From: Colwellia sp. RSH04
GTDB taxonomy: Bacteria; Pseudomonadota; Gammaproteobacteria; Enterobacterales; Alteromonadaceae
Assembly (NCBI RefSeq): GCF_003545765.1
Contig: NZ_QXIO01000003.1
Coordinates: 310,001 to 374,000 of the forward strand
Length of the DNA: 64,000 bases
Direction: 5' to 3'
Part shown: in pieces, positions 1 to 64,000 of the stretch
Layout: the number at the start of each line of letters is the position of its first letter
Position numbering within the stretch: the stretch's first letter is position 1
Program-made: the position numbers and the translations under genes
Notes under the pieces: generated by a model
Told to the model about the DNA's origin: nothing
The model's input: the letters and a program-made list of their open reading frames with translations, nothing else
The model's database searches: none

Positions 1-1
1 T

Positions 2-295
2 CATTTAGCAAGTTCAGCCAAATTATTAGAACAAATGAATAGCACTTGCCAAACTGCAATGAAACAAATGGAAGAAAGTACGCAGTTGTTGCAAAAAGCC
101 TCTCACATAGAAGAAGCTGACATGCCTTTCTTTTCTCAAGAAACACAAGATCAGTTAGCGCAAACGGCAACACTTAGACATCAGAAAAGAGTTGAGGATA
201 ACTCTTCAGACATTACCGAAGCGCCATTAGATTATTCCGCCAATCCAAGCGGTTTATTTGTTGATAAGAAACAATCTGTTACAAATAGCAACTAA
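2..295 (+). CDS. zapG: ZapG/YhcB family protein, C-terminal fragment (5' end outside window)
   Basis: The reading frame is open from the left window edge (base 2) to the stop at 293-295, so only the C-terminal part of about 97 codons is present. The fragment is hydrophilic and low in complexity, rich in Gln, Ser and Thr. This matches the tail of the DUF1043 proteins (ZapG/YhcB), inner-membrane proteins linked to cell division and envelope growth. The assignment rests mainly on context: in E. coli yhcB lies directly upstream of degQ and degS, as here. The defining N-terminal membrane helix and coiled coil are outside the window, so the family call is inferred. Confidence 0.72.
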   Translation, partial: HLASSAKLLEQMNSTCQTAMKQMEESTQLLQKASHIEEADMPFFSQETQDQLAQTATLRHQKRVEDNSSDITEAPLDYSANPSGLFVDKKQSVTNSN

Positions 296-302
296 GCTTT
301 AA

Positions 303-331
303 GGAACTAAAAGCTGTATTCAAAAGTCTAT
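303..331 (+). promoter_or_regulatory. Possible sigma-E-type promoter upstream of degQ
   Basis: A GGAACTA box at 303-309 is followed after 17 bases by TCTAT at 327-331. This resembles the sigma-E consensus (GGAACTT, about 16 bases, TCTGA), which drives degP in E. coli. The -10 match is imperfect and the spacer slightly long. DegQ and DegS belong to the envelope-stress network, so the site fits its context, but no promoter has been shown. Confidence 0.35.
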
Positions 332-360
332 CCTTAAAACGTAACGTAAACATTTTTTGT

Positions 361-391
361 GGATAACTTCGTCACTTAGATAAAGTTATCC
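361..391. repeat. Inverted repeat in the degQ leader
   Basis: GGATAACTT at 361-369 and AAGTTATCC at 383-391 form a perfect 9-bp inverted repeat around a 13-base spacer. No T-run follows on either strand, so it is not a standard terminator. It could be an operator or a hairpin in the degQ 5' untranslated region. Confidence 0.5.
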
Positions 392-436
392 CATCTATTG
401 ATATTTATTATACTGTTATTCGGAGAACTCTTAAGT

Positions 437-1789
437 ATGAAAAAATTATCCTTTTTAATCACCGCCGCCTTATTATCCTCTTCATTGGCTTTATCTCAAG
501 CACCTGCTTATGCAAGCTGGCCTTCATCGGTTGATGGCCAAACGATGCCTAGTTTAGCGCCTATGCTAGAAAAGGCGACACCTGCAGTGGTAAGTATCTC
601 AGTTAAAGGAACACAGAAAGTTCAACAAAACGTGCCTGATGCTTTCAAGTTTTTCTTTGGCAATAGAAATCAAGCTCAACCCCAAGAGCGCCCTTTCAGA
701 GGGCTAGGTTCAGGTGTCATCATTGATAGTGATGCGGGCTATATTGTTACCAATAACCACGTAATTAATAATGCCGATGAAATTATAATCACCTTAAAAG
801 ATGGTCGACAACTTGAGGCAACAAAGCTTGGCGCTGATGAAGAAAGTGATATTGCTTTATTGCAAGTTGATAGTGACAACTTAACTGAAATTAAAATTTC
901 AGACTCTGATACCTTACGTGTTGGTGATTTTACTGTAGCTATTGGTAGCCCTTTTGGCTTAGGTCAAACGGTGACATCAGGTATTGTCAGTGCTTTAGGT
1001 CGAAGTAACTTAAATATTGAGAACTTTGAAGACTTTATTCAAACTGACGCTGCAATTAACAGTGGGAATTCTGGTGGAGCCTTAGTGAATTTGCGCGGTG
1101 AGTTAATTGGTATCAATACTGCCATCCTTGGGCCAAATGGTGGAAATGTCGGTATAGGCTTTGCTATACCCAGTAACATGATGCATAACCTAGTTAAGCA
1201 AATTATTGAATTTGGTGAAGTACGACGTGGTGTTTTAGGGGTTTCAGGTAGAAGTGTTGATAGCGGCATTGCTAAAGCCATGGAATTAGAAACAAGCCAA
1301 GGTGCCTTTATCGAAATGGTTGCCGCTGATTCTGCTGCTGATGAAGCTGGCTTAAAAGCGGGTGACGTTATTGTTAAAATTAATGGTAAGTCTATCCGTT
1401 CATTCAGTGAGTTAAGAGGTAAAATTGGTTCTATTGGTGCCGGTAATAAAGTTAAGTTAACGGTTATTCGTGACGGTGATGACGAAACGTTTACTGTTAA
1501 GTTAAAGCAATCGCAAAGTAGTAACGTAGCCGCAGCTTCAATTCATAGAATGCTAGAAGGTGCTAAGCTTAAAAACAGCCCAGATAATGTCGGCATTATA
1601 ATAGAAGAAGTTGCACCGCAATCACCTGCACAAGTAGCAGGGTTACGCGATGGAGATATCATTACAGGCGTTAACCGCACTCGCACTAAAAACATAATTC
1701 AATTAAGAGAGTTCTTAAAAGATAAAAAAGGCGTTGTTGCCTTAAATATTGTTCGTGATAAACAAGCACAGTATTTAATGATTCGCTAA
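437..1789 (+). CDS. degQ: Periplasmic serine endoprotease DegQ (DegP/HtrA family)
   Basis: This is a trypsin-like periplasmic protease and chaperone for misfolded envelope proteins. From the chosen ATG it has 450 residues, usual for DegQ. A cleavable signal peptide runs to about residue 27 (PAYA then SW). The catalytic triad is visible as His108 (TNNHV), Asp138 (SDIAL) and Ser212 (GNSGG). Two PDZ domains follow, at about residues 260-350 and 365-445. An upstream in-frame ATG at 398 would add 13 residues; the ATG at 437 is preferred because it starts directly at the signal peptide (MKKLSFL) and has GGAG upstream at 422-425. A terminator follows, so degS is probably transcribed separately. Confidence 0.95.
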   Translation: MKKLSFLITAALLSSSLALSQAPAYASWPSSVDGQTMPSLAPMLEKATPAVVSISVKGTQKVQQNVPDAFKFFFGNRNQAQPQERPFRGLGSGVIIDSDAGYIVTNNHVINNADEIIITLKDGRQLEATKLGADEESDIALLQVDSDNLTEIKISDSDTLRVGDFTVAIGSPFGLGQTVTSGIVSALGRSNLNIENFEDFIQTDAAINSGNSGGALVNLRGELIGINTAILGPNGGNVGIGFAIPSNMMHNLVKQIIEFGEVRRGVLGVSGRSVDSGIAKAMELETSQGAFIEMVAADSAADEAGLKAGDVIVKINGKSIRSFSELRGKIGSIGAGNKVKLTVIRDGDDETFTVKLKQSQSSNVAAASIHRMLEGAKLKNSPDNVGIIIEEVAPQSPAQVAGLRDGDIITGVNRTRTKNIIQLREFLKDKKGVVALNIVRDKQAQYLMIR

Positions 1790-1813
1790 GTATAAACAAC
1801 AACTTTTCTAACG

Positions 1814-1853
1814 AAAAACCAATGACTGATTGCTCATGTCATTGGTTTTTTTT
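1814..1853 (+). terminator. Rho-independent terminator after degQ
   Basis: A 13-bp stem (1814-1826 with 1838-1850, core CCAATGAC/GTCATTGG) encloses an 11-base loop, and the 3' arm continues into a run of eight T ending at 1853. It lies 24 bases after the degQ stop. Confidence 0.88.
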
Positions 1854-1889
1854 ATGTTACACTGAAAAAAAACAAGTTAATAAAAGCCC

Positions 1890-2966
1890 GTGAAAATATT
1901 CGATATCGTTAAATACATTCTCAATGCCGTAAGTTATGGTGTTTTATTCGCTGTAGCACTAATATTACTCAAACCTGAACTATTTCCAGGGTTGCAGTCT
2001 AGTCCATTATTTTCACAAACGCCGAAAGAGCCTCAAGCATTATCTTTTGCTAAAGCTGTCAGTTTAGCCAGTCCTGCCGTAGTAAATATTTACTCAGAGA
2101 AAATTGAAAACAACCCGAGATATGGCAGTAAAGCACGAGCAAGCACAAGGTTAGGCTCTGGTGTCATTATGGACAGTAATGGCTATATTTTAACTAACAT
2201 GCACGTAATTCAGCAGGCCGATTTGATTCTTGTTTTACTGCAAAATGGTCAACGTTACCCTGGAGAGTTAATTGGTTTTGATCGCTATACCGATTTAGCA
2301 GTAATCAAAATTAATGCCAGTAACCTTCCCGTTATACCGCAAAAAATTAATCAACAATCACTTGCTGGTGATATTGTGCTAGCTATTGGTAACCCGTTAA
2401 ATTTAGGGCAAACAGTAACTCAAGGTATTATTAGTGCGACGGGAAGAAATGGCCTAAGTAACACCAGTTATTTAGAGTTTTTACAAATGGACGCAGCCAT
2501 CAATGAAGGTAATTCTGGTGGTGCACTTATTAACAGTAACGGTACGCTTGTTGGTATTAATTCTAGAAAATTCACTGAAACTAATCCCAATTTTACTTCA
2601 AAAAATAATTTAGAGATTCAAGGAATCTTTTTTGCTGTGCCTTATCAGCTCGCGCATAAAGTGATGCGACAAATCATTGAAAACGGCAAAGTGGTTCGTG
2701 GTTGGTTTGGTATTACAGCGAGTGAGTATTACGACGATGCAAAAGGCTTCGTTATCGGTGGGGTCGCAGATAATAGCCCAGCAAAATTAGCAGGGATTCA
2801 AGTGGGTGATATTGTTTACCAGATAGGCGATCAGCCAATTGCAAGCATTACTCAAGCACTAGATATTATTGCTGAAACCAAACCAAACACACAGGTTAGC
2901 GTGAAAATGTATCGTAAAGGGCAACCCATTGAAACAATAGTAACTATTGTTGAATTAAACGGTTAA
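1890..2966 (+). CDS. degS: Membrane-anchored serine protease DegS
   Basis: DegS is the site-1 protease that senses misfolded porins through its PDZ domain and cuts the anti-sigma factor RseA to activate sigma-E. The protein has 358 residues: an uncleaved N-terminal membrane anchor at about 12-28, a protease domain with His105 (NMHVI), Asp135 (TDLAV) and Ser209 (GNSGG), and a single C-terminal PDZ domain at about 260-350. The single PDZ domain and membrane anchor separate it from DegQ. The start is a GTG at 1890; the sequence from there (MKIFDIVKYIL) matches the usual DegS N-terminus. Confidence 0.94.
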   Translation: MKIFDIVKYILNAVSYGVLFAVALILLKPELFPGLQSSPLFSQTPKEPQALSFAKAVSLASPAVVNIYSEKIENNPRYGSKARASTRLGSGVIMDSNGYILTNMHVIQQADLILVLLQNGQRYPGELIGFDRYTDLAVIKINASNLPVIPQKINQQSLAGDIVLAIGNPLNLGQTVTQGIISATGRNGLSNTSYLEFLQMDAAINEGNSGGALINSNGTLVGINSRKFTETNPNFTSKNNLEIQGIFFAVPYQLAHKVMRQIIENGKVVRGWFGITASEYYDDAKGFVIGGVADNSPAKLAGIQVGDIVYQIGDQPIASITQALDIIAETKPNTQVSVKMYRKGQPIETIVTIVELNG

Positions 2967-2990
2967 AGGTTTCAATAGTTTTTAGAGAAT

Positions 2991-3014
2991 AAAAAAGGCT
3001 GCCAATGCAGCCTT
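2991..3014 (-). terminator. Terminator for dsbA (between convergent degS and dsbA)
   Basis: AAGGCTGC at 2995-3002 and GCAGCCTT at 3007-3014 form a perfect 8-bp stem with a CAAT loop. Read on the minus strand the stem ends in six T, so it is a good terminator for the convergent dsbA. In the plus direction the tail is weaker. Confidence 0.87.
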
Positions 3015-3030
3015 GTTAAATGTTAATTGA

Positions 3031-3678
3031 TTAGTCTAATTCACTTAGATATTTAACTAAATTTTTATAATCTTGCTCAAAATTATTTTTATCTAATTTA
3101 TCACCATTGATTTTATATTTTCCATTAACGATCACGGTTGGTACACCGGTCAGTGCTTTGTTTTTAGTCATGGTTACTTGATTCTTCTTCATTGCTTTCG
3201 CTTTACCATTCACTGAAAAACTCTTCATTAATTTATCAAACTTATCTCCATCAGCACCATTTAGAACAAAGATATTACGTATATCTTTTTCAGAGGTGAT
3301 TACCGCACGCTGAATATGAATATAATTAAACAGTGCGCCAACTAGCTTATCTTCCATTTCGAGTTGCTCGGCAACCACGACCGCTTTGCTTACCATTTGT
3401 TGTATTTTAGGGCTTGCTGCACGTAAAAAGTCAACATGATTTCTTTCAAAAGCTACGCCTTCAGGCAATGATTTTTTCACTGAAGCCATAAAAGGTTCGA
3501 ACTTAAAACAGTGCCCACAATAGACAGAAAAATATTCTCTCACTTCTTTCTTAGTTGATGCCTGATCACTCACCGTAGTGTATTGCTTACCTTCAGTATA
3601 TTGTTCCGCACAAGCTGACATTGATAGAGCAAACAACGGCATTAAAAAGACCAAAAAAGGTCGAAATATCTTTTTCAT
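3031..3678 (-). CDS. dsbA: Thiol:disulfide interchange protein DsbA
   Basis: DsbA is the periplasmic oxidant that introduces disulfide bonds into exported proteins. The 215-residue product has a hydrophobic N-terminal export signal (about 1-23) and a thioredoxin fold with the active-site CGHC at residues 54-57. The cis-proline loop is visible as GVPTVIVNG near residue 180. The signal ends in SMSAC, so lipid anchoring at Cys23 is conceivable, but the family is normally soluble. It lies 67 bp downstream of srkA, the same pairing as in E. coli (srkA/yihE-dsbA), where dsbA can be co-transcribed with the kinase and induced by Cpx. Confidence 0.92.
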   Translation of the reverse strand: MKKIFRPFLVFLMPLFALSMSACAEQYTEGKQYTTVSDQASTKKEVREYFSVYCGHCFKFEPFMASVKKSLPEGVAFERNHVDFLRAASPKIQQMVSKAVVVAEQLEMEDKLVGALFNYIHIQRAVITSEKDIRNIFVLNGADGDKFDKLMKSFSVNGKAKAMKKNQVTMTKNKALTGVPTVIVNGKYKINGDKLDKNNFEQDYKNLVKYLSELD

Positions 3679-3745
3679 AATGTTTCCTAAGGGGTTAAAT
3701 AGTAATTATCTCGCTAAATTTACCTTATTTTTAACGGGGTAGCGA

Positions 3746-4732
3746 TTAAAAATGTTGTAAACTTAACGTTGGTTGTTGAAGCGCTGAAAACTGTTCTTTT
3801 AGCATCAGTATTTGTTGCTCCCAATATTTTTCTGTATTGAACCAAGGAAAATTCCTTGGAAAGGCGGGATCTTGCCAGCGCTTGCAAAGCCAAGCCATAT
3901 AATTCACAACCCGCATGGTGCGTAATGCTTCAATTAGCCGTAACTCTTTGTTATCAAAACTATAGAACTCTTCATAACCCATCAATAATGTATCTAGTTG
4001 CAATAATTGCTGTTGTCTATCGCCAGAGAGCATCATCCATAAGTCTTGAATAGCAGGACCCGTTCGACAATCATCAAGGTCAACAAAGTGTGGCCCTTCA
4101 TCACGCCACAAAATATTTCCAGCATGACAATCACCATGAAGTCGAATCTGCGTTACCGAGTCAATCGCTTTATATTGCTCACCTGCTATCGCAATAACTT
4201 GCTCAAGAATAGTAAAAAAAGGCAACTGAAGATGTACAGGTACGAATTGTGAATTCTTTATCGTTTCTTTAGCTTGATAAAGTAACTCTTGGCTTGTAAA
4301 CGCTGGGCGATACTTAAAGCTATGTTTTGCTGATACAGCATGAATACGACCTATAAAACGTCCCATCCATTCAAGTTGATCTAAGTTATCTACTTCAAAA
4401 ATACGGCCGCCGCGACATGGGAACACGGCGAAATGATAACCTTGATGCTCAAAAAGACTTTCACCATGTATTTTTAATGGGGCAACAATGGGTAACTCTT
4501 GCTCTTCTAATTCAAAAGAAAAGTCATGTTCTTCTCTTATTTGCTGAAGCTGCCATCGTTGAGGTCGATAAAACTTGGTAACGTATTTAACTAAATTATC
4601 ATCATGAAATTGATAAACACGGTTTTCAAAGCTGTTTAATGGTAATAAACCACTATCAACAACAAAGCCAACACTTTCCAGTCCATCAATGATGACATCA
4701 GGTGACAATGAGGAAAAGTCAAAAGCAGCCAT
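3746..4732 (-). CDS. srkA: Stress response kinase A (SrkA/YihE)
   Basis: SrkA is a cytoplasmic Ser/Thr protein kinase of the APH/choline-kinase fold that protects cells under stress and is Cpx-regulated in enterobacteria. At 328 residues it has the normal length. The catalytic loop is visible as LHGDCHAGN at about residues 198-206, followed by the metal-binding VDLDD motif at about 217-221. The start codon overlaps the stop of ccoG by one base (TAATG), which suggests translational coupling. dsbA follows after 67 bp. Confidence 0.9.
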   Translation of the reverse strand: MAAFDFSSLSPDVIIDGLESVGFVVDSGLLPLNSFENRVYQFHDDNLVKYVTKFYRPQRWQLQQIREEHDFSFELEEQELPIVAPLKIHGESLFEHQGYHFAVFPCRGGRIFEVDNLDQLEWMGRFIGRIHAVSAKHSFKYRPAFTSQELLYQAKETIKNSQFVPVHLQLPFFTILEQVIAIAGEQYKAIDSVTQIRLHGDCHAGNILWRDEGPHFVDLDDCRTGPAIQDLWMMLSGDRQQQLLQLDTLLMGYEEFYSFDNKELRLIEALRTMRVVNYMAWLCKRWQDPAFPRNFPWFNTEKYWEQQILMLKEQFSALQQPTLSLQHF

Positions 4733-6180
4733 TAACGTTTATTAAAGAATCGACTTTCTTGTTCAATCCTTACCTCTTCATCTGTTTTTTGTTCAACAAC
4801 AAAGGTGATGTCTGTCATTAATGATTTAAGCTCATAGGGGTCGACCGAGATACTAATAGGTAAGGTATAAACTGAAGCGGCTTCAACCATTACTTCTTGT
4901 TTACCATGCCATTGAGTATTTTCTATACCTTTCACAGAGAGTTTATAGACATTATCGGTTTGTGACATATTAAGAATTTTTAAGGTGTAAACATTTTCAA
5001 TTTCACCGTTAAAGTTTTCTTTAGCAAGCTCCGTTCTATCACGAATAATATCAAGAGACAAAGGAACTCTATTGACAATTTCAAGCACTAACATGGTTGT
5101 CATAATGACCAAGAGTACTGCATAACCAATTAATTTAGAACGAACCAGATGCACTTTCTTTCCATCTAATTCATGCTCTGTTGTGTATCGAATTAACCCT
5201 TGAGGGTAGTTCATTCGTGTCATAACCCCTGAACAGGCATCAACGCAAGAACCACAATTAATACATTCGTATTGTAAGCCATTACGTATATCAATACCGG
5301 TTGGGCAAACCTCTACACATAAATTACAGTCGATACAATCGCCTAAGCCCAGAGACTTATGATCTTGTTTTCTTCCTCTTGCGCCGCGATTCTCGCCACG
5401 CTCTTTATCGTAAGCAACCGTTAACGTATCTTTATCAAACATTGCCGATTGAAAACGCGCATAAGGACACATGTGTAAACAAACCGTTTCACGCATCCAA
5501 CCAGCATTACCATATGTGGCCAACGTGAAAAACAATAAAACCCCAGCCATTGTGGCAGTGGTATTAAAGGTAAATACGTTTATAAATAGTTCTTGCATTG
5601 GCGAGAAATAGCCAGCGAATGTCATTGCAGTAAACAAAGAGAACAATAGCCAAGCAGCATGCTTTAAAAATTTTCGTGTGAATTTATTGACACTAAGTGG
5701 TTTTTCATCAAGTTTTCGACGTTGGTTTGCGGTGCCTTCTATTCTTTCTTCAAACCAAATAAAAATGAATGTCCATACGGTTTGTGGACACATATAGCCA
5801 CACCAAACACGACCTAAGAAAGTCGTCACAAAAAACAGTAAAAACGCGCCAAGTATAAAAAACCAAGCGAGCAAAGTAAGATCTTGCGGCCATAATGTTA
5901 AATTCCATAAGGTGAATCGCTGCTCAGCAATATCGAATAATACCGCTTGATGACCATTAAATTGAAGCCATGGCAAAAGTAAGAAAAAGGCAAAATAGAC
6001 CAGGTTCATGCGTTGTCTTAATTTCTGAAAAAAGCCTGACACTTTTCTTACATAAATTTGATCACCAGGTTTATATCTTTCTTTACCGCTATTCTTTTGC
6101 CCGTGAATTTTAACATTTTTCACAGGAATGCGTTCTTGAGGTGATTTCGAACGTTCTGGTTTGACGTTTGATGGTTCCAC
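4732..6180 (-). CDS. ccoG: Cytochrome c oxidase accessory protein CcoG (FixG/RdxA)
   Basis: CcoG is a membrane iron-sulfur protein needed for copper handling and assembly of the CuB centre of cbb3-type cytochrome oxidase. The 482-residue protein has a basic N-terminal tail and about five membrane helices. Two ferredoxin-type CxxCxxCxxxCP clusters lie at about residues 280-320 (CIDCNLCVEVCP and CINCGSCVDAC), and a C-terminal Ig-like FixG domain follows. It overlaps srkA by one base. The ccoNOPQ oxidase genes are not in this window, which is unusual because ccoG often sits beside them. Confidence 0.92.
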   Translation of the reverse strand: MEPSNVKPERSKSPQERIPVKNVKIHGQKNSGKERYKPGDQIYVRKVSGFFQKLRQRMNLVYFAFFLLLPWLQFNGHQAVLFDIAEQRFTLWNLTLWPQDLTLLAWFFILGAFLLFFVTTFLGRVWCGYMCPQTVWTFIFIWFEERIEGTANQRRKLDEKPLSVNKFTRKFLKHAAWLLFSLFTAMTFAGYFSPMQELFINVFTFNTTATMAGVLLFFTLATYGNAGWMRETVCLHMCPYARFQSAMFDKDTLTVAYDKERGENRGARGRKQDHKSLGLGDCIDCNLCVEVCPTGIDIRNGLQYECINCGSCVDACSGVMTRMNYPQGLIRYTTEHELDGKKVHLVRSKLIGYAVLLVIMTTMLVLEIVNRVPLSLDIIRDRTELAKENFNGEIENVYTLKILNMSQTDNVYKLSVKGIENTQWHGKQEVMVEAASVYTLPISISVDPYELKSLMTDITFVVEQKTDEEVRIEQESRFFNKR

Positions 6181-6205
6181 GATTATTCCTTACTTCGCGA
6201 ATAAT

Positions 6206-6233
6206 AATGAACAAGTATCACACTATGTTCATT
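6206..6233. repeat. Inverted repeat in the ccoG/orphan gene divergent region
   Basis: AATGAACA at 6206-6213 and TGTTCATT at 6226-6233 form a perfect 8-bp inverted repeat with a 12-base spacer. It lies in the 155-bp region between divergent genes, where an operator would be expected. I do not recognise it as a site for a named regulator. Confidence 0.4.
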
Positions 6234-6335
6234 TTCTGATATGATCGCGCTTAATTCGTTTTATGAGAGAGTTAATAACTAACTTATTAGCTGTTCAATA
6301 TAACACAATAACTATTAAAGATAATACGACATACT

Positions 6336-6692
6336 ATGAAGAATTTATTGATCTTAATCGTGGCCATTGCAGTCTATTTACACTTCTACCCACAACCCGA
6401 AGTAACTAAGTTTTATAACGAACAGATGGCTACTGTCAAAGAAGCTTTCAACGAATTTAGCGATACAAAAGTACGCTTAAAATCAGACAAAATTTTTGAT
6501 GAGTTAAAACCTGAGTTTAAGACTTTTTCTGAACAAGAGGTTGAGCATTTAAAACAAATTACTTCATCAAGAGAAACGGTAAAAGAGTTTTATTTTGCTT
6601 ACTGCTCAAAAAGTGAGCGTGATCATGTTTTCCATCTTTTAAATCAACAAAAAACATGTTCAGTAATTGATAAATATCGTTCTTTATTTTAA
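6336..6692 (+). CDS. Small membrane-anchored protein of unknown function
   Basis: I do not recognise this 118-residue protein. Its first 18 residues form a hydrophobic segment suited to a signal peptide or membrane anchor (MKNLLILIVAIAVYLHF). The rest is charged and predicted helical, with two cysteines near the C-terminus (YCSKS and KTCSV) that could form a disulfide if the domain is periplasmic. It is transcribed divergently from ccoG and is probably monocistronic. Codon use looks like that of its neighbours, so it is likely a real lineage-specific gene. Confidence 0.72.
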   Translation: MKNLLILIVAIAVYLHFYPQPEVTKFYNEQMATVKEAFNEFSDTKVRLKSDKIFDELKPEFKTFSEQEVEHLKQITSSRETVKEFYFAYCSKSERDHVFHLLNQQKTCSVIDKYRSLF

Positions 6693-6780
6693 TAAATTAA
6701 CGACTATCTCATGTTAATTATCTTCCACTTGCATCAAGCATAATTAACTTACCTTTACACGCCCTAGCAAAGAATTAATA

Positions 6781-8163
6781 CTATTTAGAGAGCCTTTTTA
6801 GCAACTTAGCAAAATGTTGTTCGCTCTCTTGCTGTTCTTTATGTCTAGATGATTGAATAACCCAATCACCATTGACCATAACATCTTTAATAGAATTCTG
6901 CTGGCTAGCAAAGACAAAACTGTCCATTAGGTGCTGGTCTGAATGAGCAAACACATGACTTTGCTCAGCTGATAACACTAATAAATCGGCTTGCTTACCC
7001 ACGGCCAATATTCCTGTATTAGCATTAGTGCTTTGCGCTCCGCCTTGAGCTGCTTGTTGCCATAAGTTCAACCCAACTGAAACTTGTTGATTATTAGCTA
7101 AAATAGCTCTTTGCTGTTTTATTAACCTTTGCACGTATTCTAACCAACGCAATTCTTCAACGGGGTTTACAGAAATATGACTATCTGAACCAATGGCAAT
7201 GGTACCATTTTGAGCCATAAATTCAGTCGTTGGAAAAATACCATCTCCTAGATTTGCTTCCGTTGTTGGGCAAATTCCCGCAATGACCTTTTTAGCGACC
7301 ATTTCTTCACGTTCATTATCATCAATATGTGTAGCATGTATAAAGCACCAGTGCTCATCTACTTCTATATTATCAAGTAACCATTGCACTGGTCTTTTGC
7401 CATAGTAAGCAAGACAATCATCAACTTCTTTTTGTTGTTCACTAATATGAATGTGAATAGGTGCGTTTTTATCTAAATTTCTAACGTGTTTTACCGCAGC
7501 TTGCAGAGAGCTCTTATCAACCGCTCTTAATGAATGTGGCGCAATACCAACATTAGTGTTGCGGTATGATTTACTCAGTTTATGACAATCAGTCACCAAG
7601 TCATTAAATTGCGATACGGTATTTATAAACCGCTTTTGTCCGACTGTTGGGGCTTGCTCACCAAAGCCACTGTACTGATAGAGCACAGGTAACATCGTCA
7701 AACCAATACCCGACTCTTTTGCAGCATCAAATATCGCTTGAGCCATTGAGGCTAAACCATTGGTATTTTCAACTTCACTATAAGGGGAACCATCAATGTC
7801 ATGATGCAAGTAATGAAATTCAGCGACGCGAGTATAGCCCATTTTCAACATTTCAATATACAATTGCTTAGCGATCACTTTGGCATCTTTATCAGTCAGT
7901 TGGGCTAAAAACTGATACATGATTTTACGCCAAGTCCAAAAACTATCTTGTCCTTCACTCCCTTGCTCACTAAAACCGGCAAAAGCCCGTTGAAACGCAT
8001 GAGAATGACAATTTACCATGCCTGGAATGACTGGACCATTAACCATTTGTGCATCATCTTGTTTACCTGAAACTATGTCGGTAATGATCCCTTGTTCAAT
8101 AATGATGGTTTTATCTGCCGTCCAGCCATCAGCTAATAAGATTCTTTCTGCGTATAATTTCAT
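6781..8163 (-). CDS. hutF: Formimidoylglutamate deiminase HutF
   Basis: HutF converts N-formimidoyl-L-glutamate to N-formyl-L-glutamate and ammonia in the five-step histidine degradation pathway. The 460-residue protein is an amidohydrolase-superfamily enzyme: the metal-binding HSH motif is at about residues 53-55 (VNCHSHAF), a further His pair at HIHIS (about 238-242), and the metal Asp in GSDSHIS near residue 325. It is the second gene of an operon with hutG, 65 bp downstream of it, so the two enzymes make consecutive steps. A HutC-type operator precedes hutG. hutH, hutU and hutC are not in the window. Confidence 0.92.
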   Translation of the reverse strand: MKLYAERILLADGWTADKTIIIEQGIITDIVSGKQDDAQMVNGPVIPGMVNCHSHAFQRAFAGFSEQGSEGQDSFWTWRKIMYQFLAQLTDKDAKVIAKQLYIEMLKMGYTRVAEFHYLHHDIDGSPYSEVENTNGLASMAQAIFDAAKESGIGLTMLPVLYQYSGFGEQAPTVGQKRFINTVSQFNDLVTDCHKLSKSYRNTNVGIAPHSLRAVDKSSLQAAVKHVRNLDKNAPIHIHISEQQKEVDDCLAYYGKRPVQWLLDNIEVDEHWCFIHATHIDDNEREEMVAKKVIAGICPTTEANLGDGIFPTTEFMAQNGTIAIGSDSHISVNPVEELRWLEYVQRLIKQQRAILANNQQVSVGLNLWQQAAQGGAQSTNANTGILAVGKQADLLVLSAEQSHVFAHSDQHLMDSFVFASQQNSIKDVMVNGDWVIQSSRHKEQQESEQHFAKLLKRLSK

Positions 8164-8228
8164 CTTTAATCTACTTTAGTTATCTTTAAAAACTTATTTA
8201 ACTCGCAAATAAGTAATATATAGGTTCG

Positions 8229-9014
8229 TTATTCTTGAGCGAATTCAGCTAAACAAGCGACGAAATCTTTTAGCTTGGCTTTTACTTTTTCGGCTTTGTC
8301 TTTATCAAACACATTACTTGGCTCTTTCATATATGTATGTTGAGAAAGCTCTAATTGGATCGCGTGTATATTTCTATTTGGTTTTCCATAAGCTCTAGTA
8401 ATATAACCGCCTTTAAAACGACCATTGACTACACTTGTATACGGTGAAAGGTCTAACGCTGAAATTTTTTCTGTTAGTGCAACACTGCACGATGTTCCAT
8501 TAGCACTCCCGAAATTAAAGTCTGGCAATTTACCATTAAAAAATCGAGGAACTTCAGATAAAATAGAGTGAGCATCAAGCAATACAACTTTTTTGTATTT
8601 GCATAACATCTTTTCAAGTAACTCATTGATACATTGATGGTAAGGTTGCCAATACATCTCTACCCTTCTAGCTATTTCTTCAGCACAAGGCTCCTTACCT
8701 TCTTTGTATAACGGGGATAAATCAAATGCTGTTGTTGGACATAGTTCTGTACTATTGGCACCGGGGTATAAATTTTCACCTGAAATATCACGATTTAAAT
8801 CTATTACATATCGGCTGTACTTAGGTGAAATAATTGAAATACCCATGTCTTGGGCAAAATCATAGAGTTTATCCATGTACCAATCTGTGTCAGGTACTTG
8901 AGTGGCTTTCTCCGTCATATTGTCAGCAATATCACTAGGAATTTCCTGTCCATTATGCGGCATACTGATTAACATGCCTATATGCCCTTCACTTAGCTGA
9001 AAGCTTGAATTCAT
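8229..9014 (-). CDS. hutG: N-formylglutamate deformylase HutG
   Basis: HutG hydrolyses N-formyl-L-glutamate to glutamate and formate, the last step of the HutF-type histidine pathway. The 261-residue protein shows typical N-formylglutamate amidohydrolase motifs: SMPHNGQEIP near residue 20, YVIDLNRD near residue 68, and LLDAHSI near residue 147, which supply likely Zn and catalytic residues. It is the first gene of the hutG-hutF operon, and the HutC-type palindrome lies 14-25 bases before its start codon, well placed for repression. Confidence 0.92.
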   Translation of the reverse strand: MNSSFQLSEGHIGMLISMPHNGQEIPSDIADNMTEKATQVPDTDWYMDKLYDFAQDMGISIISPKYSRYVIDLNRDISGENLYPGANSTELCPTTAFDLSPLYKEGKEPCAEEIARRVEMYWQPYHQCINELLEKMLCKYKKVVLLDAHSILSEVPRFFNGKLPDFNFGSANGTSCSVALTEKISALDLSPYTSVVNGRFKGGYITRAYGKPNRNIHAIQLELSQHTYMKEPSNVFDKDKAEKVKAKLKDFVACLAEFAQE

Positions 9015-9027
9015 GTCACCACCCTAA

Positions 9028-9039
9028 TTGTATATACAA
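9028..9039. promoter_or_regulatory. HutC-type operator upstream of hutGF
   Basis: TTGTATATACAA is a perfect 12-bp palindrome. It matches the known binding site of HutC, the GntR-family repressor of histidine utilisation that is released by urocanate. Its position just upstream of the hutG start codon would let it block transcription of hutG-hutF. The site is seen directly; the regulator is inferred because hutC is not in the window. Confidence 0.8.
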
Positions 9040-9346
9040 CTTATGTACGAGAATTTATCATGTAAATAGTGCTTAATGCAAGTGAGGAATGCAATGGGGT
9101 GTTGAACTTTCGAGCGTAAAATTTGTACTCTATAATTCATCACATCCTAGAAAAGTTATTTAAGCTTAATTAGGGGCTGTTGATCTTTGTTGGTATAAAG
9201 CACAAAGAAGAATACAAACGACAATCTATTTTTTAGATAGCAAAATTCGATTTTTTAAAATTTACTAAACATTAAGGTAGCGTCACAATAGCCACAGTCC
9301 ACAAATTAATCACACCAAGTATTTAAAATAAAGCCAGGAGAGCAAT
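9040..9346. other. Intergenic region between divergent hutG and the peroxiredoxin gene
   Basis: No open reading frame is supported in these roughly 300 bases. They hold two related stretches, GGGGTGTTGAACTTT at 9096-9110 and GGGGCTGTTGATCTTTG at 9173-9189, whose likes recur elsewhere in the window and may be worn mobile-element ends. An AGGAG ribosome-binding site at about 9336-9340 serves the next gene. Confidence 0.5.
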
Positions 9347-10075
9347 ATGTTTACAGATATTTCAGGTCAAACCGTTCCAAATGTTACGTTTCCAATCATT
9401 ACAGAATCAGGATGGAGTAAACGTGATACCCAAGAAATTTTCTCCAATAAAACGGTTGTTGTTTTCTCATTACCCGGAGCCTTCACTCCAACATGCTCAT
9501 CTACACATTTACCTCGCTACAATGAACTAGCAAGTAAATTTTCTGAAAATGGTGTTGATGAAATTATTTGTATTTCTGTTAATGATACCTTTGTTATGAA
9601 TGCTTGGGCTAAAGACCAACAAGCCGAGAACATCAGCCTAATTCCCGATGGTAATGGTGAATTTACTGAAGGTATGGGATTACTTGTTGATAAAAAAGAA
9701 ATTGGTTTTGGCAAGCGTAGCTGGCGTTATGCGATGTTGGTAAAAGATGGCGTTATTGAGAAAATGTTTATTGAACCTGACTTACCAGGCGACCCATTCG
9801 AAGTATCTGATGCTGATACCATGCTAAATTACATAAACCCTAATGCGTGTCAAACAACTGAGATTACTCTATTTGGTAAGCCAGGTTGTAGTCATTGTAC
9901 TAAAGCAAAAGCATTATTAGCTGAGAAAGGTTTGAGCTATGATGAAATTGAAGTCGGTAAAGATATCTCTATCTCTGGTTTACGTGCAGTGAGCAATGCT
10001 GAGACCACACCACAAATATTTATCGATGGTAAACACATCGGTGGAAATGATGAATTAACACAGTACTTTTCTTAA
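9347..10075 (+). CDS. Hybrid peroxiredoxin-glutaredoxin (PGdx)
   Basis: This 242-residue enzyme fuses a Prx5-type peroxiredoxin (about residues 1-165) to a C-terminal glutaredoxin (about 170-242), giving a glutathione-dependent hydroperoxide reductase in one chain. The peroxidatic cysteine is Cys50 in PGAFTPTC, and the glutaredoxin active site is CSHC near residue 180, followed by the TTPQIF cis-proline motif. The architecture is known from Haemophilus, Vibrio and other gammaproteobacteria. A strong AGGAG site precedes the ATG and a terminator follows, so it is probably a single-gene unit. Confidence 0.94.
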   Translation: MFTDISGQTVPNVTFPIITESGWSKRDTQEIFSNKTVVVFSLPGAFTPTCSSTHLPRYNELASKFSENGVDEIICISVNDTFVMNAWAKDQQAENISLIPDGNGEFTEGMGLLVDKKEIGFGKRSWRYAMLVKDGVIEKMFIEPDLPGDPFEVSDADTMLNYINPNACQTTEITLFGKPGCSHCTKAKALLAEKGLSYDEIEVGKDISISGLRAVSNAETTPQIFIDGKHIGGNDELTQYFS

Positions 10076-10087
10076 ACACCTAATATT

Positions 10088-10130
10088 GAAAACACTTTGT
10101 ACAATTTGCTGTCTGCACAAAGTGTTTTCT
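10088..10130 (+). terminator. Terminator after the peroxiredoxin-glutaredoxin gene
   Basis: GAAAACACTTTGT at 10088-10100 and ACAAAGTGTTTTC at 10117-10129 form a perfect 13-bp stem with a 16-base loop, 12 bases after the stop codon. The T-run is inside the 3' arm (four T) and the tail is mixed, so termination may be incomplete. Confidence 0.72.
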
Positions 10131-10219
10131 CTTGTTATAACTTCTGAACACTAAGGTTCTAACACGACACAGCAAACATGTTATATTAGTGTCACAACTT
10201 ACCATACATACGAATACTA

Positions 10220-10447
10220 ATGGATAACCAACCATATAATCCGCTACATGGCATCACCCTAAAAACGATTGTGACTGAACTTGAAGCTTATTTTGGCTTC
10301 GAGACGCTAGGCAAAGAAATTAAAATAAAATGTTTTACCCATGATCCCAGTATTCAATCCAGTTTAAAATTTTTGCGAAAAACACCTTGGGCTAGAGAAA
10401 AGGTTGAACAGCTATTTATTAAAAATATGCACAAAGTCCACAAATAA
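10220..10447 (+). CDS. VF530 family protein (DUF2132)
   Basis: This is a 75-residue soluble protein of the VF530 family, named after a Vibrio fischeri protein of solved structure and proposed, not proven, to bind DNA. The family pattern is visible: NPLHGITL near residue 6, a central CFTHDPSIQSSLKFLRKTPWAR segment broken here into CFTHDPS and SLKFLRKTPWAR, and VEQLF near the end. It stands alone between a terminator and purU. Confidence 0.85.
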   Translation: MDNQPYNPLHGITLKTIVTELEAYFGFETLGKEIKIKCFTHDPSIQSSLKFLRKTPWAREKVEQLFIKNMHKVHK

Positions 10448-10513
10448 ATGGATAAATATAACCTTTATATGCATACCTATATCAATAAGAGCTATTAAAT
10501 CGTTAGTGCTTTA

Positions 10514-10549
10514 AGTAAAAATATAGAATGATGAACTATATTTTTTACT
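10514..10549. repeat. Imperfect inverted repeat upstream of purU
   Basis: AGTAAAAATATAG (10514-10526) and CTATATTTTTTACT (10536-10549) pair over 13 bp with one extra T, around a 9-base loop. It ends 17 bases before the purU start. It may act as a weak terminator for the preceding gene or as a leader hairpin. Confidence 0.4.
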
Positions 10550-10566
10550 ATGACTGAATAACTTCA

Positions 10567-11427
10567 ATGACAACAACGAACGAATATATTCTAACGTGGC
10601 AATGTCCTGATAACTCAGGTGTGTTAGCTAAAGTCTCACAAAGCTTGTTTTTACATGGCGCATTTATTATGGAAACATCTCAATATAGTGACCCTTATAC
10701 TGATACTTTTTTCTCTCGTATCGCCTTTGATGATAGAAACCTAACCGTAGCTGAAGATGAATTTATAACAGCGTTAGATGAATTAGCTAAGCCATTAAAT
10801 ATGACTTATCAATTCAGAAGAAAAAACCAAGTCCCCAATATTGTCATCGCGGTTTCAAAAGATGATCATTGTTTAGTATCGCTATTAACAAAATGGAAAT
10901 CAGGTGCTTTACCTGTAAATATTGTTGCTATTGTATCGAATCATAATGACTGTAAATCTCTAGCTAATTGGCATGAAATTCCTTTCTATCACCTTCCTAT
11001 ATCAAAGGATACTAAAAGCCAGCAAGAAGAAAAAATGCTTGCCATAATGAAAAAATATCATGCTGATTTGTTAGTATTAGCGCGATATATGCAAATTTTA
11101 TCAGATAATTTATGTCAACAATTGCAAGGGAGAGCGATTAATATTCACCACTCGTTTTTGCCGAGCTTTAAAGGGGCAAAGCCCTATCATCAAGCGCATA
11201 AGCGAGGTGTTAAAGTGATAGGCGCCACAGCTCATTATGTTACTGCAGATCTTGATGAAGGACCTATTATTGTGCAAGAAGTGAAACCCATCAACCATAC
11301 CTTTACTATTGAGCAAATGGTGCATATGGGTCACGACATTGAAGCAACCGCATTAAGCCATGCTGTGCGCTTTCATGCAGAACAGCGGGTTTGTTTAAAT
11401 GGCAGCAAAACCGTTATTCTGGTTTAA
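10567..11427 (+). CDS. purU: Formyltetrahydrofolate deformylase PurU
   Basis: PurU hydrolyses 10-formyltetrahydrofolate to tetrahydrofolate and formate, balancing one-carbon pools and feeding formate to PurT. The 286-residue protein has an N-terminal ACT regulatory domain (about 7-85), which in E. coli responds to glycine and methionine, and a formyltransferase-like catalytic domain (about 90-280). The catalytic Asn-His pair is in INIHHSFLP near residue 195 and the Asp in ADLDEGPI near residue 230. The ATG at 10567 has only a weak ribosome-binding site. Confidence 0.93.
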   Translation: MTTTNEYILTWQCPDNSGVLAKVSQSLFLHGAFIMETSQYSDPYTDTFFSRIAFDDRNLTVAEDEFITALDELAKPLNMTYQFRRKNQVPNIVIAVSKDDHCLVSLLTKWKSGALPVNIVAIVSNHNDCKSLANWHEIPFYHLPISKDTKSQQEEKMLAIMKKYHADLLVLARYMQILSDNLCQQLQGRAINIHHSFLPSFKGAKPYHQAHKRGVKVIGATAHYVTADLDEGPIIVQEVKPINHTFTIEQMVHMGHDIEATALSHAVRFHAEQRVCLNGSKTVILV

Positions 11428-11564
11428 CCAAATCTCAATGCATGTAATTAATCTTTTACAGGCGTCAACACATGCTGACGCTCGCGTAAAGAGAAAGTGG
11501 CCTCTAAATTAGTACCTAACGCGACTTTATGATTAGAATAAAACTATACAATGGCACAATGGCT

Positions 11565-11599
11565 ACAAGCCAATAATGAGCCAATCACAAGCCAATAAT
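11565..11599 (+). repeat. Short direct repeat with 22-bp period
   Basis: ACAAGCCAATAAT occurs at 11565-11577 and again at 11587-11599, with a partial GAGCCAAT copy between. The tract lies in the 196-bp gap between purU and the VOC gene, just before its ribosome-binding site, and holds no ORF. Confidence 0.6.
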
Positions 11600-11623
11600 T
11601 AGTTCAAATAAAGAAGCCCACTT

Positions 11624-12154
11624 ATGATTAATATTGAAAAAATTCATCACGTTGCCTATCGCTGTAACGATGCTAAAGAAACAACCCAATGGTATAAAGA
11701 TAAACTTAATATGAATTTGGTGTTAGCAATCGCTGAAGATCAAGTTCCATCAACGAAAGCACCTGATCCATACATGCATATTTTTTTAGATGCTGGCGAT
11801 GAAAACGTTTTAGCGTTCTTTGAATTACCAAATTCACCAACCATGGGGCGTGATACTAATACACCTGAGTGGGTTCAACATATTGCTATGCGTGTTGCCA
11901 GTGTCGATGCCTTAATTGCGGCAAAAGAAGAGTTAGTGAGCAAGGGGGTTGATGTACTAGGGCCAACAAACCATGGTGTTTTCAAGTCTATATATTTCTT
12001 TGATCCAAATGGTCATCGCCTTGAACTAGCTGCTAATACCGGTACTAAAGAGCAATATAAACAACTTAATGAAGTAGCTCACGATATGATAAATGAGTGG
12101 GCAGAAACTAAAAAAGCACCTCGTCATGCCGCGTGGCTCCATGAGCAAGATTAA
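11624..12154 (+). CDS. VOC (glyoxalase/dioxygenase superfamily) protein
   Basis: This 176-residue protein has the vicinal oxygen chelate fold with paired beta-alpha-beta-beta-beta modules. Likely metal ligands are His9 in IHHVAYR, His near residue 90 in WVQHIAMRV, and Glu near residue 141 in GHRLELA. The closest relatives I recall are annotated as glyoxalase/bleomycin resistance or ring-cleavage dioxygenase-like proteins in marine bacteria. The substrate cannot be named from sequence, and the neighbours give no pathway link. Confidence 0.85.
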   Translation: MINIEKIHHVAYRCNDAKETTQWYKDKLNMNLVLAIAEDQVPSTKAPDPYMHIFLDAGDENVLAFFELPNSPTMGRDTNTPEWVQHIAMRVASVDALIAAKEELVSKGVDVLGPTNHGVFKSIYFFDPNGHRLELAANTGTKEQYKQLNEVAHDMINEWAETKKAPRHAAWLHEQD

Positions 12155-12166
12155 TCGTTTGTTGTT

Positions 12167-12195
12167 TAGCTCCCTATAAATTTTACAGGGAGCTA
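12167..12195. terminator. Bidirectional terminator between VOC gene and metE
   Basis: TAGCTCCCT at 12167-12175 and AGGGAGCTA at 12187-12195 form a perfect 9-bp stem with an 11-base loop between two convergent genes. The plus-side tail (TCTTACTTT) is moderately T-rich. Confidence 0.65.
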
Positions 12196-12202
12196 TCTTA
12201 CT

Positions 12203-14476
12203 TTAGTTACTATAAGCCGCACGCAATTTTTTCACTGCGGTTACCATATTATCTAATGCCAGTTTAGTTTCTGTCCAGCCTCGTGTTTTTAAGCCACAAT
12301 CAGGGTTAACCCATAGCCTTTCTATAGGAATATACTTTTGTGCTTTTTCTATTAAAGCAACCATCCAATCAACCTCTGGCACATTAGGGGTATGGATATC
12401 ATAAACTCCAGGGCCAAGATCGTTAGGGTATGCTTGTTGATCAAATGCATCGAGTAGCGCCATATTTGAACGGGAGGTTTCAACGGTTAGCACATCAGCA
12501 TCTAACGCAATAATAGCAGGTAAAATATCATTAAATTCTGAGTAACACATATGGCTATGAATTTGTGTTTTTGCAGGTGCTTTTGCTGCAGATAAACAAA
12601 ATGCTGCCGTAGCCCAATTCAAATAACCTTGCCATTCACTTTGCTTTATCGGCATCCCTTCTCTAATAGCAGGTTCATCTATTTGAATTATCTGCGTACC
12701 ATTTTCCACTAAATCAACGACTTCATCACTAATCGCTAAACCTATTTGGTTTGCTACCTCTTCCCTGCTTAAATCGTCCCTAACAAAAGACCAGCACAAA
12801 ATAGTAATTGGACCTGTTAGCATCGCTTTAACTGGCCTGTCAGTTAATGATTGAGCATAATTAATCCAAGACAACGTCATTGCTTGTTTACGACTTACAT
12901 CTCCGAAGATAATCGGCGGTTTAACACAACGAGAACCATAACTTTGTACCCAAGCAAACTGAGTAAATGCAACACCTTCAAGTAACTCTCCAAAATATTC
13001 AACCATGTCATTGCGCTCGGCTTCACCGTGAACCAGTACATCAAGACCAATATCTTCTTGCTTAGTAATTGTATTGCGGATTTCTTCTTCTATGAGTGAT
13101 TGATATTGCGCTTGGGTGATTTCATTACGTCGCCATTTCGCACGTACTTCACGTATATCACCCGTTTGCGGAAATGAACCTATGGTCGTGGTAGGTAACA
13201 CAGGTAGATTCAAGGTTTTTTGTTGCACTACTTTACGCTCAAGAAAGCTTTGTTTACGATGAAAGTCTTCTTTTGATAACCCATTTACTCTCGATTTTAC
13301 TGAATCATTATGAATGCGCTTTGATACGCAGCGGGCTAAAGCAGAGCTTGAATAAAGAGTGATCTCATCACTGTTTTCATGCACAAGGGCATACTTTAAT
13401 AACGCGAGCTCTTCACATTTTTGTTTTGCAAAAGCGAGCCATGATTTAAATTCTGCATCAAGTTTACTTTCTTGTTGTAAATCGACAGGTGAATGTAATA
13501 ACGAACAAGATGGCGCAATCCATAGTCGGTTTTTTAAGTGACGATATAAAGGTAATAATTTTTGGTAAACAGAGACTAAATCTGTTTTCCAAATATTACG
13601 ACCGTTAATAACACCTAATGAAATAACCCAGTGCTGAGGCAGTGTATCTATAATCGCTGAAACATCAGTTTCTTGTGCCACGGTATCAATATGTAGGCCA
13701 TCAAAATCAAGTGTTTTAATTAAATCAATATGATGATCAATAGAAGAAAAATAACTTGTCAGCAGCAATTTTAATTTGCCTTTATTTAACTGTTGATAAG
13801 CCTTACTAAAAGCATCTTGCCATTGTTGTTCTAACTCTAAACCAAGTATAGGTTCATCAAGTTGCACCCAAGATACGCCTGCATTAGATAATTGCGTAAC
13901 TAAGGTTTGATAACGCTTAAGCAATGCTGGTAACAATGACAATTTATCTGCATTTTTGCTTACACTTAAATGTAAATAACTTATCGGGCCTAATAGCACG
14001 ACTTTAGTTTTATCAGAAATTTTGCTCGCTTCTTTACATTGTAAAATTAATGATTCAGCATTCACTTTTTCAGATGATGCGAGCAACTGTTCACTTAGCT
14101 CAGGAACAATATAATGATAATTGGTATTAAACCATTTCGTCATATCACTTGCTGCACATTGACAGCCGCTAGGCGCTTGCCCTCGTCCTACTCTAAACTC
14201 GAGATCTAAAGCATTACTGTTGTGGGCAGTAAAACGTTCCGGTGCTAATCCCAGTATTAACGTAGTATTCAGTACGTGATCATAATGCGCAAAATCTCCC
14301 ACAGGTAGCCATTCAATTCCCGCTTGATGTTGCAATTGCCAATTATGTTCACGTAACTGCTGACATTGCGTTAAAAACGCTGACTGGGTTATATCGCCAC
14401 GCCAATACTGTTCTAAAGAAAATTTTAACTCTCGTTTCGCGCCAATACGCGGAAAACCTAGATTATGAATATGCAT
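12203..14476 (-). CDS. metE: Cobalamin-independent methionine synthase MetE
   Basis: MetE transfers a methyl group from 5-methyltetrahydropteroyltri-glutamate to homocysteine, the last step of methionine synthesis, without vitamin B12. At 757 residues it has the normal length, with two TIM-barrel-like halves. The Zn ligands are visible: His and Cys in IHSHMCYSEF, Glu in LTVETSRS, and Cys in NPDCGLKTR. The N-terminus (MHIHNLGFPRIGAKREL) is the family hallmark. It is divergent from metR, and two MetJ boxes lie in the shared promoter region, so both MetJ repression and MetR activation are expected. Confidence 0.97.
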   Translation of the reverse strand: MHIHNLGFPRIGAKRELKFSLEQYWRGDITQSAFLTQCQQLREHNWQLQHQAGIEWLPVGDFAHYDHVLNTTLILGLAPERFTAHNSNALDLEFRVGRGQAPSGCQCAASDMTKWFNTNYHYIVPELSEQLLASSEKVNAESLILQCKEASKISDKTKVVLLGPISYLHLSVSKNADKLSLLPALLKRYQTLVTQLSNAGVSWVQLDEPILGLELEQQWQDAFSKAYQQLNKGKLKLLLTSYFSSIDHHIDLIKTLDFDGLHIDTVAQETDVSAIIDTLPQHWVISLGVINGRNIWKTDLVSVYQKLLPLYRHLKNRLWIAPSCSLLHSPVDLQQESKLDAEFKSWLAFAKQKCEELALLKYALVHENSDEITLYSSSALARCVSKRIHNDSVKSRVNGLSKEDFHRKQSFLERKVVQQKTLNLPVLPTTTIGSFPQTGDIREVRAKWRRNEITQAQYQSLIEEEIRNTITKQEDIGLDVLVHGEAERNDMVEYFGELLEGVAFTQFAWVQSYGSRCVKPPIIFGDVSRKQAMTLSWINYAQSLTDRPVKAMLTGPITILCWSFVRDDLSREEVANQIGLAISDEVVDLVENGTQIIQIDEPAIREGMPIKQSEWQGYLNWATAAFCLSAAKAPAKTQIHSHMCYSEFNDILPAIIALDADVLTVETSRSNMALLDAFDQQAYPNDLGPGVYDIHTPNVPEVDWMVALIEKAQKYIPIERLWVNPDCGLKTRGWTETKLALDNMVTAVKKLRAAYSN

Positions 14477-14590
14477 AAGTGTTGCTCCTGTTCATTATGT
14501 TTCCCTTATCGTCTTTGCTATTTATCTAGCAAGAGAATTGGGCATAGCCTGTTTTTAGGTTGCGTGCCAAGATGTCATTAAAAAATATAT

Positions 14591-14606
14591 AGACGTCTAG
14601 ACGTTT
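14591..14606. promoter_or_regulatory. MetJ operator: two tandem met boxes between metE and metR
   Basis: AGACGTCT (14591-14598) is the perfect 8-bp met-box consensus, followed directly by AGACGTTT (14599-14606), a one-mismatch copy. Tandem 8-bp boxes are how the MetJ repressor with S-adenosylmethionine binds. The site lies 115 bp before metE and 65 bp before metR, so it could repress both. metJ itself is not in the window. Confidence 0.87.
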
Positions 14607-14670
14607 GAATGGTTATACTTTAAAAAACTGACAGAATTAAACAAGCGCAAATAATTCAATAAGGATATGA

Positions 14671-15630
14671 ATGAATTTCATTATGTTTGAGATCAAGCAC
14701 TTAAAAACAATACAAGCACTCAATGCTACAGGGAATATCAAAAAATCTGCCGAACAGCTTTTTACCAGCCAATCGGCGTTATCTCATCAAATTAAAGATT
14801 TAGAGCAAAAAATAGATCAGCCATTATTCATTAGAAATACTTCGCCAATTGAATTTACAACCGCTGGTGAGATTTTGTTAACTCTGGCAAGTACGGTATT
14901 ACCAGAAATAGAAAAAACGGCTAAAAAGTTAACAGCGCCGAAAACAATCATAAGCCAATTAAAACTAGCCATAGCGTGTCATGCATGTTTTCAATGGTTG
15001 TTGCCCATCACTTCTACGTTTAGCGAACGACATAACGCTTTAAATATTGAATACGTCGATAATAATTTTCTTGATAAGAGCAACCAAAGTCTGGTTGATA
15101 TTTTATTTACTGATTACAAAGTAGATGACAGTGACTACACCTATATTGAAATTGGCCGTTTTGAAGTCATTGCGGTGATGGCTAAAGAGCAACAGACAAA
15201 AGTGCAACAACCAAATGAAAGCACTGAAAGCACTGAAAATGAAGCGATGATACAAGCGAATGACTTTCAACATCTAACTTTATTAACTTACCCTTTACCC
15301 GTTGAAAAACTCGACATTTTCACTTTATTCTTAAATGCAGAAAACATACAACCTAAAGCAATTAAGCAAATTAAAAATAGCCATGTTATGTTACAAATGG
15401 CGGCGGCAAATATGGGTGTTGCTGTACTACCTGATTGGTTAGTGAATAGCATCAGCTTACAATCACTCGTGACAAGAAAACGATTAGGAATAAAAGGGGT
15501 ATTTAAAACGCTTTATGCACGTTACGATAAACATAACCCCTTGAAAGATGCTATAGAACAGCTGATTCCTGATGTAATCGCCGCTTTTACACAATTAAAG
15601 GTTCCTGATAAAAAAATAGCTAAAAAATGA
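14671..15630 (+). CDS. metR: LysR-family transcriptional regulator MetR
   Basis: MetR activates metE and other methionine genes, using homocysteine as co-effector. The 319-residue protein has a LysR winged-helix DNA-binding domain at about residues 5-63 (SAEQLFTSQSALSHQIKDLE contains the recognition helix) and a C-terminal effector domain. It is divergent from metE, the classic arrangement. The start at 14671 is supported by AAGGA at 14661-14665, five bases away; the in-frame ATG at 14683 matches the E. coli N-terminus (MFEIKHLKT) but lacks a well-spaced ribosome-binding site. Residues 180-195 hold a poorly conserved polar insertion (NESTESTENEA). Confidence 0.9.
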   Translation: MNFIMFEIKHLKTIQALNATGNIKKSAEQLFTSQSALSHQIKDLEQKIDQPLFIRNTSPIEFTTAGEILLTLASTVLPEIEKTAKKLTAPKTIISQLKLAIACHACFQWLLPITSTFSERHNALNIEYVDNNFLDKSNQSLVDILFTDYKVDDSDYTYIEIGRFEVIAVMAKEQQTKVQQPNESTESTENEAMIQANDFQHLTLLTYPLPVEKLDIFTLFLNAENIQPKAIKQIKNSHVMLQMAAANMGVAVLPDWLVNSISLQSLVTRKRLGIKGVFKTLYARYDKHNPLKDAIEQLIPDVIAAFTQLKVPDKKIAKK

Positions 15631-15639
15631 GGTTTTTTC

Positions 15640-16059
15640 ATGTGGGCACAAACTGAGTTTTCATTATCGGCAAAAACGCGAGGCTTTCATTTAATTACAG
15701 ATGAAATAGAACAACAACTGCCAAAAATCTCCTGTGTAGAATGCGGTCTATTGCATTTATTTATCAAACATAGCTCTGCTTCATTAACCATTAATGAGAA
15801 TGCAGATCCTACCGTTAGGGACGATTTGGAAGCACACTTTAATCAATTTATTCCTGAAAATGCGCCTTATTATCAGCATATTTATGAAGGCAATGATGAT
15901 ATGCCAGCTCATATTAAAGCCAGTACATTAGGAAATAACTTAACGATACCTATCACTAAAGGGCGCCTAAATTTAGGTATTTGGCAAGGAATCTACTTAG
16001 GTGAGCATAGAAACCATGCAAGTCAACGAACACTCGTTGCAACCTTGCACGGTGAATAA
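15640..16059 (+). CDS. YjbQ/UPF0047 family protein
   Basis: This 139-residue protein belongs to the YjbQ (UPF0047) family, often labelled secondary thiamine-phosphate synthase enzyme because some members rescue thiE mutants weakly; the true role is unsettled. The family signature is clear: [17 protein letters not shown] near residue 45 and [13 protein letters not shown] near residue 110, with conserved His and Asp residues that bind metal. It starts 9 bases after the metR stop and is probably co-transcribed with it. Confidence 0.9.
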
Positions 16060-16079
16060 AACCAAACACTTACCGTAAA

Positions 16080-17657
16080 TTATAATTGAGACTCTATTGG
16101 TAAGCATTGCAAAAGCTTAACAGACAATCTTTGCCACCACGATGTATACGGCTCTTTGTTATGAATAACGACCTCATCTTGCCTTTTTTCTACCCAAATA
16201 ATATCATCATTATTTAATTGAACTTCAAATGTACTTGATTGAAGACTTTTTCTAATAATAGAAATCATACCTTCACCTATATCAGGTGAAGTAAGTATGG
16301 TGCCCACCTCGGTGTTTTCATATGTTGAACGAGGATCCAAATTCAAAGAACCAATAAAAATGTATTTTTTATCTAACACAAAAGATTTGGTATGAAGACT
16401 GGTCTTAGACGAGCCAAATGCAGACTTATTACTACTGCCCTTGCCAGTGATTACATTAATTTTTGGTTTCATTTCATGTAAAGATACGCCTGCCTTTAAT
16501 AGCTGCTTTCGATAACGTGAGTACCCAGAATGGACTGCAAGTACATCATTTGAGGCAAGAGAGTTAGTTAAAATTGTGACATTAATACCTTGCTTTGCTA
16601 AATCAGTTAGAAAAAGAGTACCTTCTTCTCCTGGAACAAAGTAAGGGGTAATTATAAAAAGTTCTTGATTAAGTGTTTTAAAATAAGGCTCTAATGCTGT
16701 AATTAGTTGATATTCACGCTCATCTCTAGCTCGTCTAACTTTGATAGGGTGGTCATAATAAATACTTGCATCAAGCCAAGTAAAAGATAAGTTATCCGCT
16801 TTAATTTTTATTGCCAAATCTGAAGACATTAACGCTTGTGCGTATGCCGAAGTAGATTGCTCTTTCGTCAAAGAAAAAAGCACTTCTCTTCCTTTTGCTA
16901 AGTCTTGCTCATTAAAGTCATCATTTGCTAGTAAATCAATTGGATATACGACTTCACTATTCCAATATAAATCAAAGCCCTTAGAAGCTTCTGAGACCAC
17001 TTTCCCTGTCAGTAAAACGTCTAAATCACTAAAAGCTCTGCTAGGATCAATATCAAAATACTCATCACCAATATTTCTGCCACCTAAAATCACCATGCTA
17101 TTATCAGCAATAAACATCTTATTATGCATGCGCCGCGTTACATCGCCTAGGCGAGTTGCTAACTGTCCAGTACGGCTGAAATCCCTGTTAAATGGATTAA
17201 ATAAACGGACTTGAATATTAGCGTGAGAGTTTAAAATTAATAAATTTTTATCTTTACCACCCAAATCAAAATCATCAAGTAATATGCGTACTTTTACACC
17301 GCGATCTGCTGCTTTGAGTATTTGATCAACCATCAAACCACCAATGGTGTCATCATGAAAAAGATAATATTGAATATCTAAACTTTTCTCGGCTGCTATA
17401 GCTAAAGAAGCTCGAGCAACAAAAGCATCTAGCCCATCACTTAACATAATGACTCCAGACTTATCTGGGTGCTCTAGCCTTTCTCGCTCAACAATTTTAT
17501 CAAGCACTGTATCCCCTTTATTCTCTATCGCCATAGCAATCGACATTTTGCTGTTATCTGGAATAGAACCACACCCATGAAGTTGCATAGTGAACAAAAA
17601 AATAACACAATAAAACAACGTGTTTGAAAAAAAATGAGTGAAAGGTTTAAGGTTCAT
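16080..17657 (-). CDS. Phospholipase D-like (cardiolipin synthase ClsC-type) lipoprotein
   Basis: The 525-residue protein carries two HKD phosphodiesterase motifs, HNKMFIAD near residue 178 and HTKSFVLD near residue 420, typical of the cardiolipin synthase C/YmdC group that moves phosphatidyl groups between phospholipids. The N-terminus is a lipoprotein signal with a lipobox-like LHGC at about residues 26-29. Presence of a lipid anchor would place it in the periplasm on a membrane, unlike cytoplasmic ClsC. No MdoC-like or ClsC partner gene is adjacent. Substrate is inferred from the family. Confidence 0.85.
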   Translation of the reverse strand: MNLKPFTHFFSNTLFYCVIFLFTMQLHGCGSIPDNSKMSIAMAIENKGDTVLDKIVERERLEHPDKSGVIMLSDGLDAFVARASLAIAAEKSLDIQYYLFHDDTIGGLMVDQILKAADRGVKVRILLDDFDLGGKDKNLLILNSHANIQVRLFNPFNRDFSRTGQLATRLGDVTRRMHNKMFIADNSMVILGGRNIGDEYFDIDPSRAFSDLDVLLTGKVVSEASKGFDLYWNSEVVYPIDLLANDDFNEQDLAKGREVLFSLTKEQSTSAYAQALMSSDLAIKIKADNLSFTWLDASIYYDHPIKVRRARDEREYQLITALEPYFKTLNQELFIITPYFVPGEEGTLFLTDLAKQGINVTILTNSLASNDVLAVHSGYSRYRKQLLKAGVSLHEMKPKINVITGKGSSNKSAFGSSKTSLHTKSFVLDKKYIFIGSLNLDPRSTYENTEVGTILTSPDIGEGMISIIRKSLQSSTFEVQLNNDDIIWVEKRQDEVVIHNKEPYTSWWQRLSVKLLQCLPIESQL

Positions 17658-17813
17658 TATCAGAGGTGCGGCTATGGCTAAAGCAAGTAAATGGGATTAT
17701 ACAACTTATTTAGTCGTGATAAACTTTCTTGATTAAACTTTCTTGATTAAATTTTATTCGAAGTAAATATTTTTAACCACGGGTCAAGGAATGAGGAATG
17801 CAGCACAAAGTTC

Positions 17814-17868
17814 AATATCAGGTGATATTAATGGTTTATTGGCACGGATAGCACCTTTAAACCATTAA
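17814..17868. repeat. Nested inverted repeats between dnaB and the phospholipase D-like gene
   Basis: AATATCA-GG-TGATATT (17814-17829) is immediately followed by, and overlaps, TTAATGGTTTA (17828-17838) paired with TAAACCATTAA (17858-17868): perfect 7-bp and 11-bp stems. It starts 22 bases beyond the dnaB stop. No T-run follows on the minus strand, so a simple terminator is unlikely. The rest of the 230-bp gap holds a TGAGGAATGCA tract (17792-17802) also found near 9083, and no ORF. Confidence 0.6.
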
Positions 17869-17889
17869 CAAAATTACTAGTGTGTGTAA

Positions 17890-19308
17890 CTAATCTTCTT
17901 CTAATACATGCGGCCCAGCATAATTATCAAAACGTGAAAATTGACCTTGGAAAGTAAGTGGTACACGGCCAATTGGCCCGTTACGTTGTTTACCAATGAT
18001 TATCTCCGCCATACCTTTGAACTCACTATCATCATGATAAACTTCATCACGATAAATAAACATAATTAAATCGGCATCTTGCTCAATAGAGCCTGATTCA
18101 CGAAGGTCTGAGTTAACAGGACGTTTGTCTGCACGTTGCTCCAAACTACGGTTTAGCTGAGAAAGTGCCACAACAGGCACTTGCAACTCTTTGGCTAATG
18201 CTTTGAGTGAGCGTGAGATTTCTGCAATTTCTAAAGTACGATTATCTGAAAATTGTGGTGCACGCATTAATTGCAGGTAATCAATCATGATCATACTAAT
18301 ACCGCCATGATCACGATGAATACGACGCGCTCTAGAACGGACTTCTGTTGGTGTTAGACCAGCAGCATCATCAATAAACATCTTACCATTTTCTATCAAT
18401 AGCCCCATGGTTGAAGATAGACGAGCCCAATCTTCGTCATTAAGTTGACCGGTACGGATTTTAGTTTGATCAATACGACCTAATGAGGCTAACATCCTCA
18501 TCATAATTTGATCTGAAGGCATCTCTAAACTAAAGATTAAAGCAGGTTTATCTTCGGTCATTGCTGCATGTTCTGCCAAGTTCATTGCAAAAGTCGTTTT
18601 ACCCATCGATGGACGTGCTGCAACAATAATTAAATCTGATTTTTGTAAGCCAGCTGTCATTTTATCTAAATCAGAAAAACCGCTTGAAACACCGGTAACA
18701 CCACCTGATGGTGTTGAACAAAGTTTCTCAATTCTGTCGACGGTTTTTTCTAAAACAGAATGAATACTTTCAGGGCCTTCAGATTTATTGGCGCGTTTTT
18801 CTGCGATTGCAAAGACTTTGGTCTCTGCTAAATCAAGTAAATCGGCGCTACTTCGACCTTGAGTATCGTAGCCTGCTTCAGCAATTTCATTGGCAACACT
18901 GATCATTTCACGCGTTACCGCACGTTCACGTACGATATCAGCATAAGCGGTGATGTTCGCGGCACTTGGGGTGTTTTTCATCATCTCGGCGAGATAAACA
19001 AAACCGCCAGCATCATCTAGTTTTTGATCATTTTCTAATGCTTCAGAGAGCGTGATAAGGTCAACAGGTTCGCCAAGTTCAATTAACGCGCCTATGGTCT
19101 CAAAAATTAATCGGTGAGAGCGACTGTAAAAGTCTTCTGCGACAGTTTTTTCTGCCACTCTGTCCCATGTTTCATTATCAAGTAGTAAACCACCAAGGAC
19201 AGATTGTTCAGCTTCTAATGAGTGCGGTGGAACTTTTAACTCATCAATTTGTTTATCTTTGATAAATTGCCTTTCTTTAGCAAATTTACCTGGCTTTTTA
19301 TCTGCCAT
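17890..19308 (-). CDS. dnaB: Replicative DNA helicase DnaB
   Basis: DnaB is the hexameric 5'-3' helicase of the replication fork, loaded by DnaC/DciA and contacting DnaG primase. The 472-residue protein has an N-terminal primase-contact domain (about 25-130) and a RecA-like ATPase domain (about 190-465) with Walker A RPSMGKTT near residue 233 and Walker B MIMIDYLQL near residue 340. No intein interrupts it. It stands between two intergenic regions and seems monocistronic. Confidence 0.97.
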   Translation of the reverse strand: MADKKPGKFAKERQFIKDKQIDELKVPPHSLEAEQSVLGGLLLDNETWDRVAEKTVAEDFYSRSHRLIFETIGALIELGEPVDLITLSEALENDQKLDDAGGFVYLAEMMKNTPSAANITAYADIVRERAVTREMISVANEIAEAGYDTQGRSSADLLDLAETKVFAIAEKRANKSEGPESIHSVLEKTVDRIEKLCSTPSGGVTGVSSGFSDLDKMTAGLQKSDLIIVAARPSMGKTTFAMNLAEHAAMTEDKPALIFSLEMPSDQIMMRMLASLGRIDQTKIRTGQLNDEDWARLSSTMGLLIENGKMFIDDAAGLTPTEVRSRARRIHRDHGGISMIMIDYLQLMRAPQFSDNRTLEIAEISRSLKALAKELQVPVVALSQLNRSLEQRADKRPVNSDLRESGSIEQDADLIMFIYRDEVYHDDSEFKGMAEIIIGKQRNGPIGRVPLTFQGQFSRFDNYAGPHVLEED

Positions 19309-19381
19309 TAGCTGAATCCTACCTAACTATTGCTCTTTAAAAGAGACTTGAAAAAAGGACAGTTAATGTAGCAGAAATTAG

Positions 19382-19412
19382 TAAAAAGTGACATGACTAA
19401 ATCATGTCACTT
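19382..19412 (-). terminator. Terminator for the DUF4097 gene
   Basis: On the minus strand AAGTGACATGA and TCATGTCACTT (plus-strand 19402-19412 and 19386-19396) form a perfect 11-bp stem with a 5-base loop, followed by five T. It lies 12 bases after the DUF4097 stop codon and before dnaB. Confidence 0.87.
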
Positions 19413-19423
19413 ACATCGATTTG

Positions 19424-20374
19424 TTAATCTTTTACAACGATATTACCACTGACACTATTTGCGCTGACACTAGCGCTGCCCTGCCCTGTTTGAAAGTATA
19501 ACTTTGCACCTGGGCCATATTTAGCTTCCTTAGCTTCATCGTCAGTAAGCTTATTAATTAAATCACCGCCTACATTCGATTTCAGACGAAAATTAGCATC
19601 AACGTTTTTTTGAAAGGTTAACTCAACATCGCCACTAACACTTGATGCCTTTAATAAACCTTTGTCTTTTAAGTGAAGTTTTGCATCAACATCACCACTA
19701 ACCGTTGACATTCTAAGCTCTAAAACCTCATCTAATTTAAGCTTTGTTCTACCTGAAACGTTATTAACAAAAACTTCTGTGGCTTTAGAATTCACATCAA
19801 CCTCACCACTGACTGACTGTAGTTGCAGGCGACCATTCGAGTTGTTATCAAGAATGTCACCACTCACTGACGACAAAGACACTTTTCCTGCAAGATTTTT
19901 AGTTGTTACGTTTCCACTAATCGTGGATAGCTCTATTTGCTCAGTTAACTCATCGCCATCAATATCACCACTAACAGTCTTAGCCTCAACACCTCCATGA
20001 AGGTTTGTTAAAGAAAAATCACTCGAAATTGACCCTAAATCGAACCTTAGACCTTTAGGTGCCTTAATTACAAGATTTGTACCACTTGATGTCCAGCGCT
20101 CCATATTGGGGTATTCCACTTTAATAATAATTTGTGCGCCACGTTGTTCAAATATTAATTCTTCAGCTTTTTCATCAAGTTGCCCTGATATAGCCACGGT
20201 ATCTTTATTCCAGCCTATAAGGTTGATTGTTCCACTTTGGTTTTCGATACTAATGCTGCTCACTTCATCCGCGGGAAGTTGTTGAGAAATTTTTTCATTC
20301 GCCAATACTTGGCTACCTATCAAAAGCCCTGAGAGTAGGAGGGAATGAGATAATGCACTGATAAAACGATTCAT
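19424..20374 (-). CDS. DUF4097 family beta-strand repeat protein, exported
   Basis: The 316-residue protein has a signal peptide to about residue 25 (QVLANE) and then a repetitive series of short beta-strand units with SVSGD or TVSGDID-type turns spaced about 20 residues apart (about 110-315). This is the DUF4097 adhesin-like right-handed beta-helix pattern. Such proteins are commonly encoded with ECF sigma and anti-sigma-like genes, as here (20502-21678 just upstream on the same strand). They are thought to act in envelope sensing, but no biochemical role is proven. A 127-bp gap separates it from the upstream gene; a terminator follows. Confidence 0.88.
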   Translation of the reverse strand: MNRFISALSHSLLLSGLLIGSQVLANEKISQQLPADEVSSISIENQSGTINLIGWNKDTVAISGQLDEKAEELIFEQRGAQIIIKVEYPNMERWTSSGTNLVIKAPKGLRFDLGSISSDFSLTNLHGGVEAKTVSGDIDGDELTEQIELSTISGNVTTKNLAGKVSLSSVSGDILDNNSNGRLQLQSVSGEVDVNSKATEVFVNNVSGRTKLKLDEVLELRMSTVSGDVDAKLHLKDKGLLKASSVSGDVELTFQKNVDANFRLKSNVGGDLINKLTDDEAKEAKYGPGAKLYFQTGQGSASVSANSVSGNIVVKD

Positions 20375-20501
20375 AATAACCTCTATTTTTATATTGCTGA
20401 TCGCTAATGATCAGCCACCTATTCGATAATTTATTCAAGTAGTAATATTAAATTACTGGTTAATAACTATATTTTCTTTACAAGTATTCTCTAATAACGC
20501 G

Positions 20502-21062
20502 TTAAATACTTTGTAATTGTGGACGATATAGTTGCTGTAATAATTTCAATTCTTGTTGCTGGGTAAAGTCTAATAAATTCAATAAATCAACATTATGCTC
20601 ATCATTAATTAATGCTTGTTTAATCGACTTTCTTGCTGAAGCAAGTTTCGTTAACTGAGTTTGCATTTCCTGAGGTAACTGAGCTAAATCAGGCTGACCA
20701 AAACTCACTAACATGGCTTGCTTTTGCTGGTTAAAACTTTCTTCCATGAAGCCAACAATTTCTATTTCTTGTTTTGTTGCCATGTCATCTTGGTCGATAT
20801 TTTTTACTTTCTGCTGAACTAACTGAGGAGACTCCCCCCCAATTTGTTGTGAAGAAAAGCCTATCCAAGTTACAAGTACTGCTGCAATAATAGAAGCAGC
20901 CCAAGTAGTGGGAGTAAAAAATTTACTATCATTCGCTGCTTGTTGCTTTTTACTTTGTGTCGCTTTTTCAATACCTGCCCATAAATCTCGTTCTGGCGTA
21001 ATTTCTCTAGGTAAATTGTCAATTTTTTCTTGTAATGCCTTGTCTGATATTTCTTTATTCAT
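20502..21062 (-). CDS. Single-pass membrane protein, probable anti-sigma factor
   Basis: The 186-residue protein has a cytoplasmic N-terminal segment (LPREITPERDLWAGIE, about 14-29) like that of many anti-sigma factors, one membrane helix at about residues 46-62, and a periplasmic helical region rich in Gln. No zinc HxxxCxxC motif is visible. The ATG at 21062 is chosen over an upstream start at 21089 because GAGG lies nine bases before it; it overlaps the 3' end of the sigma gene by 8 bases, implying translational coupling. Function is inferred from this position. Confidence 0.72.
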   Translation of the reverse strand: MNKEISDKALQEKIDNLPREITPERDLWAGIEKATQSKKQQAANDSKFFTPTTWAASIIAAVLVTWIGFSSQQIGGESPQLVQQKVKNIDQDDMATKQEIEIVGFMEESFNQQKQAMLVSFGQPDLAQLPQEMQTQLTKLASARKSIKQALINDEHNVDLLNLLDFTQQQELKLLQQLYRPQLQSI

Positions 21063-21678
21063 GACAAAATTCCTCTTGTTCTGCTTCAACTAACCACTGT
21101 TTAAGTAACGCTTTAGCACGGTGATATTGTGATTTACTTGAACCAACAGCCATTTTTAACATTTTTGCAATTTCTTCATGACGATAACCTTCAACCGCAA
21201 ACAAGACGAACACAATCCGAGCACGTTCAGGTAATCTTGCTATTTGTTTATCTAATGCATCTAAACCAGAGTCATCATGCATTGGTACTGATTCTTCTTT
21301 GGTGGTATCACTTTGATCTTCTATACTAAAAATCTTTTGCAACCAAGTTTTATGTTTACGCAAGTGACCCAAAACAACGTTGGTTGCAACACTGTGTAAC
21401 CAAGTACTGAATTTACTATCACCGCGAAAGTTATCTATTTTTTGCCACAAAACAACAAACACTTCTTGGCAGACATCTTCAGCACTATCCTTATCTGCAA
21501 GCATACGCCAACACAAAGCATAAATTTGCTGATGATATTTTTCATACAGGTGATGAAATGCCACTTGCGAGCCATGTTTGGCTTGTGTTATCCACTCAAG
21601 CTCTTGCCAATCTTGTTCTTGCTTCTTTTGACTTTTAGCAAACAGTGGTTGGGCATCAATTATTTTTTTTGTGTCCAA
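21055..21678 (-). CDS. ECF-type RNA polymerase sigma factor
   Basis: This 207-residue sigma-70 family factor has region 2 (about 35-105, including the -10 recognition stretch DSAEDVCQEVFVVLWQ) and region 4 (about 140-195, with the helix-turn-helix GYRHEEIAKMLKMAVGSSKS). Regions 1 and 3 are missing, as in ECF factors. It is the first gene of a sigma/membrane protein/DUF4097 unit. It starts 244 bp from a divergent metalloprotease gene, which might be a target, but no ECF-type promoter pair was recognised there. Confidence 0.9.
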   Translation of the reverse strand: MDTKKIIDAQPLFAKSQKKQEQDWQELEWITQAKHGSQVAFHHLYEKYHQQIYALCWRMLADKDSAEDVCQEVFVVLWQKIDNFRGDSKFSTWLHSVATNVVLGHLRKHKTWLQKIFSIEDQSDTTKEESVPMHDDSGLDALDKQIARLPERARIVFVLFAVEGYRHEEIAKMLKMAVGSSKSQYHRAKALLKQWLVEAEQEEFCHE

Positions 21679-21922
21679 GCGTAAAATTCTCTTAATAAAT
21701 TAGGTTGCTTTTACTTTGTTAATTAGTGAGATGCTAAGTTAAACAAAAAGGTTTAAAGCATAATGAAAATATTTAACTTTTTCGTTGTTAACATCTTGTT
21801 ACTTTTTGTATCTTAACCTGTGTGTCGCTTTTACCTAAACTGATTTATTAGCATTCTGGTACTATGATTCTTGTTCGATAAGATAAGTACTATAACTATA
21901 AGAAAAACTACAGGGAACCTAA

Positions 21923-24523
21923 ATGAAACTTACCAGCCTTACGATGGCAGTTGCCGTTGCCTTAGCATCAAGTCAAATGGCTTATGCTGATGATTCAAAA
22001 AAGTCAGATAAAAAAGATAAGAAAGAAGAAAAAACCATTGCGCAAATGATTGAGAAGAGAACTGCAACAGAAGGTCTCTTTAATTTCTATCAAGACAAAA
22101 AAACCGGTGATACCCTGATGCTCATCAAAGAAGAGCAACTTGATACACCTTTATTACACTTTGCACAAACCGTTGACGGTTTAGCTGATGCAGGTCACTT
22201 CAGAGGTGGTTATAGAGGTGTTAAAATCATTGAGTTTAGACGCTATTTTGATCGTATTGATATTGTCACTAAAACACCTAGATACTTGTTTGATGAAAAC
22301 AACCCTATTAGCCGAGCTAAAGATGCCAACATCAGTGAAGCCGTATTAGCAAGCTTAAAAATTGAAAAAGAAGAAGACGGGCAAATCGCTTTAAAAGTCA
22401 ATAAACTCTTTTTAAGCGAAGCTTTACATAAGGTTTCTCCTTGGGCTCGAGTTAACGACAAAAATGCTAAAAAGCGCTTTAAACTAGGTAAAATGAACGA
22501 TAAAAAATCTCGCATTCTTCATAAAAGAGCCTATGAAGATAATGTTGATGTTGTTGTTGATTATGTGTTTAACAATGCCAACCCAAGTGTTTATGGTTCA
22601 AACGCAGTTTCAGACCCACGTTCCGTATCAATAAAGCTTCAACATTCGTTTGTTGAATTACCAAAAGAAAAATTTGCACCACGTTACGATGATCCTCGTG
22701 TAGGTTATTTCACACATCAATACGATAAAATGACTTCAAGTGACTGGGCACCTTATCGTGATGTTATTAAACGCTGGAACCTAGAAAAGCAAAATAAATC
22801 AGCTGAAGTTTCTGAGCCAGTAGAGCCAATTGTTTGGTGGATAGAAAATACTACGCCTCATGAATGGCGAGAAACTATTAAAGAAGGTGTTTTAGCGTGG
22901 AATTCTTCCTTTGAAAAAGCAGGCTTTAAAAATGCCTTACAAGTAAAAGTTCAACCTGATGATGCTACATGGGATGCCGCTGATATAAATTACAATGTAT
23001 TGCGCTGGACTTCATCTCCACAGCCTCGATTTGGTGGTTATGGCCCTTCTCTTGCTAACCCGTTAACGGGCGAGATGCTGGGTGCAGATATCATGCTTGA
23101 ATATGTCTTTATGAAAAACCGCTGGATTTATAATAGTTTATATAGCCAAGGTGTAAGCAGTTTAAGTCATCAAGCTGAACAAGAAAATGAGACTGAGTTT
23201 ACAGGCTCGAAAGACAATGATGCATTGCATTGTAGTGCTGGCCATGAAATGCAGCAGAATATGATTCTAGGTCAAGTCATGTTTGATCAAATCGCTGTCG
23301 ATAATGCGGGTCTAGCTTCAGCTGACTTAGAAAAGAAAGCGTTAATCAAAGAAGCGTTACGTTCATTAGTGTTACACGAAGTTGGTCATACTTTAGGTTT
23401 AAATCATAATATGAAAGCTTCTATATTATGGGATGAAAATAAAATTCATGATAAATCAGTTACTCAAGGTATTTTAACCGGTTCTGTGATGGATTATGCA
23501 CCGATTAACGTTGCACCTATTGGTAAAGAACAAGGTGATTACTTCCAAACCGAGCCTGGCCCTTATGATGATTGGGCTATTGAGTTCGGTTATTCTGTTG
23601 CCTTAGCCTCTGTTGCTGATGAAAAAGCAAGACTAAGCAAACTTTTAAGCCGTTCTTCTGAAGCTGCATTAGCCTTTGGTAATGATGCTGATGATATGAG
23701 ATCACCAGGTCGTCATATTGACCCGCGTATCATGACTGGGGATTTATCATCAAACCCTGTTGCTTATGGTGTTGACCGTATGGCGCTAATTGAGAGCCTA
23801 TTGGTCGATTTAAAAGACAAAACTCTCAAGGAAGATAACTCATATCAGCAATTATTAACCTCAGCTAACTCACTCTTTGGCCAATACCGTCGTCAAGCAG
23901 AAGTTATTTCAAGGCAAATAGGTGGTGTATACGTTGAGCGTAGCTTTGTTAAAAATGATACTCAAACCCAACCTTATACGCCTGTGCCAGCTGCTAGACA
24001 GCAAGAGGCAATGCAAGCACTGACTAAACATGTTTTTGCTAGCGATACTTTATCAGCTATGCAACCGCTCTATAGCTATATGCAACATCAACGCCGTGGC
24101 TTTAATCATTATGGACAAAATGAAGATCCGAAAGCTCACGATATGATATTAAACATGCAAAAAGCGGTTTTAGACCAGTTATTGCACAAAAATGTCTTAA
24201 AGCGTATTTCAGACACCAGCCTTTATGGCAATGAATATTCATTAACTAGTGTGATGAATGATCTCACCAAGGCCATTTTTGTTGATAAGAAAACGACAAA
24301 CTCTTTAAGCCAAAACGTACAGATTGAATACGTTAAGCGATTAATTGCGATTGTTGGTGTTAAAGGTAAATCTAGCTATGATAATTTATCAAAAACAGCG
24401 GCTTTAGGTCAGTTAACCAACATTCTAGATAAGTCATCATCAATGGGTTTTGGTAAAAGCGATAACCAAAAAGCACACGATGCTTACTTAAGCTTGATGA
24501 TCAACAAAGCATTAAAAGTATAG
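21923..24523 (+). CDS. Zinc-dependent metalloprotease (DUF5117/DUF5118 type), secreted
   Basis: The 866-residue protein has a signal peptide to residue 22 (QMAYADD), then a Lys-rich linker. The zincin active site HEVGHTLGLNHN lies near residue 489, giving an HExxHxxGxxH metzincin-like pattern. Flanking regions correspond to the DUF5117 and DUF5118 domains found in large exported proteases of marine Proteobacteria and Bacteroidetes. Substrate is unknown. It has AGGGAAC ahead of the ATG and a strong terminator after it, so it is monocistronic. Confidence 0.88.
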   Translation: MKLTSLTMAVAVALASSQMAYADDSKKSDKKDKKEEKTIAQMIEKRTATEGLFNFYQDKKTGDTLMLIKEEQLDTPLLHFAQTVDGLADAGHFRGGYRGVKIIEFRRYFDRIDIVTKTPRYLFDENNPISRAKDANISEAVLASLKIEKEEDGQIALKVNKLFLSEALHKVSPWARVNDKNAKKRFKLGKMNDKKSRILHKRAYEDNVDVVVDYVFNNANPSVYGSNAVSDPRSVSIKLQHSFVELPKEKFAPRYDDPRVGYFTHQYDKMTSSDWAPYRDVIKRWNLEKQNKSAEVSEPVEPIVWWIENTTPHEWRETIKEGVLAWNSSFEKAGFKNALQVKVQPDDATWDAADINYNVLRWTSSPQPRFGGYGPSLANPLTGEMLGADIMLEYVFMKNRWIYNSLYSQGVSSLSHQAEQENETEFTGSKDNDALHCSAGHEMQQNMILGQVMFDQIAVDNAGLASADLEKKALIKEALRSLVLHEVGHTLGLNHNMKASILWDENKIHDKSVTQGILTGSVMDYAPINVAPIGKEQGDYFQTEPGPYDDWAIEFGYSVALASVADEKARLSKLLSRSSEAALAFGNDADDMRSPGRHIDPRIMTGDLSSNPVAYGVDRMALIESLLVDLKDKTLKEDNSYQQLLTSANSLFGQYRRQAEVISRQIGGVYVERSFVKNDTQTQPYTPVPAARQQEAMQALTKHVFASDTLSAMQPLYSYMQHQRRGFNHYGQNEDPKAHDMILNMQKAVLDQLLHKNVLKRISDTSLYGNEYSLTSVMNDLTKAIFVDKKTTNSLSQNVQIEYVKRLIAIVGVKGKSSYDNLSKTAALGQLTNILDKSSSMGFGKSDNQKAHDAYLSLMINKALKV

Positions 24524-24561
24524 TATTGCGATAAATTACACTTAAAATAGTCGCACATATC

Positions 24562-24587
24562 AAGCCCAGTAGATTACTGGGCTTTTT
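24562..24587 (+). terminator. Terminator after the metalloprotease gene
   Basis: AAGCCCAGT (24562-24570) and ACTGGGCTT (24576-24584) form a perfect 9-bp stem with an AGATT loop, followed by TTT (five T in a row from 24583). Confidence 0.9.
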
Positions 24588-24618
24588 ATTTCCAATAATT
24601 TTATGGAATTCCAGATAC

Positions 24619-24644
24619 AAAAAAAGCGCCCTTAGGCGCTTTTT
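24619..24644 (-). terminator. Terminator for rpmE
   Basis: AAAAAGCGCC (24621-24630) and GGCGCTTTTT (24635-24644) form a 10-bp stem with a 4-base loop. On the minus strand the tail is seven T, so it ends rpmE; it also works in the plus direction. Confidence 0.9.
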
Positions 24645-24667
24645 CGTTTAAGGTCTTTAACCAAGAA

Positions 24668-24880
24668 TTACTTCTTAGAAAGAGCACCAAAACGCTTGTT
24701 GAACTTGTCAACACGACCACCAGTCTCAGCAGCTTTTTGCTTGCCAGTGTAGAATGGGTGACATTCTGAACATACATCTAAATGGATGTCTGCTGAACGA
24801 GTTGAACGAGTGTTAATTACGTTACCACAAGAACAATGTGCCTTGATTTCAACGTATTTAGGGTGAATGCCTTCTTTCAT
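24668..24880 (-). CDS. rpmE: 50S ribosomal protein bL31
   Basis: bL31 sits in the bridge between ribosomal subunits. From the ATG at 24880 the protein has 70 residues, starting MKEGIHPKY as in other bL31 proteins; a longer in-frame start at 24928 would cover the leader hairpins and is rejected. Four cysteines (CSCGN near residues 16-18 and CSECHPF near 37-40) give the zinc-ribbon, C+ form. GAGG lies seven bases upstream. It is divergent from priA, the same neighbourhood as in E. coli. Confidence 0.97.
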
Positions 24881-24883
24881 AGG

Positions 24884-24918
24884 AACCTCTATCTCTTTCG
24901 AGAAATGGGCGTATCGCC
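24884..24918 (-). ncRNA. Putative bL31 ribosomal-protein leader (two small hairpins before rpmE)
   Basis: On the minus strand the rpmE leader contains GGCG-ATA-CGCC (plus 24908-24918) and then TCTC-GAAA-GAGA (plus 24892-24903), the second capped by a GNRA tetraloop and ending just four bases before the GAGG ribosome-binding site. bL31 leaders are known to act in autogenous translation control in gammaproteobacteria. The hairpins are seen directly; membership in that leader class is inferred. Confidence 0.5.
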
Positions 24919-25145
24919 ACCTAGTCATTTATCAATCATTCCAATCAATAAACCCTAAGCACCATACGGAGTTAAAATTAATGGGGGCGAATAATAAATG
25001 ATCATCTAATCAACTTCAACAAAAATTACGCGATAACATCGCAAAAAAGTGGTTTTATCACTAATTCATAAAAAAATACGATTGGTGCTTGCACCTTGTC
25101 AGCAAAGAGTCAAAATAACCTCATTCAAAATCAATACAGACCATC

Positions 25146-27350
25146 GTGACCAAACAATACATACAAGTTGCTATTCCTGTTCCAATGAGGCAACTATTCA
25201 CCTACAGTGTTCCTGAAAACCTTCAGCATCCCGTTATGAAACTGGGTGAACGTATTGTGGTGCCTTTCGGTCATCGAAAAGTGATCGGTATTGTCACAAG
25301 TGTTAATGTTGAGAACTCTTTTGAAGAGAATAAAATCAAGGCCATCTCAGAAAGATTAAATGATAATTTTCACTTAAGTCAGTCACTAGTAAGTTTTCTC
25401 CAACTCTGCGCACATTATTATCATCATCCTATTGGCGATGTATTTCAGCAAGCTTTACCCGTTATTTTGAGGCAAATTGAAAAAGTCAATTTAAAGCCCC
25501 CAATGGTGTGGCATGCCTCAATGGCAATAGCAGAATCAGACCTTGAAAAGCTCATAAAAAAAGCGCCAAAGCAAGCTGCCCTTTATGACATTATTGCAAA
25601 ACAACAAGGTATCAGTTGGTCTGAGTTACGCACATTAGGTTATAGCAAAAGCCAATTAAACGCCTTGGAGACTAAGGCATTTATTTGCGAAAAGCAGCAA
25701 GAAAGTCGAACATTTACATGGCAAGAAAGCGCATTAAATACTGAGGATAAGCTTAGGTTATCTTCAGAACAAGCCATTATTGTTAGTGCCATTAATGACA
25801 CTTATGCTAAATATGCTTGCCACTTGGTTGATGGGGTAACAGGTAGCGGTAAAACCGAAGTTTACTTACAAGCGATGGAAAAAGCACTGCAACACAGTAA
25901 GCAGGTATTAGTGATAGTGCCTGAAATAGGATTAACACCCCAAACACTGAGCCGATTTGAACAGCGTTTTAATGTACCTATTTGCTTGCATCATTCAGGC
26001 TTGAACGATCAAGAACGTTTAAATACTTGGTTTAATGCCCAACAAAATCATGCAGCAATCGTGATAGGCACGCGCTCAGCGATCTTTTCTCCTTTGCATA
26101 ATCTAGGTCTAATTATAATTGATGAAGAGCATGACAATTCATTAAAGCAACAAGACAGTTTTCGCTATCATGGTAGAGACATGGCTATTTTACGAGCCAA
26201 ACAACTTAATATCCCGATTGTATTGGGTAGTGCAACACCAAGTTTTGAGACATTGCAAAATGCACTTTCGGGTAAATTCAGCCATCATCGATTAACTCAG
26301 CGTGCAGGAAAAAGCCACCAAGCAGGTATGGCATTAATCGATGTTAATCAACAACAAATGGAGTTTGGCTTATCTGGCACATTAAAACAGCAAATTAAGA
26401 ACACCATAAACCGTGGTGAACAAGTATTACTCTTTTTAAACCGTCGAGGCTATGCGCCAGCGATTAATTGTAAAGAATGTCACTGGATGGCTGATTGCGC
26501 TCGTTGTGATAAATCATATACCTTGCATCAAAAACAACAATTATTGATATGTCATCATTGTGGCAGTCAAAAACGCATACCACCACAATGCCCAAGCTGT
26601 GGTAGTGTACGAATTGCTCCCGTAGGCCAAGGAACCGAGCAGTTAGAAGAGAAACTAGAAAGTATATTTCCTGACGCTAACATTGTGCGTGTCGATAGAG
26701 ATAGTACTCGACGAAAAGGCGAATTAACAAAGCTATTGCAAGAGGTAAGCGATAAAAAACACAACATCTTAGTTGGTACCCAAATGTTAGCTAAGGGTCA
26801 TCATTTTCCGGATGTGACACTTGTCGCAGTGTTAGATGCCGATGGCGCACTGTTTAGTTTTGATTTTCGTGCCAGCGAGCAAATGGCGCAATTACTTATT
26901 CAGGTAGCAGGACGCGCAGGACGAGCAAGTAAACCAGGGAAAGTGTTAATACAAACTAACTACCCTGATCATCCGTTATTACAAGATCTTGTGCATAATG
27001 GTTATCATCATTTTGCACAGCAAGGTATAACAGAGCGCCAACAAGCTATTCTGCCTCCCTTTAGCTTTCAAGCATTAATCAGAGCAGATGCCAATTACCC
27101 TTCCTATCCCGAAAAATTCCTTCGTCAAATAACAATGCTGACTTTTAACGACTGTGAGTTTGCTGGCCCTGTACCTGCAGCTATGGAGAAAAAAGCAGGG
27201 AAATTTCGCTATCATTTGATTATTCAATCAACAAGCAGAAAATCATTGCATCAGGCGATATTAGAAATATTAGCCAATGTCGCCACAAATGAATGGCAAA
27301 ACAAGGTTCGTTGGAGCATTGATATAGACCCCATAGAGTTGAGTTGGTAA
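25146..27350 (+). CDS. priA: Primosomal protein N' (PriA helicase)
   Basis: PriA recognises stalled or repaired forks and restarts replication by loading DnaB. The 734-residue protein has an N-terminal 3' DNA-end-binding domain (about 1-105), a helicase core with Walker A GVTGSGKTE near residue 232 and DEEH near residue 327, and a zinc-binding insert with four CxxC-type pairs (CKEC, CARC, CHHC, CPSC) at about 440-485. The start is GTG at 25146; the N-terminus from there aligns with E. coli PriA. A repeat element begins two bases after the stop. Confidence 0.96.
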   Translation: MTKQYIQVAIPVPMRQLFTYSVPENLQHPVMKLGERIVVPFGHRKVIGIVTSVNVENSFEENKIKAISERLNDNFHLSQSLVSFLQLCAHYYHHPIGDVFQQALPVILRQIEKVNLKPPMVWHASMAIAESDLEKLIKKAPKQAALYDIIAKQQGISWSELRTLGYSKSQLNALETKAFICEKQQESRTFTWQESALNTEDKLRLSSEQAIIVSAINDTYAKYACHLVDGVTGSGKTEVYLQAMEKALQHSKQVLVIVPEIGLTPQTLSRFEQRFNVPICLHHSGLNDQERLNTWFNAQQNHAAIVIGTRSAIFSPLHNLGLIIIDEEHDNSLKQQDSFRYHGRDMAILRAKQLNIPIVLGSATPSFETLQNALSGKFSHHRLTQRAGKSHQAGMALIDVNQQQMEFGLSGTLKQQIKNTINRGEQVLLFLNRRGYAPAINCKECHWMADCARCDKSYTLHQKQQLLICHHCGSQKRIPPQCPSCGSVRIAPVGQGTEQLEEKLESIFPDANIVRVDRDSTRRKGELTKLLQEVSDKKHNILVGTQMLAKGHHFPDVTLVAVLDADGALFSFDFRASEQMAQLLIQVAGRAGRASKPGKVLIQTNYPDHPLLQDLVHNGYHHFAQQGITERQQAILPPFSFQALIRADANYPSYPEKFLRQITMLTFNDCEFAGPVPAAMEKKAGKFRYHLIIQSTSRKSLHQAILEILANVATNEWQNKVRWSIDIDPIELSW

Positions 27351-27351
27351 C

Positions 27352-27549
27352 TAACCTCAGCTCGGGACAATAAATGGCTCCCTAGCAGCTATTTTTCCTT
27401 ACTTCTGTGATAAACTCATAAACAATAGAATAACTATTCTTAATGTATTTGCCTTGAAGTAAGAAAAACTATCAAGCTAGTGAGTTGCTACAAATACAAG
27501 TCTAAAATTTTCAAACGGTTAACCTATCTCTTAACCCGAGCTGAGGTTA
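27352..27549. mobile_element. MITE-like element with 15-bp perfect terminal inverted repeats
   Basis: TAACCTCAGCTCGGG at 27352-27366 is the exact reverse complement of CCCGAGCTGAGGTTA at 27535-27549. The 198-bp element has no ORF and sits directly after the priA stop. Its right part (from about 27494) resembles 59544-59599 behind trmL, so it belongs to a dispersed family. Size, terminal repeats and lack of coding capacity suggest a non-autonomous element or an intergenic repeat. The following 128 bases up to ftsN hold no ORF and presumably the ftsN promoter. Confidence 0.62.
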
Positions 27550-27677
27550 ACTATATTTTTCCTAAATAGCGCTTACCTTTAAACTTTATTGTAAATAAAA
27601 TGATCTAGCCCTGTTCTTTTAAAATGACTCAGTTAAAATAATCAACTTATCCTTGTATTACGCTATTAAAGTTTTCC

Positions 27678-28253
27678 ATGTCAAACCAAGATTATATTTC
27701 CCGCTCTCCAGCTAAAAAGAAAAAAAAGCCGCAAAAGAAAAGTAAACAGGTTCAACCTGTTGCGAGCATAAAAACCAAAATAGTTGGCATATTAGCTATT
27801 CTGTTATTAAGTGCTTTTGCTTATGGTCTTTGGGCGCTTAAAAATAGCCCAGAAACTAAAACTCCAATTCAAACAGAGCCGAAAAAAACATCTAACACTG
27901 AAATGACTAATGATGAAGAAGCCAATGCACTACCTGAGCCACCTCAAGAGAAATGGACTTATGTAAAAGACTTGGAAAATAAACAAGTGGAAGTCGGTGA
28001 ATATGAGGTTGAGCAAGGCGGCCCATACAAAATGCAATGTGGCTCTTTTAAAACACGAAAACAGGCTGAAGTATTAAAAGCGAATATTGCCTTTGCTGGT
28101 TTAGAAGCGATTATTCAATCCTCTACAGGCAAAAATGGTACTTGGTATAAAGTTGCTTTAGGTCCTTATCCACGAAAGCGTATGGCTGAAAAAGATAAAA
28201 ACAAATTAAAGCGAAATAATATAAATTATTGCCAAATTTGGTTATGGAAATAA
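27678..28253 (+). CDS. ftsN: Cell division protein FtsN, compact form
   Basis: FtsN triggers septal peptidoglycan synthesis by acting on FtsA in the cytoplasm and FtsQLB/FtsWI in the periplasm. The N-terminus (NQDYISRSPAKKKKK) matches the FtsN cytoplasmic tail, followed by one membrane helix at about 35-55, a stretch EKWTYVKDLENKQ near residue 93 that resembles the essential E segment of E. coli FtsN, and a C-terminal SPOR domain (about 115-190) that keeps the two Cys (QCGSF and YCQIW) known to form a disulfide. At 191 residues it lacks the long Gln-rich linker of the 319-residue E. coli protein. Position between priA and hslVU also fits. Confidence 0.87.
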   Translation: MSNQDYISRSPAKKKKKPQKKSKQVQPVASIKTKIVGILAILLLSAFAYGLWALKNSPETKTPIQTEPKKTSNTEMTNDEEANALPEPPQEKWTYVKDLENKQVEVGEYEVEQGGPYKMQCGSFKTRKQAEVLKANIAFAGLEAIIQSSTGKNGTWYKVALGPYPRKRMAEKDKNKLKRNNINYCQIWLWK

Positions 28254-28265
28254 TTTACCTCCTTC

Positions 28266-28293
28266 CTTGAAATTATCATAAAGATCCCAACTT
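28266..28293 (+). promoter_or_regulatory. Sigma-32-like heat-shock promoter for hslVU
   Basis: CTTGAAA at 28266-28272 is the perfect sigma-32 -35 box. TCCCAACTT at 28285-28293, 12 bases further on, approximates the CCCCATnT -10 box. hslVU is a classic heat-shock operon in E. coli, so the match fits its context; the -10 element is imperfect. Confidence 0.57.
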
Positions 28294-28370
28294 AAATATC
28301 ATTAGAATCTTCAATCATGCTTAAACACTTTAGGCATGATTGCAAAAATACTATTAATTTGAGGTTTATT

Positions 28371-28889
28371 GTGACTACGATTGTATCAGTTAGACGTAAT
28401 GGCAAAGTCGCCATTGGTGGAGATGGCCAAGTGTCACTTGGCAATACTGTCATGAAAGGTAATGCTAAAAAAGTACGACGTTTATATAACAACAAAGTGT
28501 TAGCAGGTTTCGCTGGCGGTACTGCGGATGCATTTACTTTATTTGAGCGCTTTGAAAGTAAGTTAGAACAACATCAAGGTCACTTAACCAAAGCTGCTGT
28601 TGAATTAGCTAAAGACTGGCGCAGTGATAGGGCTTTACGTAAATTAGAAGCATTGCTTGCTGTTGCAGATGAAACCGCATCATTAATTATTACTGGTAAT
28701 GGCGACGTTGTTCAACCTGAACATGATTTAATAGCTATTGGTAGTGGTGGTAACTTTGCACAATCTGCTGCCACAGCTCTATTAGAAAACACTGAGCTGA
28801 GCGCTAAAGAAATCGTTGAAAAATCATTAACTATTGCGGGCAATATTTGTGTATTCACAAACCTAGAGCACACTATTGACGAACTATAA
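28371..28889 (+). CDS. hslV: ATP-dependent protease subunit HslV (ClpQ)
   Basis: HslV forms the proteolytic double hexamer of the HslUV protease. The start is GTG at 28371, ten bases after a GAGG site; the upstream in-frame ATG at 28317 is rejected because HslV must expose Thr2 (MTTIVSV) as its N-terminal nucleophile after methionine removal. The 172-residue product has the conserved [14 protein letters not shown] and GSGGNFA motifs. hslU follows after 80 bp. Confidence 0.96.
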
Positions 28890-28969
28890 AACGGTTCAAA
28901 ACAAGCCACAATAATAGAAAAGAATATCTTGTTTAAGCAGCGCTTAAATAAACAAAGAGGAATTTAAAC

Positions 28970-30298
28970 ATGTCTAGTATGACTCCTCGTGAAATTGTTC
29001 ACGAATTAGATAGTCACATCATTGGTCAAAGTGACGCTAAGCGTGCAGTTGCTATTGCACTTCGTAACCGCTGGCGCAGAATGCAATTAAATCAAGACTT
29101 ACGCACAGAAGTGACACCTAAAAACATTTTAATGATCGGCCCAACAGGTGTCGGTAAAACAGAAATCGCTCGTCGCTTAGCTAAACTTGCCCGTGCTCCT
29201 TTTATTAAAGTAGAAGCAACAAAATTCACTGAAGTAGGTTATGTCGGTAAAGAAGTAGAAACAATCATTCGTGATCTTGCTGATATGGCCATTAAAATGG
29301 TCAAAGAAGATGAGATGGCACGTGTTACGCACCTTGCTGAAGAAGCAGCAGAGGAGCGAATTCTTGATATTTTATTACCACCCGCTAGAGATGGTTTCGG
29401 TAATGATGAAACCAGTGAAAATAGCAACACTCGTCAGGTTTTTCGTAAGAAGTTACGCGAAGGAAAGCTTGATGATAAAGAAATAGAATTGGATTTAACA
29501 GCGCCGCCAATGGGTGTTGAAATTATGGCTCCTCCTGGTATGGAAGACATGACTTCTCAGTTGCAAAATATGTTTCAAAGCATGTCGAGTGAGAAAACTA
29601 AAAAGCGTAAACTTAAAATCAAAGATGCATTAAAAGCGTTACGCGAAGAAGAAGCCGCTAAAATGGTCAACCAAGACGATATCAAGCAACAAGCTATTGA
29701 TGCTGTTGAACAAAATGGTATTGTTTTCATTGATGAAATTGATAAAATTTGTAAACGTGGTGATAGCTCAGGCCCCGATGTATCTCGTGAAGGTGTACAA
29801 CGTGATTTATTACCTTTAGTTGAAGGTTCAACAGTAAGCACAAAACACGGTATGATCAAAACAGACCATATATTATTTGTTGCTTCTGGTGCCTTTCAAA
29901 TGGCTAAGCCTTCAGATCTAATTCCTGAATTACAGGGTCGACTTCCTATAAGAGTTGAATTACAAGCATTAAGCTCTGATGACTTTGTTAGAATTTTAAC
30001 CGAGCCTTTCGCTTCGTTAACAGAGCAATATAGTGCTTTACTGGCGACTGAAGGTGTTAACGTACAGTTTAGTGACGATGGTATTAACGCTATTGCTGAA
30101 GCGGCATGGCAAGTAAATGAGACTACCGAAAATATTGGTGCTCGTCGCTTACATACAATGATGGAGCGTTTAGTTGAAGATTTATCATTTAATGCAGATC
30201 AACGTAGCGGTGAAACAATCACTATTGATAAAGCATACGTGGATAGCACCTTAAATAATGTCGTCAAAGATGAAGACTTAAGTCGCTTTATTCTTTAA
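28970..30298 (+). CDS. hslU: HslU (ClpY) ATPase of the HslUV protease
   Basis: HslU is the AAA+ unfoldase that feeds substrates to HslV. The 442-residue protein has Walker A GPTGVGKT near residue 58, the GYVGKE pore loop near residue 91, an intermediate I domain (about 110-240) and Walker B VFIDEIDK near residue 252. The C-terminus (LSRFIL) is the conserved tail that docks into HslV. It forms an operon with hslV upstream and probably with the DUF971 gene 40 bp downstream. Confidence 0.97.
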
Positions 30299-30338
30299 CT
30301 AACGCATATATCTTAACAGTAAACAACAAAGGTAAATC

Positions 30339-30713
30339 ATGGCAGTACTCAGTTTCACTTTGAATAAACATCAAAAATCGTTAACTATACTTTTTTTAAC
30401 GCCTGATCAAAGTGAATTTACTGCCACTCTGCCTTATGAATTTATAAGAGTATTTTCACCAAACCAGCCAAAAGCTAAAGGCAATGAAATTGCACTGATA
30501 ACCCATAAGAAACTTGTTGAGCTTATTGCGATTGAAAGTGTTGCAAAGCACGGTTCAAGATTTATCTTTGATGATGGCGATTCAACCATCTATAGCCACG
30601 AATTCTTGCTTGATATAGCAAAAAATCATCAGCTATATTGGCAAGAGTACTTAACAAAGCTTAAAGCAAGTGGTCATACTCGTGAAGCGATGATAGATTT
30701 CAAACAGCTCTAA
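30339..30713 (+). CDS. DUF971 (gamma-butyrobetaine hydroxylase-like N-terminal) domain protein
   Basis: The 124-residue protein is a stand-alone DUF971 domain, as found at the N-terminus of gamma-butyrobetaine hydroxylase and in many single-domain bacterial proteins. Visible family features are LPYEFIRVFSP near residue 33 and FDDGDSTIYSHEFL near residue 77. The usual zinc ligands (Cys/His) of the hydroxylase domain are not obvious here. It follows hslU in many gammaproteobacteria, as here, but its function is not known. A strong terminator ends the hslVU unit after it. Confidence 0.85.
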   Translation: MAVLSFTLNKHQKSLTILFLTPDQSEFTATLPYEFIRVFSPNQPKAKGNEIALITHKKLVELIAIESVAKHGSRFIFDDGDSTIYSHEFLLDIAKNHQLYWQEYLTKLKASGHTREAMIDFKQL

Positions 30714-30742
30714 AATGCACTTTACTCTCAAGTACACTTCAT

Positions 30743-30773
30743 AAAAAACGCCTGAATTTTCAGGCGTTTTTTT
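30743..30773. terminator. Bidirectional terminator between hslVU operon and chemoreceptor gene
   Basis: CGCCTG (30749-30754) and CAGGCG (30761-30766) form the stem core, extended by six A on the left and seven T on the right, so it serves both convergent units. Confidence 0.93.
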
Positions 30774-30808
30774 GATTGCTATAATTTTGCTTTTATCTAA
30801 TTTAAGAA

Positions 30809-32668
30809 TTACACAGTAAAACGACTAACTTCGTTTTGTAATACACCTGCTTGTTGTGACAACTCTTCACTCATATGTTCATTTTGTTTAGAAGCTTCAG
30901 CAGACTGCTCGGTAACATCACGTATCGCAACAACATGTTGGTTTACCTCTGTGGCAACGGATGTTTGTTCTTGAATTGCCGTTGCAATGGCGCTATTCAT
31001 ATCCATTATTAATGCTACATCTTGTGTTATTTCATCTAACATTGCGCCAGTAGAGCTTGCTTGCGTCGCACTCTCTTCACCTTGAGTACGACAAGCAGCC
31101 ATCAAGGTAACGATTTCTTGTGTTCTATTTTGCAATAAGCCTATGATTGTCTCAATTTCTTGTGTTGAATCTTGGGTTCTACTCGCTAATGTTCTCACTT
31201 CATCAGCAACAACCGCAAAACCTCGCCCTTGCTCACCTGCACGAGCTGCTTCAATTGCTGCATTTAAAGCAAGTAAATTAGTTTGCTCAGCGATTCCACG
31301 AATAACATCAAGCACTGAGGCTATAGTGATACTTTCTTTCTCAAGTTCTTTTACTACGTTCTCAGAATCTAATAATTTATTCGACAATTGACCAATTTGC
31401 TCAATGGTTTGCTCAACCCCTGCCTTACCTTTATCAGCATTATTATTAGTGACTTCAGCTTTATGAGCAGCTTCTTGGGTGTTCGAAGCAATCTCTTCAA
31501 CCGTAGCAACCATTTCGGTAACAGCGGTAGCAACAAGATCTGTTTGTTGCATCTGAGTTTCTACACCTTCATTAGAGTTATAGATGTTTTCTGCCAAACT
31601 ACCCGTTGCTGAGTTTAACGTTTCAACAGAATGAGTAACCTCATGAATAAGCGCTCTAAAACTGTCTAACATTTTCTTAAACGCGTCTGACATATCCGCT
31701 AATTCATCATTTCCTTCTAAACTAACATCAATAGTTAAGTCATTATTTTCAGCTATTTGGTTCATTGAGCTTCGTAAATTATCAATACGCGATAATATAC
31801 TTTTACTAATCAATATGCCGCTCGCCAAAGAAATGATTAATACAATGGTAAATAAACTAAAGGCTAGTGTATTAGTAAACTGGATATTTTCATCAACTGC
31901 TTCTTTACTAACAGAGACTAAAGAAGCAAGGTTATTGTCAACTTTATGAACAGTAGCTCTTACCTTGCCTAACAAACCAGATTTTGAATCTAACCCTAAT
32001 TCTTTTTGCGCACTGGTCAACTGAAGAAAAGCAGTTTTATAATTACCTATCAGCGAAGCGATTTGCTCTTTTTTATTATCATCCAAAGAGGTGTTTGCCA
32101 ATGATGTTAAAAGGTTATCAACATTACCGGTTAAACGAGCAATATACTTTTCATCGAGGCGCAACATGAAATCTTTCTCATTTCGACGCAGTTGTAGCAT
32201 TTGACTTAATAGTTGATAGTCGTCAGAGCCGATAAGCTCTTCTACATCATGGACAGCGCTTCGTAAGTTGCCATATAAGCCCTCTTTTGGATTTAAACCA
32301 ATTTTCTGTTGTAACTTAACTAGGCTGTTAAAGTGTTTTACATATTCGTTGAGAATAGACTTCATTGCGCCAGTATCATTTGTTTCAACACCAATAGCAT
32401 CAAAATCTTTTTCCAACATAGTTATTTGCTGCATTAGCGACTGCATATTGTCATTAAATTGCGTTGAGTATTTAAGATCTTTTCGTGCTAAAAAATCTTT
32501 TTCATTACGTCTCAGCTGCAATACAGAGCTTTTAACATTACCTATACTTTTTGCAACATTAATATCATGCTGAAAAGAACTGCTTGAATAATTTAATAAT
32601 AAAAGCATTAGAACCATAGCAAGTATCAACACCGCTGTGTTGGCTATTAATTTGTGTTTAATCAACAT
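30809..32668 (-). CDS. Methyl-accepting chemotaxis protein with HBM-type sensor domain
   Basis: This transmembrane chemoreceptor has 619 residues from the ATG at 32668: a membrane helix at about 8-27, a long all-helical periplasmic sensor (about 30-275), a second membrane helix at about 268-290, a HAMP domain and a cytoplasmic signalling domain whose hairpin tip contains [20 protein letters not shown]. The sensor holds two copies of LRRNEKDF near residues 47 and 160, the internal duplication typical of helical bimodular (HBM) domains, which bind organic acids in known cases. A TTG at 32686 could add six residues. Ligand unknown. Confidence 0.9.
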
Positions 32669-32944
32669 AAAAACATTACCTTTCAAATAACAAAGTTTCT
32701 TTTATTGCACCCATACCTTTAACTTTTAAGCTTAACGAGTACAATAGCTTCGCACAAAAAATGCGTTAGTTAGCCATGTAATTCTAATTATAGTTAACTT
32801 TAACCATTTGTAACGGCAAGAACTAAAAAAAATTAAGTAAATCATTGATGTGATTAAAGGGCGTGTTGAACTTTATGAAAAATATAATCTAGTGGGTGGT
32901 TTATCTTTTTATAAAAATCAAACTAAGAGGCAAAATAAGCTAAA

Positions 32945-34948
32945 TCATGACTTTGGCTTAAAGTATGCCAATAATTTTTTTTCAGGTAACGGCTTGCTAA
33001 TAAAGTACCCTTGAACTGCATCACAACCTAAGTGGCGTAATACGTTAAGCTGTTCTTCTGTTTCTACACCTTCTGCAAGTACTCGCTTACCAAGACCATG
33101 TGATAACTCAACCATCGATTTAACAATGGTTAAATCGGAATCATTACTGGCAACTTCATTTATAAAGCTTCTATCGATTTTAATTTTATCAATCGGCAGT
33201 TCACGTAAATAAGACAACGATGAGTACCCTGTTCCAAAATCGTCAATAGATACTTTAATCCCCATGTTCTGCAATTTGACTATGGTTTCCATCCCTTGAG
33301 TAATATCAGTCATGACTACATTTTCTGTTATTTCTAATTCAATATATTTAGGTGGAATTTGATGCTCTGTCAGAATAGCTTGAATTGAGGAAACAATTTT
33401 TTCATCCTGAAACTCAATAGCAGTAATGTTAACAGCTATAGCTACTCGACGATGATATTTCTCATACCAATTTGCATGTAATTGACACGCTTTTGCCAAA
33501 ATATATTGGTCAAAATGATTATGCATTCCTAACTCTTCAAGATCAGCTAGGAAATCTACTGGCAATAATAACCCTTTTTCAGGGTGCTGCCATCGAACTA
33601 ATGCCTCGACACCCTCCAGTTTATTGGTCAATAAGTTTAATTGTGGTTGAAAATAAAGAATAAACTCGTCATTAGCAATCGCATTCTTTAATTGTTTTTC
33701 CATAATTAACAAATGACGACCATGGGCTTGCATTCCCTCTTGAAAAGCAACTGATGGTAAGTTGTTGGTTTCAGCATGATGTAACGCTAAATTAGCCTTT
33801 TGCAATAAGTCTTCAGCCTTATTAGCATGTTCAGGATAAAAGCAGAAACCTAAGCTGGCCTGTATATGTATTTCTTGTTGGTTACAATAAAAGGGCTTAT
33901 TAATCATTTCATGTATATGAGATACAGCGCGTTCTACGTGAGACATATGCTCAAATTCAAGAACGAACATGAAAGAATCGCCACTTAACCGACCAACAGC
34001 TTGAGGTAAAAATACGCTATTGTTTAATCGATTAGCAATTTCTCCTAATAAATAATCACCTACCTTCAAGCCATAAGTATCATTAATAAACTTGAACTGC
34101 TTTATATCAATTAAAAAAATGGCTAGTGAATTATTACTATTTTTTGTATTAACCATCACTTCAGAGAGTCGAGCCATCACTTGCTCACGATTTAACGCTC
34201 CTGTTAATGAGTCATGTTTTCCTAAATATTGTGCTCGGCTAATCGCATTTAAGGCGGCAAAACGTTCTGCACCTTGCATCCATACTAATAATATAAATCC
34301 AAGAATCGTGGTTGCACCAACGTCAAAGTATTTTATAGCAAAGGTAAGTTGTTTAAACCATGGCTCAGTAATCGCTAAGATAGAAACAAAAGAATAAAAC
34401 AAATACCTTAAGCCCAGAATAAAAGAGAAATACATTAAGACATTACTTGAAAAATGCGGTTTTTTATCAACAAATAAATAAAATGATAGCGCAAAGAAAC
34501 AGCCACTAGACACAAAGTTAGGCAAACTAACGGTTAAATAAAAATGATTAAAAGTGTTTTCATTATCAAAAGCAAAGAAACTATTGGTAATAATAGAAAA
34601 GACAACGATGCTACTGAAAGTAATAACAGCTATAGGTTTAGCAAGTTTTACGTTAGTTTTAGCGTTATATACCCCCGCAACCAAATAAAGCAATGCTGTA
34701 TAGTTAGCTATCATTAATAGCGTAGGTAAAGTAAGTAAGTGGCTGTTTGCAACGGTGAAGCTTTGAATGTTAGGAGCAACGATGCGAACGCCATAAGAGG
34801 CCGTTATTATTAATAAACTAACCAACCAGTATTTAGTATATTGACGGGAAAATGTCCGTAAATACATGAAAAATACAAATACCAAAACTATAAACACCAA
34901 CGTTTGCATCAAGTAAAGTAGTGCTTGTGGTTCTATCGGTAATGGCAT
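32945..34948 (-). CDS. Membrane GGDEF-EAL protein, probable c-di-GMP phosphodiesterase
   Basis: The protein has seven or so N-terminal membrane helices (about 1-225), a GGDEF domain (about 240-400) and an EAL domain (about 415-660). The GGDEF signature is degraded to SGDSF, so cyclase activity is unlikely. The EAL domain looks complete: EALVRW, the Glu in ELEITEN, DDFGTGYSS, the Lys of KIDRSF and AEGVET are all present, predicting hydrolysis of c-di-GMP to pGpG. The start is uncertain: ATG at 34948 is taken; TTG codons at 34957-34960 would add four residues. A 26-bp palindrome lies just upstream. Confidence 0.9.
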   Translation of the reverse strand: MPLPIEPQALLYLMQTLVFIVLVFVFFMYLRTFSRQYTKYWLVSLLIITASYGVRIVAPNIQSFTVANSHLLTLPTLLMIANYTALLYLVAGVYNAKTNVKLAKPIAVITFSSIVVFSIITNSFFAFDNENTFNHFYLTVSLPNFVSSGCFFALSFYLFVDKKPHFSSNVLMYFSFILGLRYLFYSFVSILAITEPWFKQLTFAIKYFDVGATTILGFILLVWMQGAERFAALNAISRAQYLGKHDSLTGALNREQVMARLSEVMVNTKNSNNSLAIFLIDIKQFKFINDTYGLKVGDYLLGEIANRLNNSVFLPQAVGRLSGDSFMFVLEFEHMSHVERAVSHIHEMINKPFYCNQQEIHIQASLGFCFYPEHANKAEDLLQKANLALHHAETNNLPSVAFQEGMQAHGRHLLIMEKQLKNAIANDEFILYFQPQLNLLTNKLEGVEALVRWQHPEKGLLLPVDFLADLEELGMHNHFDQYILAKACQLHANWYEKYHRRVAIAVNITAIEFQDEKIVSSIQAILTEHQIPPKYIELEITENVVMTDITQGMETIVKLQNMGIKVSIDDFGTGYSSLSYLRELPIDKIKIDRSFINEVASNDSDLTIVKSMVELSHGLGKRVLAEGVETEEQLNVLRHLGCDAVQGYFISKPLPEKKLLAYFKPKS

Positions 34949-34966
34949 ATTTAACAACAAAAATTT

Positions 34967-34992
34967 TTTAATAGCTTAATTAAGCTATTAAA
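34967..34992. promoter_or_regulatory. 26-bp perfect palindrome between divergent GGDEF-EAL gene and rraA
   Basis: TTTAATAGCTTAA (34967-34979) is followed without a spacer by its exact reverse complement TTAAGCTATTAAA (34980-34992). It lies 18 bases before the minus-strand ATG at 34948 and 110 bp before rraA. A spacer-free palindrome suits a dimeric repressor operator, but no known regulator site is recognised. Confidence 0.5.
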
Positions 34993-35102
34993 GAGTCTTT
35001 TACCTTTAAATTCAAGTAATACAACAGTAAATAGTAGTTTTATTTTAATCATAACCAGATATACTGAGTATAAATATCAGACAACTGCCTATGAGGATTA
35101 TT

Positions 35103-35588
35103 ATGCAGTACAATACTTCTGAACTTTGTAATATTTATGCTGATTTAATTGATGTTGTTGACCCTATTTTCAGTAATTATGGGGGGAGAAGCTCTTTTGG
35201 CGGGAAAGTTGTCACGATAAAATGCTTTGAAAATGTAGGGTTAATTCAGCAAGTTTTACAAGATGATGGCGAAGGCAAAATATTAGTCATTGATGGTGGC
35301 GGTTCAACTCGCAGAGCATTGATTGATATTGATATTGCACAACTCGCTGAAAGTAATGCTTGGGAAGGTATTGTATGCTTTGGTAGTGTTCGTGATGTTG
35401 ATGCCATTGAAGATGTCGACATTGGTATTCAGGCACTTGTTTCAATCCCTGTAGGGGCAGACGATCAAGTGATAGGTGAATGCGACATTGCAATTAATTT
35501 TGCTGGTGTAACCATTTTACCTGATGATCATTTATACGCTGATAATACAGGAATGATTTTGTCTCCTGAAGCGCTAGATATTGAATAA
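35103..35588 (+). CDS. rraA: Ribonuclease E activity regulator RraA
   Basis: RraA is a trimeric protein that binds the scaffold region of RNase E and inhibits mRNA decay. The ATG at 35103 is chosen: GAGG lies six bases upstream and the 161-residue product equals E. coli RraA in length and start ([12 protein letters not shown]). Core motifs [28 protein letters not shown] and HLYADNTG are intact. In E. coli rraA follows menA near hslVU; here it is flanked by two c-di-GMP-type genes on the minus strand. Confidence 0.96.
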
Positions 35589-35610
35589 CCTAAAAGCCTA
35601 TTATTAAATT

Positions 35611-35648
35611 TACAAGCTCATATAAAGTTCATTATCATAGAGCTTGTA
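35611..35648. terminator. Possible terminator between rraA and the degenerate GGDEF-EAL gene
   Basis: TACAAGCTC (35611-35619) and GAGCTTGTA (35640-35648) form a perfect 9-bp stem with a 20-base loop between convergent genes. T-runs are short, so strength is uncertain. Confidence 0.5.
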
Positions 35649-35661
35649 TAAATTGGTTAAC

Positions 35662-37818
35662 TTAATGCTTCTTTGCTTTTTGTTCCTGCCATGTTTTCAA
35701 CCATATAAGTAATTCATCAGGTACTATCCCTTCAAATATTTCGCTGCCTTGTGCGATACTTCCGCCCATATTTTTATAAGCCTCTAGCGCAATTGCATCT
35801 GAAAGTTCTGTACCTATAAGTGGTAACTTCATCGCTCTACTCAGATTTACTAATGAATTTATAATGGCTTTATCTACGCGATTATCATCACTTTCTGTAA
35901 GAGACTGACAATTAATTTTAACTTGTTGGATAGCCATTTTGCGTAAGTAACGCAATGATTCGTAACTGCCTGAAAAATTAGAGATGGCTATTGAAACTTC
36001 TAAGGCTCTTAATTGTGAAATAATCGCTTTTGCTTGCTCAGTTGCATCAAGAATCGCGTCTTCAGCCAATTCTACAATTAAGTATTTACCTAATATGTGA
36101 TACTTACTCATTAATGATTCAATATATTCTACTAAATCAACTTCAAGTATTGAGTCACTTGTCAGTGTGACCGCAACTTTTAGATAATGACCATGTTGAT
36201 GCAAAAGATGCAATACTTTGAATGCTTGGGATAGCATTTGCTTTGTTAATAAATATGCATCACCGCTATGCTCGGCCACCAAAACAAAATCTTCAAGCTC
36301 TAACGGCTTATTGTCATCTTCATACCAATGAACTTTGAGCTGTAGGCCATAGATTTCTGTATCATTTATATTGATTTGAGGCTGCAAATACCAAAATAAA
36401 TTCTCATCTTGTATATCCGTATTCAGTGCATCCATTCTCGAAAGTTGCTGCTGCGTATATAACAAACTTGTACTATCAAAGTAACTGACCATGCGTTGTT
36501 TATTGATACTTGTTAGTAATGCATCTTCTGCATAGGAAATTAAATCATTAACATTACTGCTATCTTCACCAGAAATAGAAACCCCAAAAGCAAGCTTGAA
36601 ATTCAATGAAAAGCTTTTAAATGACATCGCTCTTGGCACACTACTCGCTAAGTATTGGCATAATTCATTAATAGCATGATGAGCTTCATGGGTAGTCTCT
36701 GAAATATCAAAGACAACTAAGAAATTTAGCCCCTGTAATCGAGCAATTCTAATTGCTTCAGGATTAAAGCCAAAACGTAGCAAATTTTTGTTGCCTGAAG
36801 CTTGTTGCTGTAAGCAATAGGCTAGTTGTGAAAGTAAAATATCGGAATTTCTATGCCCTAATACATTATTGACCTGCTGGAAGTTCATTGGGTTGAAAAT
36901 AACAACTGCATATCGCTTATTATGATCTTTAGCTAGGGTATCCTCAAAGATTTGTAATGCTTGCTGGGCCATTGGTAAGTTAGTAGCAGGATCTAAACTG
37001 TAATGAAATAGTTCTTCACTACTTAGTTTTTCTTGGTTTTCAGGTGTTTTAAATGACAACAAAACATTTTGCATTAAAAGCCAGCAACCATTAGTTAACG
37101 TAATGACAAAGCTTAATAATAACGCGATTACAACCCAATAGTAGTGAGAGGCTCCCTGTATATACATAACCAATGCTACAGAAAAGGCACTATGTAAAAT
37201 AAATTGAATAATTAAGCGAGAAAAGACCGTGTAATCTTTTTCAGAAAGGTTTTTTAACGATACAGCCTGAGTAAAACTTATCAATAATACGGCGCTAGCG
37301 TATATACCAAAACGATAGGAAACATTGATATTTTCATCATCAACAAACCATAAAAATAACACAAAAGCTGCCAGGAATAGCATTACAAGCTTCAAGCTCA
37401 AAGTTACTAGCTGTTTGCGCTGACATACACAACCTAATGCTAAACTATCATCTCTTTCACTGGCTAATGGCCATAAACATACTAGGGCAAGATATACACT
37501 AGCTGCTGTCAAACTCACTTGCAGTTGGTAAGAATGCTCCAGTATTTGACCAAAGAAAAATACAAAAATAGCTAAAGTGATACCCGCTAAATATTGCCAT
37601 TTAATTGAAGCAACCTTTCTCATTAATACTGCAAAAAGTATTACAGGTAAGCTAATACCTAAAATAAAAGCAATGTTAAATTCAATATATGAAAAACTGA
37701 CGGATGTTGATGCAAAAGAAGAAAAGCTGAACATATATAGCAAAGCGAAAATGCTATAAATATAAGGTTGAGTAGGTCTAACGTGACGCTTAAAAATGTG
37801 AAAACAGCTCATATTCAA
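35662..37818 (-). CDS. Membrane protein with degenerate GGDEF and EAL domains
   Basis: The 718-residue protein has eight or so membrane helices (about 18-265), then GGDEF-like (about 285-435) and EAL-like (about 455-705) domains. Both catalytic signatures are lost: the GGDEF position reads RLQGLNF, EAL reads LQLKVHW, the DDFGTGYSS loop reads SNFSGSYES, and AEGVET reads IGTELSD. It should neither make nor break c-di-GMP, and would act as a sensor, scaffold or RNA-turnover factor in the way degenerate CsrD does in E. coli. It is not simply CsrD, which has two membrane helices. Neighbouring rraA makes an RNA link worth testing. Confidence 0.86.
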   Translation of the reverse strand: MNMSCFHIFKRHVRPTQPYIYSIFALLYMFSFSSFASTSVSFSYIEFNIAFILGISLPVILFAVLMRKVASIKWQYLAGITLAIFVFFFGQILEHSYQLQVSLTAASVYLALVCLWPLASERDDSLALGCVCQRKQLVTLSLKLVMLFLAAFVLFLWFVDDENINVSYRFGIYASAVLLISFTQAVSLKNLSEKDYTVFSRLIIQFILHSAFSVALVMYIQGASHYYWVVIALLLSFVITLTNGCWLLMQNVLLSFKTPENQEKLSSEELFHYSLDPATNLPMAQQALQIFEDTLAKDHNKRYAVVIFNPMNFQQVNNVLGHRNSDILLSQLAYCLQQQASGNKNLLRFGFNPEAIRIARLQGLNFLVVFDISETTHEAHHAINELCQYLASSVPRAMSFKSFSLNFKLAFGVSISGEDSSNVNDLISYAEDALLTSINKQRMVSYFDSTSLLYTQQQLSRMDALNTDIQDENLFWYLQPQININDTEIYGLQLKVHWYEDDNKPLELEDFVLVAEHSGDAYLLTKQMLSQAFKVLHLLHQHGHYLKVAVTLTSDSILEVDLVEYIESLMSKYHILGKYLIVELAEDAILDATEQAKAIISQLRALEVSIAISNFSGSYESLRYLRKMAIQQVKINCQSLTESDDNRVDKAIINSLVNLSRAMKLPLIGTELSDAIALEAYKNMGGSIAQGSEIFEGIVPDELLIWLKTWQEQKAKKH

Positions 37819-37881
37819 TCATTAGTTAATCTCGTAAGTAGATTATAAATATCAGCTGTTTTGTCTTAGATTGCAAGCAAA

Positions 37882-39489
37882 CTAAAGCTTAAACTTCGCT
37901 AGTTGCACATTTAACTCATAAGCTAACGCTAGTAGTTGCTCGCTAATTTCTTTCCCTCGAATAGCGTCTTCACTTGATTTTTCAGCAACATTACTGATAG
38001 AAACCACGTTGATATTGATTTCATCAGCCGCTAAGTTTTGCTGTTTCGCTGCACTAGATATCTGACAATTTAACTCATCAAGCTCTTGAATCTCTTCACT
38101 GATATTCACTAGTAAACTGGCAACATTGGCTACATCTTCAGCCTTTTCATTCGCTTGTTGACTAACTTCATTCATAGAGTCAACAGCGCCCTTAGCACCT
38201 ACTTGTAAAGTGCTAATGGTGGCATTAATTTGTTCTATTGACTCTCGCGTTCTAGTCGCTAAAGAGCGAACCTCATCTGCAACAACAGCGAAACCACGTC
38301 CTTGTTCACCAGCGCGTGCTGCTTCTATTGCCGCATTCAAAGCTAATAGGTTTGTTTGCTCAGCTATCGCGGTAATAACTTCTAATACAGAGCCTACTTC
38401 ATTGGTTTTACTACTTAACTCTGTGATCATTTCTGTGTTTTCATTTACTTTATCACGTAGTTCATTAATGCCTTTCTTCGCTTGCTCCACCAATGCTAAC
38501 CCTTGTGAAGCCCGCTCATTTGCCGTTACTGATTTGTCAGCAGCACTTTGTGTATTATGTTGAACTTCATGAGCCGATGCATCAAGTTCATTAATGGCAG
38601 TAGCAACTGAATCAGTACCATTTTTCTGCTCGAGTACAGCAGTTCGAGTTAACGATGATATTTCATCAACATGTTTAGCTGACTCCATTAATTGCTCAGT
38701 TGCACCAGAAATTGAAATAAAGCTTTGTTTAAATTTCGCCATCATATTATTAAGTGCGATGCTGACAGCACCCAACTCATCCTTATGATTGACTGTAATT
38801 TGTTTGTTAAGATCTAAATCATTTTCAACGGTTTGAATAGTTTTACTTAATCTTTCTAAGCGGTTAAAAATTAATTTCTTTAAGATAAGGCTTAAAACAG
38901 CAAAACATATTAGAGTGATAATAAATTGCAGAATTGCGGCTTTGGTAATTGAACTTGCAATATCACTATCAACACGAGATAAATCATATGTTAGCTTCAC
39001 TGCACCAAGCACTTCATTTTCTTCAACTTGATGACAAGTTAAACAATTGGTGCCTCGATAATCTTTACTCGCCTTAATTGGCATAATAAAACTCATCATA
39101 CGTTTTCCATCTAAAGAAAACTGCTCAAACGCTTTTTCTCCTGCTACACCTTGTTGCTCAAATTGACTGTTCGCACTTTGATCGGCATGGCCAGCGCCAA
39201 ACGTTTTATTTATTGACGCTGAACGTATTATTCTCGCTTCAACAATATCGTCTTGGCTAAGGATTTTATCTTGTATTAATTTTCGATTAGCAATAGTGCC
39301 TGTTAACATCATGGTATTAACAGAGTCAAAATAATTTAATGCTAAACTTTCTAAGTTTCGCTCAACAAAGTGCTCAGCGAGCTTCTTCTCATCATCATAA
39401 AAAAAGAAGATAGTGGTACTTAAAAAGACCAGACCAATTAGCGTGAATGCTAAATTTATTTTTTTAACTAACGACAATTGCAACAACAT
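37882..39489 (-). CDS. Methyl-accepting chemotaxis protein with periplasmic CxxCH haem-binding motif
   Basis: From the ATG at 39489 (GGGGG at -5 to -9) the protein has 535 residues: membrane helix at about 10-30, a periplasmic sensor domain (about 35-185), second membrane helix at about 188-208, HAMP, and a signalling domain with the conserved [20 protein letters not shown] tip. The sensor contains Cys149-Leu-Thr-Cys152-His153, a canonical c-type haem attachment motif (CLTCH), as in DUF3365/Tll0287-like haem sensor domains. Haem could sense redox state, oxygen or nitric oxide. An in-frame TTG at 39510 would add seven residues. Haem binding is inferred. Confidence 0.9.
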
Positions 39490-39629
39490 AAAACCCCCGT
39501 GTTCAACCAAATAAAAATTCAGACATTGGTTGTTTTTCTCTATCCTGAGACCTTTAGCCTACTTTATTTTATATAGCTTTTGTTCTTACATTTAAAAAAC
39601 TTATCGCTTTATTGATCTAAACAGTAAAA

Positions 39630-42600
39630 TTATTCAAAGTAAAAGGCCTTACGTTTACGATCATAATTACCGATTTCATTCATGGTATCAGCATTATATA
39701 AACGGCCGTTAACCATAGTAAAAATCACTTTATCTGTTGCGCGAATATCTTGGCTAACATCACCATCAATCACAACTAGGTCAGCCAATTTACCTGCTTT
39801 TATAGAACCGAGTTGCTTAGCCAAACCAAGTGTTTTAGCTGGTGATATGGTTGCTGTTTTCAACGCCTCTAATGGCGACATGCCACCTTGAGCCATCATC
39901 CACATTTCCCAATGCATCGCTAAACCTTCACGTTGCCCGTGACCACCTGAGTTAACTTTAATCCCAAGATCTTGAAGCTCTTTTGCTCCTTTAGCCACGT
40001 TAATATGATTGTAATGGTGATGTGGCGCTTTAGTACGTCGCATTGAGCGAGGTTCTAAAAACTCGCTTGGTACAAACTTGCTTAATCGAGGGTGCAACCA
40101 TACGTCTGTGGTGTCATACCAGTAATGTTCACCTGATATTCCTCCGTAAGCAACACCCAGAGTTGGCGTATAGGCCATCTCTGATTGTGTCCATAGCTGC
40201 TTAATGTCTTCATAGATTTTAGCAACAGGAATAGAATGTTCTAACGTTGTATGACCATCAACAATCATTGTTAGGTTGTGCTGCAATAAAGAACCGCCTT
40301 CAGGAACGACTAACATGTTTAAATCACGAGCGGCTTGAATAAACTGCTGTCTTTGATTGCGACGTGGTTGGTTATAACTTTTAACACTAAATGCGCCAGC
40401 AGCCTTTAATCGCTCAACGTGAAAACTTGCATCATCTAGACTATCAACATGTGATGTATAACCAGGCAGAGTTGCACCGTATAAAATTGTCCCCGTAGAA
40501 AATAGTCGTGGAGCCACTATTTTGCCTGCTTTTTGCATTTCACTGGCGGCAAAAAACTCCGTAGTATCATTAGAGGGATCATGAATTGTTGTGACACCAA
40601 ATGCTAAACTAGCGTAATTCTTCCAGTTTTGTTGAGGGATAATTTCACTTTGTCCTTGCGAGCCATGTGCATGTGCATCAATGAAGCCTGGTACAATACT
40701 TTTACCCTTGATATCAATAATCTTTGCTGAACTTGGGATATTAATGTCACCTTGTTGTCCTACGGCAACAATTTCATTTCCATCAACGACAACCACGCCA
40801 TTCTCAATGATATTATCATCTTCCATGGTTATCACTTTACCGCCAACAAAAGCCACAACGCCTTCTGGCCTATCAACTTTTTTCTCATAAGCTAAATCAG
40901 TCGATTTAACAGTATCACCTTGATTACTTTCTTCGCTTTCACTGTCTTTAATTTCAAATAAACCACTAATATCGCTTTGATATAGGGTTGCGCCTAAATT
41001 CCAATACAACTGATCTGAACCAGCACCCCAGCTTATGCCTTCCCCTGCTCTGTTTGATAATTTTTTCACCGGTAAGTTAACTGCTTTTGGTCCAATATCA
41101 ATAACGTTTCCACGCTCAATCATCGGTGTAACATAAACATTAAAGCGTTCTGCAAATGCCAAATATTCACCGTTTGGTGAAACACGGTATTCCGTAGCAA
41201 ACTTCCCTTGATACAGCGCCTGTTCTTTACGTGTATTTATATCGACGCTAGATAAATGAGGCTTTTTCCCCGAACGCAGTACATAAACCTTGTCATTAGC
41301 ATTTCCGAAATGGGGTTTAACACCCTGCTCTGTAATTAATTTAGCTTTTGCTTTCTTAGACTCGCCTTTAGCCGACACAATATAAATACCTTGGCGTAAC
41401 CCCCATTTAGGATCGGTTATATAGCCACCTCTTATTTTGCGATATACAACCGACTTTCCATCAGGAGAAAAACTTGGCTCGATATACTTTCCAGGCTCTT
41501 GTAATAGTGATTTACTTTTACCGCCCTTACTAGAAATAACTTTTACTTGCCCTTGCTCTTTATCATTCCAAGTCACATAAACTATTTTTTTACCATCACG
41601 AGAAAAACTTGGATTCAGTTCAAAGTGACTGTTTTGTTTCGTTAAACGTTTAGCTTTACCGCCTGAAATTTTGCGCTTATAGATATAACCCATAGACTCA
41701 AACACAACATATTTCCCGTCAGGGGAAACGACAACATCTCTCAACATTTTAGTCGTGAAACGCTGTTGTTCTATTTGTTGCTCGAATTGTAATGCTGTTT
41801 GGATCTTCTTGGTGGTTTTTACATGAAAATCAATTTTTGTTGCTTTTTTATTAGCTAATGATAAACGTTTTATCTTGCCGTTATCCCAAAAAACTAACCC
41901 ATTACTATCAGGTAACCATGCAATCGTTGGATATACGCCATGTATTGCCCATGTTTCTTGCATGTCACGCTCTAAATCAGCATAGACTAATGTTTCTTCA
42001 CCGCTTTTCAGATCATATAAATAAAGATTAGATTGAAAGTCATCGCGGCTAATAAATGCTAAATAACGCCCATCAGGTGACGGAGTCGGTCTAATAGCGC
42101 CACCTTTTCCTGAAATAACAGTGGTTATTTCACCGTTATCTAAGGCTAAGCGTTTAATCTTATAAATACCTTTAATTGAGTCTTTTGAATAATGAAAAGT
42201 CTTACCTGGAGTTGCATCTTGAGAAAAGTATACAAATTTACCATCATGTGAAAAACTCGCTTCACCAAGATCTTTTTGCTCATTCTCTCTTGTGGTTAGT
42301 TTCACACCTTTACCACCTGTTTTATGGTAAAGCCACACTTCACCAGCCCCTAGTGATCGTGTTCCTGTAAAATGCTTACGCCCAACAAGGTATTCGCTAT
42401 CAGGTGACCAAGAAGGGCTATTCAATAAGCGAAATGTCTCATTGGTAACCGCTTTTGCATTACTACCATCACGGTTCATAATCCATAAGTTATCGCCGCC
42501 ATCTTGATCAGAAGTAAAGGCAATGTATTGACCATCAGGGCTAAATTTAGGCTGCATTTGCCATGCAATATCTGTCATTAGCGGCCGTGCTTCACCACCT

Positions 42601-42863
42601 TCGATAGGAAGCAAGTATATATCTCCCAATAAATCGAACACAATTTGTTTGCCATCAGGACTAACATCTACATTCATCCATGTGCCTGAGCTCACATCAA
42701 TAGTTGCTGATTTGAAGACGCCTTGCGGCTCATTTACTGACCAAGCCTTATTATCTTTTTCATCTTTTGTAGTTGGAGGCGAGCTTGTTTCTGCGGCATT
42801 AAGGTGAAGGGATAGCGCTGCTATTAGCAGCGCGTTTAACACTTTGGGTAAAAAAGTAGTCAT
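39630..42863 (-). CDS. Exported PD40 beta-propeller/amidohydrolase fusion protein
   Basis: This 1077-residue protein has a signal peptide to about residue 24 (LNAAETSS), then many TolB-like PD40 propeller repeats (about 50-640) marked by recurring SPDG(K/Q) motifs, and a C-terminal amidohydrolase (imidazolonepropionase-like) domain from about 670. The metal site is visible as DAHAHG near residue 732, a further LEHS near 872, and NSGGHG near 976. The same fusion occurs in marine bacteria and is annotated as amidohydrolase family protein; the propeller may bring peptides or cyclic imides to the hydrolase. Substrate is unknown. Confidence 0.9.
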   Translation of the reverse strand: MTTFLPKVLNALLIAALSLHLNAAETSSPPTTKDEKDNKAWSVNEPQGVFKSATIDVSSGTWMNVDVSPDGKQIVFDLLGDIYLLPIEGGEARPLMTDIAWQMQPKFSPDGQYIAFTSDQDGGDNLWIMNRDGSNAKAVTNETFRLLNSPSWSPDSEYLVGRKHFTGTRSLGAGEVWLYHKTGGKGVKLTTRENEQKDLGEASFSHDGKFVYFSQDATPGKTFHYSKDSIKGIYKIKRLALDNGEITTVISGKGGAIRPTPSPDGRYLAFISRDDFQSNLYLYDLKSGEETLVYADLERDMQETWAIHGVYPTIAWLPDSNGLVFWDNGKIKRLSLANKKATKIDFHVKTTKKIQTALQFEQQIEQQRFTTKMLRDVVVSPDGKYVVFESMGYIYKRKISGGKAKRLTKQNSHFELNPSFSRDGKKIVYVTWNDKEQGQVKVISSKGGKSKSLLQEPGKYIEPSFSPDGKSVVYRKIRGGYITDPKWGLRQGIYIVSAKGESKKAKAKLITEQGVKPHFGNANDKVYVLRSGKKPHLSSVDINTRKEQALYQGKFATEYRVSPNGEYLAFAERFNVYVTPMIERGNVIDIGPKAVNLPVKKLSNRAGEGISWGAGSDQLYWNLGATLYQSDISGLFEIKDSESEESNQGDTVKSTDLAYEKKVDRPEGVVAFVGGKVITMEDDNIIENGVVVVDGNEIVAVGQQGDINIPSSAKIIDIKGKSIVPGFIDAHAHGSQGQSEIIPQQNWKNYASLAFGVTTIHDPSNDTTEFFAASEMQKAGKIVAPRLFSTGTILYGATLPGYTSHVDSLDDASFHVERLKAAGAFSVKSYNQPRRNQRQQFIQAARDLNMLVVPEGGSLLQHNLTMIVDGHTTLEHSIPVAKIYEDIKQLWTQSEMAYTPTLGVAYGGISGEHYWYDTTDVWLHPRLSKFVPSEFLEPRSMRRTKAPHHHYNHINVAKGAKELQDLGIKVNSGGHGQREGLAMHWEMWMMAQGGMSPLEALKTATISPAKTLGLAKQLGSIKAGKLADLVVIDGDVSQDIRATDKVIFTMVNGRLYNADTMNEIGNYDRKRKAFYFE

Positions 42864-42921
42864 GTATTAGCCTCTTTTTCAATGGGGGTTATTGAATCAA
42901 TTGATTATAGAGTAGATAAAA

Positions 42922-43488
42922 CTATTTACTGTTAGCTGCTTTTCTTATTAATAACTGCTTATCAGCTAAATCATTCGCAGAAATTAAGGACTTATTTAAA
43001 TCATCATTAAGGATCAATAAAGCCTCTACTAACGAAATAAAACCATTTAAATTATTAACAGACCAAAAACGTTTAGTATGCTTTTCACTTTGTAGAACCT
43101 TAATAAACGCTTTAAAAGCTTGCTCATCACCACTAGCAAAACATTTTTTTGTAATGCTCTGCAATCTACCCTTACCTTTCAAACAATCTCTAAATATTGC
43201 TGCATAGTTATTCACTAAAGGAGAGATAATGTCATAGTAATGAATTAATTGATCATTTTGCTGCTCTTGTGCTTTTTCTTTAAGCCGTATTAACCGACTT
43301 TTCGCAAACTCTTCATTCTTTGATGCTAGAAGTGCCATAGAGTCGACCAAGTTTTTATTTTCTTTTATTGTCGTTTGCGTTTCTCTTTTTTGAGTAATGA
43401 TAATTCGTTGCAGCTTTTCAGCTCTTAAAAAAAAGTACACACTAATAATAACGAATAAAGCCGTTATTGCGAGGACAAAAAACATCAT
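42922..43488 (-). CDS. Membrane-anchored coiled-coil protein of unknown function
   Basis: I do not recognise this 188-residue protein. It has one N-terminal membrane helix (about 3-22), a charged coiled-coil stretch (about 25-80), and a helical C-terminal part with no known motif. It starts 7 bases after the stop of the TPR/GGDEF-like gene and is surely co-transcribed with it, which suggests a partner role in the same membrane signalling complex. Confidence 0.78.
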   Translation of the reverse strand: MMFFVLAITALFVIISVYFFLRAEKLQRIIITQKRETQTTIKENKNLVDSMALLASKNEEFAKSRLIRLKEKAQEQQNDQLIHYYDIISPLVNNYAAIFRDCLKGKGRLQSITKKCFASGDEQAFKAFIKVLQSEKHTKRFWSVNNLNGFISLVEALLILNDDLNKSLISANDLADKQLLIRKAANSK

Positions 43489-43495
43489 GTCACCT

Positions 43496-45352
43496 TTATA
43501 GATCTTTAGATTCTGTTAATTTAGCTAAAAAGATATAAGGGTCTATATCTTTAAAATTAGGTGTTTTAATTGCATATTTACTTAAAATAGAAAAGTCACC
43601 AATACTTGCAATAAACCTTACTTGTAAAGCTTCAGATAGTTTATCAACTTTTTGTACAATTTCATCTTCATTTTGATACTCGAATAACAATAGATATTCA
43701 CCTTCATTTAATATACCTGCACAATCATACTCATCAAGGTGCTCAGAAATCACTTTTGCAATATCATTACACACTTCATTAATAATTGATTTTTTATTAA
43801 ACCTAAACGTTAATTCTTGCCAATTATCTATAGTTAAAGACACAACAGTTAGAGGATATTGATATTGCCTTGCTTTTTTATAAAGTAATTGGTAATTGTG
43901 CTTTGTGTGCATAGACTTTAGAAAAAAATTAGCTGGGGTTTCTGCCTCTTGATACACCAAAGAAAGACGCTTAGCCCTAATTCTAAAAAAGAAAAATAAT
44001 AAAAGAGCCAAAAGTAATAAGCTAACCAAAGACAAAATAAAGATGATCGCATTTTGCTTTTTGAATTTAGCATCAAAACTGCTGCTTAATTCACTTTTTT
44101 CAGCCATTTTTATCGTTAATTCTCTAGCTAAATCTAACGGTTCAATTGTTTCTTTTTCATCTTCAGAAATAACAGAAGAAAAATAACTTGGTATCAAATC
44201 TAGCCTTTTTTGTTGTTTATTCTTGTTTTGAAGCGCTTGACTATATTTTTCTTGCCATAAGAAGGCTTTTTGATATTCCTGCTTGTTGAAATGCATTTGG
44301 CTAACCATGTTATAAAAGCTCAAAACATCTATATTCATTTCACTTTCAACGATTAACGTCTGTATCTCATTTAACAGGATATAAGAATGCTCAAACTCCT
44401 TTCTTTTTAATTTAATTTCAGCAATGTAAATAGCGGTCTCAACATAAGGTAATATCATGTTTCTTTTTTTATAAATGTCATTCGCGCTCGACAGCTCTAA
44501 TAAGGCATTGTCTAAATCATTTTGTTTATAATAAACAATACCAATTCCTTGCTGTGCGTTAGCGACATTTATATCAGCACTCTTCTTCTGAGCATATTTT
44601 TTGGCCTCCCAATAACTGTTGTAAGCGTCATCAAATCGTCTTAAGGCTAAATAGGCATGCGCCATTTGGATATATGTTTGATCTAAATTAGCCAATCGAG
44701 ATAATTCAAACCTTAGCGTCAAAACTTTATTATGAATGGTAAGAGCGGTTTGATAATCGCCTAATGCTTGGTAAGCTTTCGCTAAAATAGTTAACAATTC
44801 AATGTGTTCAGAAAAAACTTTATTTGATGAAATGCTTAACTCTACTTGTTCTAAATCCATTAACGTTTTTTGATGTTTGCCTAGCATTGCAAACGCTACG
44901 CTACGATAACCTAAAGCAAAGAGTTTATATTTAACATTGTTGGTCATTTCACTCTGAACTACTGCTTGCTCAGCAGCAGAGAGTAGTAATGAGAACTGCT
45001 TTTTAGTCACATAAATTTCTGCTAACTTTAATGTTAGACATAATCTTATTTTTTTATGAGAAGTGTTTACAGCAAGACCATCCAAAGTAAACTGGTACGC
45101 TTTATCAATATCCCCCTTATTCGTCGCAACATCTGCTAATAACAGAAATAATTTTGCAATAACATCACTTGGATACTCGTGTTTGTTTGGGATTATTTTT
45201 TTTGAAAGTGAGGTGATTTGTTCCGCTTTGAGATCTTCTTTATCTTTGGCCAAATATAAAGCAACCTGATCAATTAATAGCATTTGTTCATTTACTTTAT
45301 CTTGCGCAGCAAAAACCGATGAACTCAACAAGAAAGTGAGCAAAACCTTCAT
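43496..45352 (-). CDS. Exported TPR protein with membrane helix and degenerate GGDEF-like domain
   Basis: The protein has a signal peptide (MKVLLTFLLSSSVFA, cut before AQDK), a periplasmic array of tetratricopeptide repeats (about residues 40-385), a membrane helix near 430-450 and a cytoplasmic GGDEF-like domain (about 475-615). The GGDEF position reads LNEGEYL and the substrate-binding motif DxLTGLxNR is not recognisable, so diguanylate cyclase activity is unlikely. The ATG at 45352 is taken; a GTG at 45382, preceded by GGGA, is a real alternative that adds ten residues. It is divergent from the c-di-GMP riboswitch transcript and forms an operon with the 188-residue gene. Confidence 0.83.
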   Translation of the reverse strand: MKVLLTFLLSSSVFAAQDKVNEQMLLIDQVALYLAKDKEDLKAEQITSLSKKIIPNKHEYPSDVIAKLFLLLADVATNKGDIDKAYQFTLDGLAVNTSHKKIRLCLTLKLAEIYVTKKQFSLLLSAAEQAVVQSEMTNNVKYKLFALGYRSVAFAMLGKHQKTLMDLEQVELSISSNKVFSEHIELLTILAKAYQALGDYQTALTIHNKVLTLRFELSRLANLDQTYIQMAHAYLALRRFDDAYNSYWEAKKYAQKKSADINVANAQQGIGIVYYKQNDLDNALLELSSANDIYKKRNMILPYVETAIYIAEIKLKRKEFEHSYILLNEIQTLIVESEMNIDVLSFYNMVSQMHFNKQEYQKAFLWQEKYSQALQNKNKQQKRLDLIPSYFSSVISEDEKETIEPLDLARELTIKMAEKSELSSSFDAKFKKQNAIIFILSLVSLLLLALLLFFFFRIRAKRLSLVYQEAETPANFFLKSMHTKHNYQLLYKKARQYQYPLTVVSLTIDNWQELTFRFNKKSIINEVCNDIAKVISEHLDEYDCAGILNEGEYLLLFEYQNEDEIVQKVDKLSEALQVRFIASIGDFSILSKYAIKTPNFKDIDPYIFLAKLTESKDL

Positions 45353-45478
45353 TAAAACAATCTTTTTTCTCAAAAAAACCACCAAATCCCTATATTTTTA
45401 ACAACAATAAAAACAATAACTTAACCTTTTTGTTCACGACAAATTAACAACATTAACTTTGTGTAAACCTTCGTGGTG

Positions 45479-45506
45479 TTTACATCGAGAATACTTATTC
45501 TATAAT
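45479..45506 (+). promoter_or_regulatory. Sigma-70 promoter for the c-di-GMP riboswitch RNA
   Basis: TTTACA at 45479-45484 and a perfect TATAAT at 45501-45506 are separated by 16 bases. The predicted start, near 45513, is a few bases before the aptamer's P1 stem. This is one of the best promoter matches in the window and faces away from the TPR gene. Confidence 0.77.
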
Positions 45507-45516
45507 GAGGGTGAGT

Positions 45517-45610
45517 TCTAATACTCGACAAGGGCAAACCTAGTGAAAACTAGAGACGCAAAGTTACCGGTCTAATGGGAAACCTATGATAGCGGGACTG
45601 CCAGATTAGA
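45517..45610 (+). ncRNA. Cyclic di-GMP-I (GEMM-I) riboswitch aptamer, orphan
   Basis: The 94-base aptamer has the class hallmarks. P1 is a perfect 6-bp stem, TCTAAT (45517-45522) with ATTAGA (45605-45610). AGGGCAAACC is at 45531-45540. CTAGT-GAAA-ACTAG (45540-45553) is the P2 hairpin with its GNRA tetraloop, followed by GACGCAAAG (45555-45563) and CCGGTCTAA (45567-45575). A short hairpin with an AAA loop, AGCGGG (45591-45596) and TGCC complete P3. c-di-GMP binds such RNAs between the two main helices. No plus-strand gene starts behind it; 75 bases later its transcript enters the 3' end of the DUF885 gene antisense. No terminator-type expression platform is evident. Confidence 0.93.
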
Positions 45611-45684
45611 TATAGTGGGGGCTTATCTTATTTAGCAGCTTCTATTGAAAGTTTCTTCCGATATCTTTGCGTGCCTTCCTCTTG

Positions 45685-47463
45685 TTATTCTTTCTGCTCC
45701 ATTGATGATTCCTTGTGATCAATGTATTCCTTAATGACTTTTTCAAGCATTGATAACGGCATAGAACCATTCTTTAATATTTCATCATGAAACTCTCGTA
45801 CATCAAAATGTTCACCCAAAGCCTTTTCCGCATCTTTGCGTAAGCGCTTAATCGTTAGCTCCCCAATTTTGTAAGATAATGCCTGACCTGGCCATGAGAT
45901 GTATCGATCAATTTCAGTCTTGACATTATGTAATGACAAAGCCGTATTGTCCGCTAAGAAATCCATCGCTTTTTGGCGGCTCCACCCTTGAGTGTGCATG
46001 CCCGTATCAACCACTAACCTGCAGGCTCTCCACATTTCATAAGTTAACCGACCAAAATCATGATAGGGGTTTTCATACATCCCAGCTTCAATACCCAAAT
46101 ATTCAGAATATAACCCCCACCCCTCACCAAAAGCAGAAATATAAGTACGATTTCTAAACTTTGGTACATCTTTCATTTCTTTTGCTAATGCGATTTGCAA
46201 ATGATGTCCAGGTACCGCTTCATGTAATGTTAACGCTGTAAGTACGTATAGTGGCCTTCTATCTAGTCGATAGGTATTTACCCAGTAATTCCCTGGTTGA
46301 TCATCTCTAGAGGGGCCAGAGTAACGACCTGTTGTGTACTTAGGTGCTATATTCGCTGGCACGGGTATAACACCATATGGCGTTCTAGGTAAGGTTTTAA
46401 ATAATGCAGGTAACTTTGCATCCATTTGCTTAGCAATATATGAAGCTTCCTTAATCAATCCTTCAGGTGTTTTTGCGTAAAACTGAGAGTCGGTTCGTAA
46501 GAAGGTCACAAATTCTTTGAAGCTACCATCAAACTCAACCGCCTTGATAATATCATTCATCTCAGCTTTTATACGTTTAACTTCCAACAAACCTTTTTGA
46601 TGCACTTCTGCTGCAGTTAAAGGTAACGTGGTGTAGTGCTCTACTCTATTTTGATAATAAATTTCACCATTAGGCAGGCTTGCAGCAGCAATATTTTCTC
46701 GAGCCTTTACTTGGTATGTATCCACCATAAAGTCATAAAAGTCTTGATATGCTGGCATTACCTTATTCACTAATACTTGTTTAGCTTCTTCTGTTAGCTT
46801 CTTTTTTTGCTCAGATGAAACCTGATTCGACATATTTTTAAAGGGTTTGTAATAACCACTGTCTTCAACGTTTTCCTTAATATAAGCTGCTATTGACTCT
46901 TCAAACCCCTTTAATACTACTTTAGGTTGAGTAATACCCACTTGAATTCCCTTTTCCATCCAACGAGTTTGCTGCTGAAAATAATGAGGGATCGCTTTCA
47001 ACCTCGAAATATAATCTTGATAATCTTGTACCGATTTAAAATTTACTCGACTTGCAATATTTGCTATCCAAACATGAAAACCCGATTCAGCCGTTAACGG
47101 CATGTAGTGTTCTTTGTTAATGTAACTGTCAAGTTGGTTTTTTAAACTGTATGTTAAAACTGACCAGTTAATTTGATTTTCTTTACTGAGTTTATTTTTA
47201 TCTAAGGCATTTAACGCTTGAAAAATTGTCAGTCTTTGCTGATGCAGGTTTTCTAAATTTTCAGCCGATAAATCAGGTAATTTGGCGTTATTATCACCAG
47301 CTAAAGGTTTATTAAAAGGGCTACTTTGTTGATAGAAAACTTCATGTTGTTCAATAATTTTTGCCAACTGCTCATTAGCATCCTTTTTTGTACTTTTATC
47401 TAAAGTTGAAACTGAACAAGAGACCAGAAAGAAGCACAGTATGAAGGTATAAATTTTTTTCAT
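45685..47463 (-). CDS. DUF885 family lipoprotein, putative zinc peptidase
   Basis: The 592-residue protein starts with a lipoprotein signal peptide whose lipobox is LVSC at about residues 13-16. The body is a DUF885 domain with LHEAVPGHH near residue 412, an HExxxGHH-type metal site, a downstream Glu in FGEGWGLYSE near residue 446, and other gluzincin-like features. Such proteins are exported metallo-hydrolases or peptidases of marine bacteria with unknown substrates. Its 3' end lies opposite the c-di-GMP riboswitch transcript. Start ATG at 47463 begins directly at the signal peptide. Confidence 0.87.
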   Translation of the reverse strand: MKKIYTFILCFFLVSCSVSTLDKSTKKDANEQLAKIIEQHEVFYQQSSPFNKPLAGDNNAKLPDLSAENLENLHQQRLTIFQALNALDKNKLSKENQINWSVLTYSLKNQLDSYINKEHYMPLTAESGFHVWIANIASRVNFKSVQDYQDYISRLKAIPHYFQQQTRWMEKGIQVGITQPKVVLKGFEESIAAYIKENVEDSGYYKPFKNMSNQVSSEQKKKLTEEAKQVLVNKVMPAYQDFYDFMVDTYQVKARENIAAASLPNGEIYYQNRVEHYTTLPLTAAEVHQKGLLEVKRIKAEMNDIIKAVEFDGSFKEFVTFLRTDSQFYAKTPEGLIKEASYIAKQMDAKLPALFKTLPRTPYGVIPVPANIAPKYTTGRYSGPSRDDQPGNYWVNTYRLDRRPLYVLTALTLHEAVPGHHLQIALAKEMKDVPKFRNRTYISAFGEGWGLYSEYLGIEAGMYENPYHDFGRLTYEMWRACRLVVDTGMHTQGWSRQKAMDFLADNTALSLHNVKTEIDRYISWPGQALSYKIGELTIKRLRKDAEKALGEHFDVREFHDEILKNGSMPLSMLEKVIKEYIDHKESSMEQKE

Positions 47464-47633
47464 GAAGTTTACTCTGTTTTAAAGACATAGTTACTCTAAC
47501 AAACTTCAACAAAAAGAAAAGACAAAGAACTAAATACAATATAAAGTGCAAAATAAGTTACATAATACCACTAGATTTTTCCTAACATTTTCGAGAGAAT
47601 ACTCCTGCCTTATAGATGTGAATAAATAGACCC

Positions 47634-48602
47634 ATGAAGTATCACGACTCTATACATGAAGCAGAGCAAATCATGGCTCGCACCATAGAACAACTTAACC
47701 AATGGGGGTTACCTGTTAACCCTATCAATTATGCTGTTGGTTATGAGTACAGTAAACAAAATACCCCTAAGCTAAGTAAGTGTATCAATGACCAATTACT
47801 TATCTCCAGTAGTCTCAATGGCTTTTTTATGGAATCTCTTTATAAAAGTCATGTACTTGAGCAAAGTAAGTTCCGCTTTGATATTATCTCAGACTTACAT
47901 AAGCTACTCAGTACAACGCAAAAGAATTCACAGCAAAGCAGTCATTCTGCAGACAAGCTTATCTCAGACTTTGATACCAGTATTCCACAACTACTTTCCC
48001 AAGATAAAGCAGAAGTTATTCAAGCTGTCGAGGCGTTAGAAGCGGCAACACAAGCTTTTAAAAAACAACAAGAGCAACTTAATAAGCAATTACAAATAGC
48101 TCAAAGAGTGAATCAAAAACTTAATGATGAATTAACCATTGCAAAGCAGAGTGTCGATTTAGATCCTGTTACCGGTTTATTTAATAAAGAAGCCATTATT
48201 AGACATATTAACGCTTGGCTAAAACAAGACAGTCAACCTGTCATGATTGCAATACTCGTTAAGGTCAATGATTTTGAGAAATTTTCTCAAGAATATGGCT
48301 TACTATTATCTGATGTCATTTTAAATAAAGTAGCAAATAAGGTGGCTAGCTATGTTGATGAAAGTGGCTTATCTTCACGCATTAGCTTTGATGAATTTCT
48401 CTTATTCGTCCCAAAAATCAGCATAGATACAGCGAATGAAATCAGTAAAAAAATATCACTTGGCGTAGAAAAGCTCAGATTTGTAAGTGCTAAATCAAAG
48501 GTGACTTTACCTCAAATCACCATTGATTATGCTATTGATAATATTAGTTTAAGTGAGTCGCTATCTGTGATTACAACTCATCTTAGAAATAAACTACCTT
48601 AG
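47634..48602 (+). CDS. Soluble GGDEF-like signalling protein, degenerate active site
   Basis: The 322-residue cytoplasmic protein has an N-terminal helical region (about 1-125), a coiled coil (about 125-175) and a C-terminal GGDEF domain (about 178-315). The DxLTGLxNR-like motif is present (DPVTGLFNKEA), but the active-site loop reads SFDEF in place of GGDEF, so cyclase activity is doubtful. The N-terminal half resembles other GGDEF proteins of Alteromonadales I recall as diguanylate cyclase. It is the first plus-strand gene downstream of the c-di-GMP riboswitch, but 2.0 kb away. It converges with orn, ending 8 bases before it. Confidence 0.83.
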   Translation: MKYHDSIHEAEQIMARTIEQLNQWGLPVNPINYAVGYEYSKQNTPKLSKCINDQLLISSSLNGFFMESLYKSHVLEQSKFRFDIISDLHKLLSTTQKNSQQSSHSADKLISDFDTSIPQLLSQDKAEVIQAVEALEAATQAFKKQQEQLNKQLQIAQRVNQKLNDELTIAKQSVDLDPVTGLFNKEAIIRHINAWLKQDSQPVMIAILVKVNDFEKFSQEYGLLLSDVILNKVANKVASYVDESGLSSRISFDEFLLFVPKISIDTANEISKKISLGVEKLRFVSAKSKVTLPQITIDYAIDNISLSESLSVITTHLRNKLP

Positions 48603-48610
48603 AATATCTA

Positions 48611-49156
48611 TTATTCTTTAAAGAAATACTGGCGATAAACTTTAAGCTCAGCAATAGACTCTTTAATATCATCAAGCGCTAAATGAGCCCCAGTTTTAAC
48701 AACTTTATCAAGTACTTCTGGCTTCCAACGGCGGGCTAACTCTTTTACCGTACTAACATCTAAGTTTCTATAGTGAAAAAAGTCCTCAAAGTCTGGCATG
48801 TATTTATTGATGAATCGTCTATCTTGCCCGATGCTATTTCCACACATTGGAGACTTTCCTTCAGTTACATGTTGCTTCACAAATGAAAGTGTTTGCTTAG
48901 TCGCTTCACTTAACGTTATTTCACTATCACGACAACGCTGAGTTAACCCAGATTTTCCATGATGCTCAATACACCATTCACTCATGTTATCTAATACGTT
49001 GTCAGGCTGGCTTATAGCAAAGACTGGCCCTTGGGCAATTATATTTAATTGGCTGTCTGTTACTATGGTCGCAATTTCTAATATCACATCAGTTTCAGGC
49101 TCTAATCCTGTCATTTCTAGATCAAGCCAGATTAAATTTGAGTCACTACAAGTCAT
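48611..49156 (-). CDS. orn: Oligoribonuclease Orn
   Basis: Orn degrades 2-5-nt RNAs, including pGpG, the product of EAL-type c-di-GMP hydrolysis, so it closes the c-di-GMP breakdown path. The 181-residue protein is a DEDDh exonuclease: DLEMTGL near residue 12, the Asp in [11 protein letters not shown] near residue 112, and [11 protein letters not shown] near residue 158 supply the four acidic residues and the His. It is divergent from rsgA with psd beyond, the same order as in E. coli. Confidence 0.96.
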
Positions 49157-49337
49157 AAATTTCCCTTAAAAAAATGCACAAGCATTGGTAGACAATTGTA
49201 AGTATAATACGTCAGATATTATCACGATGATATTTCTTTCGTGAGTAAGGTATAATACTTAAATAAAATTACAATGTATGGCCATCTCTTTTTGGCTGAA
49301 TTTGTTTCAAGGTGAATGGCAATATGAATATCTAATT

Positions 49338-50402
49338 ATGGCTAAAGTAAAAAAATTAACTAAAGGTCAACTTCGAAGAATTAGAGCTAACCATGACAAA
49401 AAACTTCATGGTCAAAGTAAAAAGACTAAAAACAACGAGCAAATTCATTGGCAAGATAATGAATTAAGTGAACCTCAATCAGGCACTATCATTAGTCGCT
49501 TTGGTCAACATGCTGACGTAGAAAGTGAGCATGGTGAAGTGTTCAGATGTAATCTTAGGCGCTCTATCGAATCACTCGTTTGTGGCGATAAAGTACAATG
49601 GCGCCAAGGTAAAGAAACTGAGCACAGCATCAATGGTATTATCGAAGCAGTACATGAAAGAGACTCAATGCTCTCTCGCCCTGATGTCTATGATGGATTA
49701 AAACCTATAGCAGCCAACATTAGTCAAATTTTAATTGTTTCATCAGTATTGCCTGTTTTTAATAGTGATATTATTGACCGCTATTTAGTCGCTGCCGAAC
49801 AAACAAAAATCACACCTGTGATCGTATTAAACAAAATTGATTTACTAGATGAAGTTTCTGAAGAAGAGCAGGCTGTTATAGAAAAACAACTACAAATCTA
49901 CCGTGATATTGGGTATCAAGTATTGTATGCCAGTAGCAAGTCAAATCACGGGATTGACGTAGTAAAGGAGCAATTGGCAGAACATACTAGTATCTTTGTG
50001 GGTCAATCAGGTGTTGGAAAGTCAACTTTAGTGAATGCTTTAATGCCTGACTTAGGATTGTTAACACAAGAAGTTTCAGAAAACTCAGGTTTAGGTCAAC
50101 ATACTACAACTGTTGCTCGCCTATACCACTTTAATGATGGTGGAGATTTAATCGATTCCCCTGGTATACGGGAGTTTGGCCTTTGGCATTTAACACCAGA
50201 ACAGGTTTATCATGGTTTTATAGAGTTTTCTCCCTTTATAGGAATGTGCAAATTTAGAGACTGTAAACATCAAAAAGATCCCGGCTGTGCACTGATTAAT
50301 GCACAAGAAAACAATGAAATTACTGCCAAACGTTTAGCGAGTTTTCAACGAATTCTAGCAAGCTTAGGTGATAACAAATTAACATCTCGATTTAACGATT
50401 AA
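49338..50402 (+). CDS. rsgA: Ribosome small-subunit-dependent GTPase RsgA
   Basis: RsgA is a circularly permuted GTPase that checks late 30S maturation. From the ATG at 49338 it has 354 residues: basic N-terminus (MAKVKKLTKGQLRRI), an OB fold (about 65-115), the permuted G domain with G4 NKID near 170, G1 GQSGVGKS near 225 and G3 DSPG near 275, and a zinc finger with Cys/His ligands (CKFRDCKHQKDPGC) near 305-318. The upstream in-frame ATG at 49278 would add 20 unrelated residues and is not favoured. psd follows after 9 bases. Confidence 0.95.
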   Translation: MAKVKKLTKGQLRRIRANHDKKLHGQSKKTKNNEQIHWQDNELSEPQSGTIISRFGQHADVESEHGEVFRCNLRRSIESLVCGDKVQWRQGKETEHSINGIIEAVHERDSMLSRPDVYDGLKPIAANISQILIVSSVLPVFNSDIIDRYLVAAEQTKITPVIVLNKIDLLDEVSEEEQAVIEKQLQIYRDIGYQVLYASSKSNHGIDVVKEQLAEHTSIFVGQSGVGKSTLVNALMPDLGLLTQEVSENSGLGQHTTTVARLYHFNDGGDLIDSPGIREFGLWHLTPEQVYHGFIEFSPFIGMCKFRDCKHQKDPGCALINAQENNEITAKRLASFQRILASLGDNKLTSRFND

Positions 50403-50411
50403 GGAAACCAA

Positions 50412-51302
50412 GTGTCTTCACAAAATTCATTTTCAGACAAAGTAAAAATTGCATTGCAATATATTATGCCAAAGCATTTTTTATCACGTTTAGTAGGCAA
50501 ATTTGCCGCAGCCAAAATGGGGTGGCTAACAACTAAAGCAATTAGCCAATTTATCAAAGCCTATGGCATTAATATGGGTGAAGCAAAACTAAAAAATGCT
50601 AGTGATTTTGAAACCTTTAATGACTTCTTTACCCGTGAACTTGAAGAGGGTGCTCGTACCATAGACAAAGATGAAAGCACACTATGTTACCCCGTTGATG
50701 GTGCAATTAGCCAGCAAGGTGATATTGTAGATGGCCAACTGATACAAGCCAAAGGGTTTGATTACAGTTTAACCTCATTGCTTGGTGGTGATGCTCAAAC
50801 AGCAGAACCATTTCAAGATGGTAAATTCTCTTGTATCTACCTAGCTCCCAAAGATTATCATAGAATTCACATGCCAATGGCGGCCACACTGCGTGAAATG
50901 ATTTACGTACCTGGCGAGCTATTTTCTGTGAATCCTTTAACGGCACGAAATGTTCCCGGGTTATTTTCACGTAATGAACGCGTTGTTGCGATATTCGATA
51001 CTCAATTTGGTCAGTTAGCCATGGTATTAGTTGGTGCAACAATCGTTGCCAGTATTGAAACAAAATGGGCAGGTACAATTACACCGCCAGCAGGAAAAGA
51101 TGTATTCCGTTGGAAGTACCCTACTTCAGGCGTTGATGCCATCACTTTTGAAAAAGGTGATGAAATGGGTCGATTCAAACTTGGTTCGACCGTAGTCAGT
51201 GCATTTTCACCAAACATGGTTGAATTTGAGGCCAATGCAGGACCAGGTACGGTCACTCGTTTAGGTGAGCTTTATGCTACCGTCAACGAAAAACAGCATT
51301 AG
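50412..51302 (+). CDS. psd: Phosphatidylserine decarboxylase proenzyme
   Basis: Psd makes phosphatidylethanolamine from phosphatidylserine at the inner membrane. The 296-residue proenzyme has the LGST self-cleavage site near residue 254 ([11 protein letters not shown]), where Ser becomes the pyruvoyl group of the small chain. The catalytic His lies in YHRIHMPM near residue 146. The start is GTG at 50412, with AAGGAAA just before it. It forms an operon with rsgA. Confidence 0.96.
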
Positions 51303-51363
51303 AAATAAAATTAAAACAAGAAGTTAACGTTAATAAAATAAAAAGGTTGCTCATTTATTCTCC

Positions 51364-51421
51364 ACAAGATACGATTAAGTTCGTATCTTGTTACAATGTT
51401 CTACAAATTTTCACCTTTGTA
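51364..51421. promoter_or_regulatory. Inverted repeats in the blaI-type promoter region
   Basis: ACAAGATACGA (51364-51374) and TCGTATCTTGT (51381-51391) form a perfect 11-bp repeat with a 6-base loop. Next, TACAAA (51402-51407) and TTTGTA (51416-51421) form a TACA...TGTA dyad, the kind of half-site used by BlaI/MecI repressors, though the 8-base spacer is longer than in the staphylococcal operators. The first may end psd transcription or form part of the operator. Confidence 0.45.
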
Positions 51422-51467
51422 AAACATGATTTTATCAATAAGCGAGTAAGCTCGAAAGGAAATGTAA

Positions 51468-51848
51468 ATGGCGCGTGATAATTCTGCAGTAAAGCCTACC
51501 GAGGCTGAATTAACATTACTTAATGTACTATGGCAAATTGGTCCAGCAACAGTAAGACAAATCCACGAAACAGTTAGTACAACACAAAAAACAGGTTATA
51601 CGACTGTACTTAAAATATTGCAAATAATGCATGAAAAATCTCTAGTGATTAGAGATGAGAGTAACCGAGCTCATGTTTATGCTGCAGCAAACAGTGAAAT
51701 GCATACGCAATCTTCACTGATAAAAGATCTTATAAGTAAGGCTTTTGGTGGTTCAACATCTAAGTTAGTCATGAGAGCGATTGATGAATCAACCAGCGCT
51801 CAGGATATAGACGATATTCGCCAACTTTTAAATTCACTTGAAAAATAG
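51468..51848 (+). CDS. BlaI/MecI/CopY family transcriptional repressor
   Basis: The 126-residue protein has the winged-helix domain of the BlaI family (about 8-80, with ELTLLNVLWQIGPATVRQI at the start and TTVLKILQIMHEKSLV as the recognition region) and a C-terminal dimerisation part. In known systems the cognate M56 membrane protease inactivates it when the inducer is present. The M56 gene starts 18 bases downstream, so the pair forms an operon. AAAGGAAA precedes the ATG. The regulated genes beyond its own operon are unknown; no beta-lactamase is nearby. Confidence 0.92.
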   Translation: MARDNSAVKPTEAELTLLNVLWQIGPATVRQIHETVSTTQKTGYTTVLKILQIMHEKSLVIRDESNRAHVYAAANSEMHTQSSLIKDLISKAFGGSTSKLVMRAIDESTSAQDIDDIRQLLNSLEK

Positions 51849-51866
51849 AAGTAACTAAATTAACAC

Positions 51867-54041
51867 ATGCTTGAACATTTATTAGCAACGCCCTATTTTT
51901 ATAGCTTAGCACTAACCTTATTGCACTTTTTGTGGCAAGGGGTATTGGTGGCTTTTGCTTTAAAAGCAGCTTTGTTAATAATTGACAAAAATAAATCACA
52001 ATTACGATACGCACTCTCTGCAACGGCTATGTTTGCCAACTTAGTACTCGCGATTGTCACTTTTATTATCGTTTTCCCTGACGATGCAGTAATGCAAGCA
52101 TCAAGTAATACGCCTATCGCATTAACAACCTTAGTTAACGAGTTAACACAAGATAATACCTTACTAAACTATCAAGAATTAATACCTTCACTTGTTGCGC
52201 ATTCTTTACCCTTTATTTCATTATTGTGGATGGTCTGTGTATTATCACTAGCGGGTAAGTTACTAATAGAAATGCGCAATGTAAATAAATTGCCCACTCA
52301 GGGTAGTATAGTTCCTGAGCAGGCGTTATTAGCTCGATTTAATGAACTTGCTCAGCAAATAAGTTTAAAGAAAACCCCAAGACTACTTATCTCAATAAAG
52401 ATAGATGTGCCAATGGCAATTGGTTGGTTTAAGCCCGTTGTGCTTATACCTGCTGGCATGGTAACTGGCTTAAATGCTGCTCAGCTTGAAATGCTTATGT
52501 TACATGAATTAGCTCATATTCGTCGACACGACTATCTTGTTAACTTCATACAAACAGTTATCGAGTTATTATTCTTCTTCCATCCTGGTGTTAGCTGGAT
52601 AGCGAAACAAATGCGTAATGAACGTGAATACTGTAGCGACGACATTGCAGTACAACATTGTGGCGACCCCATTGCTTATGCACACACCTTAGCAGACACG
52701 GCTTCACTATGTGCAAATAGACATCATCACACTATTCCTAGCATGGCAATGGCCGCTTCTGGTGGTGATTTAAAACAACGTGTACTGCGCCTTGTTGACC
52801 ATCATTGTGCACCGACTAATGATGTAAGCAAATGGTTTGCTGGTATCAGTATCTTTTTTGTTATTTTGTTCGTTATGAGTAATAAATTACTCACTTTTCC
52901 ATACGCGCAAAAATGGAGTAATGAATTTCCTTGGAGCAAGCCAAGCACTAAACTAGCAACAGCTTCAAACAAGCCAAATAAAGATAAGGCTAATCACTTA
53001 AAGTCAGGAACAACTGCACTAGCTGATGATAGTATTGCCCAGCAATTATTAAGCAATCAAACGGTAGAGCAAACTACATCAGGTTTAGCAAACCAATATA
53101 ACGTCGATACCCGTGAAGAGCCTTTACAAGTAAAAACTGATCCCTTAATTGTTGACACGTTTTCAGAAACTTCAGTAACAACAACCAATAAAAACCAAGA
53201 TACCTTTTCTCGCGATATTTCTCGCGGCATAGAAAATAATACTGAAAATTTAGGTATTGTAGAGAAACAATTTGAGGATAATACTAGCTTGCAAAGTAAC
53301 ACAGTTATTGAGCAACCTATTATACGCACTAAGAGTAATGCAGCTAAAACAACACTCGCTTTAAAAACATCACCTTCTAAAAACAACGATGTTGCCAAGC
53401 AAGATTCGATAATTAATAAAGATAACGATCAGCTACTTAGCAATACGTTATTAAAAGAGCCTTCTAAATCAGCTATAACAACTTCAAATGAAGATAGCTC
53501 TAAACATCATGCACTGTTAACCTCTCAAACGAGTAAATCAATTAACTTAAGTGATAGCGCACCTTCTGCTATCGAGGTTGCTTTAGATTCAAGTAGTGCA
53601 TTAACAACGCGTAATACCTTTGAAAACCCTTATCAAGATCAACTTAACGAACTGGGTTCTGAGCCCGTTGCAACAAAGGGCAATGATATTTTTGAAGGGT
53701 TAGCTAAATTTGATAAAATTCCTGCGTCGACATCTAGCTTATCAGTTGAACAAATAAAGCAACCTGTTTGGTACGAAGCTGAACAAGTTAAAACAGCTGA
53801 TCCTGTCTACCCTAGTCTTGCCAAGCGCAAAGGTATTGAAGTTGAAGTGAAGGTTAACTTTACTATAGACGCACAAGGGAGTGTGAAAAATATTCAGTTT
53901 GTTCAGCAAAACAAAGTAAATTACTTTAAAAACTCTATCCGTTCTGCGATAAAAAAATGGCGATTTCTACCAGCAAAAATCGGTGATAAACCAGTAGAAA
54001 GCCAAATGTCTAAGATATTCTCGTTTAGTTTAAAAGGTTAA
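51867..54041 (+). CDS. M56 family (BlaR1-type) membrane metallopeptidase with C-terminal TonB-like domain
   Basis: The 724-residue protein has four membrane helices (about 10-30, 38-62, 110-128 and 310-335) and a cytoplasmic/membrane M56 peptidase with the zinc motif HELAHIRRHDY near residue 214. A long low-complexity, Ser/Thr/Asn-rich linker (about 360-620) leads to a C-terminal TonB-type domain (about 640-720; YPSLAKRKGIEVEV). BlaR1 of staphylococci has a penicillin-binding sensor there instead. The TonB-like end may sense or touch the outer envelope. It is coupled to the BlaI-type repressor upstream. Confidence 0.88.
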   Translation: MLEHLLATPYFYSLALTLLHFLWQGVLVAFALKAALLIIDKNKSQLRYALSATAMFANLVLAIVTFIIVFPDDAVMQASSNTPIALTTLVNELTQDNTLLNYQELIPSLVAHSLPFISLLWMVCVLSLAGKLLIEMRNVNKLPTQGSIVPEQALLARFNELAQQISLKKTPRLLISIKIDVPMAIGWFKPVVLIPAGMVTGLNAAQLEMLMLHELAHIRRHDYLVNFIQTVIELLFFFHPGVSWIAKQMRNEREYCSDDIAVQHCGDPIAYAHTLADTASLCANRHHHTIPSMAMAASGGDLKQRVLRLVDHHCAPTNDVSKWFAGISIFFVILFVMSNKLLTFPYAQKWSNEFPWSKPSTKLATASNKPNKDKANHLKSGTTALADDSIAQQLLSNQTVEQTTSGLANQYNVDTREEPLQVKTDPLIVDTFSETSVTTTNKNQDTFSRDISRGIENNTENLGIVEKQFEDNTSLQSNTVIEQPIIRTKSNAAKTTLALKTSPSKNNDVAKQDSIINKDNDQLLSNTLLKEPSKSAITTSNEDSSKHHALLTSQTSKSINLSDSAPSAIEVALDSSSALTTRNTFENPYQDQLNELGSEPVATKGNDIFEGLAKFDKIPASTSSLSVEQIKQPVWYEAEQVKTADPVYPSLAKRKGIEVEVKVNFTIDAQGSVKNIQFVQQNKVNYFKNSIRSAIKKWRFLPAKIGDKPVESQMSKIFSFSLKG

Positions 54042-54043
54042 GA

Positions 54044-54532
54044 CTACTTTCTGCCTCGCGTGTTATTCTGCTTAATCTTTTGCCACTTCTCTTTTTGCTC
54101 TGCTGTTAACACACTGTAGATTGCATGTTTTGTTTTTGCTTTGCTAAGTGCCCACTGTGCTGCAGTAGGTTGATATGCATTAAATAAAGCAGTAAAAGCA
54201 TGTTCATCAAATACATCAGCATGGGTTAAGGCTTTTTGTTCTGCTTTCATTTGCTTTAAAGATGCCTGTAGTTCTTGGTTCTGCTCTTTTGCTGAAAGCT
54301 TAATCGCTTTAATTTGTTCTTTTTGAAAATCTGTTAAATCAAGCGCTTTAGCCATTCTTCTTAACTGCTTTCCATGATCTCTCTGCTGCATTTCATACTT
54401 GTGTTTTGTTTGATTATCACTACTCAACACTGCGTTATCATCAAAAGTTTGAGCTACTGAAATTTGGCTAAATAATAACGTGACCATTAACGCTACGGGT
54501 TTAAAGTTCATTTTAAATCTTTGTTTCATCAT
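54044..54532 (-). CDS. Spy/CpxP family periplasmic protein
   Basis: The 162-residue protein has a signal peptide to about residue 28 (QISVAQTF) and a helical body carrying the LTxxQ motifs of the Spy/CpxP family (LTDFQKEQI near residue 70, LTAEQKEKW near 146). CpxP binds the CpxA sensor and damps the Cpx response. It is divergent from cpxRA, the classic cpxP position, and shares their CpxR-box promoter region. It ends 2 bases from the convergent M56 gene. Whether it acts like CpxP or like the chaperone Spy cannot be told from sequence. Confidence 0.85.
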   Translation of the reverse strand: MMKQRFKMNFKPVALMVTLLFSQISVAQTFDDNAVLSSDNQTKHKYEMQQRDHGKQLRRMAKALDLTDFQKEQIKAIKLSAKEQNQELQASLKQMKAEQKALTHADVFDEHAFTALFNAYQPTAAQWALSKAKTKHAIYSVLTAEQKEKWQKIKQNNTRGRK

Positions 54533-54664
54533 CTTTCCTCAATTAACTAATATTCGATATCTAGGTTTCGCTGAACTTTCGTGCTCTAAGCTTGTTTGAT
54601 AAAAACTCAAAAGGTCAACAAGCCCTATTATATTTAAGGGAATGAAAAGAAACGCAAAGCAAAT

Positions 54665-54680
54665 GTAAAGATTACGTAAA
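54665..54680. promoter_or_regulatory. CpxR box between the cpxP-like gene and cpxRA
   Basis: GTAAA at 54665-54669 and GTAAA at 54676-54680 are direct repeats with a 6-base spacer, matching the CpxR consensus GTAAA(N4-8)GTAAA. The second repeat continues into a GTAAAGTTTAC palindrome (54676-54686). It lies between the divergent genes, as expected for autoregulation. Confidence 0.8.
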
Positions 54681-54745
54681 GTTTACTTTCACTGTGGGCG
54701 TAGATTGTTAGCTAAGGTAAACTAGACTTAACATGAGAGGTGGTT

Positions 54746-55456
54746 TTGAATAACAAACGTTTACTCCTAATTGATGATGATTTTGAGCTTGCAGAATTAC
54801 TCACGGCATTTTTAGGTATGCATCAGTATACTGTAGATTGCTGCTATGATGGGCAGGCGGGATTAAAGCAAGCATTAGGTCACTCATACGACATTATTTT
54901 ACTTGATGTTATGATGCCTAAACTTAATGGATTTGAAGTTCTAAAAGCGCTTGGCGACCAACATAAAACACCTGTATTAATGCTAACCGCAAAAGGCGAT
55001 GATAACGACAGAGTATTAGGGTTAGAACTGGGTGCAGATGACTACCTTGCTAAACCTTTTCATCACCAAGAGCTGCTTGCTCGCATTAAGGCAATATTAA
55101 GACGAATAGCCATTACACAAGAGTTACATAACCAGCCAAATAGTGAGAAAACTCTACAAGTTAATGGTGTTGAATTAAACCATGCAACGCATCAAGTTCA
55201 TTGCTATGACAACCCTCTTGAATTAACCAGTACTGAATATCAAGTTCTCAACATCTTGATGAATAGGCAAGGAGAGATTGTTAGCAAGTCACAATTATCT
55301 GAGCAGGTACTTGGAAGAAAGCTTGCCCCATTTGATAGAAGTATCGATGTTCATGTTAGCAATATCAGACGAAAATTATTACCTTACTGTGAGGTTGATA
55401 AAATTAAAACTATTCGTGGTGCCGGATACATCTTTTTATTAGGCGAACAAACATGA
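54746..55456 (+). CDS. cpxR: Response regulator CpxR
   Basis: CpxR is the OmpR-family regulator of the envelope-stress response. The 236-residue protein has a receiver domain (about 5-118) with DDD at 10-12, the phospho-acceptor Asp in DVMMPK near residue 52 and Lys near 103 (LAKPF), and a winged-helix DNA-binding domain (about 135-230). The start is chosen as TTG at 54746 because GAGAGG (54735-54740) is ideally spaced and the product begins MNNKRLLLIDDD like E. coli CpxR; a GTG at 54740 is the alternative. It overlaps cpxA by 4 bases (ATGA). Confidence 0.9.
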   Translation: MNNKRLLLIDDDFELAELLTAFLGMHQYTVDCCYDGQAGLKQALGHSYDIILLDVMMPKLNGFEVLKALGDQHKTPVLMLTAKGDDNDRVLGLELGADDYLAKPFHHQELLARIKAILRRIAITQELHNQPNSEKTLQVNGVELNHATHQVHCYDNPLELTSTEYQVLNILMNRQGEIVSKSQLSEQVLGRKLAPFDRSIDVHVSNIRRKLLPYCEVDKIKTIRGAGYIFLLGEQT

Positions 55457-56883
55457 ATTTAACGCTAATTAGACGATTACTTTCATCTTTCAATATTAAA
55501 CTTTTTCTTTGGTTTTGGTTTATTACCTTAATTTCAATTATTACCACTCGATTTGTCAGCAGCCAATTGCTTAATGAAGATAATCTCAGCATCATTGCTC
55601 AACAAGTCGATAAAGGCGACCTTCGCTTATTAAATAGAGCAAAAATAAAACTACTTAAACGCCCTTTCATGCCATTAAAAGAAAACTTAGAACGGCCTGA
55701 ACATCTTAGAAAAGGTTTCAGCTTATGGACACAGCATCGAGATGATAAATTAATTGTTAACAAGTTATCTAAGCAAAAAGATCGCTTTAATGACATCATT
55801 AAAAAGTACATTCAAACTCGAGAAGATAACACCTTACAATCGATTATATTCCATCATACCAGAGTGACAGGCCCCATCAGCATCCATTATAATAATCAAG
55901 ATGTATTGTTATTCGTTGCAAAAAAATTACCCCGTAAAAGTTTTCAGCACTTCATTAAAAAAATGCCAATTTGGCTCAAATTAGCCATTCCTTTATTGGT
56001 TAGTTTCATCTTGTGTTGGATATTAGCTCGCTCGTTAAGTAACCCCATCCTAAAGATGAAAAACGCGACACTGCAAGTTGCTCAAGGCAATTTAACTACA
56101 CGTGTTACAGGTCTTGATAACAGGCGTGATGAAATAGGCGAGTTAGCACATTGCTTCAATCAAATGGCGAGTAAACTTGAAACAAACATTAGTGCGCAAC
56201 AGCGATTACTTGGTGATGTTTCCCACGAGCTTCGCTCTCCTTTAACTCGACTACAAATGGCTTTAGCGCTTGCACAACAAGAGGGAACCGATCAAGAGAA
56301 GTACTTTGAAAGGTGTCAGCATGAAATCAATCAACTAGATGAAATGATAGCCCATGTTCTGACATTATCGCGTTTAGAAAACACCTTTCAACCATTGAAT
56401 ATTACCTCTTTAAACTTATCACTTTTAATAGAGGACATTATCTCAAATGAGCAATTACTCGCAGAAGATAAGCAAGTAGTCATGTCATATCATGCCGAGA
56501 AAAACATCCTCATTGAAGGCGATAGCCATTTAATTCATGGCGCCATTACCAATGTACTGATTAACGCTATTAAACACAGCCCTGCCAATTCGATCATCTC
56601 AATATCATTAACGCAAAACCATGATCACGTCTCATTAATTATTACAGATTCTGGGCAGGGGGTTCCTCAAAGCGCTTTAACAAAAATATTCACCGCGTTT
56701 TATCGGGTAAATAGTGCTAGAGATAGAGAAAGTGGAGGTACAGGCTTAGGCTTAGCCATTGCCAAACAAGCTATCAATGCTCATCAAGGAAGTATTTTTG
56801 CAAATAACATTACACCAAGTGACACAAGGCAAAGTGGTCTTGCTGTTACAATTAAGCTTCCTAAAAAACAAGCTAAACAGTAA
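55453..56883 (+). CDS. cpxA: Sensor histidine kinase CpxA
   Basis: CpxA phosphorylates and dephosphorylates CpxR in response to misfolded periplasmic or inner-membrane proteins. The 476-residue protein has membrane helices at about 13-32 and 178-198, a periplasmic sensor between them, a HAMP linker (about 200-255), the phospho-accepting His in VSHELRSPLTR near residue 258, and an ATP-binding domain with N-box NAIKHS near 374, DSGQGVP near 401 and GGTGLGLAI near 428. Its start overlaps the cpxR stop as ATGA, so the two are translationally coupled. Confidence 0.93.
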   Translation: MNLTLIRRLLSSFNIKLFLWFWFITLISIITTRFVSSQLLNEDNLSIIAQQVDKGDLRLLNRAKIKLLKRPFMPLKENLERPEHLRKGFSLWTQHRDDKLIVNKLSKQKDRFNDIIKKYIQTREDNTLQSIIFHHTRVTGPISIHYNNQDVLLFVAKKLPRKSFQHFIKKMPIWLKLAIPLLVSFILCWILARSLSNPILKMKNATLQVAQGNLTTRVTGLDNRRDEIGELAHCFNQMASKLETNISAQQRLLGDVSHELRSPLTRLQMALALAQQEGTDQEKYFERCQHEINQLDEMIAHVLTLSRLENTFQPLNITSLNLSLLIEDIISNEQLLAEDKQVVMSYHAEKNILIEGDSHLIHGAITNVLINAIKHSPANSIISISLTQNHDHVSLIITDSGQGVPQSALTKIFTAFYRVNSARDRESGGTGLGLAIAKQAINAHQGSIFANNITPSDTRQSGLAVTIKLPKKQAKQ

Positions 56884-56915
56884 GATACCCTCATTAACAC
56901 TGTATAGGATATTTT

Positions 56916-57923
56916 ATGGCTATTGAAATTAGCTTCAGTAGTGAGCAACAATTAACTGAAAACCTTGCTACCGTTATTGCTGATTTTTGGCAAACAGGTC
57001 ACTTTTCTCATTTTAAAGGTGTTGATCAAGTACGTATTAATTATGTCTATTTCATTAATGCAGCACATTCTAAAAAGATTATCATTGTACCTGGCAGGTG
57101 TGAAAGCTATCTAAAATATCAAGAATTAAGCTACGATTTATTTTTACAAGGATATAATATTTTTATCATTGACCATCGTGGTCAAGGTTTATCGCAGCGT
57201 TTACAGAAGAATTTACATAAAGGTTATGTTACTCACTTTCAAGACTATATTACTGATTTAAAATATTTTATTGAAGAAATTTCAGTCAAAGTAGATAAGA
57301 CACCCACCTTTATTCTTGCCCATTCGATGGGAGCAGCCATTGCAACACGATATTTACAAGAAAAAACGATTTCGATAAACGCTGCGTTACTTGCTTCGCC
57401 TATGTTTGGTTTCAATACAGGAAGCCTTCCAAAATATTTCACGCAAAAACTGATTCAAGTAGCCAATTTTATTAATAAGAAAGTCAGTGAGCATGCTTGG
57501 TACTTTTTTGGCCAGAAAAATTACAATGTAATTACCTTTGAAGAAAACCATCTAACTCATTCAAAGCAACGCTACAGTGCCTTTGCAAACTTATATCAGA
57601 CAACTCCTGACCTTCAGTTAGGTGGCGTTACTTTACAATGGCTTATTGAAGGTATTGAGGCACAAAAAGCGATACTGGACAACCTAGAACAAATCACAAC
57701 ACCTCTTTTAGTTTTACAAGCGAAAGAAGATACTGTGATAAATAACCAAGCTCAGCATATATTTTGCCAGCAATTAAACAATATTAAGCCACAATATTGC
57801 ACATCAACTGAGCCTGTTATTATTGAAGGGGCTTATCATGAGTTATTTTTCGAGACAGACACCATTAGAAACCAAGCGATTAACCATTGTTTAGCGTGGT
57901 TTTCACTTCATCAATCAAGGTAG
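56916..57923 (+). CDS. Alpha/beta hydrolase, lysophospholipase L2 (PldB)-like
   Basis: The 335-residue serine hydrolase has a nucleophile elbow AHSMGAA near residue 130, an oxyanion region PGRCESYLKYQELSYDL near 58, DHRGQG near 87, and a late Asp (KEDTV near 270) and His (GAYHEL near 308) to complete the triad. This matches PldB, which cleaves lysophospholipids, more than other lipases, but substrate is inferred. It starts 32 bases after cpxA and may be co-transcribed with it. It ends 4 bases from convergent fieF. Confidence 0.86.
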   Translation: MAIEISFSSEQQLTENLATVIADFWQTGHFSHFKGVDQVRINYVYFINAAHSKKIIIVPGRCESYLKYQELSYDLFLQGYNIFIIDHRGQGLSQRLQKNLHKGYVTHFQDYITDLKYFIEEISVKVDKTPTFILAHSMGAAIATRYLQEKTISINAALLASPMFGFNTGSLPKYFTQKLIQVANFINKKVSEHAWYFFGQKNYNVITFEENHLTHSKQRYSAFANLYQTTPDLQLGGVTLQWLIEGIEAQKAILDNLEQITTPLLVLQAKEDTVINNQAQHIFCQQLNNIKPQYCTSTEPVIIEGAYHELFFETDTIRNQAINHCLAWFSLHQSR

Positions 57924-57927
57924 CGTT

Positions 57928-58845
57928 TTAACTTACTTGTTGTTCTAACTCGTTCTTAACAACGGAGCTTGGGTCATGATGAATAAATATTTCACATGGC
58001 TCAAATGCTTCAAGTAGCCTAGCTTCAATTTGGTCGCCAATTGCATGGGCTTCATATAAAGATAAATCATCATCTAACTCTAAATGAAACTGAATAAACC
58101 GTTGTGCTCCTGATTGTCTTGTTCGCAGTTCATGTATACCCCTAGCCTGGTTATTCTTCATAACAATATCTTTTATTTTCATTAAATCTTCATCAACTAA
58201 TTCACGATCCATTAGTTGACCAACACTTTGGAAGATTATTTTTCCTGCACCTATTAATAGATAAATTGCCACAGCGATAGTAAAGGCACCATCTGCTTGC
58301 AACCAGATCCCTTGGCTGAGAAATATTGCAGCCAATACGCCTAAGTTTAAAAATAAGTCAGATTGATAATGTAATGCATCACCACTGATAATAATCGAAC
58401 CTGTTTTTTTAATAACAAAGCGCTGAAAAACGACTAATAATAACGTTAGTACTATCGCGGCAACAGTAACCCAAATAGCCACTTCGCTTTTTACAATAAA
58501 CTGAGGATTAATTAAACGAGACATACCACTAAAAATTAAAATAATGGCAGAACCAAGTACAAAGGCAGCCTGTACAAGCCCCGCTAAACTTTCTGCTTTA
58601 CCATGCCCGAAACTATGCTCTTTATCTGCAGGAGCTAAAGCAAAACGTAGAATAACGATATTCATAACCGACGCAAATAAATCAAGAATAGAGTCAGTCG
58701 TTGACGCTAACATCGCACTAGAATCAGTAACTAACCATGCGTAGAGCTTAATAACAACAAGTAGCAATGCGACACTGGAGGAAAAGATAGCGGCTAACCG
58801 CACCCAAAATGCATAATCTTCTGAGGAAAGGTTGTTATTATCCAA
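57928..58845 (-). CDS. fieF: Cation diffusion facilitator FieF-type transporter
   Basis: This CDF-family antiporter exports Zn(II), Fe(II) or other divalent metals. The 305-residue protein has six membrane helices (about 12-210) and a cytoplasmic metal-binding domain (about 215-290). Metal-site residues appear as TDSILDLFAS near residue 45, HSFGHGKAE near 75 and SGDALHYQSD near 150, and the C-terminal domain has QFHLELDDD and HEL motifs. In E. coli fieF lies downstream of cpxP; here it is close to, but not next to, the cpx genes. Confidence 0.92.
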   Translation of the reverse strand: MDNNNLSSEDYAFWVRLAAIFSSSVALLLVVIKLYAWLVTDSSAMLASTTDSILDLFASVMNIVILRFALAPADKEHSFGHGKAESLAGLVQAAFVLGSAIILIFSGMSRLINPQFIVKSEVAIWVTVAAIVLTLLLVVFQRFVIKKTGSIIISGDALHYQSDLFLNLGVLAAIFLSQGIWLQADGAFTIAVAIYLLIGAGKIIFQSVGQLMDRELVDEDLMKIKDIVMKNNQARGIHELRTRQSGAQRFIQFHLELDDDLSLYEAHAIGDQIEARLLEAFEPCEIFIHHDPSSVVKNELEQQVS

Positions 58846-59014
58846 GATACATAGTCCCTAAATCATTAAAAATTACAATGTAGCTTAATGGCTATATTTA
58901 TATGCAGTATAGCGTTAAAAAAACCATAAATTAACCACCAAACAATAGCTAACATTCTAAAATACATGTTCTTTGGTTATACTAGCGAAATTATTAATTT
59001 ACGTGATGACACTC

Positions 59015-59479
59015 ATGCTCGACGTTGTTCTTTTTCAACCACAAATACCACCTAATACCGGTAATATCATTCGCCTTTGCGCTAATTCAGGCTTTAGATT
59101 ACATTTAATTGAACCATTAGGTTTTGATTTAGATGATAAAAAGCTAAAAAGAGCCGGTTTAGATTACCATGAGTTTGCCGCTATTCAGCGCCATAAAAAC
59201 TATACTGCGTTCTTAGAACACGAACAACCTGAGCGTGTTTTGGCTATCACCACCAAAACAACTAATTTTTACCATGATGTTTCTTTCAAGAAAGGTGATT
59301 ACTTATTATTTGGCTCTGAAACCAGTGGTTTACCTGAAGATGTTCGCCAACAAATCCCTGATGAAGATAAAATACGTATTCCAATGCTTAAAGATAGCCG
59401 CAGTATGAATTTATCAAATGCTACTGCCGTTATTGTGTATGATGCATGGCGCCAACTTGGTTTTCCTAATGCTGTTTAG
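59015..59479 (+). CDS. trmL: tRNA (cytidine/uridine-34 2'-O)-methyltransferase TrmL
   Basis: TrmL methylates the 2'-hydroxyl of the wobble base of certain leucine tRNAs. The SPOUT-class protein has 154 residues from the ATG at 59015: [15 protein letters not shown] near residue 12, [10 protein letters not shown] near 100, and the knotted SAM-binding [11 protein letters not shown] near 128. The start is placed to match E. coli TrmL ([13 protein letters not shown]); ATG at 59006 and a longer start at 58973 would add unrelated residues. No strong ribosome-binding site is visible for any of them. Confidence 0.92.
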
Positions 59480-59543
59480 TGTACGAATTAAGACCAATCC
59501 GTATAAGAAAGCTATCTCTTAGCAAGAGGCTAAAGGCTCAGAG

Positions 59544-59599
59544 ACACAAGTCTAACAACTTCAAACAATAATTTATCTTTTAACCTGAACTGAGGTTAA
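59544..59599. repeat. Partial copy of the 27.4-kb repeat element
   Basis: This stretch, behind trmL, resembles the right part of the element at 27352-27549 (from about 27494): both share ACAAGTCTAA, TTCAAAC and a terminal TTAACC...GGTTAA hairpin containing CTGAGGTTAA. The left terminal repeat is missing. The similarity may start earlier, near 59506. No ORF lies in 59480-59716. Confidence 0.55.
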
Positions 59600-59661
59600 G
59601 TGCCTACGCCCATTCAGGCAAGGCATTAATTGCAGACAATGGTATAGCGCGTAAAAAGCAC

Positions 59662-59696
59662 AAAAAAAGCCCTGCATCATTTTAATACAGGGCTTT
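59662..59696 (-). terminator. Terminator for the yibN-grxC-secB-gpsA operon
   Basis: AAAGCCCTG (59666-59674) and CAGGGCTTT (59688-59696) form a perfect 9-bp stem with a 13-base loop. On the minus strand the tail is seven T. It lies 20 bases after the gpsA stop. Confidence 0.9.
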
Positions 59697-59716
59697 CTCA
59701 TAATTTATATTTATCG

Positions 59717-60727
59717 CTATTCAAATTTCTTATCTCTAGAAAGCAAATCAGCTGCAGCTAATTTAGCATTTTTTCCTTGATAAAGTACTTGATAGACTTG
59801 CTCAATAATAGGCATCTCAACACGATGACGTTGAGCCAGCATATACACTTCTTTAGTGTTTCGATAACCTTCAACAACCTGACCAATATCAGTCATCGCT
59901 TGTTCAACTTCAAGCCCTTGGCCTAATGCTAAACCAAAACGTCGATTACGAGATTGGTTATCGGTACACGTTAACACTAAATCACCCAAGCCTGCCATAC
60001 CCATAAAGGTTGCTGGTTGAGCATTTAATGCTAACCCTAAGCGAGTCATCTCTGCTAAACCACGGGTAATCAGTGCTGTTCTAGCATTAGCGCCGAAACC
60101 TATACCATCAGCAATACCAGCCGCAATGGCAATAACATTTTTTACCGCACCGCCAAGTTGAACACCAATAAAGTCAGTGTTTGAGTAGACGCGAAAGCGC
60201 TTTTCACAATGCAGTAAATCAGAAATTTCAGCAACAAACGTTTCATCATTAGACGACAGTGAAATAGCAGTTGGTAAACCTGCTGCCATTTCCTTCGCGA
60301 AAGTTGGCCCTGATAACACAGCTAATGAAATATCTTCACCGAGTTCTTTTTGAGCAACCGTTTGCAACAAATCACCTGATTGCGGATCTAAACCTTTTGT
60401 TGCCCAAGCAATTTTAGTATCAGCCCTTAACAGTGGCTTTATTTGCTTTAGCATATCGCCAAACACATGGCTTGGTACCACTAATAATATTTTATCACTG
60501 GCTTGAACGGCTTCAGTTAGATCTTGCACTAAATGTAAACTTTCTGGAAATGTATATCCCGGTAAGTATTTAGCGTTCTCTCTAGTGGCAGTCATTTGCT
60601 CTACTTGAGTTGCGTCTCGTCCCCAAAGCAAAGTCTGATGACCATTTCTCGCTAAACAAATAGCTAAGGCAGTGCCATAAGAGCCAGCCCCTAGAACCGT
60701 AATTTTTGCAGATAAACTCATCGACAA
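59717..60727 (-). CDS. gpsA: NAD(P)-dependent glycerol-3-phosphate dehydrogenase GpsA
   Basis: GpsA makes sn-glycerol 3-phosphate from dihydroxyacetone phosphate, the backbone for phospholipids. The 336-residue protein has the Rossmann motif [10 protein letters not shown] near residue 13, LSGPTFAKE near 138, the catalytic Lys in [13 protein letters not shown] near 192, and [10 protein letters not shown] near 252. It is the last gene of the yibN-grxC-secB-gpsA operon, 23 bp after secB, as in E. coli. Confidence 0.97.
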
Positions 60728-60750
60728 CCTGTGAAATGTTAGGCTAAAAA

Positions 60751-61251
60751 TTAATGTGTTTCAGTACTCTCTGGTACATTAGCTTGCGCTTGAGCTGCTT
60801 GTTGTTGCACGTATGAAGCATATAATGCATCAAAATTCACCGGTGCCAAGTTAAATTGCGGGAATGAACCACGGTTAACTAAGTTTGCAACACTTTCACG
60901 CGCATATGGGAATAACGTTGTTGGACAGAATGCTCCAATTGTTTGAGCAATTTGAGTATCTTCCATATTAGCAATAGTAAAAATACCCGCTTGTTGAACT
61001 TCTGCTAAAAATGCAGTTTGACCTTCAACTGTCGCCGTTACAGTAACCGCTAAAACAACTTCAAAAGTATCTTCAGCTAACTTGTTAGAACGCGTATCTA
61101 AATCTAACTTAATTTCTGGCTGCCAATCTTTTTGAAAAATAGCTGGTGAGTTAGGTGTTTCAAAAGAAACATCTTTTGTATATACACGTTGAATCGCAAA
61201 TTGTGGACCTGCAGCAGCGGCAGCTTGTTCTGTTTGGTTTTCTTCAGCCAT
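60751..61251 (-). CDS. secB: Protein-export chaperone SecB
   Basis: SecB is a homotetrameric chaperone that keeps preproteins unfolded and delivers them to SecA. The 166-residue protein has the family core [19 protein letters not shown] near residues 18-36 and the ICPTLF-like motif [14 protein letters not shown] near 107-120. The C-terminal tail is longer and Gln/Ala-rich compared with E. coli. It lies between grxC and gpsA in one operon. Confidence 0.97.
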
Positions 61252-61279
61252 GATGGGCTCCTAATATTTATATATCAAA

Positions 61280-61549
61280 TCAAGCTTTTGCTTGTTCATT
61301 TAGTAATGGGTCTAACTGTTGGTTGTACTCTAAAGCCATAAGGTCATCGCAACCACCAACATGTTTATTATTTATAAAAATCTGAGGTACGGTATAACCA
61401 CCTTGACTACGTTCTATCATTTTTTCACGCTGTTCAGGGTTAGCGTCAATTTTAATTTCATTATATTGAACTGACTTATGCGTTAATAATGCCAGAGCTC
61501 GCGTACAATAAGGACAATACGCTTTGGTATAAATATCAACTGTTGCCAT
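61280..61549 (-). CDS. grxC: Glutaredoxin 3
   Basis: This 89-residue glutathione-dependent thiol oxidoreductase has the CPYC active site at residues 12-15, the TVPQIF cis-proline motif near 53 and the glutathione-binding GGCDD near 67. It sits between the rhodanese gene (38 bp upstream) and secB (28 bp downstream), the conserved gammaproteobacterial order. Confidence 0.96.
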   Translation of the reverse strand: MATVDIYTKAYCPYCTRALALLTHKSVQYNEIKIDANPEQREKMIERSQGGYTVPQIFINNKHVGGCDDLMALEYNQQLDPLLNEQAKA

Positions 61550-61587
61550 TAATAACTACCTCAATTGTGTTCTTTAGTTTTTAGTTT

Positions 61588-62016
61588 TTAGTTTTTAGTT
61601 ACAGGTAAGCCAGCGTTAATCCAAGCACTCATACCCCCTTTAAGGATACTTACTTTTCCAAAACCCGCTTTGAATAAATCATTTGCCACTTTTGCAGCAG
61701 TAATTCCTGCACTACACACTACAATGATGGGTTTATCTTTATGCTTTTCAAGGCTAGTAAAGCCATTTTGGCTTATTTTTTCATTAGATAAATTAACCGC
61801 ATCTAAAATATGGCTAGTTTTAAATTCTTTTTCTGCGCGAATATCTAATGTCACACCTTCTTCACGATTCACTAAAAATGTTAAATCTTGAGGGCTAATT
61901 TGTTTAATAGGTGACATTTTCATTTTAATGGTTGTGACGATGATCATCACAACTAGTGCAACCCAAACAGCACTCAATACTGCATTATTACCCGCAAATG
62001 TAAGTAACTCTTCCAT
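61588..62016 (-). CDS. yibN: Membrane-anchored rhodanese-like protein (YibN)
   Basis: The 142-residue protein has an N-terminal membrane helix (about 14-32) and a rhodanese domain (about 45-140) with the catalytic-loop Cys in VVCSAGITAAK near residue 104. A persulfide-carrying role is inferred; substrates of YibN are not settled, though it has been linked to membrane-insertion machinery in E. coli. ATG at 62016 is taken because a TTG at 62025 would only add three residues. It is the first gene of the operon with grxC, secB and gpsA. Confidence 0.9.
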   Translation of the reverse strand: MEELLTFAGNNAVLSAVWVALVVMIIVTTIKMKMSPIKQISPQDLTFLVNREEGVTLDIRAEKEFKTSHILDAVNLSNEKISQNGFTSLEKHKDKPIIVVCSAGITAAKVANDLFKAGFGKVSILKGGMSAWINAGLPVTKN

Positions 62017-62215
62017 TAATCTCAACCGTAATTATCTTAAATTTTGAATCGGCACATTATACCCAAGTCTCTTAAAAATGCGAGCTTAACGCTGCCGATA
62101 TCCCTTTTAGTAAATAGCCTTGGAACATTTCTTTGGTGAATAAGACTTTTCGAGCGTGTACAATGTCGCCAATTTAATCACTCACTCGCAATTAACGACA
62201 CTGCAGGAAACTCTT

Positions 62216-63775
62216 ATGGCGAATAAAAAATCAATGGTACTAATGATATTAGATGGCTGGGGCTATAGAAAAGACAGTAAAGCTAATGCCATTTTACAAG
62301 CAAACACCCCAGTGCTTGATGATTTAACCGCTAATTACCCAAACATGTTAATTAACACCTCTGGCATGGCTGTTGGATTACCTGAAGGTCAAATGGGTAA
62401 CTCAGAAGTAGGTCATGTAAATTTAGGCGCAGGCCGAGTGGTTTATCAAGATTTTACCCGCATAACTAAAGCCATTGCTGATGGCGACTTTCAAACAAAC
62501 ACTGTACTTTGCCAAGCAATAGACAAAGCGGTAGCAAATAACAGCGCAGTTCATGTTTTTGGCTTATTATCTCCTGGTGGGGTGCATAGCCACGAAGAAC
62601 ACCTGTTCGCTACATTAGAATTAGCAAAACAGCGTGGTGCGAAAAAAATCTACTTACACGCATTTCTTGATGGTCGAGATACACCACCACGCAGTGCTCA
62701 AGCTTCATTAGAAAAAGCACAACAAGTGTTAGCTAACATAAGTGAAGAAAATGGTATTGAAGCACAAATTGCTTCAGTTATCGGTCGTTACTTCGCCATG
62801 GATAGAGATCAACGTTGGGATCGTGTTGAAAAAGCATACAACCTGATGGTTGAGGGCAAAGCAGATTACCAATTTCCTGATGCGGTATCCGCTTTAAAAG
62901 CGGCTTATGATCGTGATGAGAACGATGAGTTTGTCAGTGCCAGCGCAATTACTGATCAACAAAACAATACCATTGAAGTGAATGATAACGATGCCATGAT
63001 ATTCATGAACTTTAGAGCCGATAGAGCACGTCAATTTACCCGCTGTTTTACTGAACAAGCATTCGATGGTTTTAATCGTAACAAAGTACCAAACATTGCT
63101 GATTTTGTTATGTTAACTCAATACTCTGCTGACATTGATACTAGCTGCGCATTTGCGCCAGAAGCATTAAACAATGTGCTAGGTGAGTGGTTAGCGAAAC
63201 ATCAAAAAACACAATTACGCATTTCAGAAACTGAAAAATATGCGCACGTTACATTTTTCTTTAGTGGTGGCAAAGAAGACACCTTCCAAGGTGAAGAACG
63301 TATTTTAGTGCCTTCACCAGAGGTAGCCACTTATGATTTACAACCTGAAATGAATTCAAACTTGTTAACCGATAAATTAGTCGCAGCCATCGAGAGTGGT
63401 GAACATGATGTGATTATTTGTAATTACCCCAATGGCGATATGGTCGGTCATACGGGTGACTTTGACGCTGCGGTAAAAGCCTGTGAAGCGGTAGATTATT
63501 CGGTAGGAAGAGTTGTTGCTGCACTGAAGAAAACAGGCGGCGAATGTTTAATTACCGCTGATCACGGCAATGCCGAGCAAATGCTTGACGATACAACAGG
63601 TCAAGCACACACTGCACATACCTGTGAACCAGTACCACTCATTTATGTAGGTCGTCAGGCGATACCTGCAGAATCAGGTACGTTAAGCGACATTTCACCT
63701 ACGTTACTGCACCTTTTAGGGATGGAGCAACCACAAGAAATGACCGGTTCTGTTTTAATGAAGCTAGCCAAGTAA
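62216..63775 (+). CDS. gpmI: 2,3-bisphosphoglycerate-independent phosphoglycerate mutase GpmI
   Basis: GpmI interconverts 3- and 2-phosphoglycerate using two Mn(II) ions and a phosphoserine intermediate. From the ATG at 62216 (AGGAAA seven bases upstream) it has 519 residues; a longer frame from 62156 is not supported. Key motifs: LDGWG near residue 13, the active Ser in GNSEVGH near 63, DGRDTPP near 154, RADRARQ near 262 and [10 protein letters not shown] near 442. It is divergent from the yibN operon and precedes envC. Confidence 0.96.
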
Positions 63776-63801
63776 GGTTTAAATCATTACACTCGGTAAC
63801 C

Positions 63802-64000
63802 ATGAGAAAAAATTGTTGTATATCCAAGTTTTGGCGAAAACCTAAAAAAAGCTCAATAACGAGAATAAGCTTGCTTTGCGTAAGCTTATTCTTTGCTAAT
63901 GCTATGCCGTTCGCTGCAGAGAAAATTGACGCTAACGAAAAGGCACAACAAGAAAACAAAGCGAAACTCGAAAACATACAAAAGGCGATTGCTAAACAAG
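63802..64000 (+). CDS. envC: Murein hydrolase activator EnvC, N-terminal fragment (3' end outside window)
   Basis: The frame from the ATG at 63802 is open to the window edge, giving about 66 codons. It begins with a basic stretch and a hydrophobic signal peptide (ISLLCVSLFFANAMPFA, cleavage near AAEK), then a charged coiled-coil start (EKAQQENKAKLENIQKAI). This matches EnvC, the periplasmic activator of AmiA and AmiB at the division site. The call relies on its place directly after gpmI, as in E. coli; the LytM domain is beyond the window. Confidence 0.78.
   Translation, partial: MRKNCCISKFWRKPKKSSITRISLLCVSLFFANAMPFAAEKIDANEKAQQENKAKLENIQKAIAKQ

Follow-up and report, generated by a model that had tools for sequence, protein, structure and literature searches.

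The window, by which we mean the whole 64,000-nucleotide stretch of Colwellia sp. RSH04 DNA analysed here, carries a complete c-di-GMP-I aptamer on the plus strand (45523-45605) between two genes on the minus strand. The divergent neighbour (43496..45385) encodes a TPR protein with a signal peptide (by inspection), for which Pfam gives only TPR families and leaves the GGDEF-like C-terminal end unrecognised, and the convergent neighbour (45685..47463) encodes a DUF885 protein (PF05960, 575 bits), the gene ending at 45685, 80 nt past the aptamer. The first plus-strand gene downstream encodes a GGDEF protein (47634..48602; PF00990, 57 bits) and is at the same time the first plus-strand ORF of more than 75 aa, beginning 2,029 nt past the aptamer; a plus-strand ORF of 74 aa at 45933-46157 lies antisense within the DUF885 gene. 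c-di-GMP riboswitches have been described mostly as cis elements, located in the 5' leader of a co-directional gene, and the window lacks this layout, with no plus-strand ORF above 75 aa for 2.0 kb.

Across the whole window, RF01051 was the sole Rfam match at the gathering score (35 bits), and the aptamer matched it with 75.2 bits (E 6e-13) over model positions 1-87. The P2 helix has a GAAA loop and, at its base, one non-standard pair (C-A), and the conserved core agrees with RF01051. The ligand-specificity position, which we take to be G20 in the usual numbering, is a G, with GG or AG ahead of GCAA in 90 of the 91 standalone RNAs that we compared, the window's included (36 loci of the genus and 55 of other genera). 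Upstream lies a predicted promoter (45479..45506, plus strand) composed of TTTACA (45479-45484), a 16-nt spacer and TATAAT (45501-45506), matching 11 of 12 consensus letters. The promoter claim rests on conservation, because the total of the promoter scan was no better than in shuffles (8 sites versus a mean of 12.8, i.e. no excess): TTTACA-N15-18-TATAAT occurs without mismatch in 79/91 relatives (window counted) versus 7/910 random placements in the same loci, and with at most one mismatch in 89/91, while L209 is without the promoter. As the -10 box ends at 45506, the RNA is predicted to start near 45513, at a 5' terminal hairpin (GAGU-UCUAAU-ACUC, 45513..45526, plus strand) whose stem takes the forms GAGC/GCUC, AAGC/GCUU and GAGU/ACUC among the relatives. 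An initial annotation made from the sequence had proposed a complete GEMM-I aptamer with a P2 GNRA loop and intact binding-core bases, behind a strong promoter and with no plus-strand gene start for about 2.0 kb, and on all of these points it proved right; of the divergent gene, which it called TPR/GGDEF-like, the TPR part stands and the GGDEF-like part was not recovered by Pfam.

That description of the locus was accurate and missed a conserved 3' domain of ~80 nt (about 45606-45690), a Rfam search of which gave no match. The composite element, encoding a predicted RNA of ~175 nt, consists in this order of promoter, 5' hairpin, aptamer and 3' domain. The 3' domain contains a conserved hairpin (45608..45628, plus strand) bearing the near-invariant AGUGGGGGCU (45614-45623), which is present in 89/91 relatives and is flanked by stems in compensatory forms (AGAUA/UAUCU, AGACA/UGUCU, AAGGUA/UACCUU and AAAUG/CAUUU). 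Among 48 distinct rows, 95.8% of the stem cells are paired versus a shuffle mean of 92.6%, a value reached by 0/1000 shuffles, and the two-sided changes were equalled by 0/1000 and the number of pair types by 6/1000, in shuffles that ignore relatedness and on a stem that was itself chosen from one of the rows. Judged by the loop rule that we take to apply to ANTAR targets, the element does not have the dual hairpins of that type, being a single hairpin with the loop UGGGGG. A conserved peptide read from GTG GGG GCT was considered and rejected: in many relatives a stop closes the frame after a few codons, and the third codon positions are invariant, as judged by inspection only; in some relatives, such as L015 and L029, the frame stays open.

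The hairpin is followed by an anti-aptamer segment (45658..45672, plus strand) ending in CUUUGCGU (45665-45672), which is complementary to ACGCAAAG at 45556-45563 in the aptamer, and then by a C-rich, G-poor pyrimidine tail (45673..45690, plus strand) where sequence conservation ends. The same order is found after the aptamer in the 36 loci of the genus, namely TTTAGATRTAGTGGGGGCT or a sequence near it, CTTTGCGTG in most, the pyrimidine tail and then an end of similarity. No canonical intrinsic terminator was found on the plus strand between 44800 and 48600, and T runs of at least five occur within 33 nt past the core in 23/91 loci. The 50 nt past the core have a C/G ratio of 3.1, versus 1.2 at +60 to +110 behind 24 other copies of the aptamer. 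The C-rich, G-poor composition of the tail would fit a resemblance to Rho sites, and either Rho or a processing step just past the tail may generate the 3' end of the RNA.

Of the 37 congeners that were sampled (the genome of the window among them), 36 have an RF01051 match. The 3' domain is present in all 35 loci of the genus that were recognised by their TPR and/or DUF885 flanks, read in the orientation of the aptamer, and also in L053, which is without these flanks. A model built from the 3' domain only (R1) matched 63 of 196 genomes of the family, in 18 of 52 genera and with one match per genome, and gave no match in the remaining 133. An aptamer lies directly upstream of the 3' domain in 34/34 of the Rfam-scanned loci among the 55 that were fetched, all 17 other genera being covered and one of the 34 aptamers being a GGC variant; the 3' domain itself is present in 55 of the 91 loci by selection, because these were found through the 3'-domain model. 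In an order-wide search, 10/394 genomes matched, all in the same family. A DNA pattern run over 84,980 species yielded 105 stretches, 60 of which match a second model (R2) at E <=1.4e-17, whereas the other 45 gave 8 weak R2 matches (E 0.0003 to 0.005) and otherwise none. The names borne by the 60 include Colwellia, Cognaticolwellia, Litorilituus and Thalassotalea, along with Alteromonadaceae or Gammaproteobacteria MAGs and a single 'Endozoicomonas sp. G2_1'. By sequence comparison, all five elements, from the promoter and the 5' hairpin through the aptamer to the G-loop hairpin and the anti-aptamer segment, are conserved jointly across 18 genera, whatever their neighbours.

Other c-di-GMP-I copies served as a contrast. 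In the 29 that were fetched out of a longer list (24 of the genus and 5 of other families), GTGGGGGCT was found within 400 nt in none. All 24 other genus copies have an ORF of at least 119 aa on the same strand starting within 310 nt, as do 2 of the 63 standalone loci that have DUF885 and 22 of the 28 that lack it, the window reaching 30 aa, and these other genus copies look like ordinary riboswitches. The genome of the window has a second copy of its own (L002, also L058; G000:C70:150702-150811, minus strand), which by inspection looks canonical, with a terminator-like hairpin and a co-directional gene for a secreted-looking protein of 119 aa (MKKLLIAST...); the arrangement is alike in several congeners. 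Nine of the 24 genus copies (L034, L035, L045, L049, L052, L054, L061, L066 and L068) have A for G at what we presume, from the same numbering, to be the ligand-specificity site, and may therefore sense cGAMP or have an altered specificity; these nine precede ORFs of 292 to 1276 aa.

The pairing between the two halves of the RNA is widely retained. CUUUGCGU can form 8/8 pairs with ACGCAAAG in 68 of the 91 loci, 7 in 16 and 6 in 7, with three rows scored at a later site and with L212 entered as a miss because of a wrong register, as also in the tallies of tail pairing and helix probability; in L251 and L252 the smaller match is offset by extension in the other direction (by inspection). The predicted probability of the anti-aptamer helix exceeds 0.9 in 88/91 loci. 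This helix cannot itself covary, because its aptamer side hardly varies. In the alignment of the 36 genus loci, two-sided changes occur in 8 of 35 consensus pairs, such as GAUAG/CUAUC versus GACAG/CUGUC, linked changes of this kind possibly being one event. The 3' domain together with the aptamer is more stable than its own shuffles, with a mean z of -2.76, 69/91 loci below -2 and the window at -2.33, versus a mean z of -0.87 and 4/29 below -2 for the other c-di-GMP-I copies.

For the window RNA, a rod in which the two halves pair is predicted at -53.9 kcal/mol and the aptamer fold at -36.7 kcal/mol, two mutually exclusive states whose energies ignore tertiary contacts and ligand. In the 76 loci with standard aptamer length, enforcing the aptamer costs a mean of 13.5 kcal/mol (range 5.7 to 26.6), the energies of ligand binding and tertiary contacts not being counted, and in these 76/91 loci the unpaired fraction of GGGGG falls from 0.77 in the free RNA to 0.24 with the aptamer enforced. 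The folding model suggests a switch in which the loop would be shown without c-di-GMP and hidden with it. Pairing of the tail with GGGGG in the ligand state reached a mean probability of just 0.17 and was dropped from the model. The tail and the 5' strand of the aptamer pair at a mean of -7.9 kcal/mol, versus -6.9 kcal/mol with partners from other genera, the own tail having the advantage in 10 of 18 genera and the genus of the window not being among them, so that these predicted energies are suggestive at best of pairing between tail and 5' strand. One relative, L064 (G011), has lost the specificity G, has a changed aptamer core and has partly lost the anti-aptamer match, with the AGUGGGGGCU hairpin intact; this RNA may have lost c-di-GMP control and retained the role of the hairpin.

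Across the 91 loci (INDEPENDENCE), the TPR gene adjoins the RNA in 82 and the DUF885 gene in 63, and of the 69 loci whose sequence extends far enough to judge, 54 have a GGDEF gene at a distance of no more than 3.2 kb. Seven loci have DUF885 only, one has none of the three neighbours, and five have TPR and DUF885 with no GGDEF match, the available flank being only 2.9 kb in four of them and 5 kb in L226. DUF885 is missing from 28/91 loci, with at least nine changes of state on an unrooted TPR-protein tree (82 rows, built by a quick method, g76 left out). The RNA is about equally conserved in both groups: the exact promoter, the loop, CTTTGC and the specificity G are found in 54, 62, 61 and 62 loci with DUF885 (n=63) and in 25, 27, 27 and 28 loci without it (n=28). 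Since this conservation holds with and without each neighbour, no single neighbour explains it, and we attribute it to a function of the RNA itself. A stand-alone RNA was one of several options named in the initial annotation, which also took the aptamer to be still under constraint; the retention of RNA and promoter across 18 genera, whatever the neighbours, favours the first and bears out the second. In the DUF885-less loci the RNA may have a cis role, because there a GGDEF gene often lies directly downstream (25/91 loci, same strand, 139-448 nt past the anti-aptamer segment), and where it does, the RNA may act on that gene in cis. DUF885 is scattered over the loci and occurs in the divergent g76 group too, a distribution which suggests that the arrangement with DUF885 in between came first.

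These 25 loci, together with the ORFs of at least 119 aa, mostly GGDEF, that start within 310 nt in 22 of the 28 DUF885-less loci as they would behind a cis leader, are what speaks for regarding the RNA as the leader of the downstream GGDEF gene, through which c-di-GMP would feed back in cis on a diguanylate cyclase, DUF885 sometimes having been inserted between the two. Such feedback is biologically sensible, and the initial annotation had set a co-directional gene in related genomes against its view of an orphan aptamer; relatives do have one in the 25 GGDEF loci where DUF885 is missing, but among the loci with DUF885 a close ORF is found in 2 of 63. We nevertheless consider a GGDEF leader unlikely: the RNA is kept where no GGDEF match is found (over about 5 kb of downstream sequence in L226 and the seven g76 loci, and over 3.9-4.9 kb in L053, L055 and L056), a gene of about 1.8 kb on the opposite strand separates RNA and GGDEF gene in 29 loci, the intervening DUF885 is suggested to be the older state (on scattered presence, g76 included, and an unrooted tree), and a cis leader does not explain the near-invariant loop sequence. 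Antisense action on DUF885, in which the RNA would read into the 3' end of that gene and c-di-GMP would control read-through and hence DUF885 expression, is quite unlikely as well. The convergent gene is there in 63/91 loci, its distance from the aptamer in the window is well inside the 500-nt criterion for antisense-acting riboswitches, and genome scans have led to the proposal of many antisense-acting c-di-GMP riboswitches, with a Colwellia gene as one example target (PMC9943018). Conservation of the RNA, however, stops at the tail, and the loss of DUF885 from 28/91 loci, in at least nine changes, leaves the RNA about equally conserved, so that the antisense control of DUF885 raised in the initial annotation does not hold up as the selected function.

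A reservoir or sponge for c-di-GMP, as proposed for the merRNA of Bdellovibrio, would fit a stand-alone aptamer RNA behind a near-consensus promoter, and merRNA provides the precedent (PMC3627812); since a sponge requires the aptamer alone, this role would not account for the conserved G-loop hairpin or for the anti-aptamer segment, and we regard it as very unlikely. That the RNA is the relic of a canonical riboswitch, left over after loss of its target gene as the initial annotation also entertained, might be read from the 2 kb of the window without a co-directional gene and from the one degenerate relative, L064, but is scarcely credible for an element whose promoter, aptamer and 3' domain have been retained across 18 genera.

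The reading that we favour, and hold to be probable, is that of a single-copy, independently transcribed noncoding RNA of ~175 nt with a c-di-GMP-I aptamer as its 5' half and a dedicated effector domain as its 3' half, acting in trans and gated by c-di-GMP. The RNA would be transcribed and bind c-di-GMP. In the modelled absence of ligand, the 3' half would pair with the aptamer core to give one long rod with the G-rich loop exposed at its tip, whereas binding of c-di-GMP during transcription would lock the aptamer, free the 3' half and leave the G-rich stretch paired. The G-loop hairpin would then be the working end, binding a protein or an RNA in trans, and c-di-GMP would set the activity of the RNA, which in the model is active at low c-di-GMP. 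More tentatively, and with somewhat less than even confidence, we propose that this is the first c-di-GMP-gated trans RNA, with a near-invariant G-loop hairpin that captures a protein or RNA partner unless c-di-GMP folds the hairpin away, and that it forms a conserved family in Colwellia, Litorilituus, Cognaticolwellia, Thalassotalea and kin. If so, c-di-GMP signalling would gain a trans branch, in the form of a conserved stand-alone c-di-GMP RNA equipped with an effector hairpin of its own.

Exact complements of the loop occur in the RNA's own genome at 5 sites for AAGCCCCCAC versus 0 for the reversed sequence, and at 31 sites for AGCCCCCAY versus 6 reversed (RNA locus included). We inspected 30 of these 31 sites, which represent exact complements only, against ORFs of at least 60 aa. 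Besides the RNA itself, 23 of 29 sites overlap an antisense ORF (many at ATG GGG GCT, by inspection), one of them being followed by a doubtful 61-aa sense ORF, and four lie inside a sense ORF only. Of the remaining two, one (L280) lies between genes and the other lies 44 nt ahead of a gene that we take to be grpE, where it resembles what is presumably the -10 element of a heat-shock promoter. We attribute the excess of sites to codon and promoter bias and put forward no antisense target in trans; the lack of a convincing target by exact pairing points rather to a protein partner or to short, imperfect pairing.

Searches of the literature by title or opening abstract found no paper on this standalone RNA, and a term search in the main text of two surveys of new bacterial RNAs returned no Colwellia or Thalassotalea. 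Compared with the c-di-GMP-I riboswitches of RF01051, the RNA shares the complete aptamer, the core, the P2 GAAA loop and, in 90/91, the specificity G, but in the window it lacks a co-directional gene for 2 kb and has a conserved 3' domain without Rfam match. Antisense-acting c-di-GMP riboswitches, put forward on the basis of genome scans and with a Colwellia sp. PAMC 21821 gene cited among their uncharacterised targets, likewise place a riboswitch near the 3' end of a convergent gene, as far as their description goes (PMC9943018); here, in contrast, the RNA is conserved whether or not the convergent DUF885 gene is present, and if our reading is true, some of the predicted 'antisense-acting' c-di-GMP riboswitches may be independent RNA genes. 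The merRNA of Bdellovibrio bacteriovorus is described as a stand-alone noncoding c-di-GMP riboswitch RNA of 445 nt and a proposed reservoir, which its authors state is not conserved outside the Bdellovibrio lineage (PMC3627812). In the terms of that account, both are noncoding RNAs that contain a c-di-GMP riboswitch and lack a conserved ORF downstream (PMC3627812), such an ORF being absent directly downstream in the window and in most DUF885 loci and present in the 25 GGDEF-adjacent loci; unlike merRNA, the present RNA has about 175 nt, belongs to another bacterial group and has a conserved hairpin and anti-aptamer segment. Massive expression is a further mark of the merRNA type, to which the near-consensus promoter is what the present locus offers in comparison. 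If the reading holds, the question that merRNA raises, sponge or regulator, becomes testable in a culturable group. EutX/Rli55, which has an AdoCbl riboswitch, illustrates how a sequestering sRNA can be placed under riboswitch control (PMC5821096). The logic is alike, a constitutive promoter (here predicted) being followed by an aptamer and then a hairpin element, and the orientation of EutX/Rli55 is described as free because it acts in trans (PMC5821096). The present RNA differs in its predicted ligand, c-di-GMP, in having one G-loop hairpin instead of a dual hairpin, and in that the ligand, in our model, would refold the RNA rather than shorten it (PMC5821096). By analogy, the best reading is of an RNA that would share its logic with EutX/Rli55 and its layout with the merRNA of Bdellovibrio.
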